Below are positions 1 through 64,000 of a stretch of 64,000 bases of DNA, one piece after another. The notes beneath the pieces are model-generated. The model was given only the letters and a program-made list of their open reading frames with translations, was not told where the DNA came from and made no database searches. This stretch comes from an uncultured Candidatus Poseidoniales archaeon (lineage in GTDB: Archaea > Thermoplasmatota > Poseidoniia > Poseidoniales > Poseidoniaceae). The stretch spans positions 141,951 through 205,950 of the forward strand of contig CACEWA010000001.1 in NCBI GenBank assembly GCA_902563095.1, written 5' to 3'. Position numbers and translations under genes: made by a program. Numbering within the stretch: position 1 is the first letter of the stretch; the number at the start of each line of letters is the position of its first letter.

Positions 1-7
1 GTTTGAT

Positions 8-517
8 TTGCATGCCCCTGCTGCCCTGGAAGAGATGCCGATACCTGTTGCATTTACCTCTGCTATGCCAGAGATTGCTGCACACTTGCAAGAAAATGTG
101 AATCCTGATTTCATTCTGTCTCCAGATAAAGGGGCAATCGATAGAGCAAGTGCAGTTGCCAAATCTATCGGCTTACCTTTCTCTTATTTGGAGAAAACCA
201 GAATTGATGCACACACTATAGTCCACAAAGCAAAAGATTTGCAGGTAGATGGGAAAATTGTGGCAATTGTCGATGACATGATTGCGACTGGAGGGACAAT
301 TTGCAAAGCTGCAGATGCATTGAGAAACCAGGGAGCTACTGAAGTTCATGCTGCATGTACTCACGGATTGTTCACTGGAGGGGCTATCGCAAGATTGTCA
401 AATCATGTTGATGGCGTACATGCTACGTCCAGTCTTTCCAATAGTCGTGCAGTAATCTCTGGAGGGGCTGCATTGGCTCGTGGTGTGCGGAAAATCCTCG
501 ATGATTTGCAAAAGTAG
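8..517 (+). CDS. prs: Ribose-phosphate pyrophosphokinase (PRPP synthetase), C-terminal part; probably starts upstream of the window
   Basis: PRPP-binding loop 'IVAIVDDMIATGGTICKAADAL' plus 'VHAACTHGLFTGGAIARL', typical of ribose-phosphate diphosphokinase. Confidence 0.9.
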   Translation: MHAPAALEEMPIPVAFTSAMPEIAAHLQENVNPDFILSPDKGAIDRASAVAKSIGLPFSYLEKTRIDAHTIVHKAKDLQVDGKIVAIVDDMIATGGTICKAADALRNQGATEVHAACTHGLFTGGAIARLSNHVDGVHATSSLSNSRAVISGGAALARGVRKILDDLQK

Positions 518-597
518 CACCAAATGTCCAACCCGTGGTGTTTATATTCGCGAGGCCGTGCGAAGCCTTGCTTCACATAAGCATGAGAGTGATTTCA

Positions 598-969
598 ATG
601 AGTGCACACGTGTCATATGAGACCCCTAACGATGTCGCAGATAAGATCTACGAGATGGTTTCGGCAAACAAGAATGGAAAAATGAAAAAAGGATCTAATG
701 AGGTAACTAAGACCGCTGAACGCGGTACTGCACAGTTCATCATTATGGCAGAGGATGTCAACCCGCCAGAACTACTGGCTCACATTCCTCTAATCTGCGC
801 TGAGAAAGGTATCCCGTTCGGATATGTTCCTAGCCAAGAGTTCCTAGCAAAAGAAGCCGGAATGCCAAACGGCGTTAAGACCGCTTCTCTCGCTCTTCTG
901 GAAGTTTCCAAGGGAGCACAAGAAAAATTCAACGAAGTTGTAGAGTTAGTCAAGGGGCTTTCCAACTGA
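598..969 (+). CDS. rpl7ae: Ribosomal protein L7Ae; ATG at 598 preferred over the ORF-track start at 535
   Basis: 'GTAQFIIMAEDVNPPELLAHIPLICAEKGIPFGYVPSQEFLAKEAG' L7Ae core; followed by S28e and L24e. Confidence 0.95.
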   Translation: MSAHVSYETPNDVADKIYEMVSANKNGKMKKGSNEVTKTAERGTAQFIIMAEDVNPPELLAHIPLICAEKGIPFGYVPSQEFLAKEAGMPNGVKTASLALLEVSKGAQEKFNEVVELVKGLSN

Positions 970-998
970 ACATATCACTGATTTCGGAGGAATAAGAG

Positions 999-1223
999 AT
1001 GTCTGAAGAACTCGGAGGATGGCCTGCAGAGGTTGTCGAAATTGTAGGTAGAACCGGAATGACCGGCGAAGCTACACAGGTAAAGGTGCGTGTTAACGAC
1101 GCACCTAACCCACGTGACGTCGGCCGAATTATCACTAGAAATGTGGTTGGACCAGTTCGTGTAGGTGATATTCTAATGTTAATCGACACTGGCCGAGAAG
1201 CCCGTAAACTCAACTATAGGTGA
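999..1223 (+). CDS. rps28e: Ribosomal protein S28e
   Basis: '[23 protein letters not shown]...[20 protein letters not shown]' S28e signature. Confidence 0.95.
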
Positions 1224-1228
1224 TCTAA

Positions 1229-1417
1229 ATGCCAGAACAAAGAATCTGCAGTTTCTCGGGAGATATCATCGAACCTGGTACAGGATTGATGTTTATTCGC
1301 CGTGATGGCACAGTACAGTGGTTCGCTAACAGCAAGGCTCGTAAGAATGCAGTCAAACTGAAGCGAAACTCACGCAAAGTAAAGTGGACCCGCCATTATG
1401 TAAAAGGCGGAATCTAG
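1229..1417 (+). CDS. rpl24e: Ribosomal protein L24e
   Basis: 'CSFSGDIIEPGTGLMFIRRDGTVQWFANSKARKNAVKLKRNSRKVKWT' L24e motif. Confidence 0.95.
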   Translation: MPEQRICSFSGDIIEPGTGLMFIRRDGTVQWFANSKARKNAVKLKRNSRKVKWTRHYVKGGI

Positions 1418-1489
1418 ACAATTTAGCGAATCGCTACAATCGTTGCGCTCAAATAGGGCATGCTAGTGGACTGCATTGGTGGAATTAGT

Positions 1490-1936
1490 ATGGAGACTAC
1501 CTATGTTATGGTAAAGCCTGATGGCGTACAAAGAGGATTGGTTGGAGAAATCATCCAGAGATTTGAAAGAAAAGGACTACAATTAGTTGGATTAAAGCAG
1601 GTTATTCCTAGTGAAGAAATCGCTAAGGAACACTATGCCGTTCACGCTGAGAGACCGTTCTTCCCTGGATTGATTAAGTTCGTAACCAGTGGACCTGTTG
1701 TATGTATGGCTTGGTCTGGAAGAGATGCAATCAGTGTTGCTAGAAATTTGATTGGGCCAACCAATGGTCGTGAAGCTGCGCCTGGCACAATCCGTGGTGA
1801 TTTCGGAATGGATATTGGCTACAATATGATTCACGGATCCGATGCTCCAGAAACTGCTGAGTTTGAGCTTGGATTGTGGTTCCCAGAAGGAACTAACGAA
1901 TGGACACAAGATAGTCAATCTTGGGTCTATGAGTGA
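1490..1936 (+). CDS. ndk: Nucleoside diphosphate kinase; start [12 protein letters not shown] at 1490
   Basis: '[32 protein letters not shown]' and active-site '[16 protein letters not shown]'. Confidence 0.95.
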
Positions 1937-1985
1937 TTTTTGAATTCCAATTGCGGAATTAAAAAAACCAATTGGAGGTTTTGAT

Positions 1986-3812
1986 ATGTCAGAAGAGGAA
2001 AATGACTCTGAAGAAGAGAGCAAAACCCTCGGCTGGCAACGTCAACCAATCGTTTCAGTTCTTGGCCATGTAGACCATGGTAAGACCAGTGTTTTAGACC
2101 ATTTTAGATCGCTTGGCTCTGAAAGACAAGCCAGTGTAATGGATAGAGAAGCTGGAGGAATTACTCAGCACATTGGCGCGACTGAAGTACCTGCAAAAAT
2201 ACTCAACGAAACCTGTGCTGCAATGACCGGTGGAAAGGATTTCAACAGCCCCGGGTTATTGTTCATTGATACTCCGGGCCACCACTCGTTCACTAGTTTG
2301 CGAAGTAGAGGTGGTGCATTAGCTGACATAGCAATTCTTGTTGTCGATGTAATGGAAGGTTTACAACCGCAGACGATTGAAAGTCTTCGTATTCTACGAG
2401 AAAAGAAAACACCGTTTGTAGTCGCTGCTAACAAAGTCGATAGAATCCATGGGTGGAGAACTGAAAAAGGACGTTCTTTCATCGAATCATGGGCTAATCA
2501 ACGAGACGATGTTCAGCAATATTTCGAAGAGAAATATTGGAAACTACTTGGTCAATTTAGCGAGCATGGCTTCAACATTGAAAGATACGATAAGATTCGT
2601 GATTTCAAGTCAAACCTTGCTTTAGTACCATGTTCTGCAAAAGATGGTGAAGGACTTCAAGACCTGCTAACTGTTACCGTAGGACTAGCAGAACGTTTCC
2701 TAGAAGAAAGACTGAGAGATACTCTTGGCTATGGCGAAGGAACTGTTCTAGAGATGAAAGATGAAAGGGGATTGGGTAAAACCATCGATGTAATCCTAAA
2801 TCGTGGTGAGTTGAATGTAGGTGATACTATCACATTAGTTGGACCAGATGGGCCCTTTTCCACGCATATCAAAGGGATGTTTAGGCCAAAGGGCATGTCT
2901 GAAATGAGAGATGCTGGTGACCGTTGGGAAGCATGCGAAAACGCAGTTGCTGCTTGTGGACTCAAAATCGTGGCACCGAATCTCGAAAATGTTCTGGCTG
3001 GAACTACATTGCGTCAAACCAATACTTCTGAAGCAAAATCGATTGCTGAAAAAGAAGCATACAAAGAAGCAAAAATTTCAGTGGGCATAGCTGAAGAAGG
3101 AGTAGTAATCAAAGCGGATACTGTTGGTGGCTTAGAAGCACTTGCTTTCGAATTAGATAAGATGAAAATCCCAATTCGAATGGCAACTGTTGGGCCTGTT
3201 AACAAAAGAGACATCATCACTGCTCAGTGTGCAGATGATGCATTGAATCAGGTGATTCTCGGATTTTCAGTGAAAGGAAACTCAGAAGTCCAACCAAAAC
3301 TAGAGGGGCCAGATGCAGAAATTAAATTCATCAGCGATGACATCATCTATCGTATTCTCGAAGAGTTCGAAGAATGGAGAGATAACACAAAGGCTGAGAT
3401 GGAAGCTGAGGCTCGAGAGAATCTAGTATATCCAGGTCACTTGTTGTATCTCAAAGATCATACTTTCAGAAATAAGGGACCTGCAATTGTCGGGATGAGA
3501 GTTCTTGGAGGCAGAGTTCATGTGGGACAGAAAATCATGAAATTAGACGGAACTCCTATCGGGCAAATCAAGAGTCTTAGAACCAGATCTAGTGAAGATG
3601 TCAAACAAGGCCACCAGGGTGAGGAATTAGCGGTCGCAGTAATGGGCCCAACGGTTGGTAGACAAATCGAAGAAGGTGACGAATTTTGGGTAGATGTCCC
3701 ATCATCACATGCTAAGCGATTAAGAAAACTCGATTTGACCCCGATTGAAGAAGAGATTTTGGAAGAATTAACCCAGCTTCATCGTAAGCAAGACCACTTT
3801 TGGGGACGTTGA
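1986..3812 (+). CDS. infB: Translation initiation factor aIF5B (IF2/eIF5B family GTPase)
   Basis: G1 'LGHVDHGKT', G3 'DTPGHHSF', G4 'NKVD'; ribosomal protein-ndk-IF2 neighbourhood. Confidence 0.95.
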   Translation: MSEEENDSEEESKTLGWQRQPIVSVLGHVDHGKTSVLDHFRSLGSERQASVMDREAGGITQHIGATEVPAKILNETCAAMTGGKDFNSPGLLFIDTPGHHSFTSLRSRGGALADIAILVVDVMEGLQPQTIESLRILREKKTPFVVAANKVDRIHGWRTEKGRSFIESWANQRDDVQQYFEEKYWKLLGQFSEHGFNIERYDKIRDFKSNLALVPCSAKDGEGLQDLLTVTVGLAERFLEERLRDTLGYGEGTVLEMKDERGLGKTIDVILNRGELNVGDTITLVGPDGPFSTHIKGMFRPKGMSEMRDAGDRWEACENAVAACGLKIVAPNLENVLAGTTLRQTNTSEAKSIAEKEAYKEAKISVGIAEEGVVIKADTVGGLEALAFELDKMKIPIRMATVGPVNKRDIITAQCADDALNQVILGFSVKGNSEVQPKLEGPDAEIKFISDDIIYRILEEFEEWRDNTKAEMEAEARENLVYPGHLLYLKDHTFRNKGPAIVGMRVLGGRVHVGQKIMKLDGTPIGQIKSLRTRSSEDVKQGHQGEELAVAVMGPTVGRQIEEGDEFWVDVPSSHAKRLRKLDLTPIEEEILEELTQLHRKQDHFWGR

Positions 3813-3867
3813 GATAATCGCTATACGTCGTGATTCTGTGCGACTTGTGGACGCAATACCTTGAAGT

Positions 3868-4920
3868 ATGGAATGGGCTGGTTGGCTTCTTGTACCAAGG
3901 AGTGTTATCACCATGAACGCAGGATTCCAAGCAGGAGCACCAGCAGGCGACCACCGCACAAAGGACCTCATTGCAACTGTAGCTTCGATTGCAAATTCAC
4001 TAATGGGTGAAGTTTCAAAGGTTATCATCGGTAAGAACGAAAATCTTCGAAGAGTTACTGTTGGAATCTTATCCAATGGAAACATGCTGCTGGAAGATTT
4101 CCCTGGATTAGCAAAGACCTTGCTAGCAAATACATTCGCACGTGCACTGGGTTGTAAGTTCAAGCGTGTTCAGTTTACTCCTGATTTGCTACCTAGCGAC
4201 ATTATGGGTACATACATGTATGATCAAAAGTCTGGAGAATTCAAACTTCGTGCAGGTCCACTATTTTCAAACATCCTACTTGCTGACGAAATTAACCGTG
4301 CCCCTCCTAAGACTCAGGCTGCTTTGCTTGAGGCTATGGAAGAAAAGCAAGTTACTATTGAGGGTATTACTCACAAGTTGCCTGCACCTTTCGTTGTATT
4401 GGCAACACAGAACCCTATTGAGCAGGAAGGAACATACCCTCTACCTGAAGCACAGATGGACCGTTTCTTGATGAAGATGAGTATGGGTTACCCTGATCGT
4501 GCTGAAGAAAAAGCAATTCTAGCTCGCAGAAAACTACGTGGTAAAGACCAACACGATGTTGAGCAAATTACCTCACCAAAGAAGGTTGTAGCTATGCAAA
4601 AGGCGCTAGAAACCGTTCACGTCGACCCTGCGATTCTATCTTACATCGTCGAAATAGTTCAGAGAACTCGTGAAGATCACCGTGTTGTAAACGGTGCTTC
4701 TCCTCGTGCTAGCCAATCATTGTTCAAGACTGGTCGTGCTGCAGCAGCAATCGATGGAAGAGATTACGTCATTCCTGATGATATCAAGGGAATCGCATTA
4801 CAAATTATTTCTCACAGAATCGTGATGAAACCAGAAGCAAAGATTCGTGGAATCACCGGAATGCACATCGTTCGAAAGATCCTGTCCGAAGTTCCAGTTC
4901 CTGTCATTCAACAGGGATGA
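3868..4920 (+). CDS. MoxR-family AAA ATPase; start may be internal (MNAGFQAGAP)
   Basis: 'LLEDFPGLAKTLLANTFARALG' P-loop, 'ILLADEINRAPPKTQAALLEAMEEKQVTIEG', 'VLATQNPIEQEGTYPLPEAQMDRFLMK'. Confidence 0.93.
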   Translation: MEWAGWLLVPRSVITMNAGFQAGAPAGDHRTKDLIATVASIANSLMGEVSKVIIGKNENLRRVTVGILSNGNMLLEDFPGLAKTLLANTFARALGCKFKRVQFTPDLLPSDIMGTYMYDQKSGEFKLRAGPLFSNILLADEINRAPPKTQAALLEAMEEKQVTIEGITHKLPAPFVVLATQNPIEQEGTYPLPEAQMDRFLMKMSMGYPDRAEEKAILARRKLRGKDQHDVEQITSPKKVVAMQKALETVHVDPAILSYIVEIVQRTREDHRVVNGASPRASQSLFKTGRAAAAIDGRDYVIPDDIKGIALQIISHRIVMKPEAKIRGITGMHIVRKILSEVPVPVIQQG

Positions 4921-5000
4921 TTCCCACTCCGTAAAAGCGACTCTTTACAGGGGGGCGCCTATCTCGGCGTTACACGGCAGCGAGTTTAGGAGGCGATTAG

Positions 5001-5969
5001 ATGAATCCGTACAAGATGGTAGTAGCGGTTGCAAACCAAAAAGGAGGGTGTGCAAAAACGACTACTGCGGTAAACTTAGCTGCTGCATTGGCAAAGGGTA
5101 ACCCCAAATTCAAAGTTCCCCCAGCAAAGGTTCTTCTCATCGATTTAGACCCTCAAGGAAATTGTGCAACTTCTTTCGGTGTTGAGAAGAAAAAAATCAA
5201 GAAAACCGCTTATGATTTATTAGTCAACGATAGTGGTGAAGATTTACCATTGATGGAAGAATACCTCATTTCTCCTCAAGAATTAACTGAGTCGATGCAA
5301 AAAGCGTGGGCAAAACGTAATGACAACTCAAACAGAGTGCCTGAAGATTTGGCAATCGACAACTTGTGGCTACTTCCTAGTGACATACATCTATCCGGTG
5401 CTGAAATTGAATTGAGCCATAGAATTGGACGTGAAACGAGGCTAAGAGAGGCTCTTGCTCCAATCATTGACAAATTCGACCACATAATTATCGATACCCC
5501 TCCTTCGCTAGGATTATTGTCGATAAACGCATTATGCGCTGCAAATTGGGTTTTCATTCCAGTACAAGCAGAGTACTATGCTCTCGAAGGATTCAGTATG
5601 TTGATGAATAGTGTGAAAATGATTCAAAAGAGAATTAATCGAAACCTGAAGATTTTCGGTGTTGCTATGACTATGGTAGACCAGCGATCGAAATTATCTC
5701 TTCATGTATGTAATGAGGTTCAATCTAAGATACCAAGAAAGGTGTTCAAGACGCCTATTCGAAGGCTTGCAAAGGTTGCAGAAGCCGCTTGGACAGGGGC
5801 TCCAACTGTAATCCTGAATCGACCGAGTAAAAGTGGAGCAGGAGCGGGTAGTAGAGAATACTGGTCTCTTTCGAAAGAGTACCATCAGAGAGTGCAAGAA
5901 ATGCGCCGACAATTCGGAGTTACAGAACACCCCAGATTGCTTCTAGAAAAGCAAGGCCGGTCAGTTTAA
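5001..5969 (+). CDS. ParA/Soj-family ATPase
   Basis: Deviant Walker A 'VANQKGGCAKTTTAVNLAAAL', 'LLIDLDPQGNCATSFGV', 'IIIDTPPSLGLLSINAL'. Confidence 0.93.
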   Translation: MNPYKMVVAVANQKGGCAKTTTAVNLAAALAKGNPKFKVPPAKVLLIDLDPQGNCATSFGVEKKKIKKTAYDLLVNDSGEDLPLMEEYLISPQELTESMQKAWAKRNDNSNRVPEDLAIDNLWLLPSDIHLSGAEIELSHRIGRETRLREALAPIIDKFDHIIIDTPPSLGLLSINALCAANWVFIPVQAEYYALEGFSMLMNSVKMIQKRINRNLKIFGVAMTMVDQRSKLSLHVCNEVQSKIPRKVFKTPIRRLAKVAEAAWTGAPTVILNRPSKSGAGAGSREYWSLSKEYHQRVQEMRRQFGVTEHPRLLLEKQGRSV

Positions 5970-6044
5970 TCAGGTTTCAAAACACGCATTCCAAGCAATG
6001 GTATGCGCGCGGGATTCAAGTAGTCAACAGTCGCCATAGCATAC

Positions 6045-6287
6045 ATGACCGGAGAAGGGATGACCTCTGTGAGTGTAAGTTATGAAGTTAGAAGGCAGTT
6101 GAATACATTGAGAACGATGGATGGTCATCGTAGTGTAGACTCTTTCTTATCAGAATTGATTAGGGCACATAAATTAGCGAAAATGAACGGGGATTTGGAA
6201 GAGTTGCGCACTCATATGAAAGAGGTCGCCGATGTTAGTGCTGAACACCTAGTTCAAAGGTTGAACTTAGCACCATTCAAGGTTTGA
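6045..6287 (+). CDS. Small protein, possible ribbon-helix-helix DNA-binding protein
   Basis: ORF directly after parA; 'TSVSVSYEVRRQLNTLRTMDGHRSVDSFLSELIRAHK' resembles the RHH beta-helix-helix pattern. Confidence 0.55.
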   Translation: MTGEGMTSVSVSYEVRRQLNTLRTMDGHRSVDSFLSELIRAHKLAKMNGDLEELRTHMKEVADVSAEHLVQRLNLAPFKV

Positions 6288-6296
6288 GGTGATTCC

Positions 6297-6554
6297 ATGG
6301 ATTGGAGGCCCTCAGGTTACATGTTATCGACTAAAGACCTGGTTCACGCTATTTTTGATGGCAATAGTGATGCTGGGAAATTACTAGTCAAAGCCACTAT
6401 GGGTGAAGTGGAATTATTCGCAGCACCGAAGAGTTGGAACGCAATATTGTGGCTGATTACTAGCACATTGAAAGTTGATGGAACACCAGTCTATTCTGGT
6501 ACTAAATTGGGCGAATTAAAATCTAGTTTACCCATTGTATGGCGCGCTGATTAA
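6297..6554 (+). CDS. Hypothetical protein
   Basis: Short ORF collinear with the ParA/RHH-like genes; no recognised motif. Confidence 0.5.
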   Translation: MDWRPSGYMLSTKDLVHAIFDGNSDAGKLLVKATMGEVELFAAPKSWNAILWLITSTLKVDGTPVYSGTKLGELKSSLPIVWRAD

Positions 6555-9050
6555 TCACTTTCCTTGCTTAGCAAGCCATTCTGCACCATACCATTTCCAC
6601 TGGTCCATGGTCCAGCCTTCTGGTAATCCTTCAGCAGGAACTGGGGGCGCTTCTGGCGGTGATTGTGGAACAGGGGCAGCTTGTGGCTGTGGCTCAGCAA
6701 CCTCTTCAGTAGTGGTTTCTGGTGGCATTCCTGCTAATTCCTCTAAAGATGCTGATTCTTCAAGCACTTCGGTGGTCTCGGTTGCAGTGCCATCTCCTTT
6801 GATATCGATATCATCGAATCCAGTGCCCAATTCTTTTCCATCATCACCAACTTCCATCGGTTCGATTTCATCATCCCAATACTTGTCAGATTCGACTCCT
6901 CCAGATGCTGACAAACCTGCTTTGCCTTCCAATGCCTCATCTTCAGCACTGTTTTCACCTTGTACTAATGGAGCGCCATAGGTCTTGACCAATGCTCTGC
7001 GACGACGCGCCTGCCCTATTGCTGCATATATCAGTAATACAGCAACAATTGCTGCAAAGCCAGCACCAAGGAATGGTAAAATCTCAGTAGCTGTCTCAAG
7101 ATACTGGTCACTCGATTTTGCTTCATCCTCTTCTACATCACCTGAATTTCTCCAAGCGAAATAATCCTTAGCAGTCTCGCCGGCTGATTCCTTATCTGCG
7201 AGATAATTTTGGTAATCAACATCTCTTATGCCCTGGCAAGTTTCTGTTTCATCTGTAATCACTAATGCACAGTGATCTTCTATCGTCTGAACTAGTTTGT
7301 TTGAATCGTTATAATCCATACTGAGACCAACTTCATCATCATCAGCATCGATGTAATCTCTTGCATCGTTTGGCAAATCATCGCCGTAGTCGTAGAATCC
7401 ATCTCCATCGCTGTCAATGCAACCGAACTTTTCTGTTACAACATAAGTCAATGTCAATGAACCATCGCTTGAAATTTCTGGGATATACGCGCTGGTTGAA
7501 TTGCCCCATTCCAGTGGGCAAGCATCAGGGTCATTACCCTGCAAATTATCTCCATAACCGTCGCTATCAGAATCCATCCATTGAGTTACATCATATATTG
7601 CGAAATCCGCTCCATCCCCGATGGTCCAATCATCTGTAGGGTCAGAATAACCGTCGCTGTCAGAATCCTTGCATCCGATTCGGTCCATGGTAGAAAATCC
7701 GTTCTCATCTGGACATTCGTCTCCGTCAGTTCCGTTGAGATTATCTCCAAAGCCATCAAAGTCAGAATCGGACCACTGCGTGGGATCTTGAGGGAATCTG
7801 TCTCCATTCTCTGAGCCCATGTTGTCGCCGTATCCATCGCCGTCAGAATCCATCCATTGTCCTGCATCATTAGGGAATGCATCAGAATCATTTCCGTCAG
7901 GATTATCTCCATACCCGTCTCCATCAGTATCTACCCATTGTGAAACATCACTAGGGAATTCGTCGGAGTTGTTTCCGTTTGGATTATCTCCATATCCATC
8001 TCCATCAGTGTCTTCTGTTTGAGAAGAGTCTTGCGGGAAATGATCTTGACTATCTGTAACTCCATCTCCGTCAGTATCTAAATCGAACAACCTGATTTTA
8101 GAAGATGATGAAAATGTCGAGATTATGTATAATTCTCCTGAATCTCCGTATACTCCCATCATCACCCTACCTGCGGAGGAAAATTCGTCACTTTCGGTAA
8201 ATGTGGTATCATCAATTACGTGCAATTTACCATTTTGAGTTCCTACTAGAATTTCTCCATTTGCAGCGACGGTAATCGAAATGATACTTTGTCCGCTAGA
8301 AATAGAAGTTTCTTCTTTAGACCAATCCGTGAAATCATATCGGAATAAATCACCGTTCGAACAACCAACAATGATGTTTCCATTTCCGTCATTGATTATC
8401 TTGGTTGGATAAGATGTGAAATCTGAAAGACTGTTTTGCAATACTCCTTCTTGTGTGAATACTTTGACTAAATTATCTCTTCCACCAGTAACTATTCTGT
8501 CTTCAGAAATAATGGTCATAGCAGTCATTGCTGTGTTATGCGCTTCTGTATTTTCTCCAGTTTCTTCGATTGAATCGTATTCTTTAGCACGCCTTTCTCC
8601 TCCAAAGAAACCAAACCACAAATCTCCTTCTGAATCCCATTCGACCGCATCTACGGAATTGGAAGTATTGTACTGTGATGTAACGATTTTGAGTTCGGTA
8701 TTAACGATGTATACTCCACCGGTATGTGCGACTGCAACCTGTAATCCAGTAGCATCAGGAGTTGCTGAATGAGCTGTTGTGTTTAACTCGAGTGACCATT
8801 GGGTAATCAACTCACCACTACCCCAGAAATGCTCGGAAACATTACCCGCAGTGGTTACGGTTAGCAGGGTTGAGGAAGAGGAAAACGATGTGTGTATGAA
8901 TCGACCATCTACAGTATCGATAATCCCGACTTCTAGTAAGTTAGATTCAGCATCTACTGCAGGTATTGCAGGCAGTAGTAACAGAGCAAGAAGAACAGCG
9001 AGTGCTTTCCTCATACCTACCCCCAAGTACGACGGCCCTATGAATGGCAC
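6555..9050 (-). CDS. Secreted/membrane-anchored protein: signal peptide, beta-propeller-like N-half, calcium-binding Asp-rich (thrombospondin type 3-like) repeats, C-terminal TM
   Basis: Repeats 'DTDGDGYGDNPDGNDSDAFPNDAGQWMDSDGDGYGDN'; hydrophobic N-terminus and 'ILPFLGAGFAAIVAVLLIYAAIG' near the C-terminus. Confidence 0.85.
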   Translation of the reverse strand: MPFIGPSYLGVGMRKALAVLLALLLLPAIPAVDAESNLLEVGIIDTVDGRFIHTSFSSSSTLLTVTTAGNVSEHFWGSGELITQWSLELNTTAHSATPDATGLQVAVAHTGGVYIVNTELKIVTSQYNTSNSVDAVEWDSEGDLWFGFFGGERRAKEYDSIEETGENTEAHNTAMTAMTIISEDRIVTGGRDNLVKVFTQEGVLQNSLSDFTSYPTKIINDGNGNIIVGCSNGDLFRYDFTDWSKEETSISSGQSIISITVAANGEILVGTQNGKLHVIDDTTFTESDEFSSAGRVMMGVYGDSGELYIISTFSSSSKIRLFDLDTDGDGVTDSQDHFPQDSSQTEDTDGDGYGDNPNGNNSDEFPSDVSQWVDTDGDGYGDNPDGNDSDAFPNDAGQWMDSDGDGYGDNMGSENGDRFPQDPTQWSDSDFDGFGDNLNGTDGDECPDENGFSTMDRIGCKDSDSDGYSDPTDDWTIGDGADFAIYDVTQWMDSDSDGYGDNLQGNDPDACPLEWGNSTSAYIPEISSDGSLTLTYVVTEKFGCIDSDGDGFYDYGDDLPNDARDYIDADDDEVGLSMDYNDSNKLVQTIEDHCALVITDETETCQGIRDVDYQNYLADKESAGETAKDYFAWRNSGDVEEDEAKSSDQYLETATEILPFLGAGFAAIVAVLLIYAAIGQARRRRALVKTYGAPLVQGENSAEDEALEGKAGLSASGGVESDKYWDDEIEPMEVGDDGKELGTGFDDIDIKGDGTATETTEVLEESASLEELAGMPPETTTEEVAEPQPQAAPVPQSPPEAPPVPAEGLPEGWTMDQWKWYGAEWLAKQGK
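7600..8060 (-). repeat. Imperfect tandem repeats encoding the DxDGDGYGDNxxGxDxDxFPxDxxQW calcium-binding units
   Basis: Recurrent 'ccatcgccgtcagaatccatccattg'-like segments, in frame with the CDS. Confidence 0.8.
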
Positions 9051-9070
9051 GGAGTGAAGTGTTTGAGCAT

Positions 9071-11743
9071 TCAGGCTTCATCTTCATCTGATTCGATGTT
9101 CAAATCAGTGTTTGGAGACTCGACTGGATTGAGTTTACTAATCGGCTTCAATGACGCAGTTGCCTCTTTTTCTTTCTCTTCGCCTGGTTTTTGTCCTGGT
9201 GCAGATGATGGAGGAGGTCCTCTTCTCTTGACTGGAGTTAGAACTTTCATTGTAACTGGCTTTAATACGGCTGTTTTTACTTCCTCTACAGTTTCTACAA
9301 CTTCGAGTTTCTTAATTGGAACCAGTGTGGAAATCTTTTGAATCTCTTCGACTAAATCTTCGGAGGCCTCTTCCAATACATCTTCGATAGATTCAATTTC
9401 AGTTTCTTCTACTTCCGACTCAATAACAGATTCAATCTGTGTTTCGATCTCAGGTTCTAGATTCTCTACTACTGGAGCAACGGCTTCAATATTTGCTACT
9501 TCAGGTTCTACAGGCGCTGTTTCAATTTCCAGTTTAGGTGCGGTTACCACCTGTTCTGGAACTGATTCTATTACTGGCGCTTTGATTTCTGGAACTTTTA
9601 CAACAGAAGGTGCAATTACAGGACTTGCTGTAATCGGCTTTCGGACAACCTTTGGTTGAATCGGCTGAGGGAGGTTGGCTGCCATACCTGGTAGATTCGC
9701 TCCACCTATTGGTGTCTTCACAGGTCTAGCTATCGGTTGAGCGCCGCTTAGAGCCTTGGCTGCTGAGCGAGGTGCTCGCATTCCTGCTAATCCCATCGAA
9801 GGAGTATGTTGTGCTGCTGCTTGAGCTAATGCACCGCGTGGTTGTCTACCGGCTGTAGCGCCCAAAGAGCCGGGTCTTGCACCTAATGCGCTTGGGTCAA
9901 TTCCCATCTGTGGTTGTTGTGCTTGAGTTCCTTGTCCGGAAATTGCTTGTAACCAAGATTGGCGCTTTTCTGCTCTTGCATCTTGAGATTTGAGAGTGTC
10001 AAACTCTTGTTGCTGTTCCGCAAGTCTTGCTTCATCAGCATCGATATCGCTCTGTACTTTACCTTCAATAGATTCACGCATCTTGACTTCCGCCATAGTA
10101 CGGAAGTCATCCATTTGCTGAGTCAGCGATGAGAGACGGTCACGGATTTCGGAGCGCTTGACGCCCAGTTGTGCCTCAATTTCTGCACGGATGTTAGCCT
10201 CACGCTTTCGCACTTCGATAAGTGCCTTGTTTCGCATGATTTCCTCGCGCTTGTCGAGTTGTCTCTCTAGTTGAGTTGCAACCTCATCTTCCTTACGTGT
10301 TCTGAATTCTGATAAGCGCTGCTCCATCTCTGCTTCGAGTTCAAGTACAGTTTCTTCCTTTAGCAAGTCTAGATCGGTTTCGTGAGTAATTCTTTCATTA
10401 CGTAGTCTACCATCAATCTCTGACATGATGGCCTTTCGAGCCGCTGTCTCTCTTGCCTTGAATTCTAATTCTAGACGCTCAGACCAATCGGTCTTCTTTG
10501 CATCATACCTTTCGGATAATTGGTCATGTAACTCTGCTTCTCGCTCGTATCGGAAACGTGCAAGACGATTTTGGATTTCTGATTCTCTTGCATTGCGATA
10601 TGCAGCAAATTCTTGGTCCATCCTAGCTTCGAGTTCTGTTTCAATTTCTGATTCTAATGAGCGAGAAATATCGTCAACAGCCTTGGAGAATGTCAAATCA
10701 TATTTCTCTCTAATTCGGCTCTTTCTTTCAGACAATTTTTCGGAATACTTAGCCTCTAACTGCCTTTCTACTTCTCCTCTGAGCCCTTCTCTCCTTCGAG
10801 CGACTGCTAGTTCGATATCTTGTCGCATCCTCTCTTCTAATTCCTTAGTTTCTGAAGATAATTTAGATTCTAATTCTTCTTGAATAGATGCGGCTATATC
10901 TTCCTCCAATCTTAGGCTGCGTCTCTCATATTCCGCACGCATAGTCGCTTCTCTTTGCTTCAACCTCAACTTGAGTTGCTGCTCCAATCTTGTTCGAATT
11001 CCTCTGCGCAGAGATTCTTCTCTCTCGGCTAGTTTCTGGTTTTGAACTTCCTCTAGTTTCTCAACTTCCTTGGATTCCAATTCTTCGAATCGGCCTTCCA
11101 TTTCTTTCTGGATTGTAGCTTCCAAATCACGGATTTTTCTCTGCAGAGACTGGTTAAATTCTATCTCTAACCTTTCTCTTTGGAATGATAGGCGTCTGCG
11201 ATGCTCGTCGGATAGTTGACTTTCCAATTGAGAAATTATGGTAGTGCGGTGTTCCTCTACCTTACGGTTTTGCTCAACTTCTAAAGATTCTTTCAAACTT
11301 TGAATTTCTCTTTCGAGGCGCATTTCATGCATTTCTCTCAATCGAATTTCTTCACGAGTCAGAGTCTCGGATTCTAATTGCGATAATTCCTCTTCCATCT
11401 GGCCTCTTAGTTCGCCTTCAAAGGCGCTGAGTGTCATTTCATGCTGGCGGGAAATATCGGTAGCCATATTGTCTTGCATCAAAGAAATTCTTTCTGCTAA
11501 AGCCTCACGGCGTAATTTGCTTTCGCGCCTTAATTTGGCACGGAGTTTTTCTTCCTCTCGGAAACGCGAGTTTTGCATTAACGTCTGATCCAAAGATGGG
11601 GACGGAGTAGACGTGAATTGGGCTCGTAATGCTGAGAGGTCGACTTGGCCTGAAGAATTACCTCTCCTCAAACCACTTTTTGCTCCTGACTTGCTATCGC
11701 TAGCACTCATAATATCCCATCCAGTAACGCATGGTCTTCTCAT
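9071..11743 (-). CDS. Large charged coiled-coil protein with Pro/Ala/Val-rich C-terminal region
   Basis: About 570 aa of Glu/Arg/Leu-rich helix ('RLEREIQSLKESLEVEQNRKVEEHRTTIISQLESQL...') then a low-complexity tail. Confidence 0.8.
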   Translation of the reverse strand: MRRPCVTGWDIMSASDSKSGAKSGLRRGNSSGQVDLSALRAQFTSTPSPSLDQTLMQNSRFREEEKLRAKLRRESKLRREALAERISLMQDNMATDISRQHEMTLSAFEGELRGQMEEELSQLESETLTREEIRLREMHEMRLEREIQSLKESLEVEQNRKVEEHRTTIISQLESQLSDEHRRRLSFQRERLEIEFNQSLQRKIRDLEATIQKEMEGRFEELESKEVEKLEEVQNQKLAEREESLRRGIRTRLEQQLKLRLKQREATMRAEYERRSLRLEEDIAASIQEELESKLSSETKELEERMRQDIELAVARRREGLRGEVERQLEAKYSEKLSERKSRIREKYDLTFSKAVDDISRSLESEIETELEARMDQEFAAYRNARESEIQNRLARFRYEREAELHDQLSERYDAKKTDWSERLELEFKARETAARKAIMSEIDGRLRNERITHETDLDLLKEETVLELEAEMEQRLSEFRTRKEDEVATQLERQLDKREEIMRNKALIEVRKREANIRAEIEAQLGVKRSEIRDRLSSLTQQMDDFRTMAEVKMRESIEGKVQSDIDADEARLAEQQQEFDTLKSQDARAEKRQSWLQAISGQGTQAQQPQMGIDPSALGARPGSLGATAGRQPRGALAQAAAQHTPSMGLAGMRAPRSAAKALSGAQPIARPVKTPIGGANLPGMAANLPQPIQPKVVRKPITASPVIAPSVVKVPEIKAPVIESVPEQVVTAPKLEIETAPVEPEVANIEAVAPVVENLEPEIETQIESVIESEVEETEIESIEDVLEEASEDLVEEIQKISTLVPIKKLEVVETVEEVKTAVLKPVTMKVLTPVKRRGPPPSSAPGQKPGEEKEKEATASLKPISKLNPVESPNTDLNIESDEDEA

Positions 11744-11810
11744 GATAGATAAGGAGCGCGATGCGGTCGATACATCGCGAGGCGATTTATACGACTATTC
11801 GCGTCTGCCA

Positions 11811-12695
11811 CTACTCTTGTTCTTCAAACGCCTTTTCAATATCGACTAAACGGGGTCCTAAGACGATGTAAACCAAAACTAAAATTAAAGAAACACCGAA
11901 CATAAACATGGTAAATGATGTTCCTGAAAGATCCTCTGCTGCATCGGTCTTGTGAGTTAGAGACATTGCATGAATCACAGCGAATAATATCGCAACAAAT
12001 TGAGCAACAGATAGCCTCAATGGAATTCCCGATTTTAGTTTCGACATTTTTCTATCTGAAATCATCAATGCTCCGCTTATGAATAAAATTGGAAGCATAA
12101 TGAAGTCAAGATAGGGGTGCTCCCCTTCTCCAAAACAAATATCACAATTCCAAGTAGACAAATCTGGACCATATCCCGACGATGGTTGAAGCCAAATCAA
12201 TCCGGCTGCTGAAAGAATCAGCATTGCATTAGCCGGAGATGATAGGCCGTAGAAATAAGGCACGTATCCACCTTCATCGTGTTGGAATCTCGCTAAACGC
12301 AACATTCCACAAGCAATCAACCAACAACAAGCCAGTGCTAAGCTAATTGTCCAAATTGGAGTTGCTTCTCCCCATCTTCCAAACATTGTGAAAACCATCA
12401 ATGCAGGAGCGACACAAAATGAAATGGAATCTGACATAATGTCAAGAGAGCCACCTAATAATTGCCTTTTTGAATATCTTCGCGCAATTGGCCCATCGAC
12501 AATATCTCCTAATGCGGAAAGAAGAATGCAGAGCATTGCTGCCCAGATATAATCGGTCAAAACGCCTCCTTCTGTGTATGGTTCTCCCATGTCATCAACG
12601 GCAAGAAGGAGTAAAAATATCGCAATTGTTCCCAATAGACCATTTACAATAGTGATGTAGTCTGCAATTCCCATCATCCTGTAAGTTGTCTTCAC
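11811..12695 (-). CDS. CDP-alcohol phosphatidyltransferase family protein (phosphatidylserine synthase-like)
   Basis: Signature D-G-x2-A-R-x8-G-x3-D-x3-D in 'DIVDGPIARRYSKRQLLGGSLDIMSDSISF'; multiple TM helices. Confidence 0.85.
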   Translation of the reverse strand: MKTTYRMMGIADYITIVNGLLGTIAIFLLLLAVDDMGEPYTEGGVLTDYIWAAMLCILLSALGDIVDGPIARRYSKRQLLGGSLDIMSDSISFCVAPALMVFTMFGRWGEATPIWTISLALACCWLIACGMLRLARFQHDEGGYVPYFYGLSSPANAMLILSAAGLIWLQPSSGYGPDLSTWNCDICFGEGEHPYLDFIMLPILFISGALMISDRKMSKLKSGIPLRLSVAQFVAILFAVIHAMSLTHKTDAAEDLSGTSFTMFMFGVSLILVLVYIVLGPRLVDIEKAFEEQE

Positions 12696-12704
12696 AAAAT
12701 CCCC

Positions 12705-13118
12705 TCAAAATGATACCTTGAATTCAATTTCGCAGGCTGGACAAGTTATTTCTCTCTCTCCGGGCCTTTTGTTCATCCTAAGTTTGCGGTCGCAGGCTGG
12801 ACATGTAATTTCGACCTTCGGCCGGTTTGGTTTCAAAACAAAATGGGCATTGCATGATGCGCATTGTAAGTTTGCAGGCCTCTTATCGACGCCGCAGACA
12901 AGTACCTTCGAACATTCTGGGCAACTGATTTTTTCCTCTCGCCACTTTTTCCGAGTACCTTCGTGCTCGACCTTGACTTGAGCATTACACATAACACAAG
13001 TTATGATTCCTAAACCGTTAGGAAGAAGATTGTCACACTTGGGGCATGTGAGGTCAGGAGCAGGTATTCTGGATTCGATTCCAGGAGTCTCTTCTTCGTC
13101 CGACATTACCTGCCCCAC
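12705..13118 (-). CDS. Multi-zinc-ribbon protein
   Basis: Four CxxC pairs: 'CPKCDN..CVMCNA', 'CPECSK', 'CASCNA', 'CPACDRK..CPACEI'. Confidence 0.75.
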   Translation of the reverse strand: MGQVMSDEEETPGIESRIPAPDLTCPKCDNLLPNGLGIITCVMCNAQVKVEHEGTRKKWREEKISCPECSKVLVCGVDKRPANLQCASCNAHFVLKPNRPKVEITCPACDRKLRMNKRPGEREITCPACEIEFKVSF

Positions 13119-13148
13119 CTAGTTATCATTCTTGAGCGATTTTGCGAA

Positions 13149-13568
13149 TCAATTTCTACGACCAATGATTTGCAAGTTTTCAAGTGTTGCCGAATCTAAG
13201 TCTAAATCTGAACCAGATAATGATGCTAATTCTCTCAACATCGTTCTTGCAGCTGCCTGAACTCTTGGGTTTGATAGGTCGATTGACCCAAGGGAGTTTT
13301 CACTGGATGTTGCACTGCCATCACTTGGAAGAGGTACTCGGTCAATAACACACCACCAGCGAGTTCGGCCCTGGTCTCTATGATTCATTACCAATCCGAG
13401 GGATTCTAATTTCCTCAAATGATGGTATAAGTTGTAGCGATCTACACCTACAATTTCCTGCAGTTGAACAGTTGTATATTCGTCAGCCTCGAGCAATGCC
13501 ACGTACAATGCGCGGCGAGTTGGGTGCATCAAAGAAGTACTAACCGGGTCAGCATGAATTCTCGCCAT
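13149..13568 (-). CDS. Winged-helix (ArsR-like) transcriptional regulator
   Basis: 'HPTRRALYVALLEADEYTTVQLQEIVGVDRYNLYHHLRKLESLGLVMNHRDQGRTRWW'. Confidence 0.8.
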   Translation of the reverse strand: MARIHADPVSTSLMHPTRRALYVALLEADEYTTVQLQEIVGVDRYNLYHHLRKLESLGLVMNHRDQGRTRWWCVIDRVPLPSDGSATSSENSLGSIDLSNPRVQAAARTMLRELASLSGSDLDLDSATLENLQIIGRRN

Positions 13569-13631
13569 CGGGGTTCACCGTTGTCATATGCTACCGTCCA
13601 TGAGGCTTGAAGGTAGCGTTTGAATTGAATA

Positions 13632-16304
13632 CTAAATTGAATTGTATAATGACTTAAATGAATCTAAAGTTCCTTGCCAAATTGAATAGAAAATATCCCT
13701 AATCAATTTCAGAGTCCCCCCGGTACCTGAAAGACGTGCTCCGTTGATGATTACCCCGATAACACTCAATTCGTGAACCAATACTCCAATCGCTAGACTA
13801 TCATTTATTCCTGTCAGTACAAGATACACTAGGAACAAGGTGATTGCTAATGAATAATAGATGTTCCATATCAGTATTGAATGCGTCCTTTTTGATAGTG
13901 ATAACAACTCTGCAATAAGTCTTGGATCATCACCAGGAATCAATACATCAGCTGCTTCAAGGTTTACCGATTCTCCGGTTCCAATCGCTATGCCGACATC
14001 AGCTGCTGCCATAGCAGCCGCATCATTGAACCCGTCCCCAACCATCATTGTAATGTGAGTTTCAGACCTTTGCTGCACCCACTTTACCTTGCCTTCTGGA
14101 GTCATTTCACCTCTGGCTGCGCTCTGTTCAACCCCGATGCTTTTTGCTAGTGCGTCGACCGCATCTTGATTGTCTCCCGAGAGGATTTCTATGTTCACTC
14201 CTTTCGCATATAGTGCACTAACCAATTCATCAGTACCTTCTCTCAAATCATCATGTACGAAAGTGAACAATGCTACTTGCTTCCCACTTTTGTATAAAGC
14301 GCTGGCACCATGCCCTTGTTTCAAAGCAGCTTCTAAAGACTTCAATAATGAACCAGAAACCATCGACTTATCTGCTCTAAGCAACGATACTTCGTCGCCA
14401 TTTAATTTTGCAGAAATCCCATTTTCAATATCCGAAATTTCTGTTAACTCGAGTGGTTCGATTGATTCATCTTTTGCTAGAGCGATGACCGCTTGAGCGT
14501 AAGGGTGATTCGAAGATGCTTCGAGACCTGCTGCTAAAGCAATAGCAGAATCTCTGCGTCTACCTCTTGCTAGAGTCAAATTGCCAACCACTGGCTTCCC
14601 AGAGGTTAGTGTTCCTGTTTTGTCAAGCAATACTAGGTTGACCTTTGACAACGCTTCCATTACATCGCCACCTCTGGCTATTGCGCCTGATTTAGATGCC
14701 AATGAAAGGCTAGCAGCATGTGGAACTGGTGAAGCCAAAAGTAAGGCGCAAGGACAAGCTACTACCCATAGCAGTAGGATAATTTTCCAATCTGCACCAG
14801 GGATAACCAACCAAGCTAATACCGCTCCGATCAGTACAAACGGTATCCAAATTGATGTGAAATTTTGCAACGCACCCTGTAATCTAGTTGGTTTATCCTT
14901 GTAGATGTGAACCTTTTCGATTAAGCCTGAAAGTCGAGTGTCTTCTCCTACTGCAGTTACCTCGATTGTTACCGGACCGCGCGAAAGGGTTAGCCCGGCT
15001 TGTAATTCATCATCCATTGCAACATCTACTGGAACTGATTCGCCAGTTAGAGGTGCCCTGTTTACAGAACCGGTTCCAGCGACTATTATTCCATCTGCAG
15101 GAATTAGCTCACCGCTTCTAATCTCTATATGGTCTCCTCGCATGACTAGGCCAATTGGGATTTCTTCTACAGTAGGAGCATTCGTGGCAACTGGAGTCAT
15201 CATACTAGCGGCTGAAACAACTTTCATCGATGAAATGGAAAAATTACCTATTGGTTTCTTTGGTACTCTTCTTGCAGTACGCGGTAGTCGGTCAAGTCCC
15301 CCTTGCATTGCTTCTCTTGCCTTCACAAGTGCTTCATTTTCCATATGCTCAGTCCATGATACCAAAATCAAAACCATCAATGCTTCTTCCCATGCCTGCA
15401 AGTAAGATGCACCAATGACCGCTAAAGATGTCAAAACTTGGAAACCGAATTGTCTATTTTGCACGGAAGCCCATGCTTTTGAGAACATCTTGACTCCACC
15501 TAAGGAGACTCCTGTCAAACCAATCGCACCCAAAACCCATGGGTTTTCTGTGATCAATGATTCTGTAACAATCAATACTACTAACATCAAGAATGCAATT
15601 CCTGAACCAATCATTCTCCACTGGCCGGGTGTAACGGTGTTTATTTTCTCTGGGACCAGTTTGAAATCTCTACCGATCACTTTTTTTAGAGATTCATCCA
15701 ACGCAATCTGCATTTCCTTAACGAGATTCGGAACGGTTTGGAGTTTGATGTTCCCGTCTCTATCTAATTCACATTCCAAGACTCCAGGTTGGCGCCTAAA
15801 GATTCGAGGCAATGATTTGACAGGTACGGAATGCCTTGCTGCAATTTCGCTTGATTTTACTCCTGAAATTTGCATGAATGGTATATCCGGTGGATTTCCA
15901 AGAGAACGTAAAACAGCAGAGGCTTCGGAAAGGTTTCCTTTCTCAAAATTTACATCGACTGTTACTGTTCCATCAGTAGCACTAACCAGTGACGTGTCAA
16001 CATGGCCTAGACGATTTAGAGCACTCATTGCTTCTGCAGCACAATGAGGGCAATCCATATCTTGAATTGGCCATGAAATACTATGACTACCGCTATATTC
16101 AGCTAAAACTCGCATGTCCATCGGGTCAGTTTCTTCAGCGATAACACTGTCGGTTAGCGGTTTCAAATTCTTTGATAGTGGTTTGCGAGACTTACGTGGC
16201 TTAACCTCTGGCAGAGGCGACGAGAGGTCCTCAAGGGACAGGAACTGTTCACTATCTTCCTGCACATTATACCCTGAGAATTCATCAGTCAATAAGCCTC
16301 CCAT
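13632..16304 (-). CDS. Heavy-metal-transporting P1B-type ATPase with N-terminal HMA domain
   Basis: HMA 'MDCPHCAAEAMSALNRLG', metal site 'CPCALLLASP', phosphorylation 'DKTGTLTSGKP', hinge 'MVGDGFNDAAAMAAADVGIAIG'. Confidence 0.93.
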   Translation of the reverse strand: MGGLLTDEFSGYNVQEDSEQFLSLEDLSSPLPEVKPRKSRKPLSKNLKPLTDSVIAEETDPMDMRVLAEYSGSHSISWPIQDMDCPHCAAEAMSALNRLGHVDTSLVSATDGTVTVDVNFEKGNLSEASAVLRSLGNPPDIPFMQISGVKSSEIAARHSVPVKSLPRIFRRQPGVLECELDRDGNIKLQTVPNLVKEMQIALDESLKKVIGRDFKLVPEKINTVTPGQWRMIGSGIAFLMLVVLIVTESLITENPWVLGAIGLTGVSLGGVKMFSKAWASVQNRQFGFQVLTSLAVIGASYLQAWEEALMVLILVSWTEHMENEALVKAREAMQGGLDRLPRTARRVPKKPIGNFSISSMKVVSAASMMTPVATNAPTVEEIPIGLVMRGDHIEIRSGELIPADGIIVAGTGSVNRAPLTGESVPVDVAMDDELQAGLTLSRGPVTIEVTAVGEDTRLSGLIEKVHIYKDKPTRLQGALQNFTSIWIPFVLIGAVLAWLVIPGADWKIILLLWVVACPCALLLASPVPHAASLSLASKSGAIARGGDVMEALSKVNLVLLDKTGTLTSGKPVVGNLTLARGRRRDSAIALAAGLEASSNHPYAQAVIALAKDESIEPLELTEISDIENGISAKLNGDEVSLLRADKSMVSGSLLKSLEAALKQGHGASALYKSGKQVALFTFVHDDLREGTDELVSALYAKGVNIEILSGDNQDAVDALAKSIGVEQSAARGEMTPEGKVKWVQQRSETHITMMVGDGFNDAAAMAAADVGIAIGTGESVNLEAADVLIPGDDPRLIAELLSLSKRTHSILIWNIYYSLAITLFLVYLVLTGINDSLAIGVLVHELSVIGVIINGARLSGTGGTLKLIRDIFYSIWQGTLDSFKSLYNSI

Positions 16305-16340
16305 CGCAAGCGTATTGAAGAAAACCTGCTAGCGGTAAAT

Positions 16341-17057
16341 ATGCAATGGGTTCCAAATGGATGGAGACCTAAGGCTGTAGCAGTCGACATTGACGGTACA
16401 ATTACCGATTACAATAAGAAATTACATCTCGATGCAATACAAGCACTGCGCCGTCTTGAAGATGCTGGGATTCCGATTATTCTAGCAACTGGAAATGTCA
16501 GAGCCATCACCTATGGATTGTGGAGATTTATCGGTGCAAGCGGGCCTATGGTTTGCGAAAATGGCGGTGTTGTTTGGCACCCTAAATGGAGTGAGCCTAT
16601 CGTCCGTGCCGATGGAGAAAGAGCAAGAAATTGTGCGAATGAAATGGCCAAGGAAATTGACATCGACTCTCAAGGAATCACCACCAATGCATGGAGGGAA
16701 TCGGAATGGTGTCTATTCGCATATGAGGATTTAGATGCTGTAAATGAATGGGTTTCCAAATCAGAATTTTCAGACCTGTCGGTAGTAAAAACTGGTTTTG
16801 CCATCCACCTTATGGAACCGCACCTCTCCAAGGGAGAAGGGCTCAAAGTTGCTCTAGAAAAAATGGGATTGTCTCCTGAAGATGTCTTAGCGATAGGTGA
16901 TGCACCCAACGACATTCCAATGTTCAATCTAGTAGGACATTCTGTAGCAGTTGGAGGATGTTTTGAGTCCTTAGCAGCCGTTGCAAAGGTAATTTCGCCT
17001 CATCTACATGGTGATACATTTGCGCCGCTAGTCGATGCTATTCTAAGCACAGAATAA
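16341..17057 (+). CDS. HAD-family phosphoglycolate phosphatase, archaeal type
   Basis: 'VAVDIDGTITDYNKKL', 'ILATGNVRAITYGLWRFIGASGPMVCENGG', 'AIGDAPNDIPMFNLVGHSVAVGG'. Confidence 0.85.
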   Translation: MQWVPNGWRPKAVAVDIDGTITDYNKKLHLDAIQALRRLEDAGIPIILATGNVRAITYGLWRFIGASGPMVCENGGVVWHPKWSEPIVRADGERARNCANEMAKEIDIDSQGITTNAWRESEWCLFAYEDLDAVNEWVSKSEFSDLSVVKTGFAIHLMEPHLSKGEGLKVALEKMGLSPEDVLAIGDAPNDIPMFNLVGHSVAVGGCFESLAAVAKVISPHLHGDTFAPLVDAILSTE

Positions 17058-17227
17058 GCAAAGATGGTTTCTGAAAGTGCCAATCAATGGATAACGCTCT
17101 TATTGTTAGAAGCCCTTCAGTTCGAGATTTAGTTTTACAATAATTGAGCGGCAATACTAATTATGCCCTCTCAATCGAAAGAACAACTTCGATTATTTCC
17201 AATTATCAAAGCAGAGGTTTGATTAAA

Positions 17228-17851
17228 ATGACTACGAAAATAAAATTCGTTATTGCAACTGATCAAACCAATAAGAAAAGGTCGGATTCTGTTGATTTGT
17301 TCAGTCAACAAATTTGGTGCTGGGGCCGAGATATTTTGCGCACAGAAGGAAATTGGTTAATTCACCAGGGGTTTGATGGGATCTATCCCCCTGCAGAAAA
17401 GGCTGGTTGTAAAAACATATATTCCCTCTCATTATCAAGTTCGAAGAACCTAATTTTACGAGGTTTTGGAGCTATATTCTCAGACCAAGATTTTGGAACA
17501 ATTTTTGTTCCAAGAACTGATTTTCGACCAAAGTATACTAGATCGGGAGAACTGGAAACGCCCCCTTGGGAAGTTGGAGATTTGTCAGACCTAAAATTCC
17601 CAGTAGGACCAGAAATAGAGCATAGTTCTTCAATGCTCATCGAACTTGTTGATTGGATAATCAAATACGAAAATGAGGTTCAAAATCAATTAGGAATCAA
17701 GTACCGAGCTAACACATTATCTGAGTGGGATAATGGAAAAAGAAGAGTAATTCCTCCTGAGGAAATTATACCTATGTGGGTCAAAATAAAAAATGGCCTT
17801 CAAGAATCCATTGCTGTACCAATAATAACCAGTGATGAGCAATCGTGTTAA
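17228..17851 (+). CDS. Hypothetical protein (start MTTKIKFVIATDQ preferred)
   Basis: Single ORF; no recognised motif. Confidence 0.55.
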   Translation: MTTKIKFVIATDQTNKKRSDSVDLFSQQIWCWGRDILRTEGNWLIHQGFDGIYPPAEKAGCKNIYSLSLSSSKNLILRGFGAIFSDQDFGTIFVPRTDFRPKYTRSGELETPPWEVGDLSDLKFPVGPEIEHSSSMLIELVDWIIKYENEVQNQLGIKYRANTLSEWDNGKRRVIPPEEIIPMWVKIKNGLQESIAVPIITSDEQSC

Positions 17852-18876
17852 TCTATGAGCCATATATGGGCCAAGACTTATTTCATGATGTTAGTTGGAA
17901 AAAAAAAGTGGGTTTGATGAGGTCACAGAGAATTTGGCTGTGGATTTTACTCTCACTATCAATCATTGCGATTTCGAGTGCGGGAGCCATCTTCCAACTC
18001 ATGGAGGATGTCCCTCCTCTCCTTCGTGCATCATGGAGGTTTCAAGTAACTTCATTGCTGATTGCGCCTTTATTTGTCGTACAGTATAGAAGTATGCGAA
18101 ATGACAATCACGCCATGACTAAATTTAGAATGCCAGAAACACGGTGGATTTTGATTGGTTCCGGTATCAGCCTTGGCCTCCACATGGGCGCATGGGTTTG
18201 GTCGCTAGACAATACCTCTCTCACTCACAGCCTTCTGTTTGTTACGATACATCCCCTTCTAATCGTGTTTGGTGCACTTTTGTTAAGGAGATATGTGCCA
18301 AAACAACAAGTTTGGGGCGCGAGTATCGGTTTTATTGGAGGCGGGATTACACTTCTGGGGATTTCTGTCGAAACTGAAGTGACCTTGATGGGCGACCTTG
18401 CTGCCATCATCGGTGCTTGTGCTGTAGTGGGTTATTTTGTCGCAGGTAGAAAACTTAGGCAATGGATGCCCTTGTTCGTTTACATCCTCCCAGTAACCTT
18501 ACTCGCTGCTATCTTCCTTGCCATAATGTCCCTCATACTTGAGGGTAGTACTTTCTCAATTGGAAACGAAAACCTTTCACTATTCGGATGGATGAGTAGT
18601 GCGTGGATATTGTATGTCCTTTACCTAGCTGTTTTCCCAGGAATTGTAGGACATGCAGGAATCAGCGGCGTACTTCGCTGGTTCCCTCCCATCATTGTAA
18701 GCGTCGCTTATCTGTTTGAACCTCTTATTGGATCGTTCATTGGATGGTTACTTGGAACAACAGAAGTCCCGAGTTTATGGACATTGGTTGGCGCAACTGT
18801 TTTGATGATTGGTATGGGTTTAGTAATCAAAGGCGAGGAAGTGCTCGAAGAGGCTGGCGGTGTTGAAAATGAGTGA
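17845..18876 (+). CDS. EamA/DMT-family transporter; true start probably internal
   Basis: About 10 hydrophobic helices; 'PPLLRASWRFQVTSLLIAP' and 'EPLIGSFIGWLLGTTEVPSLWTLVGATVLMIGMGLV' typical of DMT permeases. Confidence 0.8.
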   Translation: MLIYEPYMGQDLFHDVSWKKKVGLMRSQRIWLWILLSLSIIAISSAGAIFQLMEDVPPLLRASWRFQVTSLLIAPLFVVQYRSMRNDNHAMTKFRMPETRWILIGSGISLGLHMGAWVWSLDNTSLTHSLLFVTIHPLLIVFGALLLRRYVPKQQVWGASIGFIGGGITLLGISVETEVTLMGDLAAIIGACAVVGYFVAGRKLRQWMPLFVYILPVTLLAAIFLAIMSLILEGSTFSIGNENLSLFGWMSSAWILYVLYLAVFPGIVGHAGISGVLRWFPPIIVSVAYLFEPLIGSFIGWLLGTTEVPSLWTLVGATVLMIGMGLVIKGEEVLEEAGGVENE

Positions 18877-19945
18877 AATTTCAAATCCATCACTAATCAT
18901 TGCTGGAATTATATCCGGTTTGGTTGGAGTCTTTCTCACGGGCATTTCTCGATTAGCCACTGGTGAGCAACTGATTGAAGCCGATACGATGGTTATATCT
19001 CAATACATCTTGACCAGTGCGGCAACAAGCATCATTGGCCCTGCAGTGATTTTCATTCATCGTCTCCAACAGAAAACGAACGAGATGGAATATGGCGTCC
19101 TCTCCATGAATTGGCCAAAATCCAAGGCTTCGTTAACAAAAATAGGTCCTGTTCGTGCGAAAATTGCTTACTCATTGCGCAACCTAATCGAAGGAATTGC
19201 TTCAAAGGACGCTGATGGGCGTAGCGAGATTGTTGCCAATGAAATCGTTCATTGGACCTTACACGAACAAGAAGCGAATGTTCGGGACTTCGGCCGTATT
19301 CAACTCATTTCACAGACACCTGGCCTATCCAAAGACGCACAGGCAAAAGACACGTATCAACTGATCACTGAATTCGCCGAAAGCGGGGATGCTATTTTCG
19401 CTACAGCCTTCACTAACACGCGTCTATGGTGGCTAAGACCACAAACTGGTGAGAAATTTCTCAACTTCAACCTTGATCTTATCAGCCGAGGACTAAGCAT
19501 TAACCGAATCTTCGGCATCAACCACCCTGATTGGCCGGGTTTCAACCTCGCCGAAGATGAACAAGGTGCAAAAAAGGAATTGATTCAGCTTCATGCAAAT
19601 ATAAAAGGGACTGAAACCTATACAATAGAATACGATTCATTCAACAATTCAATGATTCGGTCACGCTACAACATCGACTTACGCGATTGTATGTTACTCG
19701 TGCGTAACGGAAAGCCATATTTCGGACTTGAATGGGCAGTGGACGTTTTCGGAGAGGCAGATAAGGTCTATGTCGTGTTTGGCCAATCTCAATTGAACAG
19801 CCTTTATGACAACCTTCAATCGATTCTTCGTGTTGAGGAGTCCGACGGATTGACACAAATTGAAGCAAATTCACCCCTTGATACCATTACAGAAGATGGC
19901 CGAAAAGAAGCTATGAGATCCCTTAACGGCATTCTAGGCAATTAG
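18860..19945 (+). CDS. Hypothetical protein with two N-terminal hydrophobic helices
   Basis: 'SLIIAGIISGLVGVFLTGISRLA' and 'QYILTSAATSIIGPAVIFIHRL', then a soluble C-terminal region. Confidence 0.6.
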   Translation: MLKMSEISNPSLIIAGIISGLVGVFLTGISRLATGEQLIEADTMVISQYILTSAATSIIGPAVIFIHRLQQKTNEMEYGVLSMNWPKSKASLTKIGPVRAKIAYSLRNLIEGIASKDADGRSEIVANEIVHWTLHEQEANVRDFGRIQLISQTPGLSKDAQAKDTYQLITEFAESGDAIFATAFTNTRLWWLRPQTGEKFLNFNLDLISRGLSINRIFGINHPDWPGFNLAEDEQGAKKELIQLHANIKGTETYTIEYDSFNNSMIRSRYNIDLRDCMLLVRNGKPYFGLEWAVDVFGEADKVYVVFGQSQLNSLYDNLQSILRVEESDGLTQIEANSPLDTITEDGRKEAMRSLNGILGN

Positions 19946-20022
19946 AATTACAATTAATTCTCGTTGTACCTAAGGTTGGACTTGGTTGATGCAAACATCA
20001 CTACTCATCAATGAAAAGTAGG

Positions 20023-20104
20023 TGCCGGAGGTAGGATTTGAACCTACGAAGCATTTCGCAGCGCATCTTGAGTGCGCCCCCTTTGACCACTCGGGTACTC
20101 CGGC
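20023..20104 (-). tRNA. tRNA-Leu, anticodon CAA
   Basis: Reverse complement GCCGGAG...CTCCGGC acceptor stem, anticodon stem-loop GCGCA-CTCAAGA-TGCGC, long variable arm, TPsiC arm GTAGGTTCAAATCCTAC, discriminator A, no encoded CCA. Confidence 0.93.
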
Positions 20105-20132
20105 TTGAGCCCAGCGCAGAGTTCATCAAACA

Positions 20133-23100
20133 TCATTCTTCCTCATCGAAAGAGAACTGATTATTCTTACGAGAATTTGCAATGAAGAGTATAATTCCTG
20201 CTATGAAAACAGACAAAACCGACAGACCAAGCAGTGTTGCTTGTGAATTAGCGCCATCATCTACCCTAACCTGAACATTTGAAATTGGGACCGGAGTTAA
20301 CTCTTGGCCGTCTAATTGTAAACGCAATCCAAGGTCGCCCTCTTGCCAAGCCTCAACTTCGAAGGTGTGGATAAATTCCATGTTCACTAATAATGTGAAA
20401 TTGACCCGCTCTAATTCTTTCCCATCACCATCGATGAGAGTTAAATTTGAGTGGCCTTCAAGCAAACCAATGTTCTGAACTCTACATTGTATGAATATTA
20501 TATCCCCTACATCTGGACGATAAGGAGTAGTGACGATTTCCTGTAATTCTGGCTCATATGCAATCCAGCGAATTATCGTTTCAATCGGTTCGACATTGCT
20601 TGTTCCTGTGCCAACTATTTCGCGACCTGAAGCATCTGAACCCTCAAACCAAACCATCAAGAAATCGCCCTTTTGTAAATCTGAAGATGTATTCAGATCT
20701 ATGAACGCTGAATACAGATTAGACCTCACACTCTGGAATTCTACTGGAATAATTGCAGTTCCTTGTGAGTTTTCGACAATTCTTCCTTGGCGTACATAAT
20801 TCCAATTCATTGTAAGCGGATTTGAATTTAGGCCGTGGTCATCAGTCATTGTTACCTTGATTTGTACTTGGTCTAACTCATCGGAATCAATCGTCACCAA
20901 ATGACCGCTTGAAACTACAATTACAGGTGGACTATCATCGATTACTATGTCTATGTCATCTCCCGTTGTACTATGATTATACACGCTGCTTAACTCAACT
21001 AGCATTTTTATTTGCGTACCATACAAGGCTGAATCAAATACAATTCTGTTGATTGAGGTGCCATCACTATTCAGAGAATTTGTTGATTGAGTGGAAGCAT
21101 TGTTACCAATCAAATCGATCGAATATGTTGTACTGAATGGTAAATTTTCGGCAGGGATATCATATCCCATATGGAACGCTGTAACTTCGATATCGACAAT
21201 GTCTTGGCCGTGGATATACGCTACTCCATCAATGAAATCGCCAAGAGGAGCGACCTTGTCTACGGCATTGACTATGCGTAAATCTATGCCGCTATGAATC
21301 TCCCAGGAATGAACATCGATGGAGGTGAATAAGGCATCTAATGGTGCATTTTCGTCCCATAAACTCAATGATGGTACATTTGTTATTCCTGCGAGGTCTT
21401 CATCCAAATCCCATCGCAGTTCAAAATCAAAGTAAACATCCCAAGTATTTGCTTGCCACCTTTGTACCGCTTGTATTGTTGGTGGTTTAATGAAACATCC
21501 AACATCGTGAACAATCTCTCCACTCCAAGGCATCCATTCTATCCAACACATGCCTTCGTCTTTGGAAAGAACGACTCTCATCATGTCAATAGATTCGATT
21601 CCATTTTCATCCGACACTGTGAAATTGAATCGATGAGTGTTTCCTGGTAACAAATTCCCATCGATTATGTCGAGCCCAATCGATTCTCCATTAATCCATG
21701 TTGAATACCTAGGCTGAACATGTATGCGAGCATAGGGTTGTTCAGAGTCTCCTCCACCAATCAGAGAGTTACCAGCTAAATCAGTACCTGAAATGTAAAC
21801 GTCGAGCCATCCAACTTCTTCTGTAGGCAATGGGACGCTAGTTTCATCGATTAAAGGCAAGTCGATTACAGCATATGTCGCGCCTATTGGTGTGAGGAAG
21901 TCGATAGATTCCCAACCTCTTCCACTCCTATTGTAGAACAATTCCATCTTCGCAGGAAGGCCATTATCGTCCTCGATTTCCAACTGCAAAGGAATGTCCT
22001 GCCCTGGATGCCATATATGTCCATCCGCAGGCTGATTTCCTCCCGGTGCATCGATTTCTAGCGAAATTACTCCTGAATTTATCAAATCTAATACAATCCT
22101 AATTTCTTGAGAAATTGACGTTGAATCATTTGCTGTAGTTGTTTGAGAATCTCCAATATTCACTAATTGTGGAACCAATTTCAACTCTGTGCCGCTCAAA
22201 CCGGTATCGTTCGGTGTAGTTAGGGAAGCGTTGAATATACCATTGGAATTGATTGTTACCGAAGTACTGGTCAATACTTGTTCACCATCTAGCAACTCTA
22301 GAATCACATCAACATCCTCTGGCAGAGGGTTGATTCCATCTAATCCCGAATACCTCACTTCTCCAGAAACGACGATTTCTTTGTCACCCATTACATTCAA
22401 CGGCCACAATGGATCAGAAAAATCGTGCAATGCTCTATTATCGGACCAAGCATTCAATGAAATGACCTCAAGGTCGTTTACAGATGCTGCGTGCTGTGCG
22501 GAACCGGTTATTCCCATGACAGGCCCAAGTGTTATTCCATCAATGTTTGAAGCGGATGAGAACCAATAAAGACGCGCATTATCATCAAGTAACCACTTGC
22601 CTTGAACAGACCAAGTGACATTTTGTCCATCCCATGTACTGTTCGCAGAATCTAAGGCAAGGACTCCAGCTCCTGAATTCTGTAGGAATCTACCACCAGA
22701 GTCTAGATTATCAAGTGTCAACTCTGCTATTGTGTCCTCAATGTTTTGGCTTGTAGAAACCTTGAGTTTTACCGATTCTAATTCGGATGCATTTGCTAGA
22801 ATTTCATGGCTCGATGTTGCCGACTGTATTAGACCTGGTCTGAAAGTTAGTTGTGGTAGTGAAATCCATGTATCGATTATCGATTTCTCATGAGTTATCT
22901 CGCCATCAAAGATAATTCCGCCGACATCAGATGAAATCTTCACAGGCATAGTAGAGGTCATATCTTGATTAGGAACAAATAATCCTCCAAGCGAAGTATT
23001 GATTGTAACCGTTTGCTCGAAACCTGAGATATAATTTATTGATAACAATTTGAAAGCAGTATCCTGATTGGTCGTGAAATGGAATTTGTATTCGGTCATG

Positions 23101-26100
23101 TAATGTGCAAACCCAGAATTTTGTATCCAAACATACTCCTCGGTAAAACTTGGATTTTGTGAGCCGTTTGTAATGAAATTTAGAGCACCGTTGTAACAAT
23201 TAGACTGCTGTCCACAAGTCCAAACTTGTTGAGAAAGATTCCGCGCAGGAAGCAAAATTGAGAAATTCAGAGATTGAGAATAATTTGAGGAGAATCCAGA
23301 TAGATTTGCGACAGACGTTTCAATACCGTCCACTACCAAGGAGTGAAGATTGCTAGTATGATGGAATCCTCCTTGCCACGCCCAATCAATAACACCGTCA
23401 TTGCCTAAATCTATGCTCGGGTTTTTTGGTGCTAGCAAACCGATAGGCTCGATTTTTATCCAATCAAATTCCTCTCCGCCTTGTATTCTTAATTCTAGAG
23501 TGGTTGCTTGTGCGGGCCCGAAACTATTCACCAAAACATTGCCGCAATCAGCCTCGTCAATTACGCTTCCTTGAGCAGTTACGGGGACTGATGGGTAAAC
23601 CAAAACAGGAATCCTGTCTGTAATCGAACTAATCCGTGCTGAAATATTACCGTCACATTCCAGTTTAACATCGCTGAATGGTTTCCAAGAGGGAGTTTCG
23701 ATTTGTAAGATATATTCTGAGGAATTAGATGTCGCAAGGCTCGGTGTAGTGACCCAATTGGGCAAATTTGGGTCCATTCGCTGAAGCATTTCTAAATTGA
23801 AATATTCAGTGATTCCATGATGTAGAATTTTCACTCTGGGTGTTATTGTTTCATTGGCAGTTGATAGATTAAGTCTGAACTTTAGTTGTGGATATTCCCA
23901 GGCTGCTATCTTCAAATCTAAAGGTAAGGACATGTTCTCATGCCCTTCAATGATGTTATTGTTTACATCTAATACATCCACACTAATTTGGGTCTCATCT
24001 GGTGATTCGTATAGCGAAGTCAATCTAGCCCAACCAGCATCATCAGCATCGACTACCGGGCTAGTCCAAGTTCCGTGTTCTCGGAATCTATCGATAATTA
24101 TTCCAGCATCATCAATGTACCATCCATCTTCTTCCACGTATTGATCTGTGAAGAATGAAAACTTGACTCGAACTTCGTTGCCCGCAAGATGCGATATGTC
24201 GCCACTAACGCGACTGAATGTATGATTGGAATTCGATGTTCCGCATCCATTTGCTACGGTCGAGCCATCAAAGATTCCCAATCCAAAAAATGGTGAATTG
24301 ACGTTGATTTGCGAAACTGTATCATAGAAACCACTGATATTATCTCCATAGTGTTGCCAAGAGAGCCCATCATCGATAGATGTGAAAATTGAGCCCCCGT
24401 CCCATGCAGCCTCTGTGCAAATCCAATGATTGAATGTTAATCTTGCAGTAGCACCATTCGGAATATGGTATATTGGCGAAATTAGGTGAGTATAGACATT
24501 GTTCGAATATATTCCATCTAGATTGATGCCCATTCCTTTGTGACCACTTGGCCAAGATGTGGAGTTCGGACCATACCCGTTGCTATTGTCGATTGCCCCC
24601 CTCTCCCAAGAGGTAGCTCCGCGGATGTGGTCTACTCTCCAACCAGAAGGTAATCCTTGGACTGCCTCGAAGGAATCAAACTCTGACCATGGGCCATTGT
24701 GGCCTTCCCAATCGACATACTGCCAATCATTCGCATATCCTTGAACCGATTCTAATGTGTGACTAGAATTGTCTGTGAAATTCTCAAGTAAGCGTGATTG
24801 CATATTTGGAGTGCCAACCGCTGAAACCACTCGTAAATCATCAATCATTATGCCTTCCCAGCCGTCTATTGCACTTCCGCCATGGTTGATTGAACCATCA
24901 GTGGTTACTCTGAATTTCAGTAAAGTGTTCGATGCATTTGCATGTCCTGCTGCCCAATGGGGGAAAGGATGCAATAATTCTCTCCAGCCATATGATTGTT
25001 GATTGTATGTAGTGCCTCCATATGGAATTCCATGGGCCGGTACACCGGGTAATGGGCTCATAATCGTCCATGATGAGCCGTTGTCTTGAGATATCATGAC
25101 AACCAAATTATCGTAGTTTCCACCTTGAATATCCCAATTCGCCCAATAATTCAACTCCAATGGAGCACTAAGTCCAGATACATTTACTGGAACAATTAGT
25201 GTTCCGTCGGCATGGACCGAATATTGGCCAGTTGCATTTCCATGAAACCATGCAGCCAACGGCTCACCCTCATTCGAAATATTGAATGAATCTATGAACA
25301 AACCTGCTGTTGGATTTGATTGATTCAGAGTTTTTACATAGAATCTAAAACCGATAGAAGAGGCACTCTGAACCAATGCGTCTAAGGAATAATCTTCAGT
25401 AATCCAATCCGAAGTTGTTCCTGACCAATTATCTAATGCTTGCCAATTCAAACCACTATCTATCGAATAATGTAATTCTGCAATATCTCCAGAATCCATA
25501 GAATTCCAGCGATCAAATGTTAGATTGAAGTATCTAACAACATTAGGAATTTGCCAAAATTGCGACCTAATATATCCCTCGGAACCAGGAGGGATTGAAC
25601 CATTGGTTCCTGCAGCGTAATCACCAGAAGTTGCATCTTTGGGGCCATATGTTACGTTTGATAAATTGACAGGCATCCAAAACTCATCGCCTTGAGAAGA
25701 CCAAGAGGCAAACTGTAGTTTGCTTGTCTCAAAGTCGGTCATTTCACCATATGTTGAATTGGTTGCTAAGGTCAAATCTCCATTGGTTGTGAGATATGAT
25801 GTTCCATTAACGCTACCTTGAGCAAATCCTGAAGAATCTCCAGACCACAAGGTTCCATTATCTTCGGCTTCAACCCATTTAGGTTCGATAGAGAACTCTG
25901 ATGCTGTTATTGTAGAATTGGTTGGCATAGTGAAACCATCGTAAATTGAATTCGATGGATTAAGACCTGCATCATCTGGTGAATAAGTTGGACCCTGCCA
26001 AGTTGAAACATCTGCTGCAGCCCAGGGGGTTGACAGCATCAGAAACACAAGGATGCATGCTTGTCTAATTGGGTTCACCGCTGGTGAACCCAGCGTCAAA

Positions 26101-26129
26101 TGGTTTGAAACTTCGTTTTGTTTGTTCAT
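20133..26129 (-). CDS. Giant (about 2,000 aa) secreted, C-terminally membrane-anchored modular beta-sandwich protein
   Basis: N-terminal hydrophobic segment; repeated 'DGLSWQ..', 'SPIYHIPNGATARLTFNHW', 'GWYIDDAGIIIDRF' (MAM/immune-inhibitor-A-like modules); TM 'ATLLGLSVLSVFIAGIILFIANSRKNN'. Confidence 0.85.
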   Translation of the reverse strand: MNKQNEVSNHLTLGSPAVNPIRQACILVFLMLSTPWAAADVSTWQGPTYSPDDAGLNPSNSIYDGFTMPTNSTITASEFSIEPKWVEAEDNGTLWSGDSSGFAQGSVNGTSYLTTNGDLTLATNSTYGEMTDFETSKLQFASWSSQGDEFWMPVNLSNVTYGPKDATSGDYAAGTNGSIPPGSEGYIRSQFWQIPNVVRYFNLTFDRWNSMDSGDIAELHYSIDSGLNWQALDNWSGTTSDWITEDYSLDALVQSASSIGFRFYVKTLNQSNPTAGLFIDSFNISNEGEPLAAWFHGNATGQYSVHADGTLIVPVNVSGLSAPLELNYWANWDIQGGNYDNLVVMISQDNGSSWTIMSPLPGVPAHGIPYGGTTYNQQSYGWRELLHPFPHWAAGHANASNTLLKFRVTTDGSINHGGSAIDGWEGIMIDDLRVVSAVGTPNMQSRLLENFTDNSSHTLESVQGYANDWQYVDWEGHNGPWSEFDSFEAVQGLPSGWRVDHIRGATSWERGAIDNSNGYGPNSTSWPSGHKGMGINLDGIYSNNVYTHLISPIYHIPNGATARLTFNHWICTEAAWDGGSIFTSIDDGLSWQHYGDNISGFYDTVSQINVNSPFFGLGIFDGSTVANGCGTSNSNHTFSRVSGDISHLAGNEVRVKFSFFTDQYVEEDGWYIDDAGIIIDRFREHGTWTSPVVDADDAGWARLTSLYESPDETQISVDVLDVNNNIIEGHENMSLPLDLKIAAWEYPQLKFRLNLSTANETITPRVKILHHGITEYFNLEMLQRMDPNLPNWVTTPSLATSNSSEYILQIETPSWKPFSDVKLECDGNISARISSITDRIPVLVYPSVPVTAQGSVIDEADCGNVLVNSFGPAQATTLELRIQGGEEFDWIKIEPIGLLAPKNPSIDLGNDGVIDWAWQGGFHHTSNLHSLVVDGIETSVANLSGFSSNYSQSLNFSILLPARNLSQQVWTCGQQSNCYNGALNFITNGSQNPSFTEEYVWIQNSGFAHYMTEYKFHFTTNQDTAFKLLSINYISGFEQTVTINTSLGGLFVPNQDMTSTMPVKISSDVGGIIFDGEITHEKSIIDTWISLPQLTFRPGLIQSATSSHEILANASELESVKLKVSTSQNIEDTIAELTLDNLDSGGRFLQNSGAGVLALDSANSTWDGQNVTWSVQGKWLLDDNARLYWFSSASNIDGITLGPVMGITGSAQHAASVNDLEVISLNAWSDNRALHDFSDPLWPLNVMGDKEIVVSGEVRYSGLDGINPLPEDVDVILELLDGEQVLTSTSVTINSNGIFNASLTTPNDTGLSGTELKLVPQLVNIGDSQTTTANDSTSISQEIRIVLDLINSGVISLEIDAPGGNQPADGHIWHPGQDIPLQLEIEDDNGLPAKMELFYNRSGRGWESIDFLTPIGATYAVIDLPLIDETSVPLPTEEVGWLDVYISGTDLAGNSLIGGGDSEQPYARIHVQPRYSTWINGESIGLDIIDGNLLPGNTHRFNFTVSDENGIESIDMMRVVLSKDEGMCWIEWMPWSGEIVHDVGCFIKPPTIQAVQRWQANTWDVYFDFELRWDLDEDLAGITNVPSLSLWDENAPLDALFTSIDVHSWEIHSGIDLRIVNAVDKVAPLGDFIDGVAYIHGQDIVDIEVTAFHMGYDIPAENLPFSTTYSIDLIGNNASTQSTNSLNSDGTSINRIVFDSALYGTQIKMLVELSSVYNHSTTGDDIDIVIDDSPPVIVVSSGHLVTIDSDELDQVQIKVTMTDDHGLNSNPLTMNWNYVRQGRIVENSQGTAIIPVEFQSVRSNLYSAFIDLNTSSDLQKGDFLMVWFEGSDASGREIVGTGTSNVEPIETIIRWIAYEPELQEIVTTPYRPDVGDIIFIQCRVQNIGLLEGHSNLTLIDGDGKELERVNFTLLVNMEFIHTFEVEAWQEGDLGLRLQLDGQELTPVPISNVQVRVDDGANSQATLLGLSVLSVFIAGIILFIANSRKNNQFSFDEEE

Positions 26130-26176
26130 CGATTTCGCTGAAGGGTTGATAGGAGTCCCGCGCCACGAGGATAAGC

Positions 26177-27175
26177 ATGGCCGAGCGGACCTTCCTCAAT
26201 CCATCTCAGGCCAAAGAGATTGAAGAACAGTTATTCTCGACTCTAAGACAACAAGCTGGAAGAAGCGTACCTATGCCTTTGCCGAGAAGTGATTTCTGGA
26301 CTAAAGTAGGCCAACTGTTGGACACAATAGAAATGGAGATTCATGAAGTCTACAAAACTGTAGGCCCATCGCTAAAGATGCAAACCATGCAAAAGCGTCA
26401 AGCAAACATTAGACGCACTGCTTCAGAATTAGCAAGAAAAAGAATGGTTGCAATGCTACAACATTCAGCGAGTATGACATTAAGGACAGAGGGTTTGCAA
26501 GGTCAAGATCTAGCGGCAATGGATTGGTCTAGACATGACCCTGCAGAGAGAGAATTCTATGCTAATGCAACTGAACAGTTGAACAAATTCAAGCAGTCGG
26601 TTAACTGGAATGCCATGCAAAGAGGAGTCGCTGCAGAAGGAGGCCTTGGTGAGCCAAAAATGGCTGCTGGAACCACACAACTCGACTCATTTGTCCCTGA
26701 AAGTGGAGGTTTGACCGGGCAGGGTCCACCCACAATCGCATTAGAAGATGATAGTGAGCCGCTGCCAGAATCTGAAACAGATGAAGAAGACCTTCTAGCT
26801 AAGGCAGAAGAATTCCCAGAATTAGCAGGTGCGCAACCGGTTAGTGAAGAAACACCAGTAAATGATGCAGAAGTTGGTGAAAACCATGCTGCAGCAATGG
26901 AGTTAGCACCTTCGAAAAAGAAGGAAGACATGGATTTTGATGCCTGGGCAGCAGCGGATGCTGAATCTGAAACACAAGTAGAAGTCGTGGAGGAAGAAGA
27001 CCTTGAGCCAGTTCAGGGCGAGCTTCTGAGAATCAGAGTGGTTCAATCAATGGATGAACCAATTATCACAATCGATGGTGAGATTACCTTAGGTGCTGGC
27101 GACGTTTTATTCTTAGATGAAATGACTGCCAACTATCTTGTAGATTCAGGCGTTGCTGAATTAGCAACGCTTTGA
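26177..27175 (+). CDS. Putative GINS complex subunit (Gins51-like)
   Basis: Helical N-terminal domain and C-terminal small beta domain 'LLRIRVVQSMDEPIITIDGEITLGAGDVLFLDEMTANYLVDSGVAELATL', matching the GINS B-domain pattern; acidic linker between. Confidence 0.6.
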   Translation: MAERTFLNPSQAKEIEEQLFSTLRQQAGRSVPMPLPRSDFWTKVGQLLDTIEMEIHEVYKTVGPSLKMQTMQKRQANIRRTASELARKRMVAMLQHSASMTLRTEGLQGQDLAAMDWSRHDPAEREFYANATEQLNKFKQSVNWNAMQRGVAAEGGLGEPKMAAGTTQLDSFVPESGGLTGQGPPTIALEDDSEPLPESETDEEDLLAKAEEFPELAGAQPVSEETPVNDAEVGENHAAAMELAPSKKKEDMDFDAWAAADAESETQVEVVEEEDLEPVQGELLRIRVVQSMDEPIITIDGEITLGAGDVLFLDEMTANYLVDSGVAELATL

Positions 27176-27182
27176 AGGAATT

Positions 27183-27288
27183 AAAAAAAAAAAGATGAGT
27201 AGACGGCGAGTGGAGAGATAGTTTGGAACTATCCTCGCCGTCTACTCATCGGGGTTAGCGCACTAATGCGCCCCTGACAAATTGTCAG
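27183..27288 (-). terminator. Three-hairpin structure plus A-tract (U-tract on the minus strand) at a convergent gene junction
   Basis: Perfect 17-nt inverted repeat 27194-27210/27234-27250 enclosing 7-bp GATAGTT/AACTATC; hairpin 27251-27274; CTGAC/GTCAG hairpin 27274-27288; A11 at 27183-27193. Confidence 0.65.
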
Positions 27289-27290
27289 TT

Positions 27291-27620
27291 TCAGTTCATC
27301 GAGCGCATCGATAGTTCGATGCTGACCGTGTCCGGGATTGGAATACGAGCGACCTGTCTCAGAGCACTCTCGTCCTTTCCACTAGTGATATCCATCTCTA
27401 GGAGGCGCTTATGAATACGCATTTCCCAGTGATCGTATGTTTCACTACCCTCGCCATCAGGAGCTTTGCGGACTGGTACCACAAGGCGTCGAGTTGGGAG
27501 CGGAATCGGTCCTCGCAAACTGATGCCTCCATTGTCACAGATTGTCTTAATCTGAGACGCGACTGCATCTATATCGCGATGATTCTCGCCTGTTAGTTTG
27601 ATGATGGTCACTGCTGCCAT
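27291..27620 (-). CDS. rps10: Ribosomal protein S10
   Basis: '[43 protein letters not shown]'-type S10 core; adjacent to EF-1A; start MAAVTIIK. Confidence 0.95.
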   Translation of the reverse strand: [109 protein letters not shown]

Positions 27621-27669
27621 GACTTGCACCTCTATTCCGTTCGGATCGTAGTCCTGTTGGAGATCAAAC

Positions 27670-28965
27670 TCACTTCTTCTCAATCTTCATGCAAACGCCA
27701 GCAGCGACGGTCTTACCCATGTCGCGGATAGCGAAGCGTGAAAGTTCAGGGAACTCGCTCATTGCTTCAATAGCCATTGGCTTGGTTGGTTGGAAACGGA
27801 TAAGACATGCGTCACCAGTCTTTAGGAAAGACGGGTTTGCTTCCTTACCTGACTTGTTAGTCTTCTCTAGTAGTTCCTGGAAGCGCACAGCGACCTGAGC
27901 GGTGTGTGCGTGGAATACCGGGGTGTAACCAACGGAAACTGCCTTTGGAATGTCCATAAGCTGAATCTGTCCGACGAAGGTCTCGTCGTGGCGTACGAAT
28001 GTTGGTTCGCTGCCAGAATACCCTGCGACGTCACCACGGCGGATGTCGACTGCAGCAAGTCCACGAACGTTGAAACCAACGTTGTCTCCTGGTTCTGCTT
28101 TGTCTACCATTGTGTGGTGCATCTCGATTGACTTGACTTCAGCGGACTTCTGAGATGGGTTGAAGACTACAGTCTTTCCAACATTCAGAGTTCCTGTCTC
28201 GATCTTACCGACTGGTACAGTACCGATACCGGAGATCTTGTAGACGTCCTGAATTGGTAGGCGCAGTGGCTTGTCGACTGGCTTGTTCGGCATAGGTGCT
28301 GCGTCAATAGCGTCGAATAGTGTTGGTCCAGAGTACCATGGGCACTTGTCAGACTTTTCGTAGACGTTGTCTCCGTTAAGACTGGATGCTGGAATCATTG
28401 GGATGCGGTCAAGTTGGCTACCGAATCCTGCAATCTTTAGCAGAGTGGTAACTTCAGCACAAGCGGACTTGTACTTGTCTTCTGACCAGTCAACACCAGA
28501 AATATCCATCTTGTTTACGTGGATGATCAGTTCGGATACACCCAATACCTTAGCAAGGAATGCGTGTTCCTTAGTCTGAGCGTTGACACCGTCGTTAGCT
28601 GCACATAGCAGAACTGCTGTGTCTGCTTGGCTAGCTCCGGTAATCATGTTCTTTACGAAGTCACGGTGACCTGGAGCATCGATGATAGTCCAGTAGTACT
28701 TCGGTGTAAAGAACTCCTTGTGTGCGACATCGATTGTGATACCGCGCTCGCGCTCTTCCTTTAGACCGTCCATAACGTAAGCAAGTCCGAATCCGGCCTT
28801 ACCCGCTTCAGCGGCTAGTTTTTCGTTCTTCTCAATTACGTGCTCTTCGATGTGACCAGAGTCTAGAAGTAGACGGCCTACGGTAGTAGACTTTCCGTGG
28901 TCAACGTGTCCGATAAACACGATATTGCGGTGTGGTTTTGATTTATCTTCCCATTGAGATCCCAT
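27670..28965 (-). CDS. tuf: Translation elongation factor EF-1 alpha
   Basis: 'IGHVDHGKSTTVGRLL', 'DAPGHRDFVKNMITGASQAD', 'VNKMD'. Confidence 0.97.
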   Translation of the reverse strand: MGSQWEDKSKPHRNIVFIGHVDHGKSTTVGRLLLDSGHIEEHVIEKNEKLAAEAGKAGFGLAYVMDGLKEERERGITIDVAHKEFFTPKYYWTIIDAPGHRDFVKNMITGASQADTAVLLCAANDGVNAQTKEHAFLAKVLGVSELIIHVNKMDISGVDWSEDKYKSACAEVTTLLKIAGFGSQLDRIPMIPASSLNGDNVYEKSDKCPWYSGPTLFDAIDAAPMPNKPVDKPLRLPIQDVYKISGIGTVPVGKIETGTLNVGKTVVFNPSQKSAEVKSIEMHHTMVDKAEPGDNVGFNVRGLAAVDIRRGDVAGYSGSEPTFVRHDETFVGQIQLMDIPKAVSVGYTPVFHAHTAQVAVRFQELLEKTNKSGKEANPSFLKTGDACLIRFQPTKPMAIEAMSEFPELSRFAIRDMGKTVAAGVCMKIEKK

Positions 28966-29074
28966 AATGCTCTCTCCTTAGCAACTCGCCGACATTCCAC
29001 CCCTATTTGAAGACCGCGACGCGTTATCATCATTGCAGGGGCGTAAAATAGATTGACAAATGGAGCCCAGTGCC

Positions 29075-30268
29075 TCATTTGTAAATCAGTCTAATCGTCA
29101 GAGATTCTATATCTAAATCATTGACCATTTCGTTTCTAACCGTCAAGGTCCATTCTCCATCTTTCCATTGACTTTCTGCAAAGTGGTAAGACCCTGTAAA
29201 TTGTAACCAAACACAATCTGTATCTGAATCACAATCACCGCCATGGTTTCTTTGATCGACCCCGATACTACTTGTGTTACCCGCTTCATCATCGGTAGAG
29301 TTGAATCCATACAAGTCTATCTTTGCTCTACAATTATTGCCATCTCCTGGCACCACATCCGTGCAATCGCTGTCTTCCTTTTGGTAGACTAACTCACCCG
29401 ATGCTCTTTTGATTGTATTACCTGAATCCAAATCTTGTGTGGCCTGGAATGTAAAATCAATGTCGATTGGATTGTTGGAAGTGTTTCCTCCAATAGAGAA
29501 CTCATTCCATTTACCCACATAGTTGACATAGACAATTGTGTCATCAGTACTCGATAACCCAGCTCCATTGATTACTGTCAGAGCGATTTTGTATTCCCCC
29601 GGTGCAAGTTCTTTCCATTCCACTGTTTCTCCAGTTAGGTCAGCGTCATTTTCAGGGTCACCGTCTCCGTCTTCATCTCTCTCTAGGTTCGTATCCCAAT
29701 TCCATTCTGAGATATAATCATCACAGCCTTGGCTGTCATCTTCACAAGGTTCAGAATCTGAGGCATCAAGAGTAACGGATGTAGTTGCTAGAACCGATTT
29801 GCTCGAAGTACTCTTATCCATTTCACAAATGTAAACAATATAGAAATTACCTGTATTCACGCCTTCTCCATCACAATCAGTATTCGGAGAATAAGACCCT
29901 GGGTCCGCATCTGGGACTTGAGCATCAGCATCAATAATCTTGACGGAACGAGTTTGTGAACTAGAATCTGTACCATCTGATATCGTTAGAGTTACGTCAT
30001 AAGTTCCTGCGTCCGGATATGACCATGTGGCTGTTCTGCCTGTTTCGTCATACGCACCATCGGTATCAAAATCCCACTTGTAGGTTAGTCCTCCAGCAGG
30101 CAGAGATGCTCCGCCATCGAATTCTATTTCCATATCTGTGCGAATATTGTTGTCTGGCTCATAATCGAAGATCGCTTCGAGTTGAGATGAAGAGGATTCT
30201 TCGCTTGACAGACACCCAGCAAGGCTTGCAGAAACAAACATCAGTACCATGAATACGGGCTTCATCAC
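29075..30268 (-). CDS. Secreted lipoprotein-like protein with PKD domain(s) and a C-terminal P-domain-like module
   Basis: Lipobox-like 'SASLAGCLSSEESS'; PKD 'YKWDFDTDGAYDETGRTATWSYPDAGTYDVTLTISDG'; C-term 'WKDGEWTLTVRNEMVNDLDIESLTIRLIYK'. Confidence 0.8.
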   Translation of the reverse strand: MMKPVFMVLMFVSASLAGCLSSEESSSSQLEAIFDYEPDNNIRTDMEIEFDGGASLPAGGLTYKWDFDTDGAYDETGRTATWSYPDAGTYDVTLTISDGTDSSSQTRSVKIIDADAQVPDADPGSYSPNTDCDGEGVNTGNFYIVYICEMDKSTSSKSVLATTSVTLDASDSEPCEDDSQGCDDYISEWNWDTNLERDEDGDGDPENDADLTGETVEWKELAPGEYKIALTVINGAGLSSTDDTIVYVNYVGKWNEFSIGGNTSNNPIDIDFTFQATQDLDSGNTIKRASGELVYQKEDSDCTDVVPGDGNNCRAKIDLYGFNSTDDEAGNTSSIGVDQRNHGGDCDSDTDCVWLQFTGSYHFAESQWKDGEWTLTVRNEMVNDLDIESLTIRLIYK

Positions 30269-30320
30269 TACAGCGTGACTCCCTCATCCCATTCAATGCT
30301 TGCCCTTCTTGTCCTATATC

Positions 30321-32789
30321 TCAAAAGGAGAATAGGGATGTTTGGCGATTGCCGGCTAGAAGATCTTTGGCTGACCAATTAAACGCTTCAGTGACCCTTC
30401 CAAAAGCAGTAGCTAGTCGGTCAGCATAAAATTGGCCGTCATAATTTGTAACCGGGTCTTCTTCTAACCATGGCTGTATTTCCATTGGTCTATTCTTTGC
30501 ATTGGTCACGATGTATGCAATTTTCATCCCAGGCGTAAACGGCAGACCTTTCTCGATTATTGCTCTAGCAGCACGGACTTGAATCATAGAATCGGGATTT
30601 GCATAATCTTTGGTGAAATCCCACGCAGCCCTACGTTTATCCCATCTACCTTTGCAAGATTTACTCATGATTAGGTCTCTGATTGGAACTTCTCCATTCT
30701 TGGCTGCCGCGATTGTCTCTATTGCAAGATTGATTGCAGATTCTGAATCATCTGCCAACACATGTTTGAAAATTTCTTTCATTCCATCGGTCAAGAATCT
30801 GAATGAATCTGTCCTTTGGGTTTCATACCCTTTTACCATCATTACTTCTTTTGGCCAAACAACTTGCCCTACATACCTCTTCTTTGCACCATGGCTAAAG
30901 AATACTGACATGCCGGTTTCAAATTCTAATTCTGCACTAGCCTCGCTGAATCTTTCTGCAGTACTGTGCCCGAAATCAATCATTGCCTGTTTTGGATTTT
31001 CAACTCCATCAACCGGTGTCTTCACGAAAATTGAATCGGTATCAGAGTATACTACATGGTGACCTTCATCGTCTAACTTATGGATAATTGTCTTGATGTT
31101 TTTCCGCGCCCAGGCGGTAATTGATTCGCCTAATTGCCGGTGGGTGAAGCGATAAAATCCACTCGCGAATACGCCATAGAATGAGTTCATCAGAATCTTG
31201 ACCGCATATTGCATTTGGTCATGATATGACCTCTTAGCATCATCTTTAGCCTCGCGCATTCCCGCTTTGTGCACATCCCTTTGAGACATCAAATCCTCTA
31301 GTAATGTGGGAACCATGCCCCTTCTGCCACTTTCATTTCTGAATTGAGCACCGGTTGGAGACTCATACACCAATTCTCCTTCTGCAGGCTGGTCTGTACT
31401 GCCATCGTCTATTCTTGTTGTATAGCAGATGTTTTTGCCGATCATGATAGAGGGATACATCGATTTGAAATCTAAAATTGCAACCCATCGGTGGAGTCCT
31501 GCTTCAACATCGTGAACATAACCTCCTTCGATTTGACCTTCTTTTCTATCGGCTGAACCGGTGAGTGGCACTCCGATTGAATTACGATCTGCCATGCGAA
31601 TTACCAGTGAATCAATTAGTTGCGAGGTCGTACCATTTGCGCTAGTGTCCAAAGCAACTTTTGCTACTGCAGCAACCGCCTCTTTACGTCTGAATGCCTG
31701 AATTTTATGCATTATATCCAATGGCAATTCTGCATCTCTTAGACAATATTCCAATACTTCATCAGGACGATTTGCCCACTCTTCATCCATTTTCGATGCA
31801 TCGACATCGATTTTCTGCATGTCTTCATTATCTGGGAATAACAATCTTGACACAAACTTCAGTGTCTCTCTCTGTGGCCTCAATGCTTGACGTGCCTGCC
31901 ACCATGCATCCATTACACAGCGACCTGCTAAATTCCAAGCTCTGGCTGTTCCTCTTGTAGGAATCAACGTATCTCTACGCCTACCTTCTTCGGTTACAGC
32001 AACTCGCCCCCATCCCATAACTTGCGCTCTGAGTGCTTTGTTTGATTTGGCAACTAGATTTGCTCTATCGACAATTCTGCCCATATCGAAATTATCAATA
32101 TTGTAACCTGTAATGATGTCTGGGTCATTCTTTCTAACCAATTCAGTTAACTGTTTCAAAATGGTTTCTTCATCATCAGCGAATGTATGTCGTGTTCTCT
32201 CGCCGGTTCCCATATCTTCGATTACCGCTGCTGCACAAAGTATAGTGTCGTGAGCAATTGATGTTTCTAAGTCGAATGAAAAAATCTTGAATGGAGCAGG
32301 GAATGGGTCGCAGTGCACAACATCGTCCATTGTAATATCAAGACAAACATCTACGGGGTGCTCAGTTTGAGTCACTTCACCATCAACAGAGACATGCATT
32401 GAGAGATCTCCGTCCAAAAAGAAACGATTGACAAAGGGGATATCTCCCGATAAAATAGTCCATTTTACTTTGAGGGCTTCACGTAACTTAGGCACCATGA
32501 AAGGTTGTCCAACATACACCTTCCAAACCGGTTTGACCCCCAGATATGTCCACTTCATTTCCGGCCCGACAATTTCGGTTATCTCTTCATGACCTTCGGG
32601 CAACTGTGGCGTATTCTTCGAATCTTCCCACCGCCCGTGTGGTGTAATCTCAAACCACGGTTTGACTCCATTGACCCGTAGTAATACCGACTCGCCTGTG
32701 CGTGCGCGCGACCACAATTCCATCACGGTAGAATCATCCCGTGAGACATATCTCCCGGTGATAATTGCCACATCACCAGACCAGCGCAT
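30321..32789 (-). CDS. polB: Family B DNA polymerase (start MRWSGDVAIITGRYV preferred)
   Basis: 'FSFDLETSIAHD' exonuclease motif, 'DFKSMYPSIMIGKNI', 'KILMNSFYGVFASGFYRF', 'YSDTDSIFVKTP'; C-terminal PIP-box-like 'QTSLFSF'. Confidence 0.95.
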   Translation of the reverse strand: MRWSGDVAIITGRYVSRDDSTVMELWSRARTGESVLLRVNGVKPWFEITPHGRWEDSKNTPQLPEGHEEITEIVGPEMKWTYLGVKPVWKVYVGQPFMVPKLREALKVKWTILSGDIPFVNRFFLDGDLSMHVSVDGEVTQTEHPVDVCLDITMDDVVHCDPFPAPFKIFSFDLETSIAHDTILCAAAVIEDMGTGERTRHTFADDEETILKQLTELVRKNDPDIITGYNIDNFDMGRIVDRANLVAKSNKALRAQVMGWGRVAVTEEGRRRDTLIPTRGTARAWNLAGRCVMDAWWQARQALRPQRETLKFVSRLLFPDNEDMQKIDVDASKMDEEWANRPDEVLEYCLRDAELPLDIMHKIQAFRRKEAVAAVAKVALDTSANGTTSQLIDSLVIRMADRNSIGVPLTGSADRKEGQIEGGYVHDVEAGLHRWVAILDFKSMYPSIMIGKNICYTTRIDDGSTDQPAEGELVYESPTGAQFRNESGRRGMVPTLLEDLMSQRDVHKAGMREAKDDAKRSYHDQMQYAVKILMNSFYGVFASGFYRFTHRQLGESITAWARKNIKTIIHKLDDEGHHVVYSDTDSIFVKTPVDGVENPKQAMIDFGHSTAERFSEASAELEFETGMSVFFSHGAKKRYVGQVVWPKEVMMVKGYETQRTDSFRFLTDGMKEIFKHVLADDSESAINLAIETIAAAKNGEVPIRDLIMSKSCKGRWDKRRAAWDFTKDYANPDSMIQVRAARAIIEKGLPFTPGMKIAYIVTNAKNRPMEIQPWLEEDPVTNYDGQFYADRLATAFGRVTEAFNWSAKDLLAGNRQTSLFSF

Positions 32790-32885
32790 AGTTACTGGAA
32801 AGGTCAGTAGGCCAACAACTTGTCGAAAGTGCGTGTGATGAGAATTTTCGCACAATCATTGAATACCGCCGAGCGGTGGTCGCCT

Positions 32886-33917
32886 ATGATGAGCGAAGCA
32901 CCGGTCGATTGGGACTCCCTAACATTCTCTATGACCGAGACCGATTTCATGTATATGACAAAGACCGCAATCGACGCTCCTTGGGAGCCTGGTCAAATGC
33001 GCCCCTATGGCAACATCTCAATTTCCCCAGCTGCTGGAGTAATGAATTACGGACAAGGTTTGTTTGAAGGAATGAAGGCATACAGAACCGCCGCTGGTAG
33101 AGTTGTTTTATTCAGGCCGGAAGAGAATGCGCGTAGAATGCAAAGAGGCGCTGATAGGCTCAAAATGCCACCAGTACCTGAATCCATTTTCATCGATGCT
33201 GTGGAACAATGTGTCCAACAGAATGCTAGATGGATTCCGCCTATGGGCAAAGGAGCATTGTATGTGCGCCCACTACTGAATGGTAGTGGTGCAGTGCTTG
33301 GAGTTGCTCCTGCGCCAGAATACACTTTCATGGTCTATGTCACTCCGGTTGGGCCTTACTTCAAAGGTGGAATGACTTGCATCAAGTTGCTAATCAGTGA
33401 TGAGTATCATAGAGCCGCACCGGGCGGTTCTGGTGGAGTCAAAGCGATAGGGAATTATGCTCCTGGAATGATGCCTTCCAAGAAAGCAAAGGCTGCAGGT
33501 TATGCTGAAGTCATCTATCTCGATGCTGAGGAACACAAGTATGTGGAAGAAGTCGGTGCTGCGAATTTCTTCTGCCTCAAAGATGGTGTGCTCTATACTC
33601 CAGAACTGACCGGAACAATCCTTCCGGGAATCACTCGTAATTCGATTATTGAACTAGCACGCCACATGGGATATGAAGTCGTTGAAACAAAGGTATCCGC
33701 TGAATTCGCAATGAGTGCAGAAGAAGCATTCTGCTGTGGAACAGCAGCTGTAATTTCACCTATTGGCTCAATCACATTTGGCGACAAGACCGCCACTTAT
33801 GCAGATGGTTCAACACCCGGCGATCTAACTCAAAGATTGTATGATGCACTTACTAACATCCAAAATGAAGTCGATGAAGACATCTTTGGATGGGTCCACC
33901 CAGTTCCTGGGCTCTGA
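32886..33917 (+). CDS. ilvE: Branched-chain amino acid aminotransferase
   Basis: 'NYGQGLFEGMKAYRTAAGRVVLFRPEENARRMQRGADRL', 'VKAIGNYAPGMMPSKKAKAAGYAEVIYLDA', 'ELTGTILPGITRNSIIELA'. Confidence 0.95.
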   Translation: MMSEAPVDWDSLTFSMTETDFMYMTKTAIDAPWEPGQMRPYGNISISPAAGVMNYGQGLFEGMKAYRTAAGRVVLFRPEENARRMQRGADRLKMPPVPESIFIDAVEQCVQQNARWIPPMGKGALYVRPLLNGSGAVLGVAPAPEYTFMVYVTPVGPYFKGGMTCIKLLISDEYHRAAPGGSGGVKAIGNYAPGMMPSKKAKAAGYAEVIYLDAEEHKYVEEVGAANFFCLKDGVLYTPELTGTILPGITRNSIIELARHMGYEVVETKVSAEFAMSAEEAFCCGTAAVISPIGSITFGDKTATYADGSTPGDLTQRLYDALTNIQNEVDEDIFGWVHPVPGL

Positions 33918-33980
33918 TTGATTTTTGGCATCTAATCAGATATTAGGGTAAGTCGTGTAACACGCCGCGGCGTGGGATTT

Positions 33981-34289
33981 CTAGTATACCACCAACGAGA
34001 GCAGAGTAGCAACTGTCCCTAAAACAAATCCTCTTGAAAATCTGCCAAATGATTCTAATGATTCCTTGTATCTTAATTCTTCATTTATATTTCCCATAGC
34101 CACGAATATGAGAAAGAAAATTGCAATTCCAATATTGAGACCACAAGCGTCCATAAGTTTCCAAACAGCATCACCACAATAAATAACGCAAGGATCACCC
34201 AAAAATTGGAAAGCGAGAATCCACGCAATAGGAGGCACTATCGTTCCGATGATAAACGCTAATGTCAACGGCTTGAACCATCCCAACAT
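33981..34289 (-). CDS. Small hypothetical membrane protein
   Basis: Three predicted hydrophobic segments in 102 aa. Confidence 0.55.
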   Translation of the reverse strand: MLGWFKPLTLAFIIGTIVPPIAWILAFQFLGDPCVIYCGDAVWKLMDACGLNIGIAIFFLIFVAMGNINEELRYKESLESFGRFSRGFVLGTVATLLSLVVY

Positions 34290-34405
34290 CTTCTATCCCT
34301 TTGTTCATAAGTATGGACTCAGAGTATTGAATCTTGCTCTGGATGACTGTATACAATGGTACCCCTTCAAAACACGTCATCTGCATGGGTTTCGAAAGGT
34401 ATATC

Positions 34406-36697
34406 TCAACCAAGTAACAGTAGGCTAAGTTGCATTACTGCAGCCCCAAATACAGCCCCTACAACAAGATGCCTTGGACGATTTTGTTCCATTGCTTGAG
34501 GGATTAATTCTTTGTAAGCAACAACCGTCATTATTCCTCCAACAAATGCAAGCGAACACCCCACCATGAATGGTGTCAATATTGGTCCTAAAATCAACAA
34601 GGCAAACAAGGCCCCTAATGGTTCTGTGAAACCCGTTGCCATTGCGATAAGGGTTGCTTTCAGCCGCCCTCCGCCCCCTGCTTGAATTGGTGCAGCTACT
34701 GCGATTCCTTCTGGTATGTTGTGTAAGGCAATAGCAGCCATGAGCACAACACCATACTGAGCATTTTCAAGAACAGCCACTCCCATGGCCAAACCTTCGG
34801 GGAAATTATGAATGGCGAGGGCGATGGCTGTAAGGATACCAGATTTGTACAATTTTCTTTCCTTTGACATGGAGGAAATATCCTCGTCCTTGTTAGTGTA
34901 CATGCTCGCAGCATAAACGATGCCTACTCCCACACCAAACGAGAGCGTGATGGGAAGGAAACCGTTCTCCATAGCTTGGCTGAACCACAAATCAAGCACT
35001 GAAACCAACAGCATCACACCAGCAGCCATAGCTAGTAAAAAGGCCATCATTTCCTGGCTGATTTCTTTCACAACAAACACAATCAACCCACCAATTCCCG
35101 TTGCTAGACCAGCCATTAGAGCTAGAACAAAAGGAAAGACCCATGATTCTGATTCACCCTCCAAACCAGAAATTTGGATGAGCGGTTCCTCTACACTTTC
35201 ATGACCACCTTGAGTAACAAGGACGTGTAGGACAATTTCTACTGTTAATGCTAAACTCTCTTGGTGAATAACGCTTGGCACATCGGTTTGGCGATGGTAT
35301 TCTTCATATTCCCATCCATAAAATCCAATTGTAGTCGTACCAAATTGATTAAACGCTCGATGGTCACTGTTACCCTGCTGGTTGACTTGGACAGTCGCAT
35401 CATATTCATTCCATTCCCCATTATTCAACACTGAACTCTGAATTTTAGAAATGGAGTCAACAAGGTTAGCATCGGATGTTTCAATTCCAAGAGTGCCAAG
35501 CCCTTTGGATGGATTAAGATTTGTTGAGTCTAGGTTGATGTACAAATCGAGAGAGTCTATGTATTCTTGATTGGATTCTATGTAGGCTTGACTTCCAAGC
35601 AAACCAAGCTCTTCGCCGCCCCATGTCGCAAATCTGACAGTTGAGTCTAGGTTAAGTTCACTTATTTGTGTAGCAACTTCGAAAAGTTGAGACACGCCAA
35701 CAGCATTGTCTACTGCTCCAGGGCTAATGTAAACAGAGTCGTGATGAGCGCCAACTAAAATCTCGCCTTCTCCTTTACCAGGAAGTTCTCCAGTGACGAC
35801 TTTTACACTCCTAGTGCCAACATTATTTCCTTCCCAAAATCCATCCAATGAAGCAAATATTGTGGAATCGCTTTCCGCCTGTTCGATATAATCATGAAAC
35901 ACCATGGCGACACTTTCAGAGATGTAGATGTATGGAATCAGTGAGTCTGCATATTGCCCATTGTAAGCATCAGGAAACGGAACGGTTTCTCCATTTTCTT
36001 TGACTGTTACTGAACGGAAGGGCGGCGTTTCAACCCCTTCTGAGTATATCATTACGACGCCAGCATTTCGATCTATTGAGTCTTTATAAATCTCAGCGAG
36101 ACTTCGTGAATTATCATAATTAATCATTACAGCGAGGTCGGTTAAATCACCAATATTCTCGAATTGCTCTGCTGAACCGTTGCCAAGGAAAGTAAGCATG
36201 TTGTCATGCTTGTGATTAGCACCTGAATATCCGAGATAAGTGAAGGCCTCGATATGATTTAGTTCACCTGTTTCTTCAATAGCAATTCTTCCCGATCCTG
36301 CAGTTCCGTCAGGCAATCCTGGGCCATTTTGCAATCCTTGCTCTAATTGCGCATGCATCAATATTTGATGCTCGTCAGGGTCTGCATCAACAAACCAAGC
36401 ACCGGTTACCTGAAATTCTTCAACCTTAACATTTTCAAGACCGATTTCGGTAAATCGTTGGCTTATGTACTCTGTTGCCAAATTTTCTTCAGCAGAACCT
36501 GCCACTCTTGGGCCAAATGAAGCAATTCTATCGATGTCCTCAATCATGTCCGAATTATCTATTGAAAACGAAATCTCATTTTCTTCATGAAGAAGATATT
36601 CGTATGTCAAACTCGATAATAGAACAATAGCTGATATCAAACCGACAATAGTCAATGTTCGATCCGAGGATGGCCCCATGTTGTTGCTGTAAAGCAA
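34406..36697 (-). CDS. M28-family metallopeptidase fused to a C-terminal ZIP-family metal transporter
   Basis: M28: 'VGAHHDSVYISPGAVDNAVGVSQLFEVA', 'FATWGGEELGLLGSQAYIES', 'DHRAFNQFG'. ZIP: 'AIALAIHNFPEGLAMGVAV' and 'AAIALHNIPEGIAVAAPI'. Confidence 0.88.
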   Translation of the reverse strand: MLYSNNMGPSSDRTLTIVGLISAIVLLSSLTYEYLLHEENEISFSIDNSDMIEDIDRIASFGPRVAGSAEENLATEYISQRFTEIGLENVKVEEFQVTGAWFVDADPDEHQILMHAQLEQGLQNGPGLPDGTAGSGRIAIEETGELNHIEAFTYLGYSGANHKHDNMLTFLGNGSAEQFENIGDLTDLAVMINYDNSRSLAEIYKDSIDRNAGVVMIYSEGVETPPFRSVTVKENGETVPFPDAYNGQYADSLIPYIYISESVAMVFHDYIEQAESDSTIFASLDGFWEGNNVGTRSVKVVTGELPGKGEGEILVGAHHDSVYISPGAVDNAVGVSQLFEVATQISELNLDSTVRFATWGGEELGLLGSQAYIESNQEYIDSLDLYINLDSTNLNPSKGLGTLGIETSDANLVDSISKIQSSVLNNGEWNEYDATVQVNQQGNSDHRAFNQFGTTTIGFYGWEYEEYHRQTDVPSVIHQESLALTVEIVLHVLVTQGGHESVEEPLIQISGLEGESESWVFPFVLALMAGLATGIGGLIVFVVKEISQEMMAFLLAMAAGVMLLVSVLDLWFSQAMENGFLPITLSFGVGVGIVYAASMYTNKDEDISSMSKERKLYKSGILTAIALAIHNFPEGLAMGVAVLENAQYGVVLMAAIALHNIPEGIAVAAPIQAGGGGRLKATLIAMATGFTEPLGALFALLILGPILTPFMVGCSLAFVGGIMTVVAYKELIPQAMEQNRPRHLVVGAVFGAAVMQLSLLLLG

Positions 36698-36840
36698 CCT
36701 CTTGATAAATTTAGGGTGGCCTAAAATTAATTCTAATAATCGAATTCGGATAGTTTCAGAGGGTTCATCCGAATACCCATACGAATGACATTCCTGTTTG
36801 AATGGGCTTTGAGTGGGTCATTTTAGACGCTACCCTATAC

Positions 36841-36899
36841 AACGTCCAACAACAAGATGTCTTGGACGATTTTGTTCCATTGCTTCAGGGATTAATTCG
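36841..36899 (-). pseudogene. Remnant of a second ZIP-transporter 3' end
   Basis: Minus-strand translation ELIPEAMEQNRPRHLVVG-R-C-I-G-stop nearly matches KELIPQAMEQNRPRHLVVGAVFG in the 34406-36697 gene; the DNA repeat has few mismatches over about 48 nt. Confidence 0.75.
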
Positions 36900-38724
36900 T
36901 TTTTTCTAAACTTGAATCATACTCTCTTTCTAACTCGATGACCCTTTGTTCTGAAATACCGAGCGTTTTCGCTTGAATCTCTAACATTTTTCGTTCGTCA
37001 TCCGTGATAATCAAGTCGTTCATAGCAACCTTATACATTTCAAGATAGGCTTCTTCCTTACTGATGTTCAAAACTTCAGATTCAGTTACCTGCGCTTGGA
37101 TTCTAAATTCGTCATATTGAATTACACCATCTTTGTTTAAATCGATTTCATTAAACAATTCTGTACGTGATTCTTCGGGAAGTTTGGAAACTTCTGGCGC
37201 TTCCGAAAACTCATCTGATGAAATCACATTGTCACGGTTTTTGTCCATCAGAGTAAATGCTTCTTTGATTTCCCTTTCATCGATGGGAGCTTCTCCTGTC
37301 GTGCCGAATACGCTCATCATATTGATTCCACTTTTCCCATACTTTTTTGCAAGGGAATTGTTATCTCCGGCTTTTTCCAAGATTTCTTCATACCATTTCT
37401 CAAGGTACGCTTTACGTTCTTCTGTGAGCCCATAACTCCTAGCTTGTAGATCCAACATCGACCGTTCTTTATCCGTAATTTTTTGATCCTTCTTAGCCAG
37501 ATAGTACATTTCAAGATAGCCCAACTCTTCTTTTGTATGCGATTCGGGAATTAGTTTCGATGAAACATTTCCTAACGTCGAGATAATCGGCTTTCTCATC
37601 AGCAGAAATGTCATTCCGATGAATACGCCACCAATCCAACCTTGGTCAAAAAGAGATTCCATAAGTTCGGTGCTTACCAGGAATAGAATAGCACCGGAAC
37701 CAGCAAAAATTGTCGTTGTGAATGTCTTTCGTAATTGTTCATCGATTCCAAACATGTCGTTCTTGATTACTGCATAAGTGAATACTATTCCTTCAAATAA
37801 AGCAGCCAAGACGACTGCTGTAGGCATCAATGGTGGAAGAAACAAAAGCAAGTTCAAGTTGGACGACTGTAAATCCGGATTAAACACATTGGTCTGTAAA
37901 GAGGGCGACTCTCCGAGTGTAAGAATCATCCAAACAAGAATGAGTGTGGTTGTAATTTGCATAGCGGTCTTTCCAATGAAGCCTACGCGAACTGCCCTAA
38001 CTTCCCCGTAAAGGTCGGAATTTCCTTCTTCATTGATTCTTTTTCGGGAACTTGTGAGAGCGACAGTTGCTACGATTGCACCGACAAGCGGGATAAACAA
38101 GAGAATTCGAGTAAGCGGCCCCAGCGCTACATTTGACATTGTCAATGGATACACAGATTCGTATTCTTTCGTACATGTGACATCAAAGCCCAACGGTTTT
38201 CCAGATGCAGTTTTGCCCTCCCCGGAACCAACGCCTTCACAATAAACCCAACTGACATCTCCAATAGCAACGCTTGTTCCACCTGCGAAGTAACTAACGA
38301 TGAGGACAACACTCAAACAGAAAATTGGGAGCAGATACAAACTATGCAGTCTAAATGATTCGGAAATTTGTTTTGCCCATTTTTTATTACTGTAGAATGT
38401 GGCTGCAGCCATGTACAGGAAAAACAATTGAAGCGACATGGTGTAATAGATTACGCGCGCCGGCTTCAAAATATTCAACATTTCTTCTGGCCAAGCATAA
38501 ACCCAAAACAACATCGAGGTAAAGCAACGTAATGCTTCGCTGACAAGCATTAAGGCCATGAAACGATTCTTTGCTTTACTAGGATTGGCCTTGAGAATCA
38601 AATATGCGAGAAAGAGAAGAAAAATTCCTGCCAATATACTGAAAATAGCTAATGAATGCCAATATGCCAAAAAGGAGCCTAACGAACGTAAGTAATATGA
38701 TAGGGGCGAGCCCACATCTCCCAT
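36892..38724 (-). CDS. Multi-TM membrane protein with cytosolic EF-hand pair flanked by duplicated helical modules
   Basis: EF-hands 'LMDKNRDNVISSDEF' and 'EIDLNKDGVIQYDEF'; duplicated 'LGYLEMYYLAKKDQKITDKERSMLDLQARSYGLTEER' / 'EAYLEMYKVAMNDLIITDDERKMLEIQAKTLGISEQR'. Confidence 0.8.
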   Translation of the reverse strand: MGDVGSPLSYYLRSLGSFLAYWHSLAIFSILAGIFLLFLAYLILKANPSKAKNRFMALMLVSEALRCFTSMLFWVYAWPEEMLNILKPARVIYYTMSLQLFFLYMAAATFYSNKKWAKQISESFRLHSLYLLPIFCLSVVLIVSYFAGGTSVAIGDVSWVYCEGVGSGEGKTASGKPLGFDVTCTKEYESVYPLTMSNVALGPLTRILLFIPLVGAIVATVALTSSRKRINEEGNSDLYGEVRAVRVGFIGKTAMQITTTLILVWMILTLGESPSLQTNVFNPDLQSSNLNLLLFLPPLMPTAVVLAALFEGIVFTYAVIKNDMFGIDEQLRKTFTTTIFAGSGAILFLVSTELMESLFDQGWIGGVFIGMTFLLMRKPIISTLGNVSSKLIPESHTKEELGYLEMYYLAKKDQKITDKERSMLDLQARSYGLTEERKAYLEKWYEEILEKAGDNNSLAKKYGKSGINMMSVFGTTGEAPIDEREIKEAFTLMDKNRDNVISSDEFSEAPEVSKLPEESRTELFNEIDLNKDGVIQYDEFRIQAQVTESEVLNISKEEAYLEMYKVAMNDLIITDDERKMLEIQAKTLGISEQRVIELEREYDSSLEKTN

Positions 38725-38778
38725 GATTTTTTTTCCAAATATAATGTTATATTATTTTAACGAAAATGTTTGATTAAA

Positions 38779-40167
38779 TCAAGCCCATACGGTGACATAT
38801 TGGTAGACCAAGTACAAACCAACAATCGCTAATACAGCACCACCGATTTTCTTTATCAGACCAGTGGATGCTCGCATTTTGTTAACAATAGTATCTTGGC
38901 TAGCAGCTACCAATAATGTGAATGTAACCATTAGGGCAGCAGTAGTTACTGCATATAGTAAGAAAATCAATACGGTGTTAAACAATGTATAACTCATTGA
39001 GGCTACCAATAATGCGATGAAAACGGGAGCAGTACAACCTGCTGAAGCGGCACCGTATCCAAGTCCATACAGGTATTGGCCCATCATTTCTGAATCTTCA
39101 TTTGCTTCAAACTTGACTTCCTTTCTTGTGATAAATGAAAGTAGTTTTTCAACAGGAGGGAGGAAAATCGGTTTTAATTTACGAGTGCCCGCTCGGAATT
39201 TTTCTTTGATGGGGTGAGTAAATCTCGACAGATCAATATCTGCCAGCATTATTATTCCCATAATCAAAATTATCGCACCGGTAATTGGAATCAATACAGG
39301 GACCATTTCACGAACTGCTTCAGAAAAGAAAATACCGATAATTGCTAAACCGAGGAAAATGGTTAGAATTCCAGCAGAAGCAGCTAATCCAGCAGGCAAT
39401 GCAGCCCGCATCGTTTTTTCATTTAGGCCGCCTGAAGTTTCTTTCTTGCGCATCAAGTAGAACGAAACATATCCTGGAAGAAGAGGGAATGAACAAGGCG
39501 AGAAGAACGACAAAACTCCCGCCCCGACAGCCATTAACCAAATTGAACCTGTTTGCAAATTAACGGTATCTGCAAGGCCAGTTTTAGCCGAAGCAACGGT
39601 ATCTTCTACTTCCTGCAAAGGAATCCTGTTGCTTGACTTTTCATAGACTAAATCACCAGACGGGTCAATGATGACAACCTTAGGAATCTTGATTCCATTA
39701 TATGCTTCAAAGGCCTCTTTGTTAACATCTAATGCATGCAACCAATGATAGCCGTGTTCTTCAGAATAAGCCATCAAACCTTCAGGTGTATCTTCACCAA
39801 CAGATAGTGAAATGATTACGACGCCTGGGTCGTCTTTGTACTTCTCATGCAAGGGAGTTAGCATATCATCAGCGATATCTTTGCACGGTGAACAAGTGGT
39901 TGCCATCAAATCTAAGACGACAACCTTTCCTTGTAAGTCGGACAATTTGAACATCTCTCCATCATTTTCTCCACCAACCCACTGTGCTTCAAAATCGGGT
40001 GCGCTTGAGCTTCCACCCATCATGGTAAAGCCGAGTATACTGATGACCAATAACATCACAATTGCAAGAGTGACAATTTGTGGGTTTTCAGAAGCCCGCC
40101 CTTTGACCATATCCCAATTAGAATAAGATGCATCATCTTTCGAATCTTTAGCCAAAGAACTCACCAC
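38779..40167 (-). CDS. TlpA/thioredoxin-like domain fused to CcdA/DsbD-like transmembrane thiol reductant transporter
   Basis: 'GKVVVLDLMATTCSPCKDIADDMLTPLHEKY' then multi-TM 'FFSPCSFPLLPGYVSFYL' and 'GYGAASAGCTAPVFIALL'. Confidence 0.88.
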   Translation of the reverse strand: MVSSLAKDSKDDASYSNWDMVKGRASENPQIVTLAIVMLLVISILGFTMMGGSSSAPDFEAQWVGGENDGEMFKLSDLQGKVVVLDLMATTCSPCKDIADDMLTPLHEKYKDDPGVVIISLSVGEDTPEGLMAYSEEHGYHWLHALDVNKEAFEAYNGIKIPKVVIIDPSGDLVYEKSSNRIPLQEVEDTVASAKTGLADTVNLQTGSIWLMAVGAGVLSFFSPCSFPLLPGYVSFYLMRKKETSGGLNEKTMRAALPAGLAASAGILTIFLGLAIIGIFFSEAVREMVPVLIPITGAIILIMGIIMLADIDLSRFTHPIKEKFRAGTRKLKPIFLPPVEKLLSFITRKEVKFEANEDSEMMGQYLYGLGYGAASAGCTAPVFIALLVASMSYTLFNTVLIFLLYAVTTAALMVTFTLLVAASQDTIVNKMRASTGLIKKIGGAVLAIVGLYLVYQYVTVWA

Positions 40168-40172
40168 CTACT

Positions 40173-41621
40173 TCAATCGAAGTATGTTCCTGTGTAAGGC
40201 ATACGAGCCCAAATTGTGAATGCCCCACAGGCTAGAACGATTAAACTGATTGCTCCCATCAATACAAAGTTAGTTCCTGCTGTGGCAGGAGCGACGATAG
40301 AACCGCCTGCGAATGATTGGACTTCGTGAGTGTTGTAATTCTGTTTTCCATCCGCAAAGGCAAGTTGATAGAAGATCGCCTTACCTTCAACTGCAGGAAT
40401 GGAGCCAAGTCCAGTCGCATCACCATATGCATAGCACACTCCTTCTTCATCACAGATTTCAGAGCCTTGAATTTCTAGGTTTTGGCTAAACCATTCTCCA
40501 GTATAGTTAGCACTCTCATAATTATAGAAAACCGAAGCAGTACCGATTCCATCTTCATCATCAAAGAACGCCATTATGTTTGCATTTCCATCCTCGGTAG
40601 TTTCATCAATTTGCATTACGGTTGGCATCTCATTTGATGCATCATATGCGGTTGAGCGAGGAGTTGCGGAATTGATTGCGCGAATCAATCCTTGCTTAGG
40701 ATTCGGAGATGAGGATTTTGCCTCATCATTTTGGTCATATACTACAGCAACGACTTCTACATTTCCTGGAATTACCATTGGGTCCAATGGCATTGCTCCC
40801 GGGGTTGCATGACCACTCGGGTGCACAATTTCAGAAGGAATTGCCCAATCTGCCATCACTACTGCTTCTTGGCCTGCATCTAGACTACCGGTTGCAGGTT
40901 GCCCAGCGTTTCCTCTGTATACCATCGGAGTTAGAACCATACCACCATGCTCGGAAGAGAATGCATAAACATCGTGCTCAATCATGAACAACTGAATTTC
41001 ATAATCTAGAGTATCTCCATCGAGTACGTCTTGTGGAATTCCTGTAGGGTCTGTAAGATCTGGATTGAATCCTTCTCCAAGGTAGACTAAGGTTGCAGTT
41101 ATTGTGAATGCTCCTTCACCATTGTAGGTTTGTGTAACATTGAGAGTTGTAGGAGCTACTTCGCGCTGTCCAGCCTCTTCAACCGAAGCCAACAGGTCTT
41201 GACTTTGGATGTAACCACCATCTATTTCTCCGTCTGGAGTTCCGATTGGAGAATAGTAATTGTAGCGGTCTTTTGCTTCCTGGCTTGCGGTTGGGTCATC
41301 ACCAGCACCGCCATTTGTTTGGTGGAATGTGATGATGGTGTAAGGTTGTGAGTTGTCTTGTTTCAATGACTCATGCATAGCGATAACTTGCGGTTCAGAA
41401 TTGGACATACATGGGGCACAGGATAGTGAAGTGAACACTTCTACAACCGGGCGATGAGTCCAACCATTTGGATAATCACGAGGTTCTGTGGTGGTAATTT
41501 CTTGACTAACTGAGGTAGTCTCTTGCATCACTTCTCCACTTGCAGCAAGCGGAGCACCGAGCATTGTCATAAGCATAACAGCGACCATGCATAGTGCCGA
41601 AATACGCCCCTTCATGGCCAA
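40173..41621 (-). CDS. Secreted thioredoxin-fold (Omp28-related-like) protein with C-terminal TM
   Basis: Signal peptide; 'RPVVEVFTSLSCAPCMSNSEPQVIAMHE' CxxC; C-terminal hydrophobic segment. Confidence 0.75.
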   Translation of the reverse strand: MAMKGRISALCMVAVMLMTMLGAPLAASGEVMQETTSVSQEITTTEPRDYPNGWTHRPVVEVFTSLSCAPCMSNSEPQVIAMHESLKQDNSQPYTIITFHQTNGGAGDDPTASQEAKDRYNYYSPIGTPDGEIDGGYIQSQDLLASVEEAGQREVAPTTLNVTQTYNGEGAFTITATLVYLGEGFNPDLTDPTGIPQDVLDGDTLDYEIQLFMIEHDVYAFSSEHGGMVLTPMVYRGNAGQPATGSLDAGQEAVVMADWAIPSEIVHPSGHATPGAMPLDPMVIPGNVEVVAVVYDQNDEAKSSSPNPKQGLIRAINSATPRSTAYDASNEMPTVMQIDETTEDGNANIMAFFDDEDGIGTASVFYNYESANYTGEWFSQNLEIQGSEICDEEGVCYAYGDATGLGSIPAVEGKAIFYQLAFADGKQNYNTHEVQSFAGGSIVAPATAGTNFVLMGAISLIVLACGAFTIWARMPYTGTYFD

Positions 41622-41667
41622 CCCTTACACTACCCTGTATTTGGCGGTTTAGGAAAAAAGGCACTTT

Positions 41668-41684
41668 CTCCCCCTATGGGGGAG
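41668..41684. other. Perfect hairpin CTCCCCC-TAT-GGGGGAG in an intergenic gap
   Basis: 7-bp perfect inverted repeat with 3-nt loop between the 40173-41621 gene and srp19. Confidence 0.5.
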
Positions 41685-41713
41685 GATTGGTAGAATCGTG
41701 GCTGGCTGAATAA

Positions 41714-42172
41714 TCAGCGGCGACGACGTTGCTTCTGATTGCGTTGCGCTCGAGCTTGCGCCGCTCGTGCTTTGTTTGCACCTTTGCGTTGTGAACGTGC
41801 GCGCTTATCGCCAACTTTGGGTCCACGCTTTTGCGCTTCCTTCTCATTATTGCGCTGGTCTTTCTGCATTTGTCGCCATTGACCACCAATCAATTGTAGG
41901 ATTTCTTCCTTTGAGGCGGCTCCGATTGATTCATTGGCTCCTTTCTTGGAAACCCAAAGCCTTCCCTCTTTGGCATGAGGACGGTTTGGATGTGAAACCC
42001 TTTCTTCGCGCTTAATTTTCTTTAGACCCAAAGCACGTGATGCGATAAACAGGCCTTCTAGGTCTGGTTTAAGGACGCTAGAGTCCTTAGGAACACGTCG
42101 ACCACTACGGCGACTGGCCTTGGCATCAAAGTATCCAGGCCAGACTGCGATTCGGTCTGGATTGTGGTCCAT
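41714..42172 (-). CDS. srp19: Signal recognition particle SRP19 subunit
   Basis: 'IAVWPGYFDAKASRRSGRRVPKDSSVLKPDLEGLFIASRALGLKKIKREERVSHPNRPHAKEGRLWV'. Confidence 0.88.
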   Translation of the reverse strand: MDHNPDRIAVWPGYFDAKASRRSGRRVPKDSSVLKPDLEGLFIASRALGLKKIKREERVSHPNRPHAKEGRLWVSKKGANESIGAASKEEILQLIGGQWRQMQKDQRNNEKEAQKRGPKVGDKRARSQRKGANKARAAQARAQRNQKQRRRR

Positions 42173-42208
42173 GTCAACCCCTCAGTGGGTGGTTGGTTTT
42201 GAACCCAT

Positions 42209-42583
42209 TCAAAGAACTACACCGTTCAGAACACCATCGTGTCCTGGGCGAGAAGTAATCTTGACATGTCCTTTGTCGGTATCTACGATTGCACCCTTGG
42301 TGAGGATGTTTCTACGAGTGTAGTTAGGATTTGCATCATTTCTTACAACGGTAGTAATTGTTGCAGTTGTGGACTTTCCGTCCTTTCCGTTGACCGTGCA
42401 ACGGTTGTCTGATAGAACACGAACTAGAGTGTTGCCACCGGTCTTGCGGTAGATCTTTCTCTTTGGTTCTCCAATCAAAGCGAATTGCTTCTCGGATGAG
42501 ATTTCAGTACTGCGCTTGCCGCGTGCAGCGACGCGACGACCACCTGTTGACTTGCGACGTGAAATTCCGTGCCACTGTGCCAT
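42209..42583 (-). CDS. rps8e: Ribosomal protein S8e
   Basis: 'MAQWHGISRRKSTGGRRVAARGKRSTEISSE...NPNYTRRNILTKGAIVDTDKGHVKITSRPGHDGVLNGVVL'. Confidence 0.95.
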   Translation of the reverse strand: MAQWHGISRRKSTGGRRVAARGKRSTEISSEKQFALIGEPKRKIYRKTGGNTLVRVLSDNRCTVNGKDGKSTTATITTVVRNDANPNYTRRNILTKGAIVDTDKGHVKITSRPGHDGVLNGVVL

Positions 42584-42637
42584 GTTAATTGTCTCCAGCG
42601 GCTTGGCGACCAGCCGTTCATATTTGAATGGTATGCC

Positions 42638-43207
42638 TCAGACACATTTTGCGTGATGTGAGAGAATATGCTGGCCTTCGATGTACAGCGAGGCTGTTAA
42701 CTCATCATTTTCTGCCAGTGGACCAACGCCGGAAGGTGTACCTGTAAACAGAATGTCACCCGGGCCAATGGGCGCCCAATCAGCAAGTTTGGCAATCAAT
42801 TGGTTTGGATTCCAACTCATCTCAGCCAGTGAGCCTCTTTGAACTTCATTTCCATTTACTTCTAGCGAATACTCAGCATTCGGATTATAATCAACCCAAT
42901 CACCTAGAACTGCACTGCCATTGAATGCTTTAGCTTTAGCCCAAGGCAGGCTTTTCTCTTTGAGATAGTCTTGGATGCTTCGCTTAGTCAAATCAAGCCC
43001 AAGCGCCATATGAGTAGGTTCCATGTTATCTCCCAGTTTGAGAACCAACTCGATTTCGTGATGTACATCGCCCCCGCATGAATCAATTGTTCCAAAATCT
43101 ACCACGCTTGAAGATGGCTTCAAGAAAAACACGGGCTCGGTTGGAATGGGGTTGCCTAGTTCTGTAGCGTGCTTAGGGTAAGTTCGGATGGCGCACCATA
43201 CGTCCAT
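42638..43207 (-). CDS. Fumarylacetoacetate hydrolase family protein (start MDVWCAIRTYPKH preferred)
   Basis: 'HHEIELVLKLGDN', 'NPNQLIAKLADWAPIGPGDILFTGTPSGVGPL'. Confidence 0.9.
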   Translation of the reverse strand: MDVWCAIRTYPKHATELGNPIPTEPVFFLKPSSSVVDFGTIDSCGGDVHHEIELVLKLGDNMEPTHMALGLDLTKRSIQDYLKEKSLPWAKAKAFNGSAVLGDWVDYNPNAEYSLEVNGNEVQRGSLAEMSWNPNQLIAKLADWAPIGPGDILFTGTPSGVGPLAENDELTASLYIEGQHILSHHAKCV

Positions 43208-43273
43208 GTTAATCCCAAGAGTGCTAGGCTCATCAAACCGAAGGGTCAAACCTGTGTATCGGTACGGCGGGAT

Positions 43274-43783
43274 ATGGCGAAGGATTGGCAAATCAAGAAG
43301 CGAAGGCCAGTGCGACGCAAACACATTGCACCTCTTCTCAAAGATCTTGAAGAGGCGCTTGGTATCGACTTGGCTGTTGATGGTGCTTTTTTGGAGATGG
43401 CAGATTACGGGCCGTGGAAAATGGTCTTGGTCGATAGAGTTCCATTAGCGGTTGAATTGTTGAGTCCTGAAGATGAAAGAGTGGTGTTCCTAACTTTGCG
43501 AGGATTCCTAGCACACCCTTGTGAAAAGAGGTATGTGGAGGTTGACCATGGTGCAATTCCGTTTTTGATGAAGGGGGCTGATTGTATGGTTGCTGGGATT
43601 CACAATGCTGACGAAGACATCGCTGAAGGTGATTTGGTCTGGGTTAGAGATCAACAGCATAAGCGCCCCCTAGCAATAGGTTGGGCAGTACAAGATGGAA
43701 GCAGTTTAATCAAAGAATTAAAAGGAAAGGGCCTGAAAAATATTCATTGGGTAGGCGACGAGTTATGGGAGATGGAATTGTGA
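43274..43783 (+). CDS. PUA-domain RNA-binding protein
   Basis: 'VDHGAIPFLMKGADCMVAGIHNADEDIAEGDLVWVRDQQHKRPLAIGWA' PUA motif. Confidence 0.85.
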   Translation: MAKDWQIKKRRPVRRKHIAPLLKDLEEALGIDLAVDGAFLEMADYGPWKMVLVDRVPLAVELLSPEDERVVFLTLRGFLAHPCEKRYVEVDHGAIPFLMKGADCMVAGIHNADEDIAEGDLVWVRDQQHKRPLAIGWAVQDGSSLIKELKGKGLKNIHWVGDELWEMEL

Positions 43784-44349
43784 AATCAAAGGTTTTGTTT
43801 TGTATTGTCATGAGTATTGCTATACTAAATTCTGCTACAGCTGCAGATGTAGAAGGCGGAGAAAACATCGAACCAATCGTCGAAGAAACAATCTTCAGTG
43901 CGATTACACATACTGAGACCACTACAGATTTGGAAGATTGGGAAATCACATTAACACTAAATGATGATGCAGCCAACAACAATACTACATTCGAGTTGAT
44001 TACACAAATTTGTAACAACGAGGGCGTTTGTTTCCCACCTACTACTGCTGATTTATCCACTGCTGATAGTCTAACTTTCACATCCGCAGTTACAACTATT
44101 GAAGACCATTCATATGTCAACTGGCGAGTCAAGGCAACATATGCTGATGACAATGACTCTAGTGAGATGTTCCCTTCTTCCGGGTTTTACAAAACCTGGT
44201 CTGATTGCTGGTTCAATGATGGAGAATGGGGCGGAGATAATTGTCCAAGCGAGGCATCAGGCGAGGATGATGATTCCTTCCTACCAGCAATCGGTGTCGT
44301 AATGACCGCTGGAGCATTTATGCTAGCCGCTGCTACTCGGTTTGAATGA
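43765..44349 (+). CDS. Small secreted protein with C-terminal TM; overlaps the PUA gene end
   Basis: N-terminal 'SKVLFCIVMSIAILNSATAA' and C-terminal 'FLPAIGVVMTAGAFMLAAATRFE'. Confidence 0.65.
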   Translation: MGDGIVKSKVLFCIVMSIAILNSATAADVEGGENIEPIVEETIFSAITHTETTTDLEDWEITLTLNDDAANNNTTFELITQICNNEGVCFPPTTADLSTADSLTFTSAVTTIEDHSYVNWRVKATYADDNDSSEMFPSSGFYKTWSDCWFNDGEWGGDNCPSEASGEDDDSFLPAIGVVMTAGAFMLAAATRFE

Positions 44350-44662
44350 ATTCAACTAGGCGCTCAATAAATCTGCGCTGCTCAGGCCCAAAGTCGGTGA
44401 TTACCACCTCTACGCCTTCAGCGTCCAACTTGCCATTCAGAAAACCTCTGCGCTCGATATCTGATGCGACCAGAGGAAGATTAGGTAATTGCAAAATGAA
44501 AGAAACTCCTTCATCTACAGCCTCAATTTGCATCTCTTCACTAATCGCCTGTTGAATCAGTTTGAGTAATTCCTCTGAAGTTTCACCACCACCATAAGCG
44601 GAAAGAAAACCGAGGTCGGTCTCGTTTTGTTCGATGAGATGATCTAGTCCTCTTCCACTCAT
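44333..44662 (-). CDS. Hypothetical protein
   Basis: ORF filling the gap between neighbours, same strand as the 44672-46804 gene. Confidence 0.6.
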   Translation of the reverse strand: MSGRGLDHLIEQNETDLGFLSAYGGGETSEELLKLIQQAISEEMQIEAVDEGVSFILQLPNLPLVASDIERRGFLNGKLDAEGVEVVITDFGPEQRRFIERLVEFIQTE

Positions 44663-44671
44663 ACCTTCACC

Positions 44672-46804
44672 TCAAACAGGAGTTTGTATCAAATTCCAGC
44701 CTACTACCTGACCGGTGCGAGCATCCATTGCTAGTGAAAGCGAATTGTCCCACTGCAAACCATTTTCAGTCGAAATCCAGGTGCGGGTCAAATCTAGTGT
44801 TGTCGCCCCTGTATCTCCAGAATCAAGATTGCTTAACCACTCGGTAAGGTCACTATCAGGAGTGACGACTAGGAGACCTACTCTCGTTTCAGGATGATAT
44901 TCCCCGCTTGAAGTAAATAGGCCGTTTTCCCCGATTACATCGGAATACCTGAGAGGGTCTGTCAAATCTTCTTCCATCATCTGAATACTTAGAACTGCAG
45001 GAATATCTCCTCGGCTGTGTGCAACGGTTTCATCGTGCCCACCGTGAGCTACATAGGTGCAATTTGCAGCAGATGCTGCACCAGTCACATCAAGTTCAAC
45101 CCATCCTGAATTAGGATCTGAACTGACCCAAGACAGGTTCCATGTAGTAATGCCTGACTGACTTCTGTCGTCTCTTGCTCGCCATATGTAACCATCATCA
45201 TTCAATGCAGAATTAGCAGCTACTGCTTCTGAAACATGTCCCGAGGTTAAGCAAGCGACTGCATTCTCCAAAGAGTGGCTGCGAATGCTGGTGCTATCTG
45301 GCATGTGTATCTCAGTATCTCCCCAATCAATCAACTCGCTAGTCGTAGGAACATATGCTCCTGCATTTGGCATTGAAGAATAACTGCGTCCAAGGTCAAG
45401 CAATTTTTCTCCACGTGTCAACGAATTCTTTGAAATTTCAAGACTTAGACTAATCTTGCCATCTGGCAAAACCACATCAGCAAGCCTTTCGGTGACTGTC
45501 CCACATGCGGATTTATCCCCCTCGTCTCCGGAGATATACACATCTACATTCTGCTTAACAGCCCACGGTGAGTTTTCTTCAACCCACATTGTAATTCGGG
45601 CATGTCCGAAACAGTTGTCGCGGATTTCACGGTTCTCCATTGAAACCTTCCACCTTTCTTCACCATCAACTTCGTCAGGACCGATTACATTCCACTCCCA
45701 ACCAAGATGAGTGCCATTTGTCCCTTCTTCAATCAGTTGAGTACCCATCATGTCACGGATTTCTACAGGCGAGACTACTACTGCAACACCTGGTGCGATA
45801 TCTTCCAATAAGCCGAGTACTCCGCCCAATCCGTACGACTTGGTAGTTCCTTGATTGTAATCCTCACCCAATGTCAGTTTCCAATCTGCTTGGGTTGAAA
45901 TCACATCTCTTTCAGAGATTTCAGTCCATGATTTTGTGTTAAATTCTAAATTGCCGCCGACCGAATAAATCGATGAACCAGATTGACATTCATCTGGTTG
46001 TAGTGGCTTTGGATTGTAACTCTTCAAGGCAATTTGGTCGAAATTTCTAGTTTGGACTTTCTCAACAGCAAGCCAATCTAGACCATATGCTCCCTTTGCC
46101 CGAACTACTCCTATCAGTGAATCGTCTGGCTCCATGTCCAATTCATCTGCACCCCCTTCAGTCACAGAAGTGGTGCCTATTCCTGAGAAGGTCATCAGCA
46201 ATCTACATGATTTGTTTAGTTGGTCCACATTCACATTATCTCGAATGTATTCGACATATTCTCCGGTGACCTCTAATTCCCCGTTTAGAACAGTATATTC
46301 CATCGAATCGCCATAACGTAAATCGTCTGCAGTAAACGGTTGAAGTTGATTGCTAACATACCAATACCAACCACCGGTTGCAAGTAGTATAGTCAACAAG
46401 ATTGCTGCCATTTTTGGATTCTTGATTTGATCCATCAATGTGGCAGAGGTGGCTGATTCTTTGACAGATGAAGGAGTTGTTTCTTCGAGAACTTCCGCAT
46501 CGAGAACTTCAGCCTCAAGAATATCATCGTCATCAGTCGTGGGCAATGGAACCGATTCTGATTCCTCAAGAGAAATTGGTTCTTCGCTTTCTAGTGAAAT
46601 CATTTCTTCATCCTCTAGAGAAATTATCTCTTCCTCTAGCTCATCATCACCTGTGAAAAATTGGTTTAATCTCTCGATTAACTCGGCTTTTCGGCCGGCG
46701 ACGGATAGGCCATTTTCCTTACACATGACCTTCAATTCGGCCACTGTGTGAGAAGAGGACACATAGGATTCCGACTCACCCATCGCTAAAGACGGGGACT
46801 TCAC
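44672..46804 (-). CDS. SAP-domain protein with acidic linker, TM helix and large extracytoplasmic domain
   Basis: SAP 'HTVAELKVMCKENGLSVAGRKAELIERLNQFF'; TM 'PKMAAILLTILLATGGWYWYVSN'. Confidence 0.8.
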   Translation of the reverse strand: MKSPSLAMGESESYVSSSHTVAELKVMCKENGLSVAGRKAELIERLNQFFTGDDELEEEIISLEDEEMISLESEEPISLEESESVPLPTTDDDDILEAEVLDAEVLEETTPSSVKESATSATLMDQIKNPKMAAILLTILLATGGWYWYVSNQLQPFTADDLRYGDSMEYTVLNGELEVTGEYVEYIRDNVNVDQLNKSCRLLMTFSGIGTTSVTEGGADELDMEPDDSLIGVVRAKGAYGLDWLAVEKVQTRNFDQIALKSYNPKPLQPDECQSGSSIYSVGGNLEFNTKSWTEISERDVISTQADWKLTLGEDYNQGTTKSYGLGGVLGLLEDIAPGVAVVVSPVEIRDMMGTQLIEEGTNGTHLGWEWNVIGPDEVDGEERWKVSMENREIRDNCFGHARITMWVEENSPWAVKQNVDVYISGDEGDKSACGTVTERLADVVLPDGKISLSLEISKNSLTRGEKLLDLGRSYSSMPNAGAYVPTTSELIDWGDTEIHMPDSTSIRSHSLENAVACLTSGHVSEAVAANSALNDDGYIWRARDDRSQSGITTWNLSWVSSDPNSGWVELDVTGAASAANCTYVAHGGHDETVAHSRGDIPAVLSIQMMEEDLTDPLRYSDVIGENGLFTSSGEYHPETRVGLLVVTPDSDLTEWLSNLDSGDTGATTLDLTRTWISTENGLQWDNSLSLAMDARTGQVVGWNLIQTPV

Positions 46805-46848
46805 CCTCTTTCAATGGTGGGTATAGATGTGGCCCTTACAGGGCCATA

Positions 46849-47907
46849 TCAGGCATCAGGGTCAACATACGGAACATATGCGCCTTCCTCGATGACATAC
46901 ACCTGTTGGTCGTAGGTGCCATCTGGGAATTTACGGAAGTACCAGCCATCGCCTTGGTCCTCGTATACATCCTCGGACGGTGCTGCTGCAACTGGCTCTT
47001 CTACTTCAGCGACTGGCTCTGGTTCTGCAACCGGTTCTGCATCTTGCTGAGCAGGCGGGCTGGTTGGTCCTGCAACCGGAGGGCCACTTGGCCCAGTTGG
47101 TGGACCTGATGGACCAGTAGGTGGGCCGCTTGGGCCAGTAGGAGGGCCTGAAGGTCCTGCAGTGATTCTAGATTCACTTGTCTGTGCGAGAACGGTTTCT
47201 TCGATTGATGGTTCTGCCTTTGGCTCAACTAAATCTTTGACAAACTTCCCATGCTTCTGAGCACCGATGAATGCGAATCCTGACATCAATAAACACATTA
47301 CTGCAAAGATTGCAAGCGGTAATTGTGTTGGATAAATATCGACATTTGCTTGTACATTGATTCCACCGAAACTACCGCCTCCGGCCTCAGAATTTACAAC
47401 GACTTGCATGCAATAAATACCTGGGTCTACACTCATCTCGACATCGTAGGTTTGAGATTCGACGGGGTCTTCGATGATGTGGTATTGGTTAGGATGTTCA
47501 GATTCGTCTTTCTGAAGTAGTGTGCGAGTATCTTCTATTGAACCGTCAGTTGCATCGCAGCCCTTCGAATTTTCGATCATAAAAATCTCAATTGAACTCA
47601 CATCGGTTGGAATCGATTGAACTATGATTTCAACATCGACTGGGATGTCTGTGAAATCCTCTCCTGCTATCGGAAGACCCCATACTGTAATCGCTTTATC
47701 AGTGGAACCTATTCCTTCATCCACATCCATAGACATGGACATGAACGGATATAATGCGAATGCGAACAAGAGTGCTGCAACTCCAAGATACATGAAGACA
47801 TTCCAACGAGCTTTTTTCAGCGCCTCTTTGCGCTCTTCAATAGTCAATTCAGGCACCGATTCTTCGTCAGAATCACTTGATGCTTCTTGCTCGACTTCAT
47901 CCGTCAT
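46849..47907 (-). CDS. Single-pass membrane protein with GPSGPPT tandem repeats (start MTDEVEQEASSDS preferred)
   Basis: TM 'WNVFMYLGVAALLFAFALYPFMSM'; '(GPSGPPT)3GPSGPPVAGP'. Confidence 0.75.
   Translation of the reverse strand: MTDEVEQEASSDSDEESVPELTIEERKEALKKARWNVFMYLGVAALLFAFALYPFMSMSMDVDEGIGSTDKAITVWGLPIAGEDFTDIPVDVEIIVQSIPTDVSSIEIFMIENSKGCDATDGSIEDTRTLLQKDESEHPNQYHIIEDPVESQTYDVEMSVDPGIYCMQVVVNSEAGGGSFGGINVQANVDIYPTQLPLAIFAVMCLLMSGFAFIGAQKHGKFVKDLVEPKAEPSIEETVLAQTSESRITAGPSGPPTGPSGPPTGPSGPPTGPSGPPVAGPTSPPAQQDAEPVAEPEPVAEVEEPVAAAPSEDVYEDQGDGWYFRKFPDGTYDQQVYVIEEGAYVPYVDPDA
47072..47160 (-). repeat. 21-nt tandem repeat encoding GPSGPPT, about 4 units
   Basis: Translation TAGPSGPPTGPSGPPTGPSGPPTGPSGPPVAGP. 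Confidence 0.85.
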
Positions 47908-47993
47908 GCTCCGCCCATCGCTAATCAGAACTTGAAGTGAACGATTGAAAAAAATCAAAGGAATCAAAAAGGTAAGGGCTGCACCGGTTATCC

Positions 47994-49184
47994 ATGACAA
48001 CAAGACTTGCAGTGCTATCGCGTGGTCCGCGATTGTACAGTACACGCCGTCTTGTTGAGGAAGCAAGATTGCGCGATATCGATGTAGCAGTCATCAATCC
48101 AATGCAATTTTCACTATTCGTTGCAGAGCAAGATATTGGAATTCTACACCAGGGTCAAAAATTCGATTTTGATGCCGTCATTCCCCGAATAGGTCACTCG
48201 ATTACCAAACACGGCGTAGCGGTATTGCGCCATTTGGAGCAACTCGATGTTTGGACTGCAAATACTAGCCAAGGTATTCTGCAAAGTAGAGATAAATTAC
48301 ATTCTTCGCAAATTCTAGCACGAAATAGAATCCCTACTCCAAGAACTGCTTATGTTCGCGATATGAAAGATATCGAGAGGGCTATTGAAGCTGTAGGCGG
48401 CTTGCCTGTAGTAGTAAAAGTCACACAGGGAACCCAAGGACAAGGCGTATTCCTAAGACATACTTTGCATGAAACAACCAATCTAGTTCAGGGATTGCTT
48501 GTGACTGGAAAAGCGGTATTGATCCAAGAGTACGTTGCAGAAAGTCACGGTAAAGACATCAGAGCATTGGTGGTAGGCGGGAAAGTCGTTGCCTGTATGC
48601 GCAGAAAGGCAAGAGGTAGAGAATTCCGCTCGAATTACCATCTCAATGGCACTGTAGAAAAAGTGGATATTTCGGAAGAATATGCAGATGTTGCATGTCG
48701 TGCTGCTAGAGTCCTCGGGCTGAATGTGGCTGGCGTGGATTTGCTAGAAGGCAATGATGGGCCACTGGTCTTGGAAGTAAATTCGTCTCCGGGACTAGAA
48801 GGTATTGAGAAAGCAAGTGGAGCAAATGTTGCTGGTGCGATTATCGATTATGTCATCGCTGAATCTGATTTCAATGAAGTCAATGTCGACCAATTACTCA
48901 AGACAATTCCTGGACAAGGTGTTCTTTCGGTTCATCTGCGCAATCACCCGCACCTAATCGGTTCTCCAATCAGTGAAATTTTCAAAGGCGAGATCCCTGT
49001 TTTCGCTTTATCTCGTGCTGGCGATTTGATTTGGAACCCTGAGCCAGAGATGCAACTTAGATTCGGCGACTCACTAATTTGCTATGGTGATTTAGAGCAA
49101 CTCAGAGCTAATATCAAGCGCAGAATACTCGACTTGCCATCTGTTTCGAAAACCGAAAGCGATGAACAAGACACTAACGCTTGA
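47994..49184 (+). CDS. RimK-family ATP-grasp ligase with TrkA-C/RCK_C-like C-terminal domain
   Basis: 'LPVVVKVTQGTQGQGVFLRHT', 'GKDIRALVVGGKVVACMRRKARGREFRSNYHLNG', 'VAGVDLLEGNDGPLVLEVNSSPGLEGIE'; tail 'LIGSPISEIFKGEIPVFALSRAGDLIWNPEPEMQLRFGDSLICYGDLEQL'. Confidence 0.88.
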   Translation: MTTRLAVLSRGPRLYSTRRLVEEARLRDIDVAVINPMQFSLFVAEQDIGILHQGQKFDFDAVIPRIGHSITKHGVAVLRHLEQLDVWTANTSQGILQSRDKLHSSQILARNRIPTPRTAYVRDMKDIERAIEAVGGLPVVVKVTQGTQGQGVFLRHTLHETTNLVQGLLVTGKAVLIQEYVAESHGKDIRALVVGGKVVACMRRKARGREFRSNYHLNGTVEKVDISEEYADVACRAARVLGLNVAGVDLLEGNDGPLVLEVNSSPGLEGIEKASGANVAGAIIDYVIAESDFNEVNVDQLLKTIPGQGVLSVHLRNHPHLIGSPISEIFKGEIPVFALSRAGDLIWNPEPEMQLRFGDSLICYGDLEQLRANIKRRILDLPSVSKTESDEQDTNA

Positions 49185-49187
49185 ATC

Positions 49188-49565
49188 TCAGAACCAAGGA
49201 ACTGGTATTGGTTGTCCAATGATTAATTCGATTAGTTTTCTTAACAGGACTGCAAAAAAGAGAATTATCACTCCTACAACAAAATATACTACACCATAAA
49301 TGAACTCAAGGATTGAAGTGTGTGAAAAAGATAATTCTGTCATCTGCATTACCATTGATTTGAGTAATCCACCGGATGATGGGTCTGCAATCATCAACAA
49401 CTCAACCAGTTTGTAGTAGATTAAAGTCAGCGTGTTCATCATGCTGCTCACTAAATTCTGGTATCGCTGTCTGAGATATAAAGGAAATTCCGGATTTAGA
49501 TCACAATCTAGTGATTTTGAATACCGATGATGTAACACTCGAAACTCCACGGTCTTTCTCATCAC
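49188..49565 (-). CDS. Hypothetical membrane protein; start uncertain
   Basis: 'SILEFIYGVVYFVVGVIILFFAVLLRKLIELI' hydrophobic segment; overlaps the next gene. Confidence 0.5.
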   Translation of the reverse strand: MMRKTVEFRVLHHRYSKSLDCDLNPEFPLYLRQRYQNLVSSMMNTLTLIYYKLVELLMIADPSSGGLLKSMVMQMTELSFSHTSILEFIYGVVYFVVGVIILFFAVLLRKLIELIIGQPIPVPWF

Positions 49566-50145
49566 TCACGTCAATTACCTCAAGGCGTTCAATTTCGAAT
49601 CCTTCAGAGAATAAACTGAACGCGTCCTCATCAGTCAGTGAAAAGGGCGGCCCATCCCCCTCATGCTGAGGGTAAGTGAGCGTAATAAGCAATCCGACAG
49701 CGCCGGGCTTGGTTTGCTGGCGAATCTGTTGAACATATGATTCACGAGTAGAAGGGGGAATCGCAACCATTGCAGCTCTATCATACCAGGCATCAGCCTG
49801 CACAGTGCCTGCTTCTAAGGCAAATACATCGCCTTGAAAAATTGTGAATGGAGGGCTAGAATGTTTCACTAGTTTGCCGAATTGGGTGCTTTCAGGTGAG
49901 AGTTGATTTTCGTTGAAGAAGGTATGAATCGCCTGCTCTACCATCTCTAGTCCGACTATCGAATAACCCTGTTCTGCCAACCAAAGCATATCCAGAGATT
50001 TACCGCATAGGGGGACCAATACTTCACTACCATCTGGAGCGTTAAGTGAGTGCCAATGCTTGACCATCAAATCGTTGTATTCGGCTCGGTGCCACCTAGT
50101 CAGTTGATTCTTCCAGCGGTCGTGCCAAAACGTCATGGTGAACAC
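49501..50145 (-). CDS. Thiopurine S-methyltransferase family (class I SAM-dependent)
   Basis: 'FWHDRWKNQLTRWHRAEYNDLMVKHWHSLNAPDGSEVLVPLCGKSLDMLWLAEQGYSIVGLEMVEQAIHTFF'. Confidence 0.9.
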   Translation of the reverse strand: MFTMTFWHDRWKNQLTRWHRAEYNDLMVKHWHSLNAPDGSEVLVPLCGKSLDMLWLAEQGYSIVGLEMVEQAIHTFFNENQLSPESTQFGKLVKHSSPPFTIFQGDVFALEAGTVQADAWYDRAAMVAIPPSTRESYVQQIRQQTKPGAVGLLITLTYPQHEGDGPPFSLTDEDAFSLFSEGFEIERLEVIDVSDEKDRGVSSVTSSVFKITRL

Positions 50146-50190
50146 TCAGTAGTTTTTGCAATTCATCTTGTTTGATAAAATCACAGGGCA

Positions 50191-50211
50191 CGGTGTGTCC
50201 TAGACCTATTT
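50191..50211. repeat. Left copy of 21-nt direct repeat CGGTGTGTCCTAGACCTATTT
   Basis: 19/21 identity with 57371-57391 (CGGTGTGTCCTTGGCCTATTT). Confidence 0.7.
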
Positions 50212-50214
50212 CAA

Positions 50215-50700
50215 CTAGTCTATCGGATTCAGGAAAGGCTTGCCAACTGATTCAATTCCACCCTGTTTGATGAATTTCTCATAATCTTGTAAGTGTTCCT
50301 TAGAATCAAGGATTGTGAATCGATAGGTCAAGTTTCCACGGATGAAATTGCGATTTAGCTCTCTCAGGAAGAGTTCTTTTCTGGCCATTCTCTGCAAATC
50401 CTCTGATGTAATTTCTCTAGAAATGTAACGCTCGAATACTAAAACACAGAATTTGTCACCACCAATTCCACCACTATGATGTGCTCTAAGTCTTTGCTTC
50501 AAACCCTTGATTTTATCTTTTTCGTAATCCTCTTCTCTTACATTAGTACCAGAGATTCCAACATAAGCAAATTCATCTCCATTCCAGATTGTGTACATTC
50601 CAATAGCAACTGTAGGAATCCCTTGATCTGGCCTTTTTGAAAAAGAGTATAGGGTGCCTGTTGTCAAATCATCAATCAATTTCTTGGGCAATTCAACCAT
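50215..50700 (-). CDS. GIY-YIG-domain protein (putative nuclease)
   Basis: 'AIGMYTIWNGDEFAYVGISGT...LKQRLRAHHSGGIGGDKFCVLVFERYI' GIY-YIG-like pattern. Confidence 0.7.
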   Translation of the reverse strand: MVELPKKLIDDLTTGTLYSFSKRPDQGIPTVAIGMYTIWNGDEFAYVGISGTNVREEDYEKDKIKGLKQRLRAHHSGGIGGDKFCVLVFERYISREITSEDLQRMARKELFLRELNRNFIRGNLTYRFTILDSKEHLQDYEKFIKQGGIESVGKPFLNPID

Positions 50701-50708
50701 ATTATCCC

Positions 50709-51197
50709 TCAGTAACCTATAATCGCTAGCCCTTTGATTCCCAAAGCTTCGAGTTTAGGTTCTAAGACTTTCATCTTCACAACACATCTTCGAAATGGCT
50801 CTTCAGCACCTTCTCGGGAAATTGTTGGAACAATAATTGCAGCATAGTCGATTTCATCAATTGCTATGAATTTGTAAAGATCTACATACAGTTGGTTTCC
50901 TAGCAGAATTCTGCCTTTTTCGATTTCGACGGCAATATTGTAATCTGGATGATATCCATCTAATATTGCTCGACCAGACTCGCCTAAACTGAATGTTTTC
51001 TTTGGCTCATATCCAATCATTTCCATGGGTTGGCCAGGTCCAATTAACAAACCCTCTATTGAGCTGCTGCGTACGTTCTTGGTATTTCTCAAAGCAACTA
51101 ACTCAACCTTTCTTTTGGCAACAGCTTCGCATAACTTCTCAATCGTGCCAGAAGGGAATTCCCCGAATACATGAGACAGAGGATATTCATCCGACAT
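50709..51197 (-). CDS. Putative PD-(D/E)XK restriction endonuclease (BglII/BstYI-like)
   Basis: 'GYHPDYNIAVEIEKGRILLGNQLYVDLYKFIAIDEIDYAAIIVP': catalytic-like D...ExExG followed by N-x-L-x-x-DL. Confidence 0.6.
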   Translation of the reverse strand: MSDEYPLSHVFGEFPSGTIEKLCEAVAKRKVELVALRNTKNVRSSSIEGLLIGPGQPMEMIGYEPKKTFSLGESGRAILDGYHPDYNIAVEIEKGRILLGNQLYVDLYKFIAIDEIDYAAIIVPTISREGAEEPFRRCVVKMKVLEPKLEALGIKGLAIIGY

Positions 51198-51287
51198 AAT
51201 TACTCCACGAACTCATTAGCTTTAGCTGCCAAGGTTTGATATTCGGAGTTATACAAAAATTAGAGAAATATGTTTCAGATTTGTATT

Positions 51288-51305
51288 CTACTACTATAGT
51301 AGTAG
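51288..51305. promoter_or_regulatory. Perfect 18-bp palindrome CTACTACTATAGTAGTAG
   Basis: Identical to its reverse complement; in the 400-bp gap between divergent endonuclease and HTH genes. Confidence 0.6.
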
Positions 51306-51337
51306 GCAAAAATCACCTCTTTCAAAGCCTTAATATG

Positions 51338-51379
51338 CCCTCGACTTTGAGGGTCTTATCCCGCAGTGGCAAGCGGGAT
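51338..51379. other. Two adjacent hairpins CCCTC-GACTTT-GAGGG and ATCCCGC-AGTGGCAA-GCGGGAT
   Basis: Perfect inverted repeats read directly from the sequence. Confidence 0.55.
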
Positions 51380-51504
51380 TACTAAACCAAGTGCCAAGGA
51401 TGTGAAGAAATTGACTAACCAGCTATACCAGCGAAAAACGATGCTAAACCGTGTAATAAAATGCAAAAATAGGGTGTTTCGAAGAATTCAGTGAAACAAC
51501 AGTT

Positions 51505-51552
51505 ATTTGTTAAATACAAATATAATTATTAAATAATTTGTATAATACAAAT
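51505..51552. promoter_or_regulatory. Two 17-nt inverted repeats (ATTTGTTAAATACAAAT and ATTTGTATAATACAAAT), putative operators of the HTH-jet operon
   Basis: Sites at 51505-51521 and 51536-51552, centres 31 bp apart, 45 bp upstream of the HTH start codon. Confidence 0.6.
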
Positions 51553-51596
51553 GACTGATTGAAACTATTATTAACCCCTCCTTATTCGGTGATGGT

Positions 51597-51851
51597 ATGG
51601 CGTTAGGTCCAAAGGAAATTGCAGAGTTACTGAAAATGCGTGCTCTTGGCTTTAGTCAAGCAGAAATCGCTGACAAACTCAAGACTACTCAGCAGAATAT
51701 TGCTTACCATCTGAAGAAGTTACGAGAGAAAGCTGAGAAGAATGGAACAGATGAAGCGTTCAATGCTGCATTGATCGGTGGCTTAGTTGGTGCTACTGCA
51801 GGTATTGCAACATTTGCACTTCTTGAACTGTTGAAGAATCAGAAAGAGTAG
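51597..51851 (+). CDS. Small HTH protein with C-terminal Gly-rich hydrophobic helix; first gene of the jet operon
   Basis: 'MRALGFSQAEIADKLKTTQQNIAYHLKKLREKA' HTH; 'AALIGGLVGATAGIATFALLELL' hydrophobic C-terminus. Confidence 0.75.
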   Translation: MALGPKEIAELLKMRALGFSQAEIADKLKTTQQNIAYHLKKLREKAEKNGTDEAFNAALIGGLVGATAGIATFALLELLKNQKE

Positions 51852-51859
51852 GTGAGGCC

Positions 51860-53098
51860 ATGTCAGAGCGAGTAAGAGATTTTATCGGGATCTTACAGAG
51901 CAACGTGGAACTTGTTAATGAAGTAGCAAAACTAGAATCGCACACTATCTCACATAAATATCTGGTAAACCTAATCGAACAACTATATTCTCCTCCTACA
52001 CCTGAAATTCTGCAAAATCGTTTGAAGCGGTTATCTAACTCAAAACCATTCCCAGTATTGAGTTATCAAGAAGAAACCGACGAGTTTTTGCTAGCTCCCA
52101 AAGTAGCGAATCTAGTTTTGTGGTTATCGAACAATCTTCATCTTGCCAGTCATAGAATCATAAAAGCTCTAATCGATGATATCAACGATGTTTGCGATTC
52201 TATTTCAGAGATTATTGAGGAACAACCAATCAATCTCTACATGCTGAAAGAAAGGATGAATCAGTTATCTAAATCCAATATTGAATTAGCGGAGTGTGCA
52301 GGTGGCAATCTACGTTCGATTGGAACTAAAGTTCAGGAATTCAAGGAAGAAATTCTTGATTTCGAAACAAAACAAATCAAGGCAAGGTTACTGATGGATG
52401 ATCACTTAACTCCAATGAGAGAAATAATTGATCCTGATGGACCTATGATTCATGCCCTTGAATCAGCAGCAAACAAATTGAGTCAAATTCAGTCAAGAAA
52501 TACAATACCTCTTTCTGACAGAGAAAATGCTTCAAATTTACAGAACAAACTAATCAATAATCAAAAGTCTGTTAGAGAAAATCACTGGTCAGCATACTCT
52601 CAATTGCAACCAATACTAGCGCCTTATTTGAGGCCAGCAAGCGATCTAGTAAAGGGGGCAAGTATTGCCCTTAGTATCATGAATAAACGGGGGGTTAAAT
52701 CACTTAAATTACACGAACACCTCAAGTTAACAAAATCAACTAGGCCTACAGGAATCTATGATGATGAACATTTAGAAATGTGGTTCCAAAGAAACAAATC
52801 GCGTGACTTTGTTGATGAGGAAATATCATTTGCACCAGGACTAATCAATGATTTGAAATTTGATATTCCCATAATTGGCTTAGCAGAAAAAATAGTTTCA
52901 GAGAGGCCAATAGAGGACTTGTTAGCGTATATCTTGGATGCAGAAAAATTCCAAAACCATACACTTTCAAACTGCAATAATGCTGCAACAGACATTCTAA
53001 TTGAGATTAATGACTTTGGAAAAATCAATGTTGGTGGAATCCAGCAATACCAGAGGGGAAATCAAAAACTTGAGGTGAGGAAAATTGCAATTGAATGA
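51860..53098 (+). CDS. jetA-like: JetA/MksF-like kleisin subunit of a Wadjet-like SMC complex
   Basis: Position upstream of JetB/JetC/JetD-like genes; N-terminal helical/winged-helix-like region followed by long helices, as in MukF/JetA. Confidence 0.65.
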   Translation: MSERVRDFIGILQSNVELVNEVAKLESHTISHKYLVNLIEQLYSPPTPEILQNRLKRLSNSKPFPVLSYQEETDEFLLAPKVANLVLWLSNNLHLASHRIIKALIDDINDVCDSISEIIEEQPINLYMLKERMNQLSKSNIELAECAGGNLRSIGTKVQEFKEEILDFETKQIKARLLMDDHLTPMREIIDPDGPMIHALESAANKLSQIQSRNTIPLSDRENASNLQNKLINNQKSVRENHWSAYSQLQPILAPYLRPASDLVKGASIALSIMNKRGVKSLKLHEHLKLTKSTRPTGIYDDEHLEMWFQRNKSRDFVDEEISFAPGLINDLKFDIPIIGLAEKIVSERPIEDLLAYILDAEKFQNHTLSNCNNAATDILIEINDFGKINVGGIQQYQRGNQKLEVRKIAIE

Positions 53099-53639
53099 AA
53101 ATTTACCCGAAATAAAGGATTTACTTTGGCAACTACTTCGTGGTAAGCACATCGATATAGAAGATAACAGGTATCAAGAAGTCGTAGATCGATTTGATGA
53201 GTTTAAATTAATATTGCATTCTCTAGGATTTGATTTGATTCACGATTCTATGGGCTTTTTTTATCTTCAAAGACCAAATAAGTCTGAAGAACGTATCACC
53301 TCAGCAAAGATTTGTACCTTGTTTTTCGTAATTGTTCAAAGATTACAGGAATGTAAAGAGGGGCATGAACCATTAGATTTTGCTTATCTCACAGATCGCA
53401 AGGGGTTTGATTTAGAAAATCTGATTTCTCATTCAAATTTGGACGATACTCTAAGTCGCTTATTGAAGGATATCGACTTGACTGATGATGCTAAAACCGA
53501 AGAAGTGCTTGATACAATGAAACGTATGAATCTAGTTGAAAGATTGCCAACAAATAATTGGAGATTCAGAAGGAGTATTGCACGTTTAGAACGTGTAGCC
53601 AGCAAGTATGCAAATTATAGTGAGGATGAAGAAGAATGA
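53085..53639 (+). CDS. jetB-like: JetB/MksE-like subunit
   Basis: 'IKDLLWQLLRGKHIDIEDNRYQEVVDRFDEFKLILHSLGFDLIHDSMGFFYLQ' resembles the MukE/DUF4194 N-terminus; ends in ATGA overlap with the next gene. Confidence 0.7.
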   Translation: MQLNENLPEIKDLLWQLLRGKHIDIEDNRYQEVVDRFDEFKLILHSLGFDLIHDSMGFFYLQRPNKSEERITSAKICTLFFVIVQRLQECKEGHEPLDFAYLTDRKGFDLENLISHSNLDDTLSRLLKDIDLTDDAKTEEVLDTMKRMNLVERLPTNNWRFRRSIARLERVASKYANYSEDEEE

Positions 53640-56350
53640 CTCGAAATGGACTCACTCGCCTGATTATGATAGGATCAGGGGTATCAGATTATGTTGAGAT
53701 TGAACCCTCAAAATCTACACATCTAGTTGCTGACAATAATATCGGAAAAACATCGATTTTGTCCACATTACAATTTTTGTTGATTGATGATTGGAAACAT
53801 ATGGATTTCCCAAAAAGTAGACTTGAAACCGAGGAGTTCTACTTCAAATCACGTAAAAGCCTGATCATTTTTGAGATTAAAGATGCTGAAGGTACAGAAC
53901 ACATGGTAATTTTTAGAGGTAATGGTTTAGCTAGCAATAAGAGATATACACGGTGGATAATGGGTGGACATTATGACAAATCAATATTTATTTCAGACAA
54001 TGAAGAGGGAGAACTAGTTCCAAATGATTGGGAGATCATTGTTGCGAATGCTGCCAACCAAAGAAGACCGATTGACGAATTCCGAACAGCCAATGACCTG
54101 AGAAAGAGATTACGCTCAAATCCCCGCTGGTTACCTACAATAGAAGGTACTGCACATAATAATTTCATTACTGTTTTGAAGACATTGAACACATTAGGAG
54201 AGGTCAAAGAAAAGAAGTTGAAACAAGTTCTACTCGATATTAATGAAAGCTTAGAGCTTAGCATGGACTTTTCTAAAGAGTTCGGGGTTCAATGGTACGA
54301 TTATCAAGAACGAAAATTATCCCACATCGAGATTAGTAAAAAATCAGAATCTATTGTAAAGGCTAAGCAATATGTTGAACAAAAGGCAGAAACACAAACA
54401 CGAATAATCGAAATGTTGAACGAAATTGGTCCAAGTATTGAATCATTGAGCAACAAGATGGATTCATTGAAAGAACATCATCAAAAAAATATAGTGGATG
54501 TGCAAAATGAACTAGCAGAATTAGAGTTAGAAAAAGGAAAGTTACAGGAGTCAGTTAGTAAATTGAATCGAGATCAGGGGGGCCTTGGTACACAAATTAG
54601 CCTCCATGAAAATATGGAGAAATGGGCTTCTGACAAAACAATCGTTTCATTAGAAAAATTGTCGAAAGACGCTGAAAAGGAATATTTTTCTTTGAAAAGT
54701 AGAGTGATGAAGGCTGAGTTACAGGAATATGAATCCTCAGAACGGATACAGGTTCAAATCCAGAAATATGAAACCGATGTGAGCAATCTCAAAACAGCCT
54801 TAGAAAATAAGCAACACACATTAATCGATAGTCTACAAAAACATAGTCTTGAATTCTCTCCAGATCCGTGGAAAGTATTGAATCCCCAGTTACTTATTCA
54901 AACAGGAGCCATTTCAAATCCCGATGAAACCAAGACGCTTCTTGATACTATTTCACGTTCAATAACAAATTTGTCATTGGATTATCACGGTATTAAGGTT
55001 GAATCTCTGGAGGGAGTTCAAGGATCTGGACAGTTCGACAATCCTGAGGAGATTCGTAATGAATATAATGACAAATTACGAATTTTAGAAGCCATGAGAG
55101 TTAGACTGAAAGATATCGAAAATTATGAGAAACTACAAGCAGAAATGGAGATTTGCGAAAAGGATTTCAACATGAAAAGAAAAGACGTTGAATCCATGAT
55201 GGAATGGGAAGAGAATGGAAAAACAAAGCTTGCAGAAAAGAGAGAAGAAATGATCAAACTCTTAGAAGATAAGAAAGAATCTGAGAAAGCAGTAATCTCA
55301 GTCGAAGAAAAGCACGGTAAAGTGAAAGCCAAATTAAGTCGAATGGAATCTGAATTAGGTCGTTTAGAGTCTAGAAATGGCAATGTTTTGCAAGACTGGA
55401 TGTCATTGCAACAGAAATTTATTCCAAACCTGGCTTTCAACGCAGAAGGTAAACTAGAACTTGAAGAGATTGAGGCTGAAATCTTCAAGCTACGCCAAAT
55501 TGAACGAAAATACGACAAGGCTGATAAGAAAGTCACTGAATATCAATTAGAGTTGTATTCTCTCTCCGCTCATGTCAGGAATCCGTCTAGTGAAGAGTTC
55601 TTCCCAATGATCTTTGAACGATTACAAAACCTTGAACTCGAGAAAGAAAATCTCGGCAAAGAATGGATAAATATCGCAACGAACATGGGCTCTAAAGCAA
55701 ATAATCTGAAGCAGAGTTTGAACAAATTGAGACAAGAAGTACATGACATTAACAAATTATTCAGGGGGACAAATGTTTCTAATCTGGATGAATTTAGTGT
55801 AGAATTTATTGAACATTCTAATGATGTTTCACTCATCAAAAATATCTCGAATCTGACTGCCTTTTCTGCATGGACAAAGGATGAGGATGAAGTTGCTGCA
55901 ATCAATAGCTTGGGAGATGCAATGACCTCAAGATCTTCGATTAATATTGCCGATTTATTCCACCTGCGATATAACGTGAAAAACAAGGGTAGTGAGAAAC
56001 AAATGGTAATCGATAATCTAGATGATTCAGGTTCCACTGGGACTGTGACAATTATCAAGGCTGTTTTGTTAATGATTTTACTTAAGAAGACGTTGAAATA
56101 CAAACAAAGGAGTAGAGTCCCATTACCAATATATCTCGATGAGGTTGGTATACTGGGGCCAAGGAATTACAACCAAATAATCGAAGTTTCAAATAGCCTT
56201 GGATTCCAGATATTTACTGCAAGTCCGAAATCTGTAGAAACTGCAGATGTAGTTTATCCTCTGATTGGAGGCAGAAGCAAAGATCGGCTCTTTGTGACTC
56301 CAGAATTTTCTAGGCCCAAGCCAACAACTTTGGGGGGAGAGGAAGAATGA
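53636..56350 (+). CDS. jetC-like: JetC/MksB-like SMC-type ATPase
   Basis: Walker A 'ADNNIGKTSILSTLQFLLI', long coiled coil, signature-like 'LDDSGSTGTVTIIKAVLLMILL', Walker B 'PLPIYLDEVGILGPRNYNQIIEVSNSLGFQIFTASP'. Confidence 0.8.
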   Translation: MTRNGLTRLIMIGSGVSDYVEIEPSKSTHLVADNNIGKTSILSTLQFLLIDDWKHMDFPKSRLETEEFYFKSRKSLIIFEIKDAEGTEHMVIFRGNGLASNKRYTRWIMGGHYDKSIFISDNEEGELVPNDWEIIVANAANQRRPIDEFRTANDLRKRLRSNPRWLPTIEGTAHNNFITVLKTLNTLGEVKEKKLKQVLLDINESLELSMDFSKEFGVQWYDYQERKLSHIEISKKSESIVKAKQYVEQKAETQTRIIEMLNEIGPSIESLSNKMDSLKEHHQKNIVDVQNELAELELEKGKLQESVSKLNRDQGGLGTQISLHENMEKWASDKTIVSLEKLSKDAEKEYFSLKSRVMKAELQEYESSERIQVQIQKYETDVSNLKTALENKQHTLIDSLQKHSLEFSPDPWKVLNPQLLIQTGAISNPDETKTLLDTISRSITNLSLDYHGIKVESLEGVQGSGQFDNPEEIRNEYNDKLRILEAMRVRLKDIENYEKLQAEMEICEKDFNMKRKDVESMMEWEENGKTKLAEKREEMIKLLEDKKESEKAVISVEEKHGKVKAKLSRMESELGRLESRNGNVLQDWMSLQQKFIPNLAFNAEGKLELEEIEAEIFKLRQIERKYDKADKKVTEYQLELYSLSAHVRNPSSEEFFPMIFERLQNLELEKENLGKEWINIATNMGSKANNLKQSLNKLRQEVHDINKLFRGTNVSNLDEFSVEFIEHSNDVSLIKNISNLTAFSAWTKDEDEVAAINSLGDAMTSRSSINIADLFHLRYNVKNKGSEKQMVIDNLDDSGSTGTVTIIKAVLLMILLKKTLKYKQRSRVPLPIYLDEVGILGPRNYNQIIEVSNSLGFQIFTASPKSVETADVVYPLIGGRSKDRLFVTPEFSRPKPTTLGGEEE

Positions 56351-57174
56351 GTCTTCCCAAGATTTTGAAAAAGATTCTTGATGATGGATATATTACAGGC
56401 TCTAAAATTCCTAAGTCTACTAAGTCAAGTGTGGATCAACTCGTCGCAATAAATGCCTTAGAACTGAACATTCTGAAAAGAGGTTCAAGATATTCAATAG
56501 GTAACGAAGAAATTTTCCAAGCGGAAATATCCGCTAGATATCCAGAAGGGTTAGAATCGGTAATAAATTTCAACTCTCATTCATCTAGGCACTTGGGAGT
56601 TAAATCCCTAAAAGATGCCAAATTATCTAGGAAAAAATACGCCACAGTACAAATGTTCGTCAATAGTCCATCTGAAGTATTTTTGAATGGTAAATCAATT
56701 CCCGATGGCATTGAATCATTTTCATTATCGGTGTTGGTAGATTCTTTGTGTAAATGGGAAATTAATGGTGACATTATCCTAATCGAGAATCAAGAACCTT
56801 ACCTGCGTTCTCAATCATTATTCAGTGGAGCAAGTGCAATAATTTGCTATAATGGAAGAGTAAATGAGAAAATATCAGAATGGATTAATGAATCAAATAT
56901 GAATGTTACAATCTGTCCAGATTATGATCCAGTAGGGCTAGATGAATATTGTAAACTAAAGTCCAAAATCGGAGAGAGACTCACTCTATTCCTGCCCGAA
57001 ACAATTACTGAAGACTTCAAGTATTCAACCTCTCAATTACTCGATAAGAAAAAAAATAGAGAAGTTTTGGTTAGAATAGCTAATGACAAAAATCTTGACA
57101 TGGATGCAATAAAAGTATTGAAACTGATTCAGAAATGGAATGCAGGTCTTATGCAGGAATTGTATTTTGAGTAA
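56347..57174 (+). CDS. jetD-like: JetD/MksG-like Toprim nuclease subunit
   Basis: Toprim motifs 'DIILIENQEPYL' and 'VTICPDYDPVGLDEYCKLK', with intervening 'GASAIICYNGRVNEKISEWI'; ATGA overlap with jetC-like. Confidence 0.72.
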   Translation: MSLPKILKKILDDGYITGSKIPKSTKSSVDQLVAINALELNILKRGSRYSIGNEEIFQAEISARYPEGLESVINFNSHSSRHLGVKSLKDAKLSRKKYATVQMFVNSPSEVFLNGKSIPDGIESFSLSVLVDSLCKWEINGDIILIENQEPYLRSQSLFSGASAIICYNGRVNEKISEWINESNMNVTICPDYDPVGLDEYCKLKSKIGERLTLFLPETITEDFKYSTSQLLDKKKNREVLVRIANDKNLDMDAIKVLKLIQKWNAGLMQELYFE

Positions 57175-57185
57175 ATAACTCATAC

Positions 57186-57389
57186 TTACTTGTAAGCTAA
57201 AATTCGGGAAACTTGTTTGTGTGACCATTTTCCTCCACGCTTAGTTGGAACTCCACAAGTGTTCAATTCTCTTGCGATTTGAGAGATTGAGATGTCATCC
57301 TCATGATATCGCACCTTGATGTATTCAATCCAATACTGTTCTTTTTCATTTTCAACGAAGTTGTTGTCCTCGGTGTGTCCTTGGCCTAT
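57186..57389 (-). pseudogene. Serine-recombinase-type C-terminal HTH fragment, in frame with and immediately after the UAA of the upstream endonuclease gene; absent from the ORF track
   Basis: Minus-strand translation IGQGHTEDNNFVENEKEQYWIEYIKVRYHEDDISISQIARELNTCGVPTKRGGKWSHKQVSRILAYK-stop; 'IARELNxxGVPTKRGGKWSHKQVSRIL' matches the recombinase/invertase HTH pattern. Confidence 0.75.
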
Positions 57390-57391
57390 TT
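57371..57391. repeat. Right copy of 21-nt direct repeat CGGTGTGTCCTTGGCCTATTT
   Basis: 19/21 identity with 50191-50211. Confidence 0.7.
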
Positions 57392-58157
57392 AAGTCATAA
57401 TATATCTAGCACTTTTGACCAGTCTTATGCTATTATAGTCGTATTCATCTGTAAACTCATACATCCAAAACATATACTCAAATCCACGTTTTTCGAAGAA
57501 CAAAGGAAGTACTTGCTTTGTGGTATCCTTAGACCACTTTCTGTACGGATAGTATAGTTGCCTAATGATGACATCCTTCATTTTCACATTCTTGCCTTCA
57601 ATCAATATAACGTGATTCTTGCCTTCATATCCAGCATCAACTTCAGTTTGAACACTCTTTTGTTCGACTAAAGTATTACGAACTCTGAAAGAAAATTCGG
57701 GCGTATATTTTCTCCCTCTTATTGTGAGATATAGTTTCCCAACTCCTGCAAAATGCTCAATCATTCCAGTTGCATACGCAAAATCAAGATGTTGCATTTC
57801 AGAGTTTCCTACTAAGGATGATTCTATTGGGAAATCTAATTTTGCATCATACAGTATTGGTTCTGAATTTATCTCGGGAATATCGGTATATCCCTGGCCC
57901 TTGATAATGGCATAATAACCATTTTTTACAGGTAATAGAAACAGGTTTTTCTCATTAAAAACTTGAGGTTTGTCTTTCTTTTGGGCTTGATAACATAAAA
58001 TTCGAACTTCCTTTTCTGCAGTTTTTTTGAAATCCTGGCATGCTGTTTTGATTTGTTTCGCAGTAATGTAGAAAGGCTCTTTGTCAAAATCATGATTGTG
58101 TATGTCGTATGCATCAAATATGGCCAACCAAGGAATATCTTTAGAGGGGTTGCCCAT
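57390..58157 (-). CDS. Putative type II restriction endonuclease (PD-(D/E)XK-like), partner of the adjacent Dam-type methylase
   Basis: 'VQTEVDAGYEGKNHVILIEGKNVKMKDVIIRQLYYPYRKW' (E-x-D...(I)E-x-K); upstream gene is an adenine methylase on the same strand. Confidence 0.7.
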   Translation of the reverse strand: MGNPSKDIPWLAIFDAYDIHNHDFDKEPFYITAKQIKTACQDFKKTAEKEVRILCYQAQKKDKPQVFNEKNLFLLPVKNGYYAIIKGQGYTDIPEINSEPILYDAKLDFPIESSLVGNSEMQHLDFAYATGMIEHFAGVGKLYLTIRGRKYTPEFSFRVRNTLVEQKSVQTEVDAGYEGKNHVILIEGKNVKMKDVIIRQLYYPYRKWSKDTTKQVLPLFFEKRGFEYMFWMYEFTDEYDYNSIRLVKSARYIMT

Positions 58158-58192
58158 ATCTTGGTCACTCAGTTCTGATATTAGAACTAATT

Positions 58193-59080
58193 CTAATAAT
58201 TCTTAATCAGTAATTCACTGATTTTTCCTCTTCTGTCTGGGTTGCTGTTAATTGCTCTACTGGCAAACACTCTATCAATATCAAAATCTCTGTAGAGTTC
58301 ATCAAAGAATTCGTCATCTTCAACAGTATTCTTAGGATCTGAATTGGAAAGTAAGAATAACACATCCTTCTTATGAAGTTCTTTTGTTAAAGATGCTAAT
58401 TCTGCTTGATTTTCATCATTAAAATCACCTTTGGAATATGAAATAAAGCTTGATGTTTTTGACAAAGGCCTGTAAGGTGGATCAAAGTAAACAAAACTCT
58501 TGTCATCGACCCATTCGAGACATTTTTCATATGAGGCGTGATGAATTATTACGCCTTTTAACGCTTGATTAACTTCTTTTAGAGATTCAGCTGAGGGAAA
58601 AGAGGGATTCTTATATCGGCCTGTCGGTACATTGAATTTACCACTTCGGTTCAAACGGAATAATCCATTGAAACATGTTTTGTTTAGAAATATCATCTGT
58701 GCAACGCGTGATGACCTTTCTTCATCAGTCATCGATTCAATATCGAGATTTGAGTTCCATAAGTCTCTAATTTTATAGAAATAATCACTCCTCTCTTCAG
58801 TGGTCGATGGAAACTCATCAACCAATTTCTCTAATGATGATATCACATCATTTACAGAAGATTGTAATTGCCTGTAACATAATACTAATTCCAAGTTGAT
58901 ATCTGAGATGTGAATTTGTTTGAAATTGTAATTTTCCAACATGTGAAAAAGCAAAGCGCCACCTCCTATGAAGGGCTCAACATAAGTCTCAACCTCATTT
59001 ATTTCTGAAGGGAGCCTCTTTTCAATCTCCGAAATCAACTGACGTTTACCACCCGCCCACTTCAGAAATGGTTTCGCCAT
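58193..59080 (-). CDS. DNA adenine methyltransferase (Dam/D12 class)
   Basis: 'KPFLKWAGGKRQLISEI', 'YVEPFIGGGALLFHML', catalytic 'FVYFDPPYRPLSKTSSFISYSKGDF'. Confidence 0.93.
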   Translation of the reverse strand: MAKPFLKWAGGKRQLISEIEKRLPSEINEVETYVEPFIGGGALLFHMLENYNFKQIHISDINLELVLCYRQLQSSVNDVISSLEKLVDEFPSTTEERSDYFYKIRDLWNSNLDIESMTDEERSSRVAQMIFLNKTCFNGLFRLNRSGKFNVPTGRYKNPSFPSAESLKEVNQALKGVIIHHASYEKCLEWVDDKSFVYFDPPYRPLSKTSSFISYSKGDFNDENQAELASLTKELHKKDVLFLLSNSDPKNTVEDDEFFDELYRDFDIDRVFASRAINSNPDRRGKISELLIKNY

Positions 59081-59252
59081 ATCTTTTTGTCAATGTCGGT
59101 CGTTATTGAAGTCAACGATTATTCATCACTGTAGCCAGTGGTTTTGAGTGTCGATAGGTAGTTGGTTGGTGGCGGGTGTTTGAATGGTTTCAGCACACCG
59201 TCTGAGGGATAACGCGCGAAGCCTTGATGTATTGGAGCCCTAACTGCGTGAT

Positions 59253-59288
59253 GTCCTTCGGGACACGGGATGCACGCCGCTTCGGCGG
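59253..59288. other. Tandem UUCG-tetraloop hairpins GTCC-TTCG-GGAC and CCGC-TTCG-GCGG upstream of or overlapping the xer start
   Basis: Both hairpins perfect; lie before the ATG at 59306. Confidence 0.6.
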
Positions 59289-59305
59289 TTAAGGTGGTAA
59301 CACCA

Positions 59306-60316
59306 ATGAGAACAGGGCCATACAATGCTAGGCAAAAAGCCGTACAGCAGCGTCTGTACGGAGAGGGGCCAGAGCTACCGCCGCGTCTTGTAAATAGGGG
59401 GCATCTCTGCTGGCTAAACTCCTACACTACTCAGTTACAGGCTGAAGGTAAATCAGTCAATACTCAGAAGTCGTACATGATTGGACTGCGCCATCTTATC
59501 GAGACTCCATTACCTGGAGAAGATATTCTCAGTGAATTCGAAAGAGATTCAATGAGTGTTCAACAACTCCTAGAAAGAATCGAGCCATTCAACGGTAGAT
59601 TAGACATCTGGGTAAACTCGATGATCGACAAATCACCATCCACTGTAAAAGCAAGATTAGCCGCTGCTAACCATTTAATCAATTGGCTAGGACAGAAATG
59701 GCCTGAGCACCTAGTTAGGCCAAAGAGCGGAAAGAAGTTGCCACGAACTCTCACCAGTCGAGAATTGACTATGGTAAAGCATGCAGCATCATGCAGTGAA
59801 GACCCACTAGCGAATCTAGTAGTCACAATGATTCTTGATACTGGTCTGCGAGTGAGTGAAATTTGTGACTTAGAACTTTCAAACATTGACCTTGATGATA
59901 ATTCTGCAATGGTCATTGACGGTAAGGGAGGAAAGGATAGACTGGTTCTGTTTACCGATTCAACCGTAGCCAGCATCGAAAGTTGGCTACCACTTAGGGA
60001 ATCGAGAAATCCAATCGGAGACCATCTCCTTGTTACTAAGAGAGGTAATGCTCTACAATCTAGAAGCGTTCAGCGCTTGATGGATAAGTTAGCGGACGAA
60101 GCCGGAATGCCGAGAGGGAGATTGACTCCTCACGTCTTACGACACAACTTCGCTACCGGTCTATTGGAGAGAGGTGCTGATTTAGTTAGTATTCAAAGGC
60201 TGCTTGGTCATGCTAGCATCGCTACTACCAGAGTGTACCTAGAAATTAGTGACCAAACTCTGAGAGAGATCTACAAGCGTGCAACTTCTATTGAAGTTGA
60301 AGAAGACGAATCATGA
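59306..60316 (+). CDS. xerA: Xer-family tyrosine recombinase (XerA-like)
   Basis: 'LDTGLRVSEICDLELSNIDLDDNSAMVIDGKGGKDRLVLF', 'LTPHVLRHNFATGLLERGADLVSIQRLLGHASIATTRVYLEIS' (R..HxxR..Y). Confidence 0.92.
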   Translation: MRTGPYNARQKAVQQRLYGEGPELPPRLVNRGHLCWLNSYTTQLQAEGKSVNTQKSYMIGLRHLIETPLPGEDILSEFERDSMSVQQLLERIEPFNGRLDIWVNSMIDKSPSTVKARLAAANHLINWLGQKWPEHLVRPKSGKKLPRTLTSRELTMVKHAASCSEDPLANLVVTMILDTGLRVSEICDLELSNIDLDDNSAMVIDGKGGKDRLVLFTDSTVASIESWLPLRESRNPIGDHLLVTKRGNALQSRSVQRLMDKLADEAGMPRGRLTPHVLRHNFATGLLERGADLVSIQRLLGHASIATTRVYLEISDQTLREIYKRATSIEVEEDES

Positions 60317-60493
60317 GCGCGCTTTCTTGCGCTTCTCGGTTTTTGGAGGCCCGCTCCATTCTCTGTGACTGGCAACCTTGTTGCCTTCATGTCCTTCGAT
60401 TGGACAATATTTACCACTACGGCAACGTGAACAATTACCCTTAGGAGGTAGTTCGACTACCTTGCGCAATTTTCCATACTTGCGCCTTGGCAT
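60311..60493 (-). CDS. Small Lys/Arg- and Cys/His-containing protein
   Basis: 'CSRCRSGKYCPIEGHEGNKVASH' possible zinc-binding; fits the gap between neighbours. Confidence 0.5.
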   Translation of the reverse strand: MPRRKYGKLRKVVELPPKGNCSRCRSGKYCPIEGHEGNKVASHREWSGPPKTEKRKKARS

Positions 60494-60540
60494 GCAAACC
60501 CTTCACAAATGAGGGTCTTACAATATATCGCCGTAAGTTC

Positions 60541-61056
60541 TCACTTTTTGTTGAACCAAGGCATATCTTTGACTGAGCGAGGAACTTTGAGAGTGCTTCC
60601 CTTTCTTCCATCTTTGGATTTCTCAGCCTTGACTCTGTGTTCTCCAGCTTTACTGACTGTCTTTTCAGCGACCTTTTTTCCAGCAGCGGCTGCTTTGGAC
60701 GCTGCTGCCTTGCTCTTTGATGCTGCTTTCTTAGCAGTAGACTTGGCTTTTGTAGCGGCCTTCTTTGCAGAGGATTTTGCCTTAGTTGTGGCTTTCTTAG
60801 CGGATGATTTGGTTTTTGCAGCGGCTGTTTTGGCCTTTGATGCTGCTTTCTTTGCTCCTTTCTTTGCTACTGATGCGAGCAATTTCTTGGAAATCGCTGC
60901 GCTTACGCCTGCTTTCGCTAGCCCTTTTGAGCCTGCTTTGTTGATTCCTGCAGCGGATTTGATTCCTGCGTCACTGAGTTTCTGTGCTGTTGCTTTACCT
61001 ACTCCTGGCAATGCCATTAGAGCAGCGAGAGGGTCCTTTTTCGGCTTAGCGGCCAT
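60541..61056 (-). CDS. Helix-hairpin-helix protein with histone H1-like Lys/Ala-rich tail (putative chromatin protein)
   Basis: 'LAALMALPGVGKATAQKLSDAGIKSAAGI' HhH; 'AKKGAKKAASKAKTAAAKTKSSAKKATTKAKSSAKKAATKAKSTAKKAASKSKAAASK' tail. Confidence 0.8.
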   Translation of the reverse strand: MAAKPKKDPLAALMALPGVGKATAQKLSDAGIKSAAGINKAGSKGLAKAGVSAAISKKLLASVAKKGAKKAASKAKTAAAKTKSSAKKATTKAKSSAKKAATKAKSTAKKAASKSKAAASKAAAAGKKVAEKTVSKAGEHRVKAEKSKDGRKGSTLKVPRSVKDMPWFNKK

Positions 61057-61148
61057 ATCTTCACCTAATGTAGGCATAACACACCCATATGATGAACCCT
61101 TCTCTTTTGAGGGGGAGAATTAAGTCCAAGTGCTGGCGTGAGTAAATT

Positions 61149-61871
61149 ATGCAAGAGAGGTTGGAGGCGCTATCTTCTACCCTTTATGCACAGGTTAGAG
61201 ATGCTGGGCCAACTCATGGTTTTGATCTCGAAGGTAATCTTCGCCCCAAAGCACATCCTGCAAACATAGCCACTGTGTACCTAGGCGACGTAGCACAAAC
61301 CTTGCTCAAAGTAATGCAAGGTTCAAGCACTCCAATTATGGATAAAAAGCCCGGCTTTGATGAACAGACCTGGACAATATCTTGCCGTGCAGGAGATGTG
61401 TTGCTGACTATTGACAGCTACTCGTATTGGGGATTTGGATTACTTACTCGATGCTATGCAAATACGATTACTATTGAAGGGCCTTTGGGCGAGAGAGCAA
61501 GAGTTGTCTTTGACTTAGTGGCATCATTATCACACAAACCATGGGAATTTTCCAGAAGAGGAAAATTCAATTCTAAGATTAGTAATATTACAGAAAACCA
61601 AGAATGTTGGCAGGCTCATATTGAGAGGGCACGAGAAGATTTAGGCGAATTGATTGAAGCGACTCTTCTCGAGAAAGGAGATTGTGAAGATATCGAGATC
61701 GCCAGGAACGCTCTCGCTGATGATAATGCGCCCGCAGTACTACGAGCATTGTCCCGAATAGAAGCCGATTCGATAGATGTAGAAGTGGAAGATGTCAGTC
61801 CTGATGGAATGGTTTTGCAAATTGATGAAGATGCGGTTCCGTTCGTCGATTTATCGTCTGAAGAGGAATAA
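61149..61871 (+). CDS. Hypothetical protein
   Basis: Single long ORF; acidic C-terminus; no recognised motif. Confidence 0.6.
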   Translation: MQERLEALSSTLYAQVRDAGPTHGFDLEGNLRPKAHPANIATVYLGDVAQTLLKVMQGSSTPIMDKKPGFDEQTWTISCRAGDVLLTIDSYSYWGFGLLTRCYANTITIEGPLGERARVVFDLVASLSHKPWEFSRRGKFNSKISNITENQECWQAHIERAREDLGELIEATLLEKGDCEDIEIARNALADDNAPAVLRALSRIEADSIDVEVEDVSPDGMVLQIDEDAVPFVDLSSEEE

Positions 61872-61916
61872 TCAGCGCGCGTCGCGTTGATAAAGGGGAT
61901 AATTGTCGGCGGTGAC

Positions 61917-62099
61917 ATGGCAAAGAAAGACGGCGGCGGCATTCAGCAGGCTGCAGGTCTAATTCGATACTTCGATGAAGAATCGGAAGACGCTTGGAAA
62001 ATCACTCCAAGACAGATTTACCTTGCATGTATTGGTCTGTCTGGATTCATCTACCTCGTAAACGAGGGCGTTGTCGGATGGATCATGGATATGTTTTGA
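61917..62099 (+). CDS. Preprotein translocase Sec61beta subunit
   Basis: 'GGGIQQAAGLIRYFDEESEDAWKITPRQIYLACIGLSGFIYLVN' typical small tail-anchored Sec61beta. Confidence 0.75.
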   Translation: MAKKDGGGIQQAAGLIRYFDEESEDAWKITPRQIYLACIGLSGFIYLVNEGVVGWIMDMF

Positions 62100-62471
62100 T
62101 TACCTTAGAGGTTCAATCAATACAACAGAACCTTCGGTTCTAGCCATTCCTTGTGCAACTTGCATTGCTGTTTCCAAGTCTAATGTTGCACCCAGTGTTC
62201 TAGGCCCTTCAGCCTCGTGAACGATTAATCTGTGAGTAAGATGTGTTAGTGTCTCTTGGCTAATTCGCTCAAAAATCCACTTTTCGTCTTCGATTCTAAC
62301 CATAGCAGGAACGTCGACTAGTGGCCCCATTTCATTGCCGATCGATCTTGTTCTACCGCTAAGTCCTTGTAAATCTGCTAAAGGTCTCCATGAACGCTTC
62401 TTAACTCTCATTCTGACCTTGTTCTCTTGGCTTACGCCGTCTCTAAATGCTCTTCCCATCAGGATCCCCAT
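62100..62471 (-). CDS. Hypothetical protein
   Basis: ORF fitting between neighbours; no recognised motif. Confidence 0.5.
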   Translation of the reverse strand: MGILMGRAFRDGVSQENKVRMRVKKRSWRPLADLQGLSGRTRSIGNEMGPLVDVPAMVRIEDEKWIFERISQETLTHLTHRLIVHEAEGPRTLGATLDLETAMQVAQGMARTEGSVVLIEPLR

Positions 62472-62544
62472 CCTTGGAGAAATACTTCTCCGAACCGCAA
62501 TCGAATTTTATCCATTCATAAGAGTTGGGGGGACTTCCCATTCT

Positions 62545-63483
62545 TTACTGCGCTTTTGGACGACCTTTTTCTAGTACCAAAGGTGAACTAATTGATATCA
62601 ACAAAGCTAGTATTATTCCTAGCAAAATATTGCTGGTCAAATCTGTCTGTAAACAGATTATCATCGGACTGATTGAGATTCCAAATCTCCAGCCCCAAGC
62701 CTCTGGCCGTGGGTGTGAATCAAAGCCTAGAAGCGGCAATAGCATTCCAATCAATCCAAGTCCTGTTACCGCCACTGTTAGCCATAATGCTACAGCGATT
62801 GCTCCATCGCCATCTCCAATTCTGTTTACATTCGAAACCAAAGCAAAGGTTGTTGCAAAAATTAAGACGATGCCGATTAGAATGGATATTGCAAGTGCGT
62901 TTGCTCTTCCGGTTCCATTACCAATCTTTGGACTAATTTTGTCTTCGAAAAATGGCAAGAAGCCAATGAAACACATAGAGGATATAATTACCAATATCTC
63001 TTCATTATCTAGTAACTCAAATACAATTGCAAGTATTGCTATTGCCACAATTATTCCAATGCTATTCTTTTCATCAAAGGTGTTTGAATTAGACAGTAAC
63101 TGGGCAAGGATTACTCCGAGGATTATTGATTCAGTACCAGCGAGTAAATATTCTGTGAATGTAAATTCGTGAATTGTCTCATTTATCCCGCCTTCTGGAT
63201 ACATCGTCAGTAACAAAACAAAGGTTATGCCTCCGCCAAATCCATTGAAGTATTTCTTGTGACGTCCCTGATTGATATGGTACTGAATCAATGCACACAT
63301 CACTGTAACGATGACTAAAGCCGAGCCTCCAGATTGATGAATTGATTCGCTAGGAGACAGAATAAATGCGATTAAAGATAGTGTTGCAGTGAGACTTGGT
63401 AACCACTTGCCTTTCTCAAAAAGAGGAGAGATAAACATCGCCAGTGCAGAAAGTAAGGCTAGGGTCGCCAGCGTTTCTGCCAT
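62545..63483 (-). CDS. Hypothetical polytopic membrane protein (start MAETLATLALL preferred)
   Basis: About 10 hydrophobic segments. Confidence 0.65.
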   Translation of the reverse strand: MAETLATLALLSALAMFISPLFEKGKWLPSLTATLSLIAFILSPSESIHQSGGSALVIVTVMCALIQYHINQGRHKKYFNGFGGGITFVLLLTMYPEGGINETIHEFTFTEYLLAGTESIILGVILAQLLSNSNTFDEKNSIGIIVAIAILAIVFELLDNEEILVIISSMCFIGFLPFFEDKISPKIGNGTGRANALAISILIGIVLIFATTFALVSNVNRIGDGDGAIAVALWLTVAVTGLGLIGMLLPLLGFDSHPRPEAWGWRFGISISPMIICLQTDLTSNILLGIILALLISISSPLVLEKGRPKAQ

Positions 63484-63553
63484 GACCCCCCCACATACAA
63501 CTGACCCATTAGACTTGCACAAGCAACAAGAGTGAGAGACCTGACCCCGCGCC

Positions 63554-64000
63554 ATGGTGCGACCAGCCGACGAGGAGTTACTCGAAGAGTTGGCTAAGGC
63601 GCCTCTTGCTGGATTATCTCGCAGTTTGGGAATCGATGTTGACCAATGGCTTCCTATTGCATCATCGCCATTGCCCGTAACGATGCGATTGACTCCAAGA
63701 AGACACGATATGGATTGGACAAGGGAGATGTTGGAGTCTCTCGGTGGAAAGAAAATTCCTTGGATTACTGCGAGTGAATCTTGGGTAATGCCATTCTCAA
63801 AGAGTGATTACCCTAGCGATGAAGCAAAGAAAATGATGGCTTTACTTCATGAAACTGGAAGAATAACTCGACAAGAAGCCGTCTCGATGTTGCCCCCTAT
63901 TGTTCTTGAACCTAAGGACGGGGACCTTGTGATGGACACATGCGCAGCGCCTGGTTCCAAAGCGACACAATTGGCAGAAGCTATTCCAAATGGAGTTGTA
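63554..64000 (+). CDS. RNA (cytosine-5)-methyltransferase, NSUN/RsmB family, truncated by the window edge
   Basis: ATG at 63554; 'VMDTCAAPGSKATQLAEAIPNG' SAM-binding motif of m5C RNA methyltransferases; open to the window end. Confidence 0.85.
   Translation, partial: MVRPADEELLEELAKAPLAGLSRSLGIDVDQWLPIASSPLPVTMRLTPRRHDMDWTREMLESLGGKKIPWITASESWVMPFSKSDYPSDEAKKMMALLHETGRITRQEAVSMLPPIVLEPKDGDLVMDTCAAPGSKATQLAEAIPNGVV

What the first reader, a model, noticed from the sequence alone, without database searches (positions are those of the whole stretch)
51597..57174. Wadjet-like (JetABCD / MksFEBG) SMC operon in a probable Poseidoniales archaeon
Seen directly: four co-directional, overlapping ORFs (412, 184, 904, 275 aa) with ATGA overlaps between genes 2-3 and 3-4. 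Gene 3 has Walker A, a long coiled coil, a signature-like SGSTGT and Walker B YLDE. Gene 4 has a Toprim-like ExxE / DYD-P-x-G pattern. Established knowledge: Wadjet is an operon of JetA (kleisin, MukF-like), JetB (MukE-like), JetC (SMC ATPase, MukB-like) and JetD (Toprim nuclease) that cleaves small circular plasmids. Inference: this is a divergent archaeal Wadjet or a sister family. It is the best candidate for the undescribed system in this window.
Basis: partly seen in the sequence, partly recalled or inferred. Interest (0 to 1): 0.88.

Follow-up and report, generated by a model that had tools for sequence, protein, structure and literature searches.

The report
Archaeal Wadjet-like operon with shared regulator
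A marine archaeon carries a compact DNA-looping, DNA-cutting operon of the anti-plasmid Wadjet/MksBEFG kind, and it is headed by a small DNA-binding, probably membrane-bound protein that related archaea place, together with its own matching DNA switch site, in front of many different nucleases.

Summary
The four ORFs are real and form a divergent, compact MksFEBG (Wadjet-like) operon. Gene 2 is MukE/MksE-like (PF21980, 1.7e-19), gene 3 a MksB/JetC-like SMC ATPase with intact motifs, gene 4 a winged-helix plus Toprim protein with invariant catalytic residues. Gene 1 is a kleisin by position only. The set falls below PADLOC's Wadjet I-III models and the nuclease lacks DUF3322, so no type is assigned. 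Function (restricting circular DNA) is inferred.

It occurs in 38 of 324 genomes of this archaeal order. In 14 of 18 locus groups with readable downstream sequence it heads a nuclease or defence gene: Mks (twice), NYN, PIN, HNH, PLD nuclease, type I R-M (fusion), PbeA-like helicase. Before it lies a palindrome, TTTGTATWATACAAA (51537-51551). Among 27 genus genomes the exact palindrome occurs only twice, both at this gene; in divergent members it changes symmetrically along with the recognition helix. I read it as an autoregulatory switch shared by exchangeable defence cassettes, analogous to bacterial BrxR, RptR and CapS.

The parts
51537..51551 (.). Palindrome TTTGTATAATACAAA, putative operator of the leader gene
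   Evidence: Exact pattern only in G000 and G023 among 27 genus genomes, both before the leader; 16 of 17 leader genomes with up to 1 mismatch
51597..51851 (+). Leader gene, 84 aa: HTH domain (about 10-49) plus hydrophobic Gly-rich segment (58-76)
   Evidence: HTH hits; hydropathy about 2.0 over 19 residues in all 14 members; family alignment A9
51860..53098 (+). MksF/JetA-position protein, 412 aa, presumed kleisin
   Evidence: Position; homologue in G437 1.5e-5; fold inconclusive
53085..53639 (+). MksE/JetB KITE subunit, 184 aa
   Evidence: PF21980 1.7e-19; MukE structures by profile 4e-8
53636..56350 (+). MksB/JetC SMC-like ATPase, 904 aa
   Evidence: NF040859 1e-16; JetC1 2.6e-6; motifs invariant
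56347..57174 (+). MksG/JetD Toprim nuclease, 275 aa, N-terminal winged helix
   Evidence: DUF7281 4.6e-4; invariant E147, D192, D194, E271; model resembles JetD 7til and Topo VIA weakly
50215..51197 (-). Two small genes upstream in the same insert (50215-50700 weak GIY-YIG; 50709-51197 no match)
57390..59080 (-). Type II R-M-like pair: DUF6996/DUF6997 restriction-type protein and D12 (Dam-type) adenine methyltransferase
49185..59269 (.). Variable insert between a RimK/ATP-grasp-like gene (47994-49184) and a tyrosine recombinase gene (59270-60316)
   Evidence: The gap is about 75-320 bp in six genus relatives and 1.3-4.5 kb with other cargo in three

Best explanation
A five-gene operon with one promoter. 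The first product is a small HTH protein that probably sits in the membrane through its C-terminal hydrophobic segment. It binds the palindrome at 51537-51551 beside the promoter and represses the operon; infection or plasmid entry would release it (release signal unknown). The next four genes make a compact MksFEBG complex: the SMC ATPase (MksB) with kleisin (MksF) and KITE (MksE) extrudes DNA loops, and the Toprim subunit (MksG) cuts DNA once a small circle has been fully extruded, as described for Wadjet. Shown here: gene order, homology of three subunits, intact catalytic residues, the leader-operator pairing, and its association with other nucleases. Inferred: kleisin role, repression, membrane location, loop extrusion, plasmid cleavage, release signal.
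For: KITE, SMC and Toprim homology. Same gene order in G437, Salinibacter, Salinivenus, Polaromonas, Halioglobus, Pseudomonas and Neptuniibacter. The leader precedes Mks in two families of the order at 71% identity while the Mks proteins are only 17-24% identical. The palindrome occurs exactly in 2 of 27 genus genomes, both at the leader; with up to one mismatch it lies 42-60 bp before the leader in 16 of 17 leader-bearing genomes (control pattern: 2 places); the 5 other sites sit at a contig end or in or beside unrelated genes. Palindrome variants are symmetric and follow the recognition helix: SQQ with GTAT..ATAC, SRQ with GCAT..ATGC, SKSS with AGGAAATATTCCT, SQPS with CCTATCAWTGATAGG. In 10 loci tested on both sides, nuclease or defence genes follow the leader in 8 and precede it in 0. 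The island is absent from relatives at the same site and has 35-37% GC within about 45%. Extrusion-and-cleavage model from PMC10586767.
Against: The kleisin fold was not shown (model pLDDT 53.5; MukBEF chains only at ranks 29 and 37, E about 0.4). The Toprim model is modest (pLDDT 65.5; JetD hit at E=0.016, rank 4, below plain winged-helix proteins). One of the two C-terminal glutamates discussed for JetD is Met in the window (LMQE against EQE). No expression, binding or plasmid data. Repression rather than activation is not shown; the window's palindrome lies about 16 bp further upstream than in its closest relatives. Four of 18 leader locus groups have no recognisable nuclease behind them.
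Confidence: 0.72

Rival explanations
1. The leader and the downstream nuclease form toxin-antitoxin-like pairs: the HTH protein is an antitoxin that binds both its promoter and the nuclease and blocks it until infection.
For: Small DNA-binding first gene, nuclease second gene, short spacing, autoregulatory-looking palindrome; several partners are NYN or PIN RNases.
Against: Partners include whole multi-gene systems (Mks, HNH two-gene locus, PbeA-like) and an in-frame HTH-HsdM fusion. A specific antitoxin would be expected to diverge with its toxin, yet leaders of unrelated partners stay 50-71% identical.
Confidence: 0.15
2. The Mks genes act as a chromosome-organising condensin (like MksBEF of Pseudomonas), not as a defence system.
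For: MksE-type KITE and SMC length match the MksBEF models; a condensin role is documented for P. aeruginosa MksBEF (PMC10586767).
Against: The Toprim nuclease is present with intact residues. The operon occurs in 2 of 294 genomes of the order searched with PF21980 and only here in its family, in a low-GC insert next to an R-M pair, as expected of a defence gene and not of a housekeeping condensin.
Confidence: 0.1
3. The operator and leader belong to a mobile element whose regulator happens to carry along cargo nucleases; the leader does not regulate immunity as such.
For: Sporadic distribution; insertion next to a tyrosine recombinase gene here and a resolvase gene in L106.
Against: Insertion sites differ (beside enolase, DHFR, NDK, glyoxalase genes). 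No shared transposase, and no relative on viral contigs. The recombinase beside the window insert is also present in relatives without the insert.
Confidence: 0.1

Closest known systems
MksBEFG / Wadjet (JetABCD)
   Same: Four co-directional genes in the order F-E-B-G; KITE, SMC ATPase and Toprim subunits with conserved catalytic residues.
   Different: Compact: SMC 904 aa (PADLOC JetC models seen here 1068-1473), nuclease 275 aa (JetD models 387-430) without DUF3322; JetA, JetB and JetD match no PADLOC model; archaeal; extra HTH leader gene.
MksBEF condensin of Pseudomonas
   Same: MksE-type KITE (PF21980) and SMC of similar length (NF040859, 926 positions).
   Different: A Toprim nuclease gene is present here; sporadic island gene, not a conserved chromosomal one.
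BrxR WYL regulators, RptR, CapK/CapS (PMC9122601, PMC12255303, PMC13373217)
   Same: Regulators encoded in front of diverse bacterial defence operons, with repeat or palindromic sites in the promoter region.
   Different: 84 aa, no WYL domain, C-terminal hydrophobic segment, essentially confined to one archaeal order, 15-bp palindrome that varies by subfamily.
Tfx family of DNA-binding proteins (TIGR00721)
   Same: HTH similarity (E=3.2e-7, residues 10-49).
   Different: Half the family cut-off (30 against 60 bits); different C-terminal part.

Membership tests
MksBEFG / Wadjet superfamily | Four-gene kleisin-KITE-SMC-Toprim operon on one strand | tested here: met
   Same order in the window and in relatives with four genes
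MksBEFG / Wadjet superfamily | KITE (MukE-like) subunit | tested here: met
   PF21980 1.7e-19, 71 bits over a 27-bit cut-off; MukE chains by profile 4e-8
MksBEFG / Wadjet superfamily | SMC-like ATPase with Walker A, signature and Walker B | tested here: met
   Motifs invariant in 7 operons; NF040859 1e-16, below its equivalog cut-off
MksBEFG / Wadjet superfamily | Toprim nuclease with catalytic Glu and DxD | tested here: met
   E147, D192, D194, E271 invariant; Salinibacter homologue hits JetD1 1.5e-7 and JetD_C 1.3e-4; model weakly matches JetD and Topo VIA
MksBEFG / Wadjet superfamily | Kleisin subunit | tested here: inconclusive
   No profile hit; low-confidence model
MksBEFG / Wadjet superfamily | Restriction of small circular DNA | not testable with these tools
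   Needs an experiment
Wadjet types I, II, III as modelled by PADLOC | All four subunits match one type's models | tested here: not met
   Only the SMC matches, partially (JetC1 2.6e-6); no hit for the other three
MksG as DUF3322 + DUF2220 (PMC10123090) | Both domains detected | tested here: not met
   DUF7281 at 4.6e-4 instead; 275 aa with N-terminal winged helix
BrxR (WYL) defence regulators | WYL domain in the leader | tested here: not met
   Only HTH families match the 84-aa leader
Tfx family (TIGR00721) | Score above the family cut-off | tested here: not met
   30.3 against 60.25 bits

The most novel reading that the evidence does not exclude
An order of marine archaea uses one family of small HTH, probably membrane-anchored proteins, each with its own co-evolving 15-bp palindrome, as a common switch in front of exchangeable immune effectors (Mks/Wadjet-like, NYN and PIN RNases, HNH and PLD nucleases, type I R-M, Pbe-like). 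The membrane segment may sense infection, and the unknown genes behind the leader (for example the 104-106-aa family in L039 and L065) would be candidate new defence genes.
Probability: 0.5. Interest if true: 0.8.

Novelty: new variant of a known kind. Interest (0 to 1): 0.66.

Why it matters
A text search for defence systems in Poseidoniales found only three papers, none about these archaea's own systems, and Wadjet with Thermoplasmatota found none. The window shows a compact Mks/Wadjet-like system that PADLOC's type models would miss. The leader with its operator gives a handle: a 15-bp site and an 84-aa marker that point to further defence genes across the order, including unknown ones, and a testable case of one regulator family adopted by many unrelated defence systems in archaea.

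Tried and rejected
Scans of genome and viral contigs with the single SMC protein found nothing; a pair alignment found only Salinivenus; viral scans with SMC alignments and with the leader found none. PDB sequence searches gave nothing for the SMC or Toprim subunits (one search returned only coiled-coil matches). I considered that the two archaeal Mks operons might be independent captures from bacteria: trees of MksB and MksG leave the window and G437 unresolved with long branches, so I do not claim it. A palindrome-versus-shuffle test per locus was uninformative because these promoters are AT-rich; the genome-wide pattern counts are the useful test. I considered a wider regulon: extra sites are at a contig end or in or beside unrelated genes. 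Rad50/SbcC and Lamassu: LmuB hits are weak, coiled-coil matches, and a KITE plus Toprim pair does not fit them.

Full report
Observation. The four ORFs exist as described, with ATGA overlaps between genes 2-3 and 3-4. A fifth gene, 51597-51851, lies 8 bp before gene 1 and is inside the reported coordinates.

What the four genes are. Gene 2 matches MksE (PF21980, 1.7e-19, above cut-off) and DUF4194 weakly; a profile of eight homologues finds MukE structures at 4e-8. Gene 3 matches NF040859, the NCBI Mks condensin model of 926 positions, at 1e-16 and PADLOC JetC1 at 2.6e-6. Gene 4 matches DUF7281 at 4.6e-4. Its Salinibacter homologue hits DUF7281 (7e-7), JetD_C (1.3e-4) and PADLOC JetD1 (1.5e-7). 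Its G437 homologue hits DUF2399 (7.5e-4). A five-row AlphaFold2 model shows a confident N-terminal winged helix and a Toprim-like strand-helix pattern with E147 and D192/D194 at strand ends; Foldseek lists Pseudomonas JetD (7til) at rank 4 and topoisomerase VI at rank 5 with weak E-values. Catalytic E236 and D279, and E349/E351, of C. glutamicum MksG are described in PMC10123090. By motif I equate them with E147, the DYD motif and the C-terminal EQE; the window has MQE. Gene 1 has no profile match; its model is poor, so the kleisin role rests on position and on recurrence in relatives.

Relatives. In its own family (174 genomes) only this genome has the SMC gene. In the phylum sample one more genome, G437, of the same order, has a complete operon at 24% identity in the SMC. 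PF21980 rings in 2 of 294 order genomes. Bacterial relatives with four genes lie on plasmids of Salinibacter, Polaromonas, Halioglobus, Pseudomonas amygdali and Neptuniibacter and in Salinivenus genomes, annotated as hypothetical where annotated. Parabacteroides has a three-gene version without an adjacent nuclease gene. Trees leave the window and G437 unresolved.

Setting. The operon lies in a roughly 10-kb low-GC insert (35-37% against about 45%) between a RimK-like gene and a tyrosine recombinase gene. In six genus relatives these two genes are 75-320 bp apart; in three others the gap holds different cargo, including a NERD protein. The same insert carries a type II R-M-like pair (DUF6996/6997 protein and D12 methyltransferase) and two further small genes.

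The leader gene. The 84-aa protein has an HTH domain and a conserved hydrophobic Gly-rich segment. Its closest relatives sit in front of unrelated genes: Mks in the window and G437; NYN RNases in G023, G085, G158 (just under the Pfam cut-off), G120 and the g21 group; PIN7 in G068; HNH proteins in G149, G525 and, as second gene, G049; a PLD-type nuclease in G522; an in-frame HTH-HsdM fusion in G164 (PADLOC MTase_I 3.9e-40); and a divergent HTH protein two genes before a PbeA-like helicase (4e-42) in G525. Without a recognisable nuclease: a 104-106-aa family (G542, G500), small genes in G021 and G530, and a divergent branch in g16/g22. That is 14 of 18 locus groups with readable downstream sequence; the grouping is mine. 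In 10 loci tested on both sides, 8 downstream and 0 upstream neighbours are nuclease or defence genes, one-sided Fisher p about 4e-4 by my arithmetic. The family was found in 38 of 324 genomes of the order and once, weakly, outside it in the phylum sample; no relative was found on viral contigs.

The operator. Upstream regions share a 15-bp palindrome. TTTGTATWATACAAA occurs exactly in 2 of 27 genus genomes, each once, 44-60 bp before the leader. With one mismatch allowed, 16 of 17 leader-bearing genomes have it directly before the leader; the reversed control pattern gives 2 places in all. Five further sites lie at a contig end or in or beside unrelated genes. Divergent members carry symmetric variants: TTGGTATAATACCAA (L063), TTGGCATTATGCCAA (L070), TTTGCATTATGCAAA (L101), TAGGAAATATTCCTA (L104 and L073), CCTATCAWTGATAGG (L072, L074, L075, L110). 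The recognition-helix letters change with them: SQQ, SRQ, SKSS, SQPS. Both arms changing together is what a dimeric DNA-binding protein's own site would do.

Mechanism. The regulation is inferred from sequence; the enzymology is inferred from the family.

Comparison with the known. The operon works like Wadjet/MksBEFG in anatomy and is a compact, divergent member of that superfamily if gene 1 is a kleisin; it is not a match to Wadjet types I-III as modelled. Bacterial regulators in front of diverse defence systems are known: BrxR, RptR, CapK/CapS. The archaeal family here lacks the WYL domain and I found no description of it in five text searches, which cover open-licence papers only.

Limits. 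Several leader loci end at contig ends. The 15-bp site was recognised from the same loci it is then described on; the genome-wide counts and the symmetric variants are the independent support.

Noticed in passing
window 57390-59080: Convergent type II R-M-like pair (DUF6996/DUF6997 protein, PADLOC REase_II 2.2e-28, and D12/Dam-type methyltransferase) in the same insert.
   Followed up: partly
window 50215-51197: Two small adjacent genes, one with a weak GIY-YIG match, the other without any match; perhaps a further nuclease locus.
   Followed up: partly
window 49185-59269; L020, L021, L022: Insertion hot spot between a RimK-like gene and a tyrosine recombinase gene, with different cargo in relatives (NERD protein in L021, acyl-CoA dehydrogenase-like gene in L020) or none.
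   Followed up: partly
L106:2341-2943: Leader-type HTH domain fused in frame to an HsdM N-terminus (type I R-M), next to a serine recombinase gene.
   Followed up: yes
L107:1-5188 (- strand): Divergent HTH at the start of a 330-aa protein, followed by a 356-aa unknown and a PbeA-like helicase (4e-42).
   Followed up: partly
L039:365-679 and L065:283-603 (-): A 104-106-aa family of unknown function directly behind the leader in two genera; candidate new defence gene.
   Followed up: no
L069:9221-11239 (-): 672-aa protein with an NgoFVII-type PLD nuclease domain and a C-terminal half with a P-loop-like GAAGNGKT motif, behind the leader.
   Followed up: no
L071, L072, L074, L075, L110: Divergent leader branch with the palindrome CCTATCAWTGATAGG and no nuclease behind it; perhaps the chromosomal ancestor of the switch.
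   Followed up: partly
window 56347-57174, residues 268-271: LMQE where most relatives have LEQE: one of two C-terminal glutamates discussed for JetD/MksG is Met.
   Followed up: partly
L120 (G074 contig C94 end): Exact operator palindrome at a contig end, probably a second leader locus cut off by the assembly.
   Followed up: partly
L012: Three-gene MksFEB-like operon without an adjacent nuclease gene on a Parabacteroides plasmid record.
   Followed up: no
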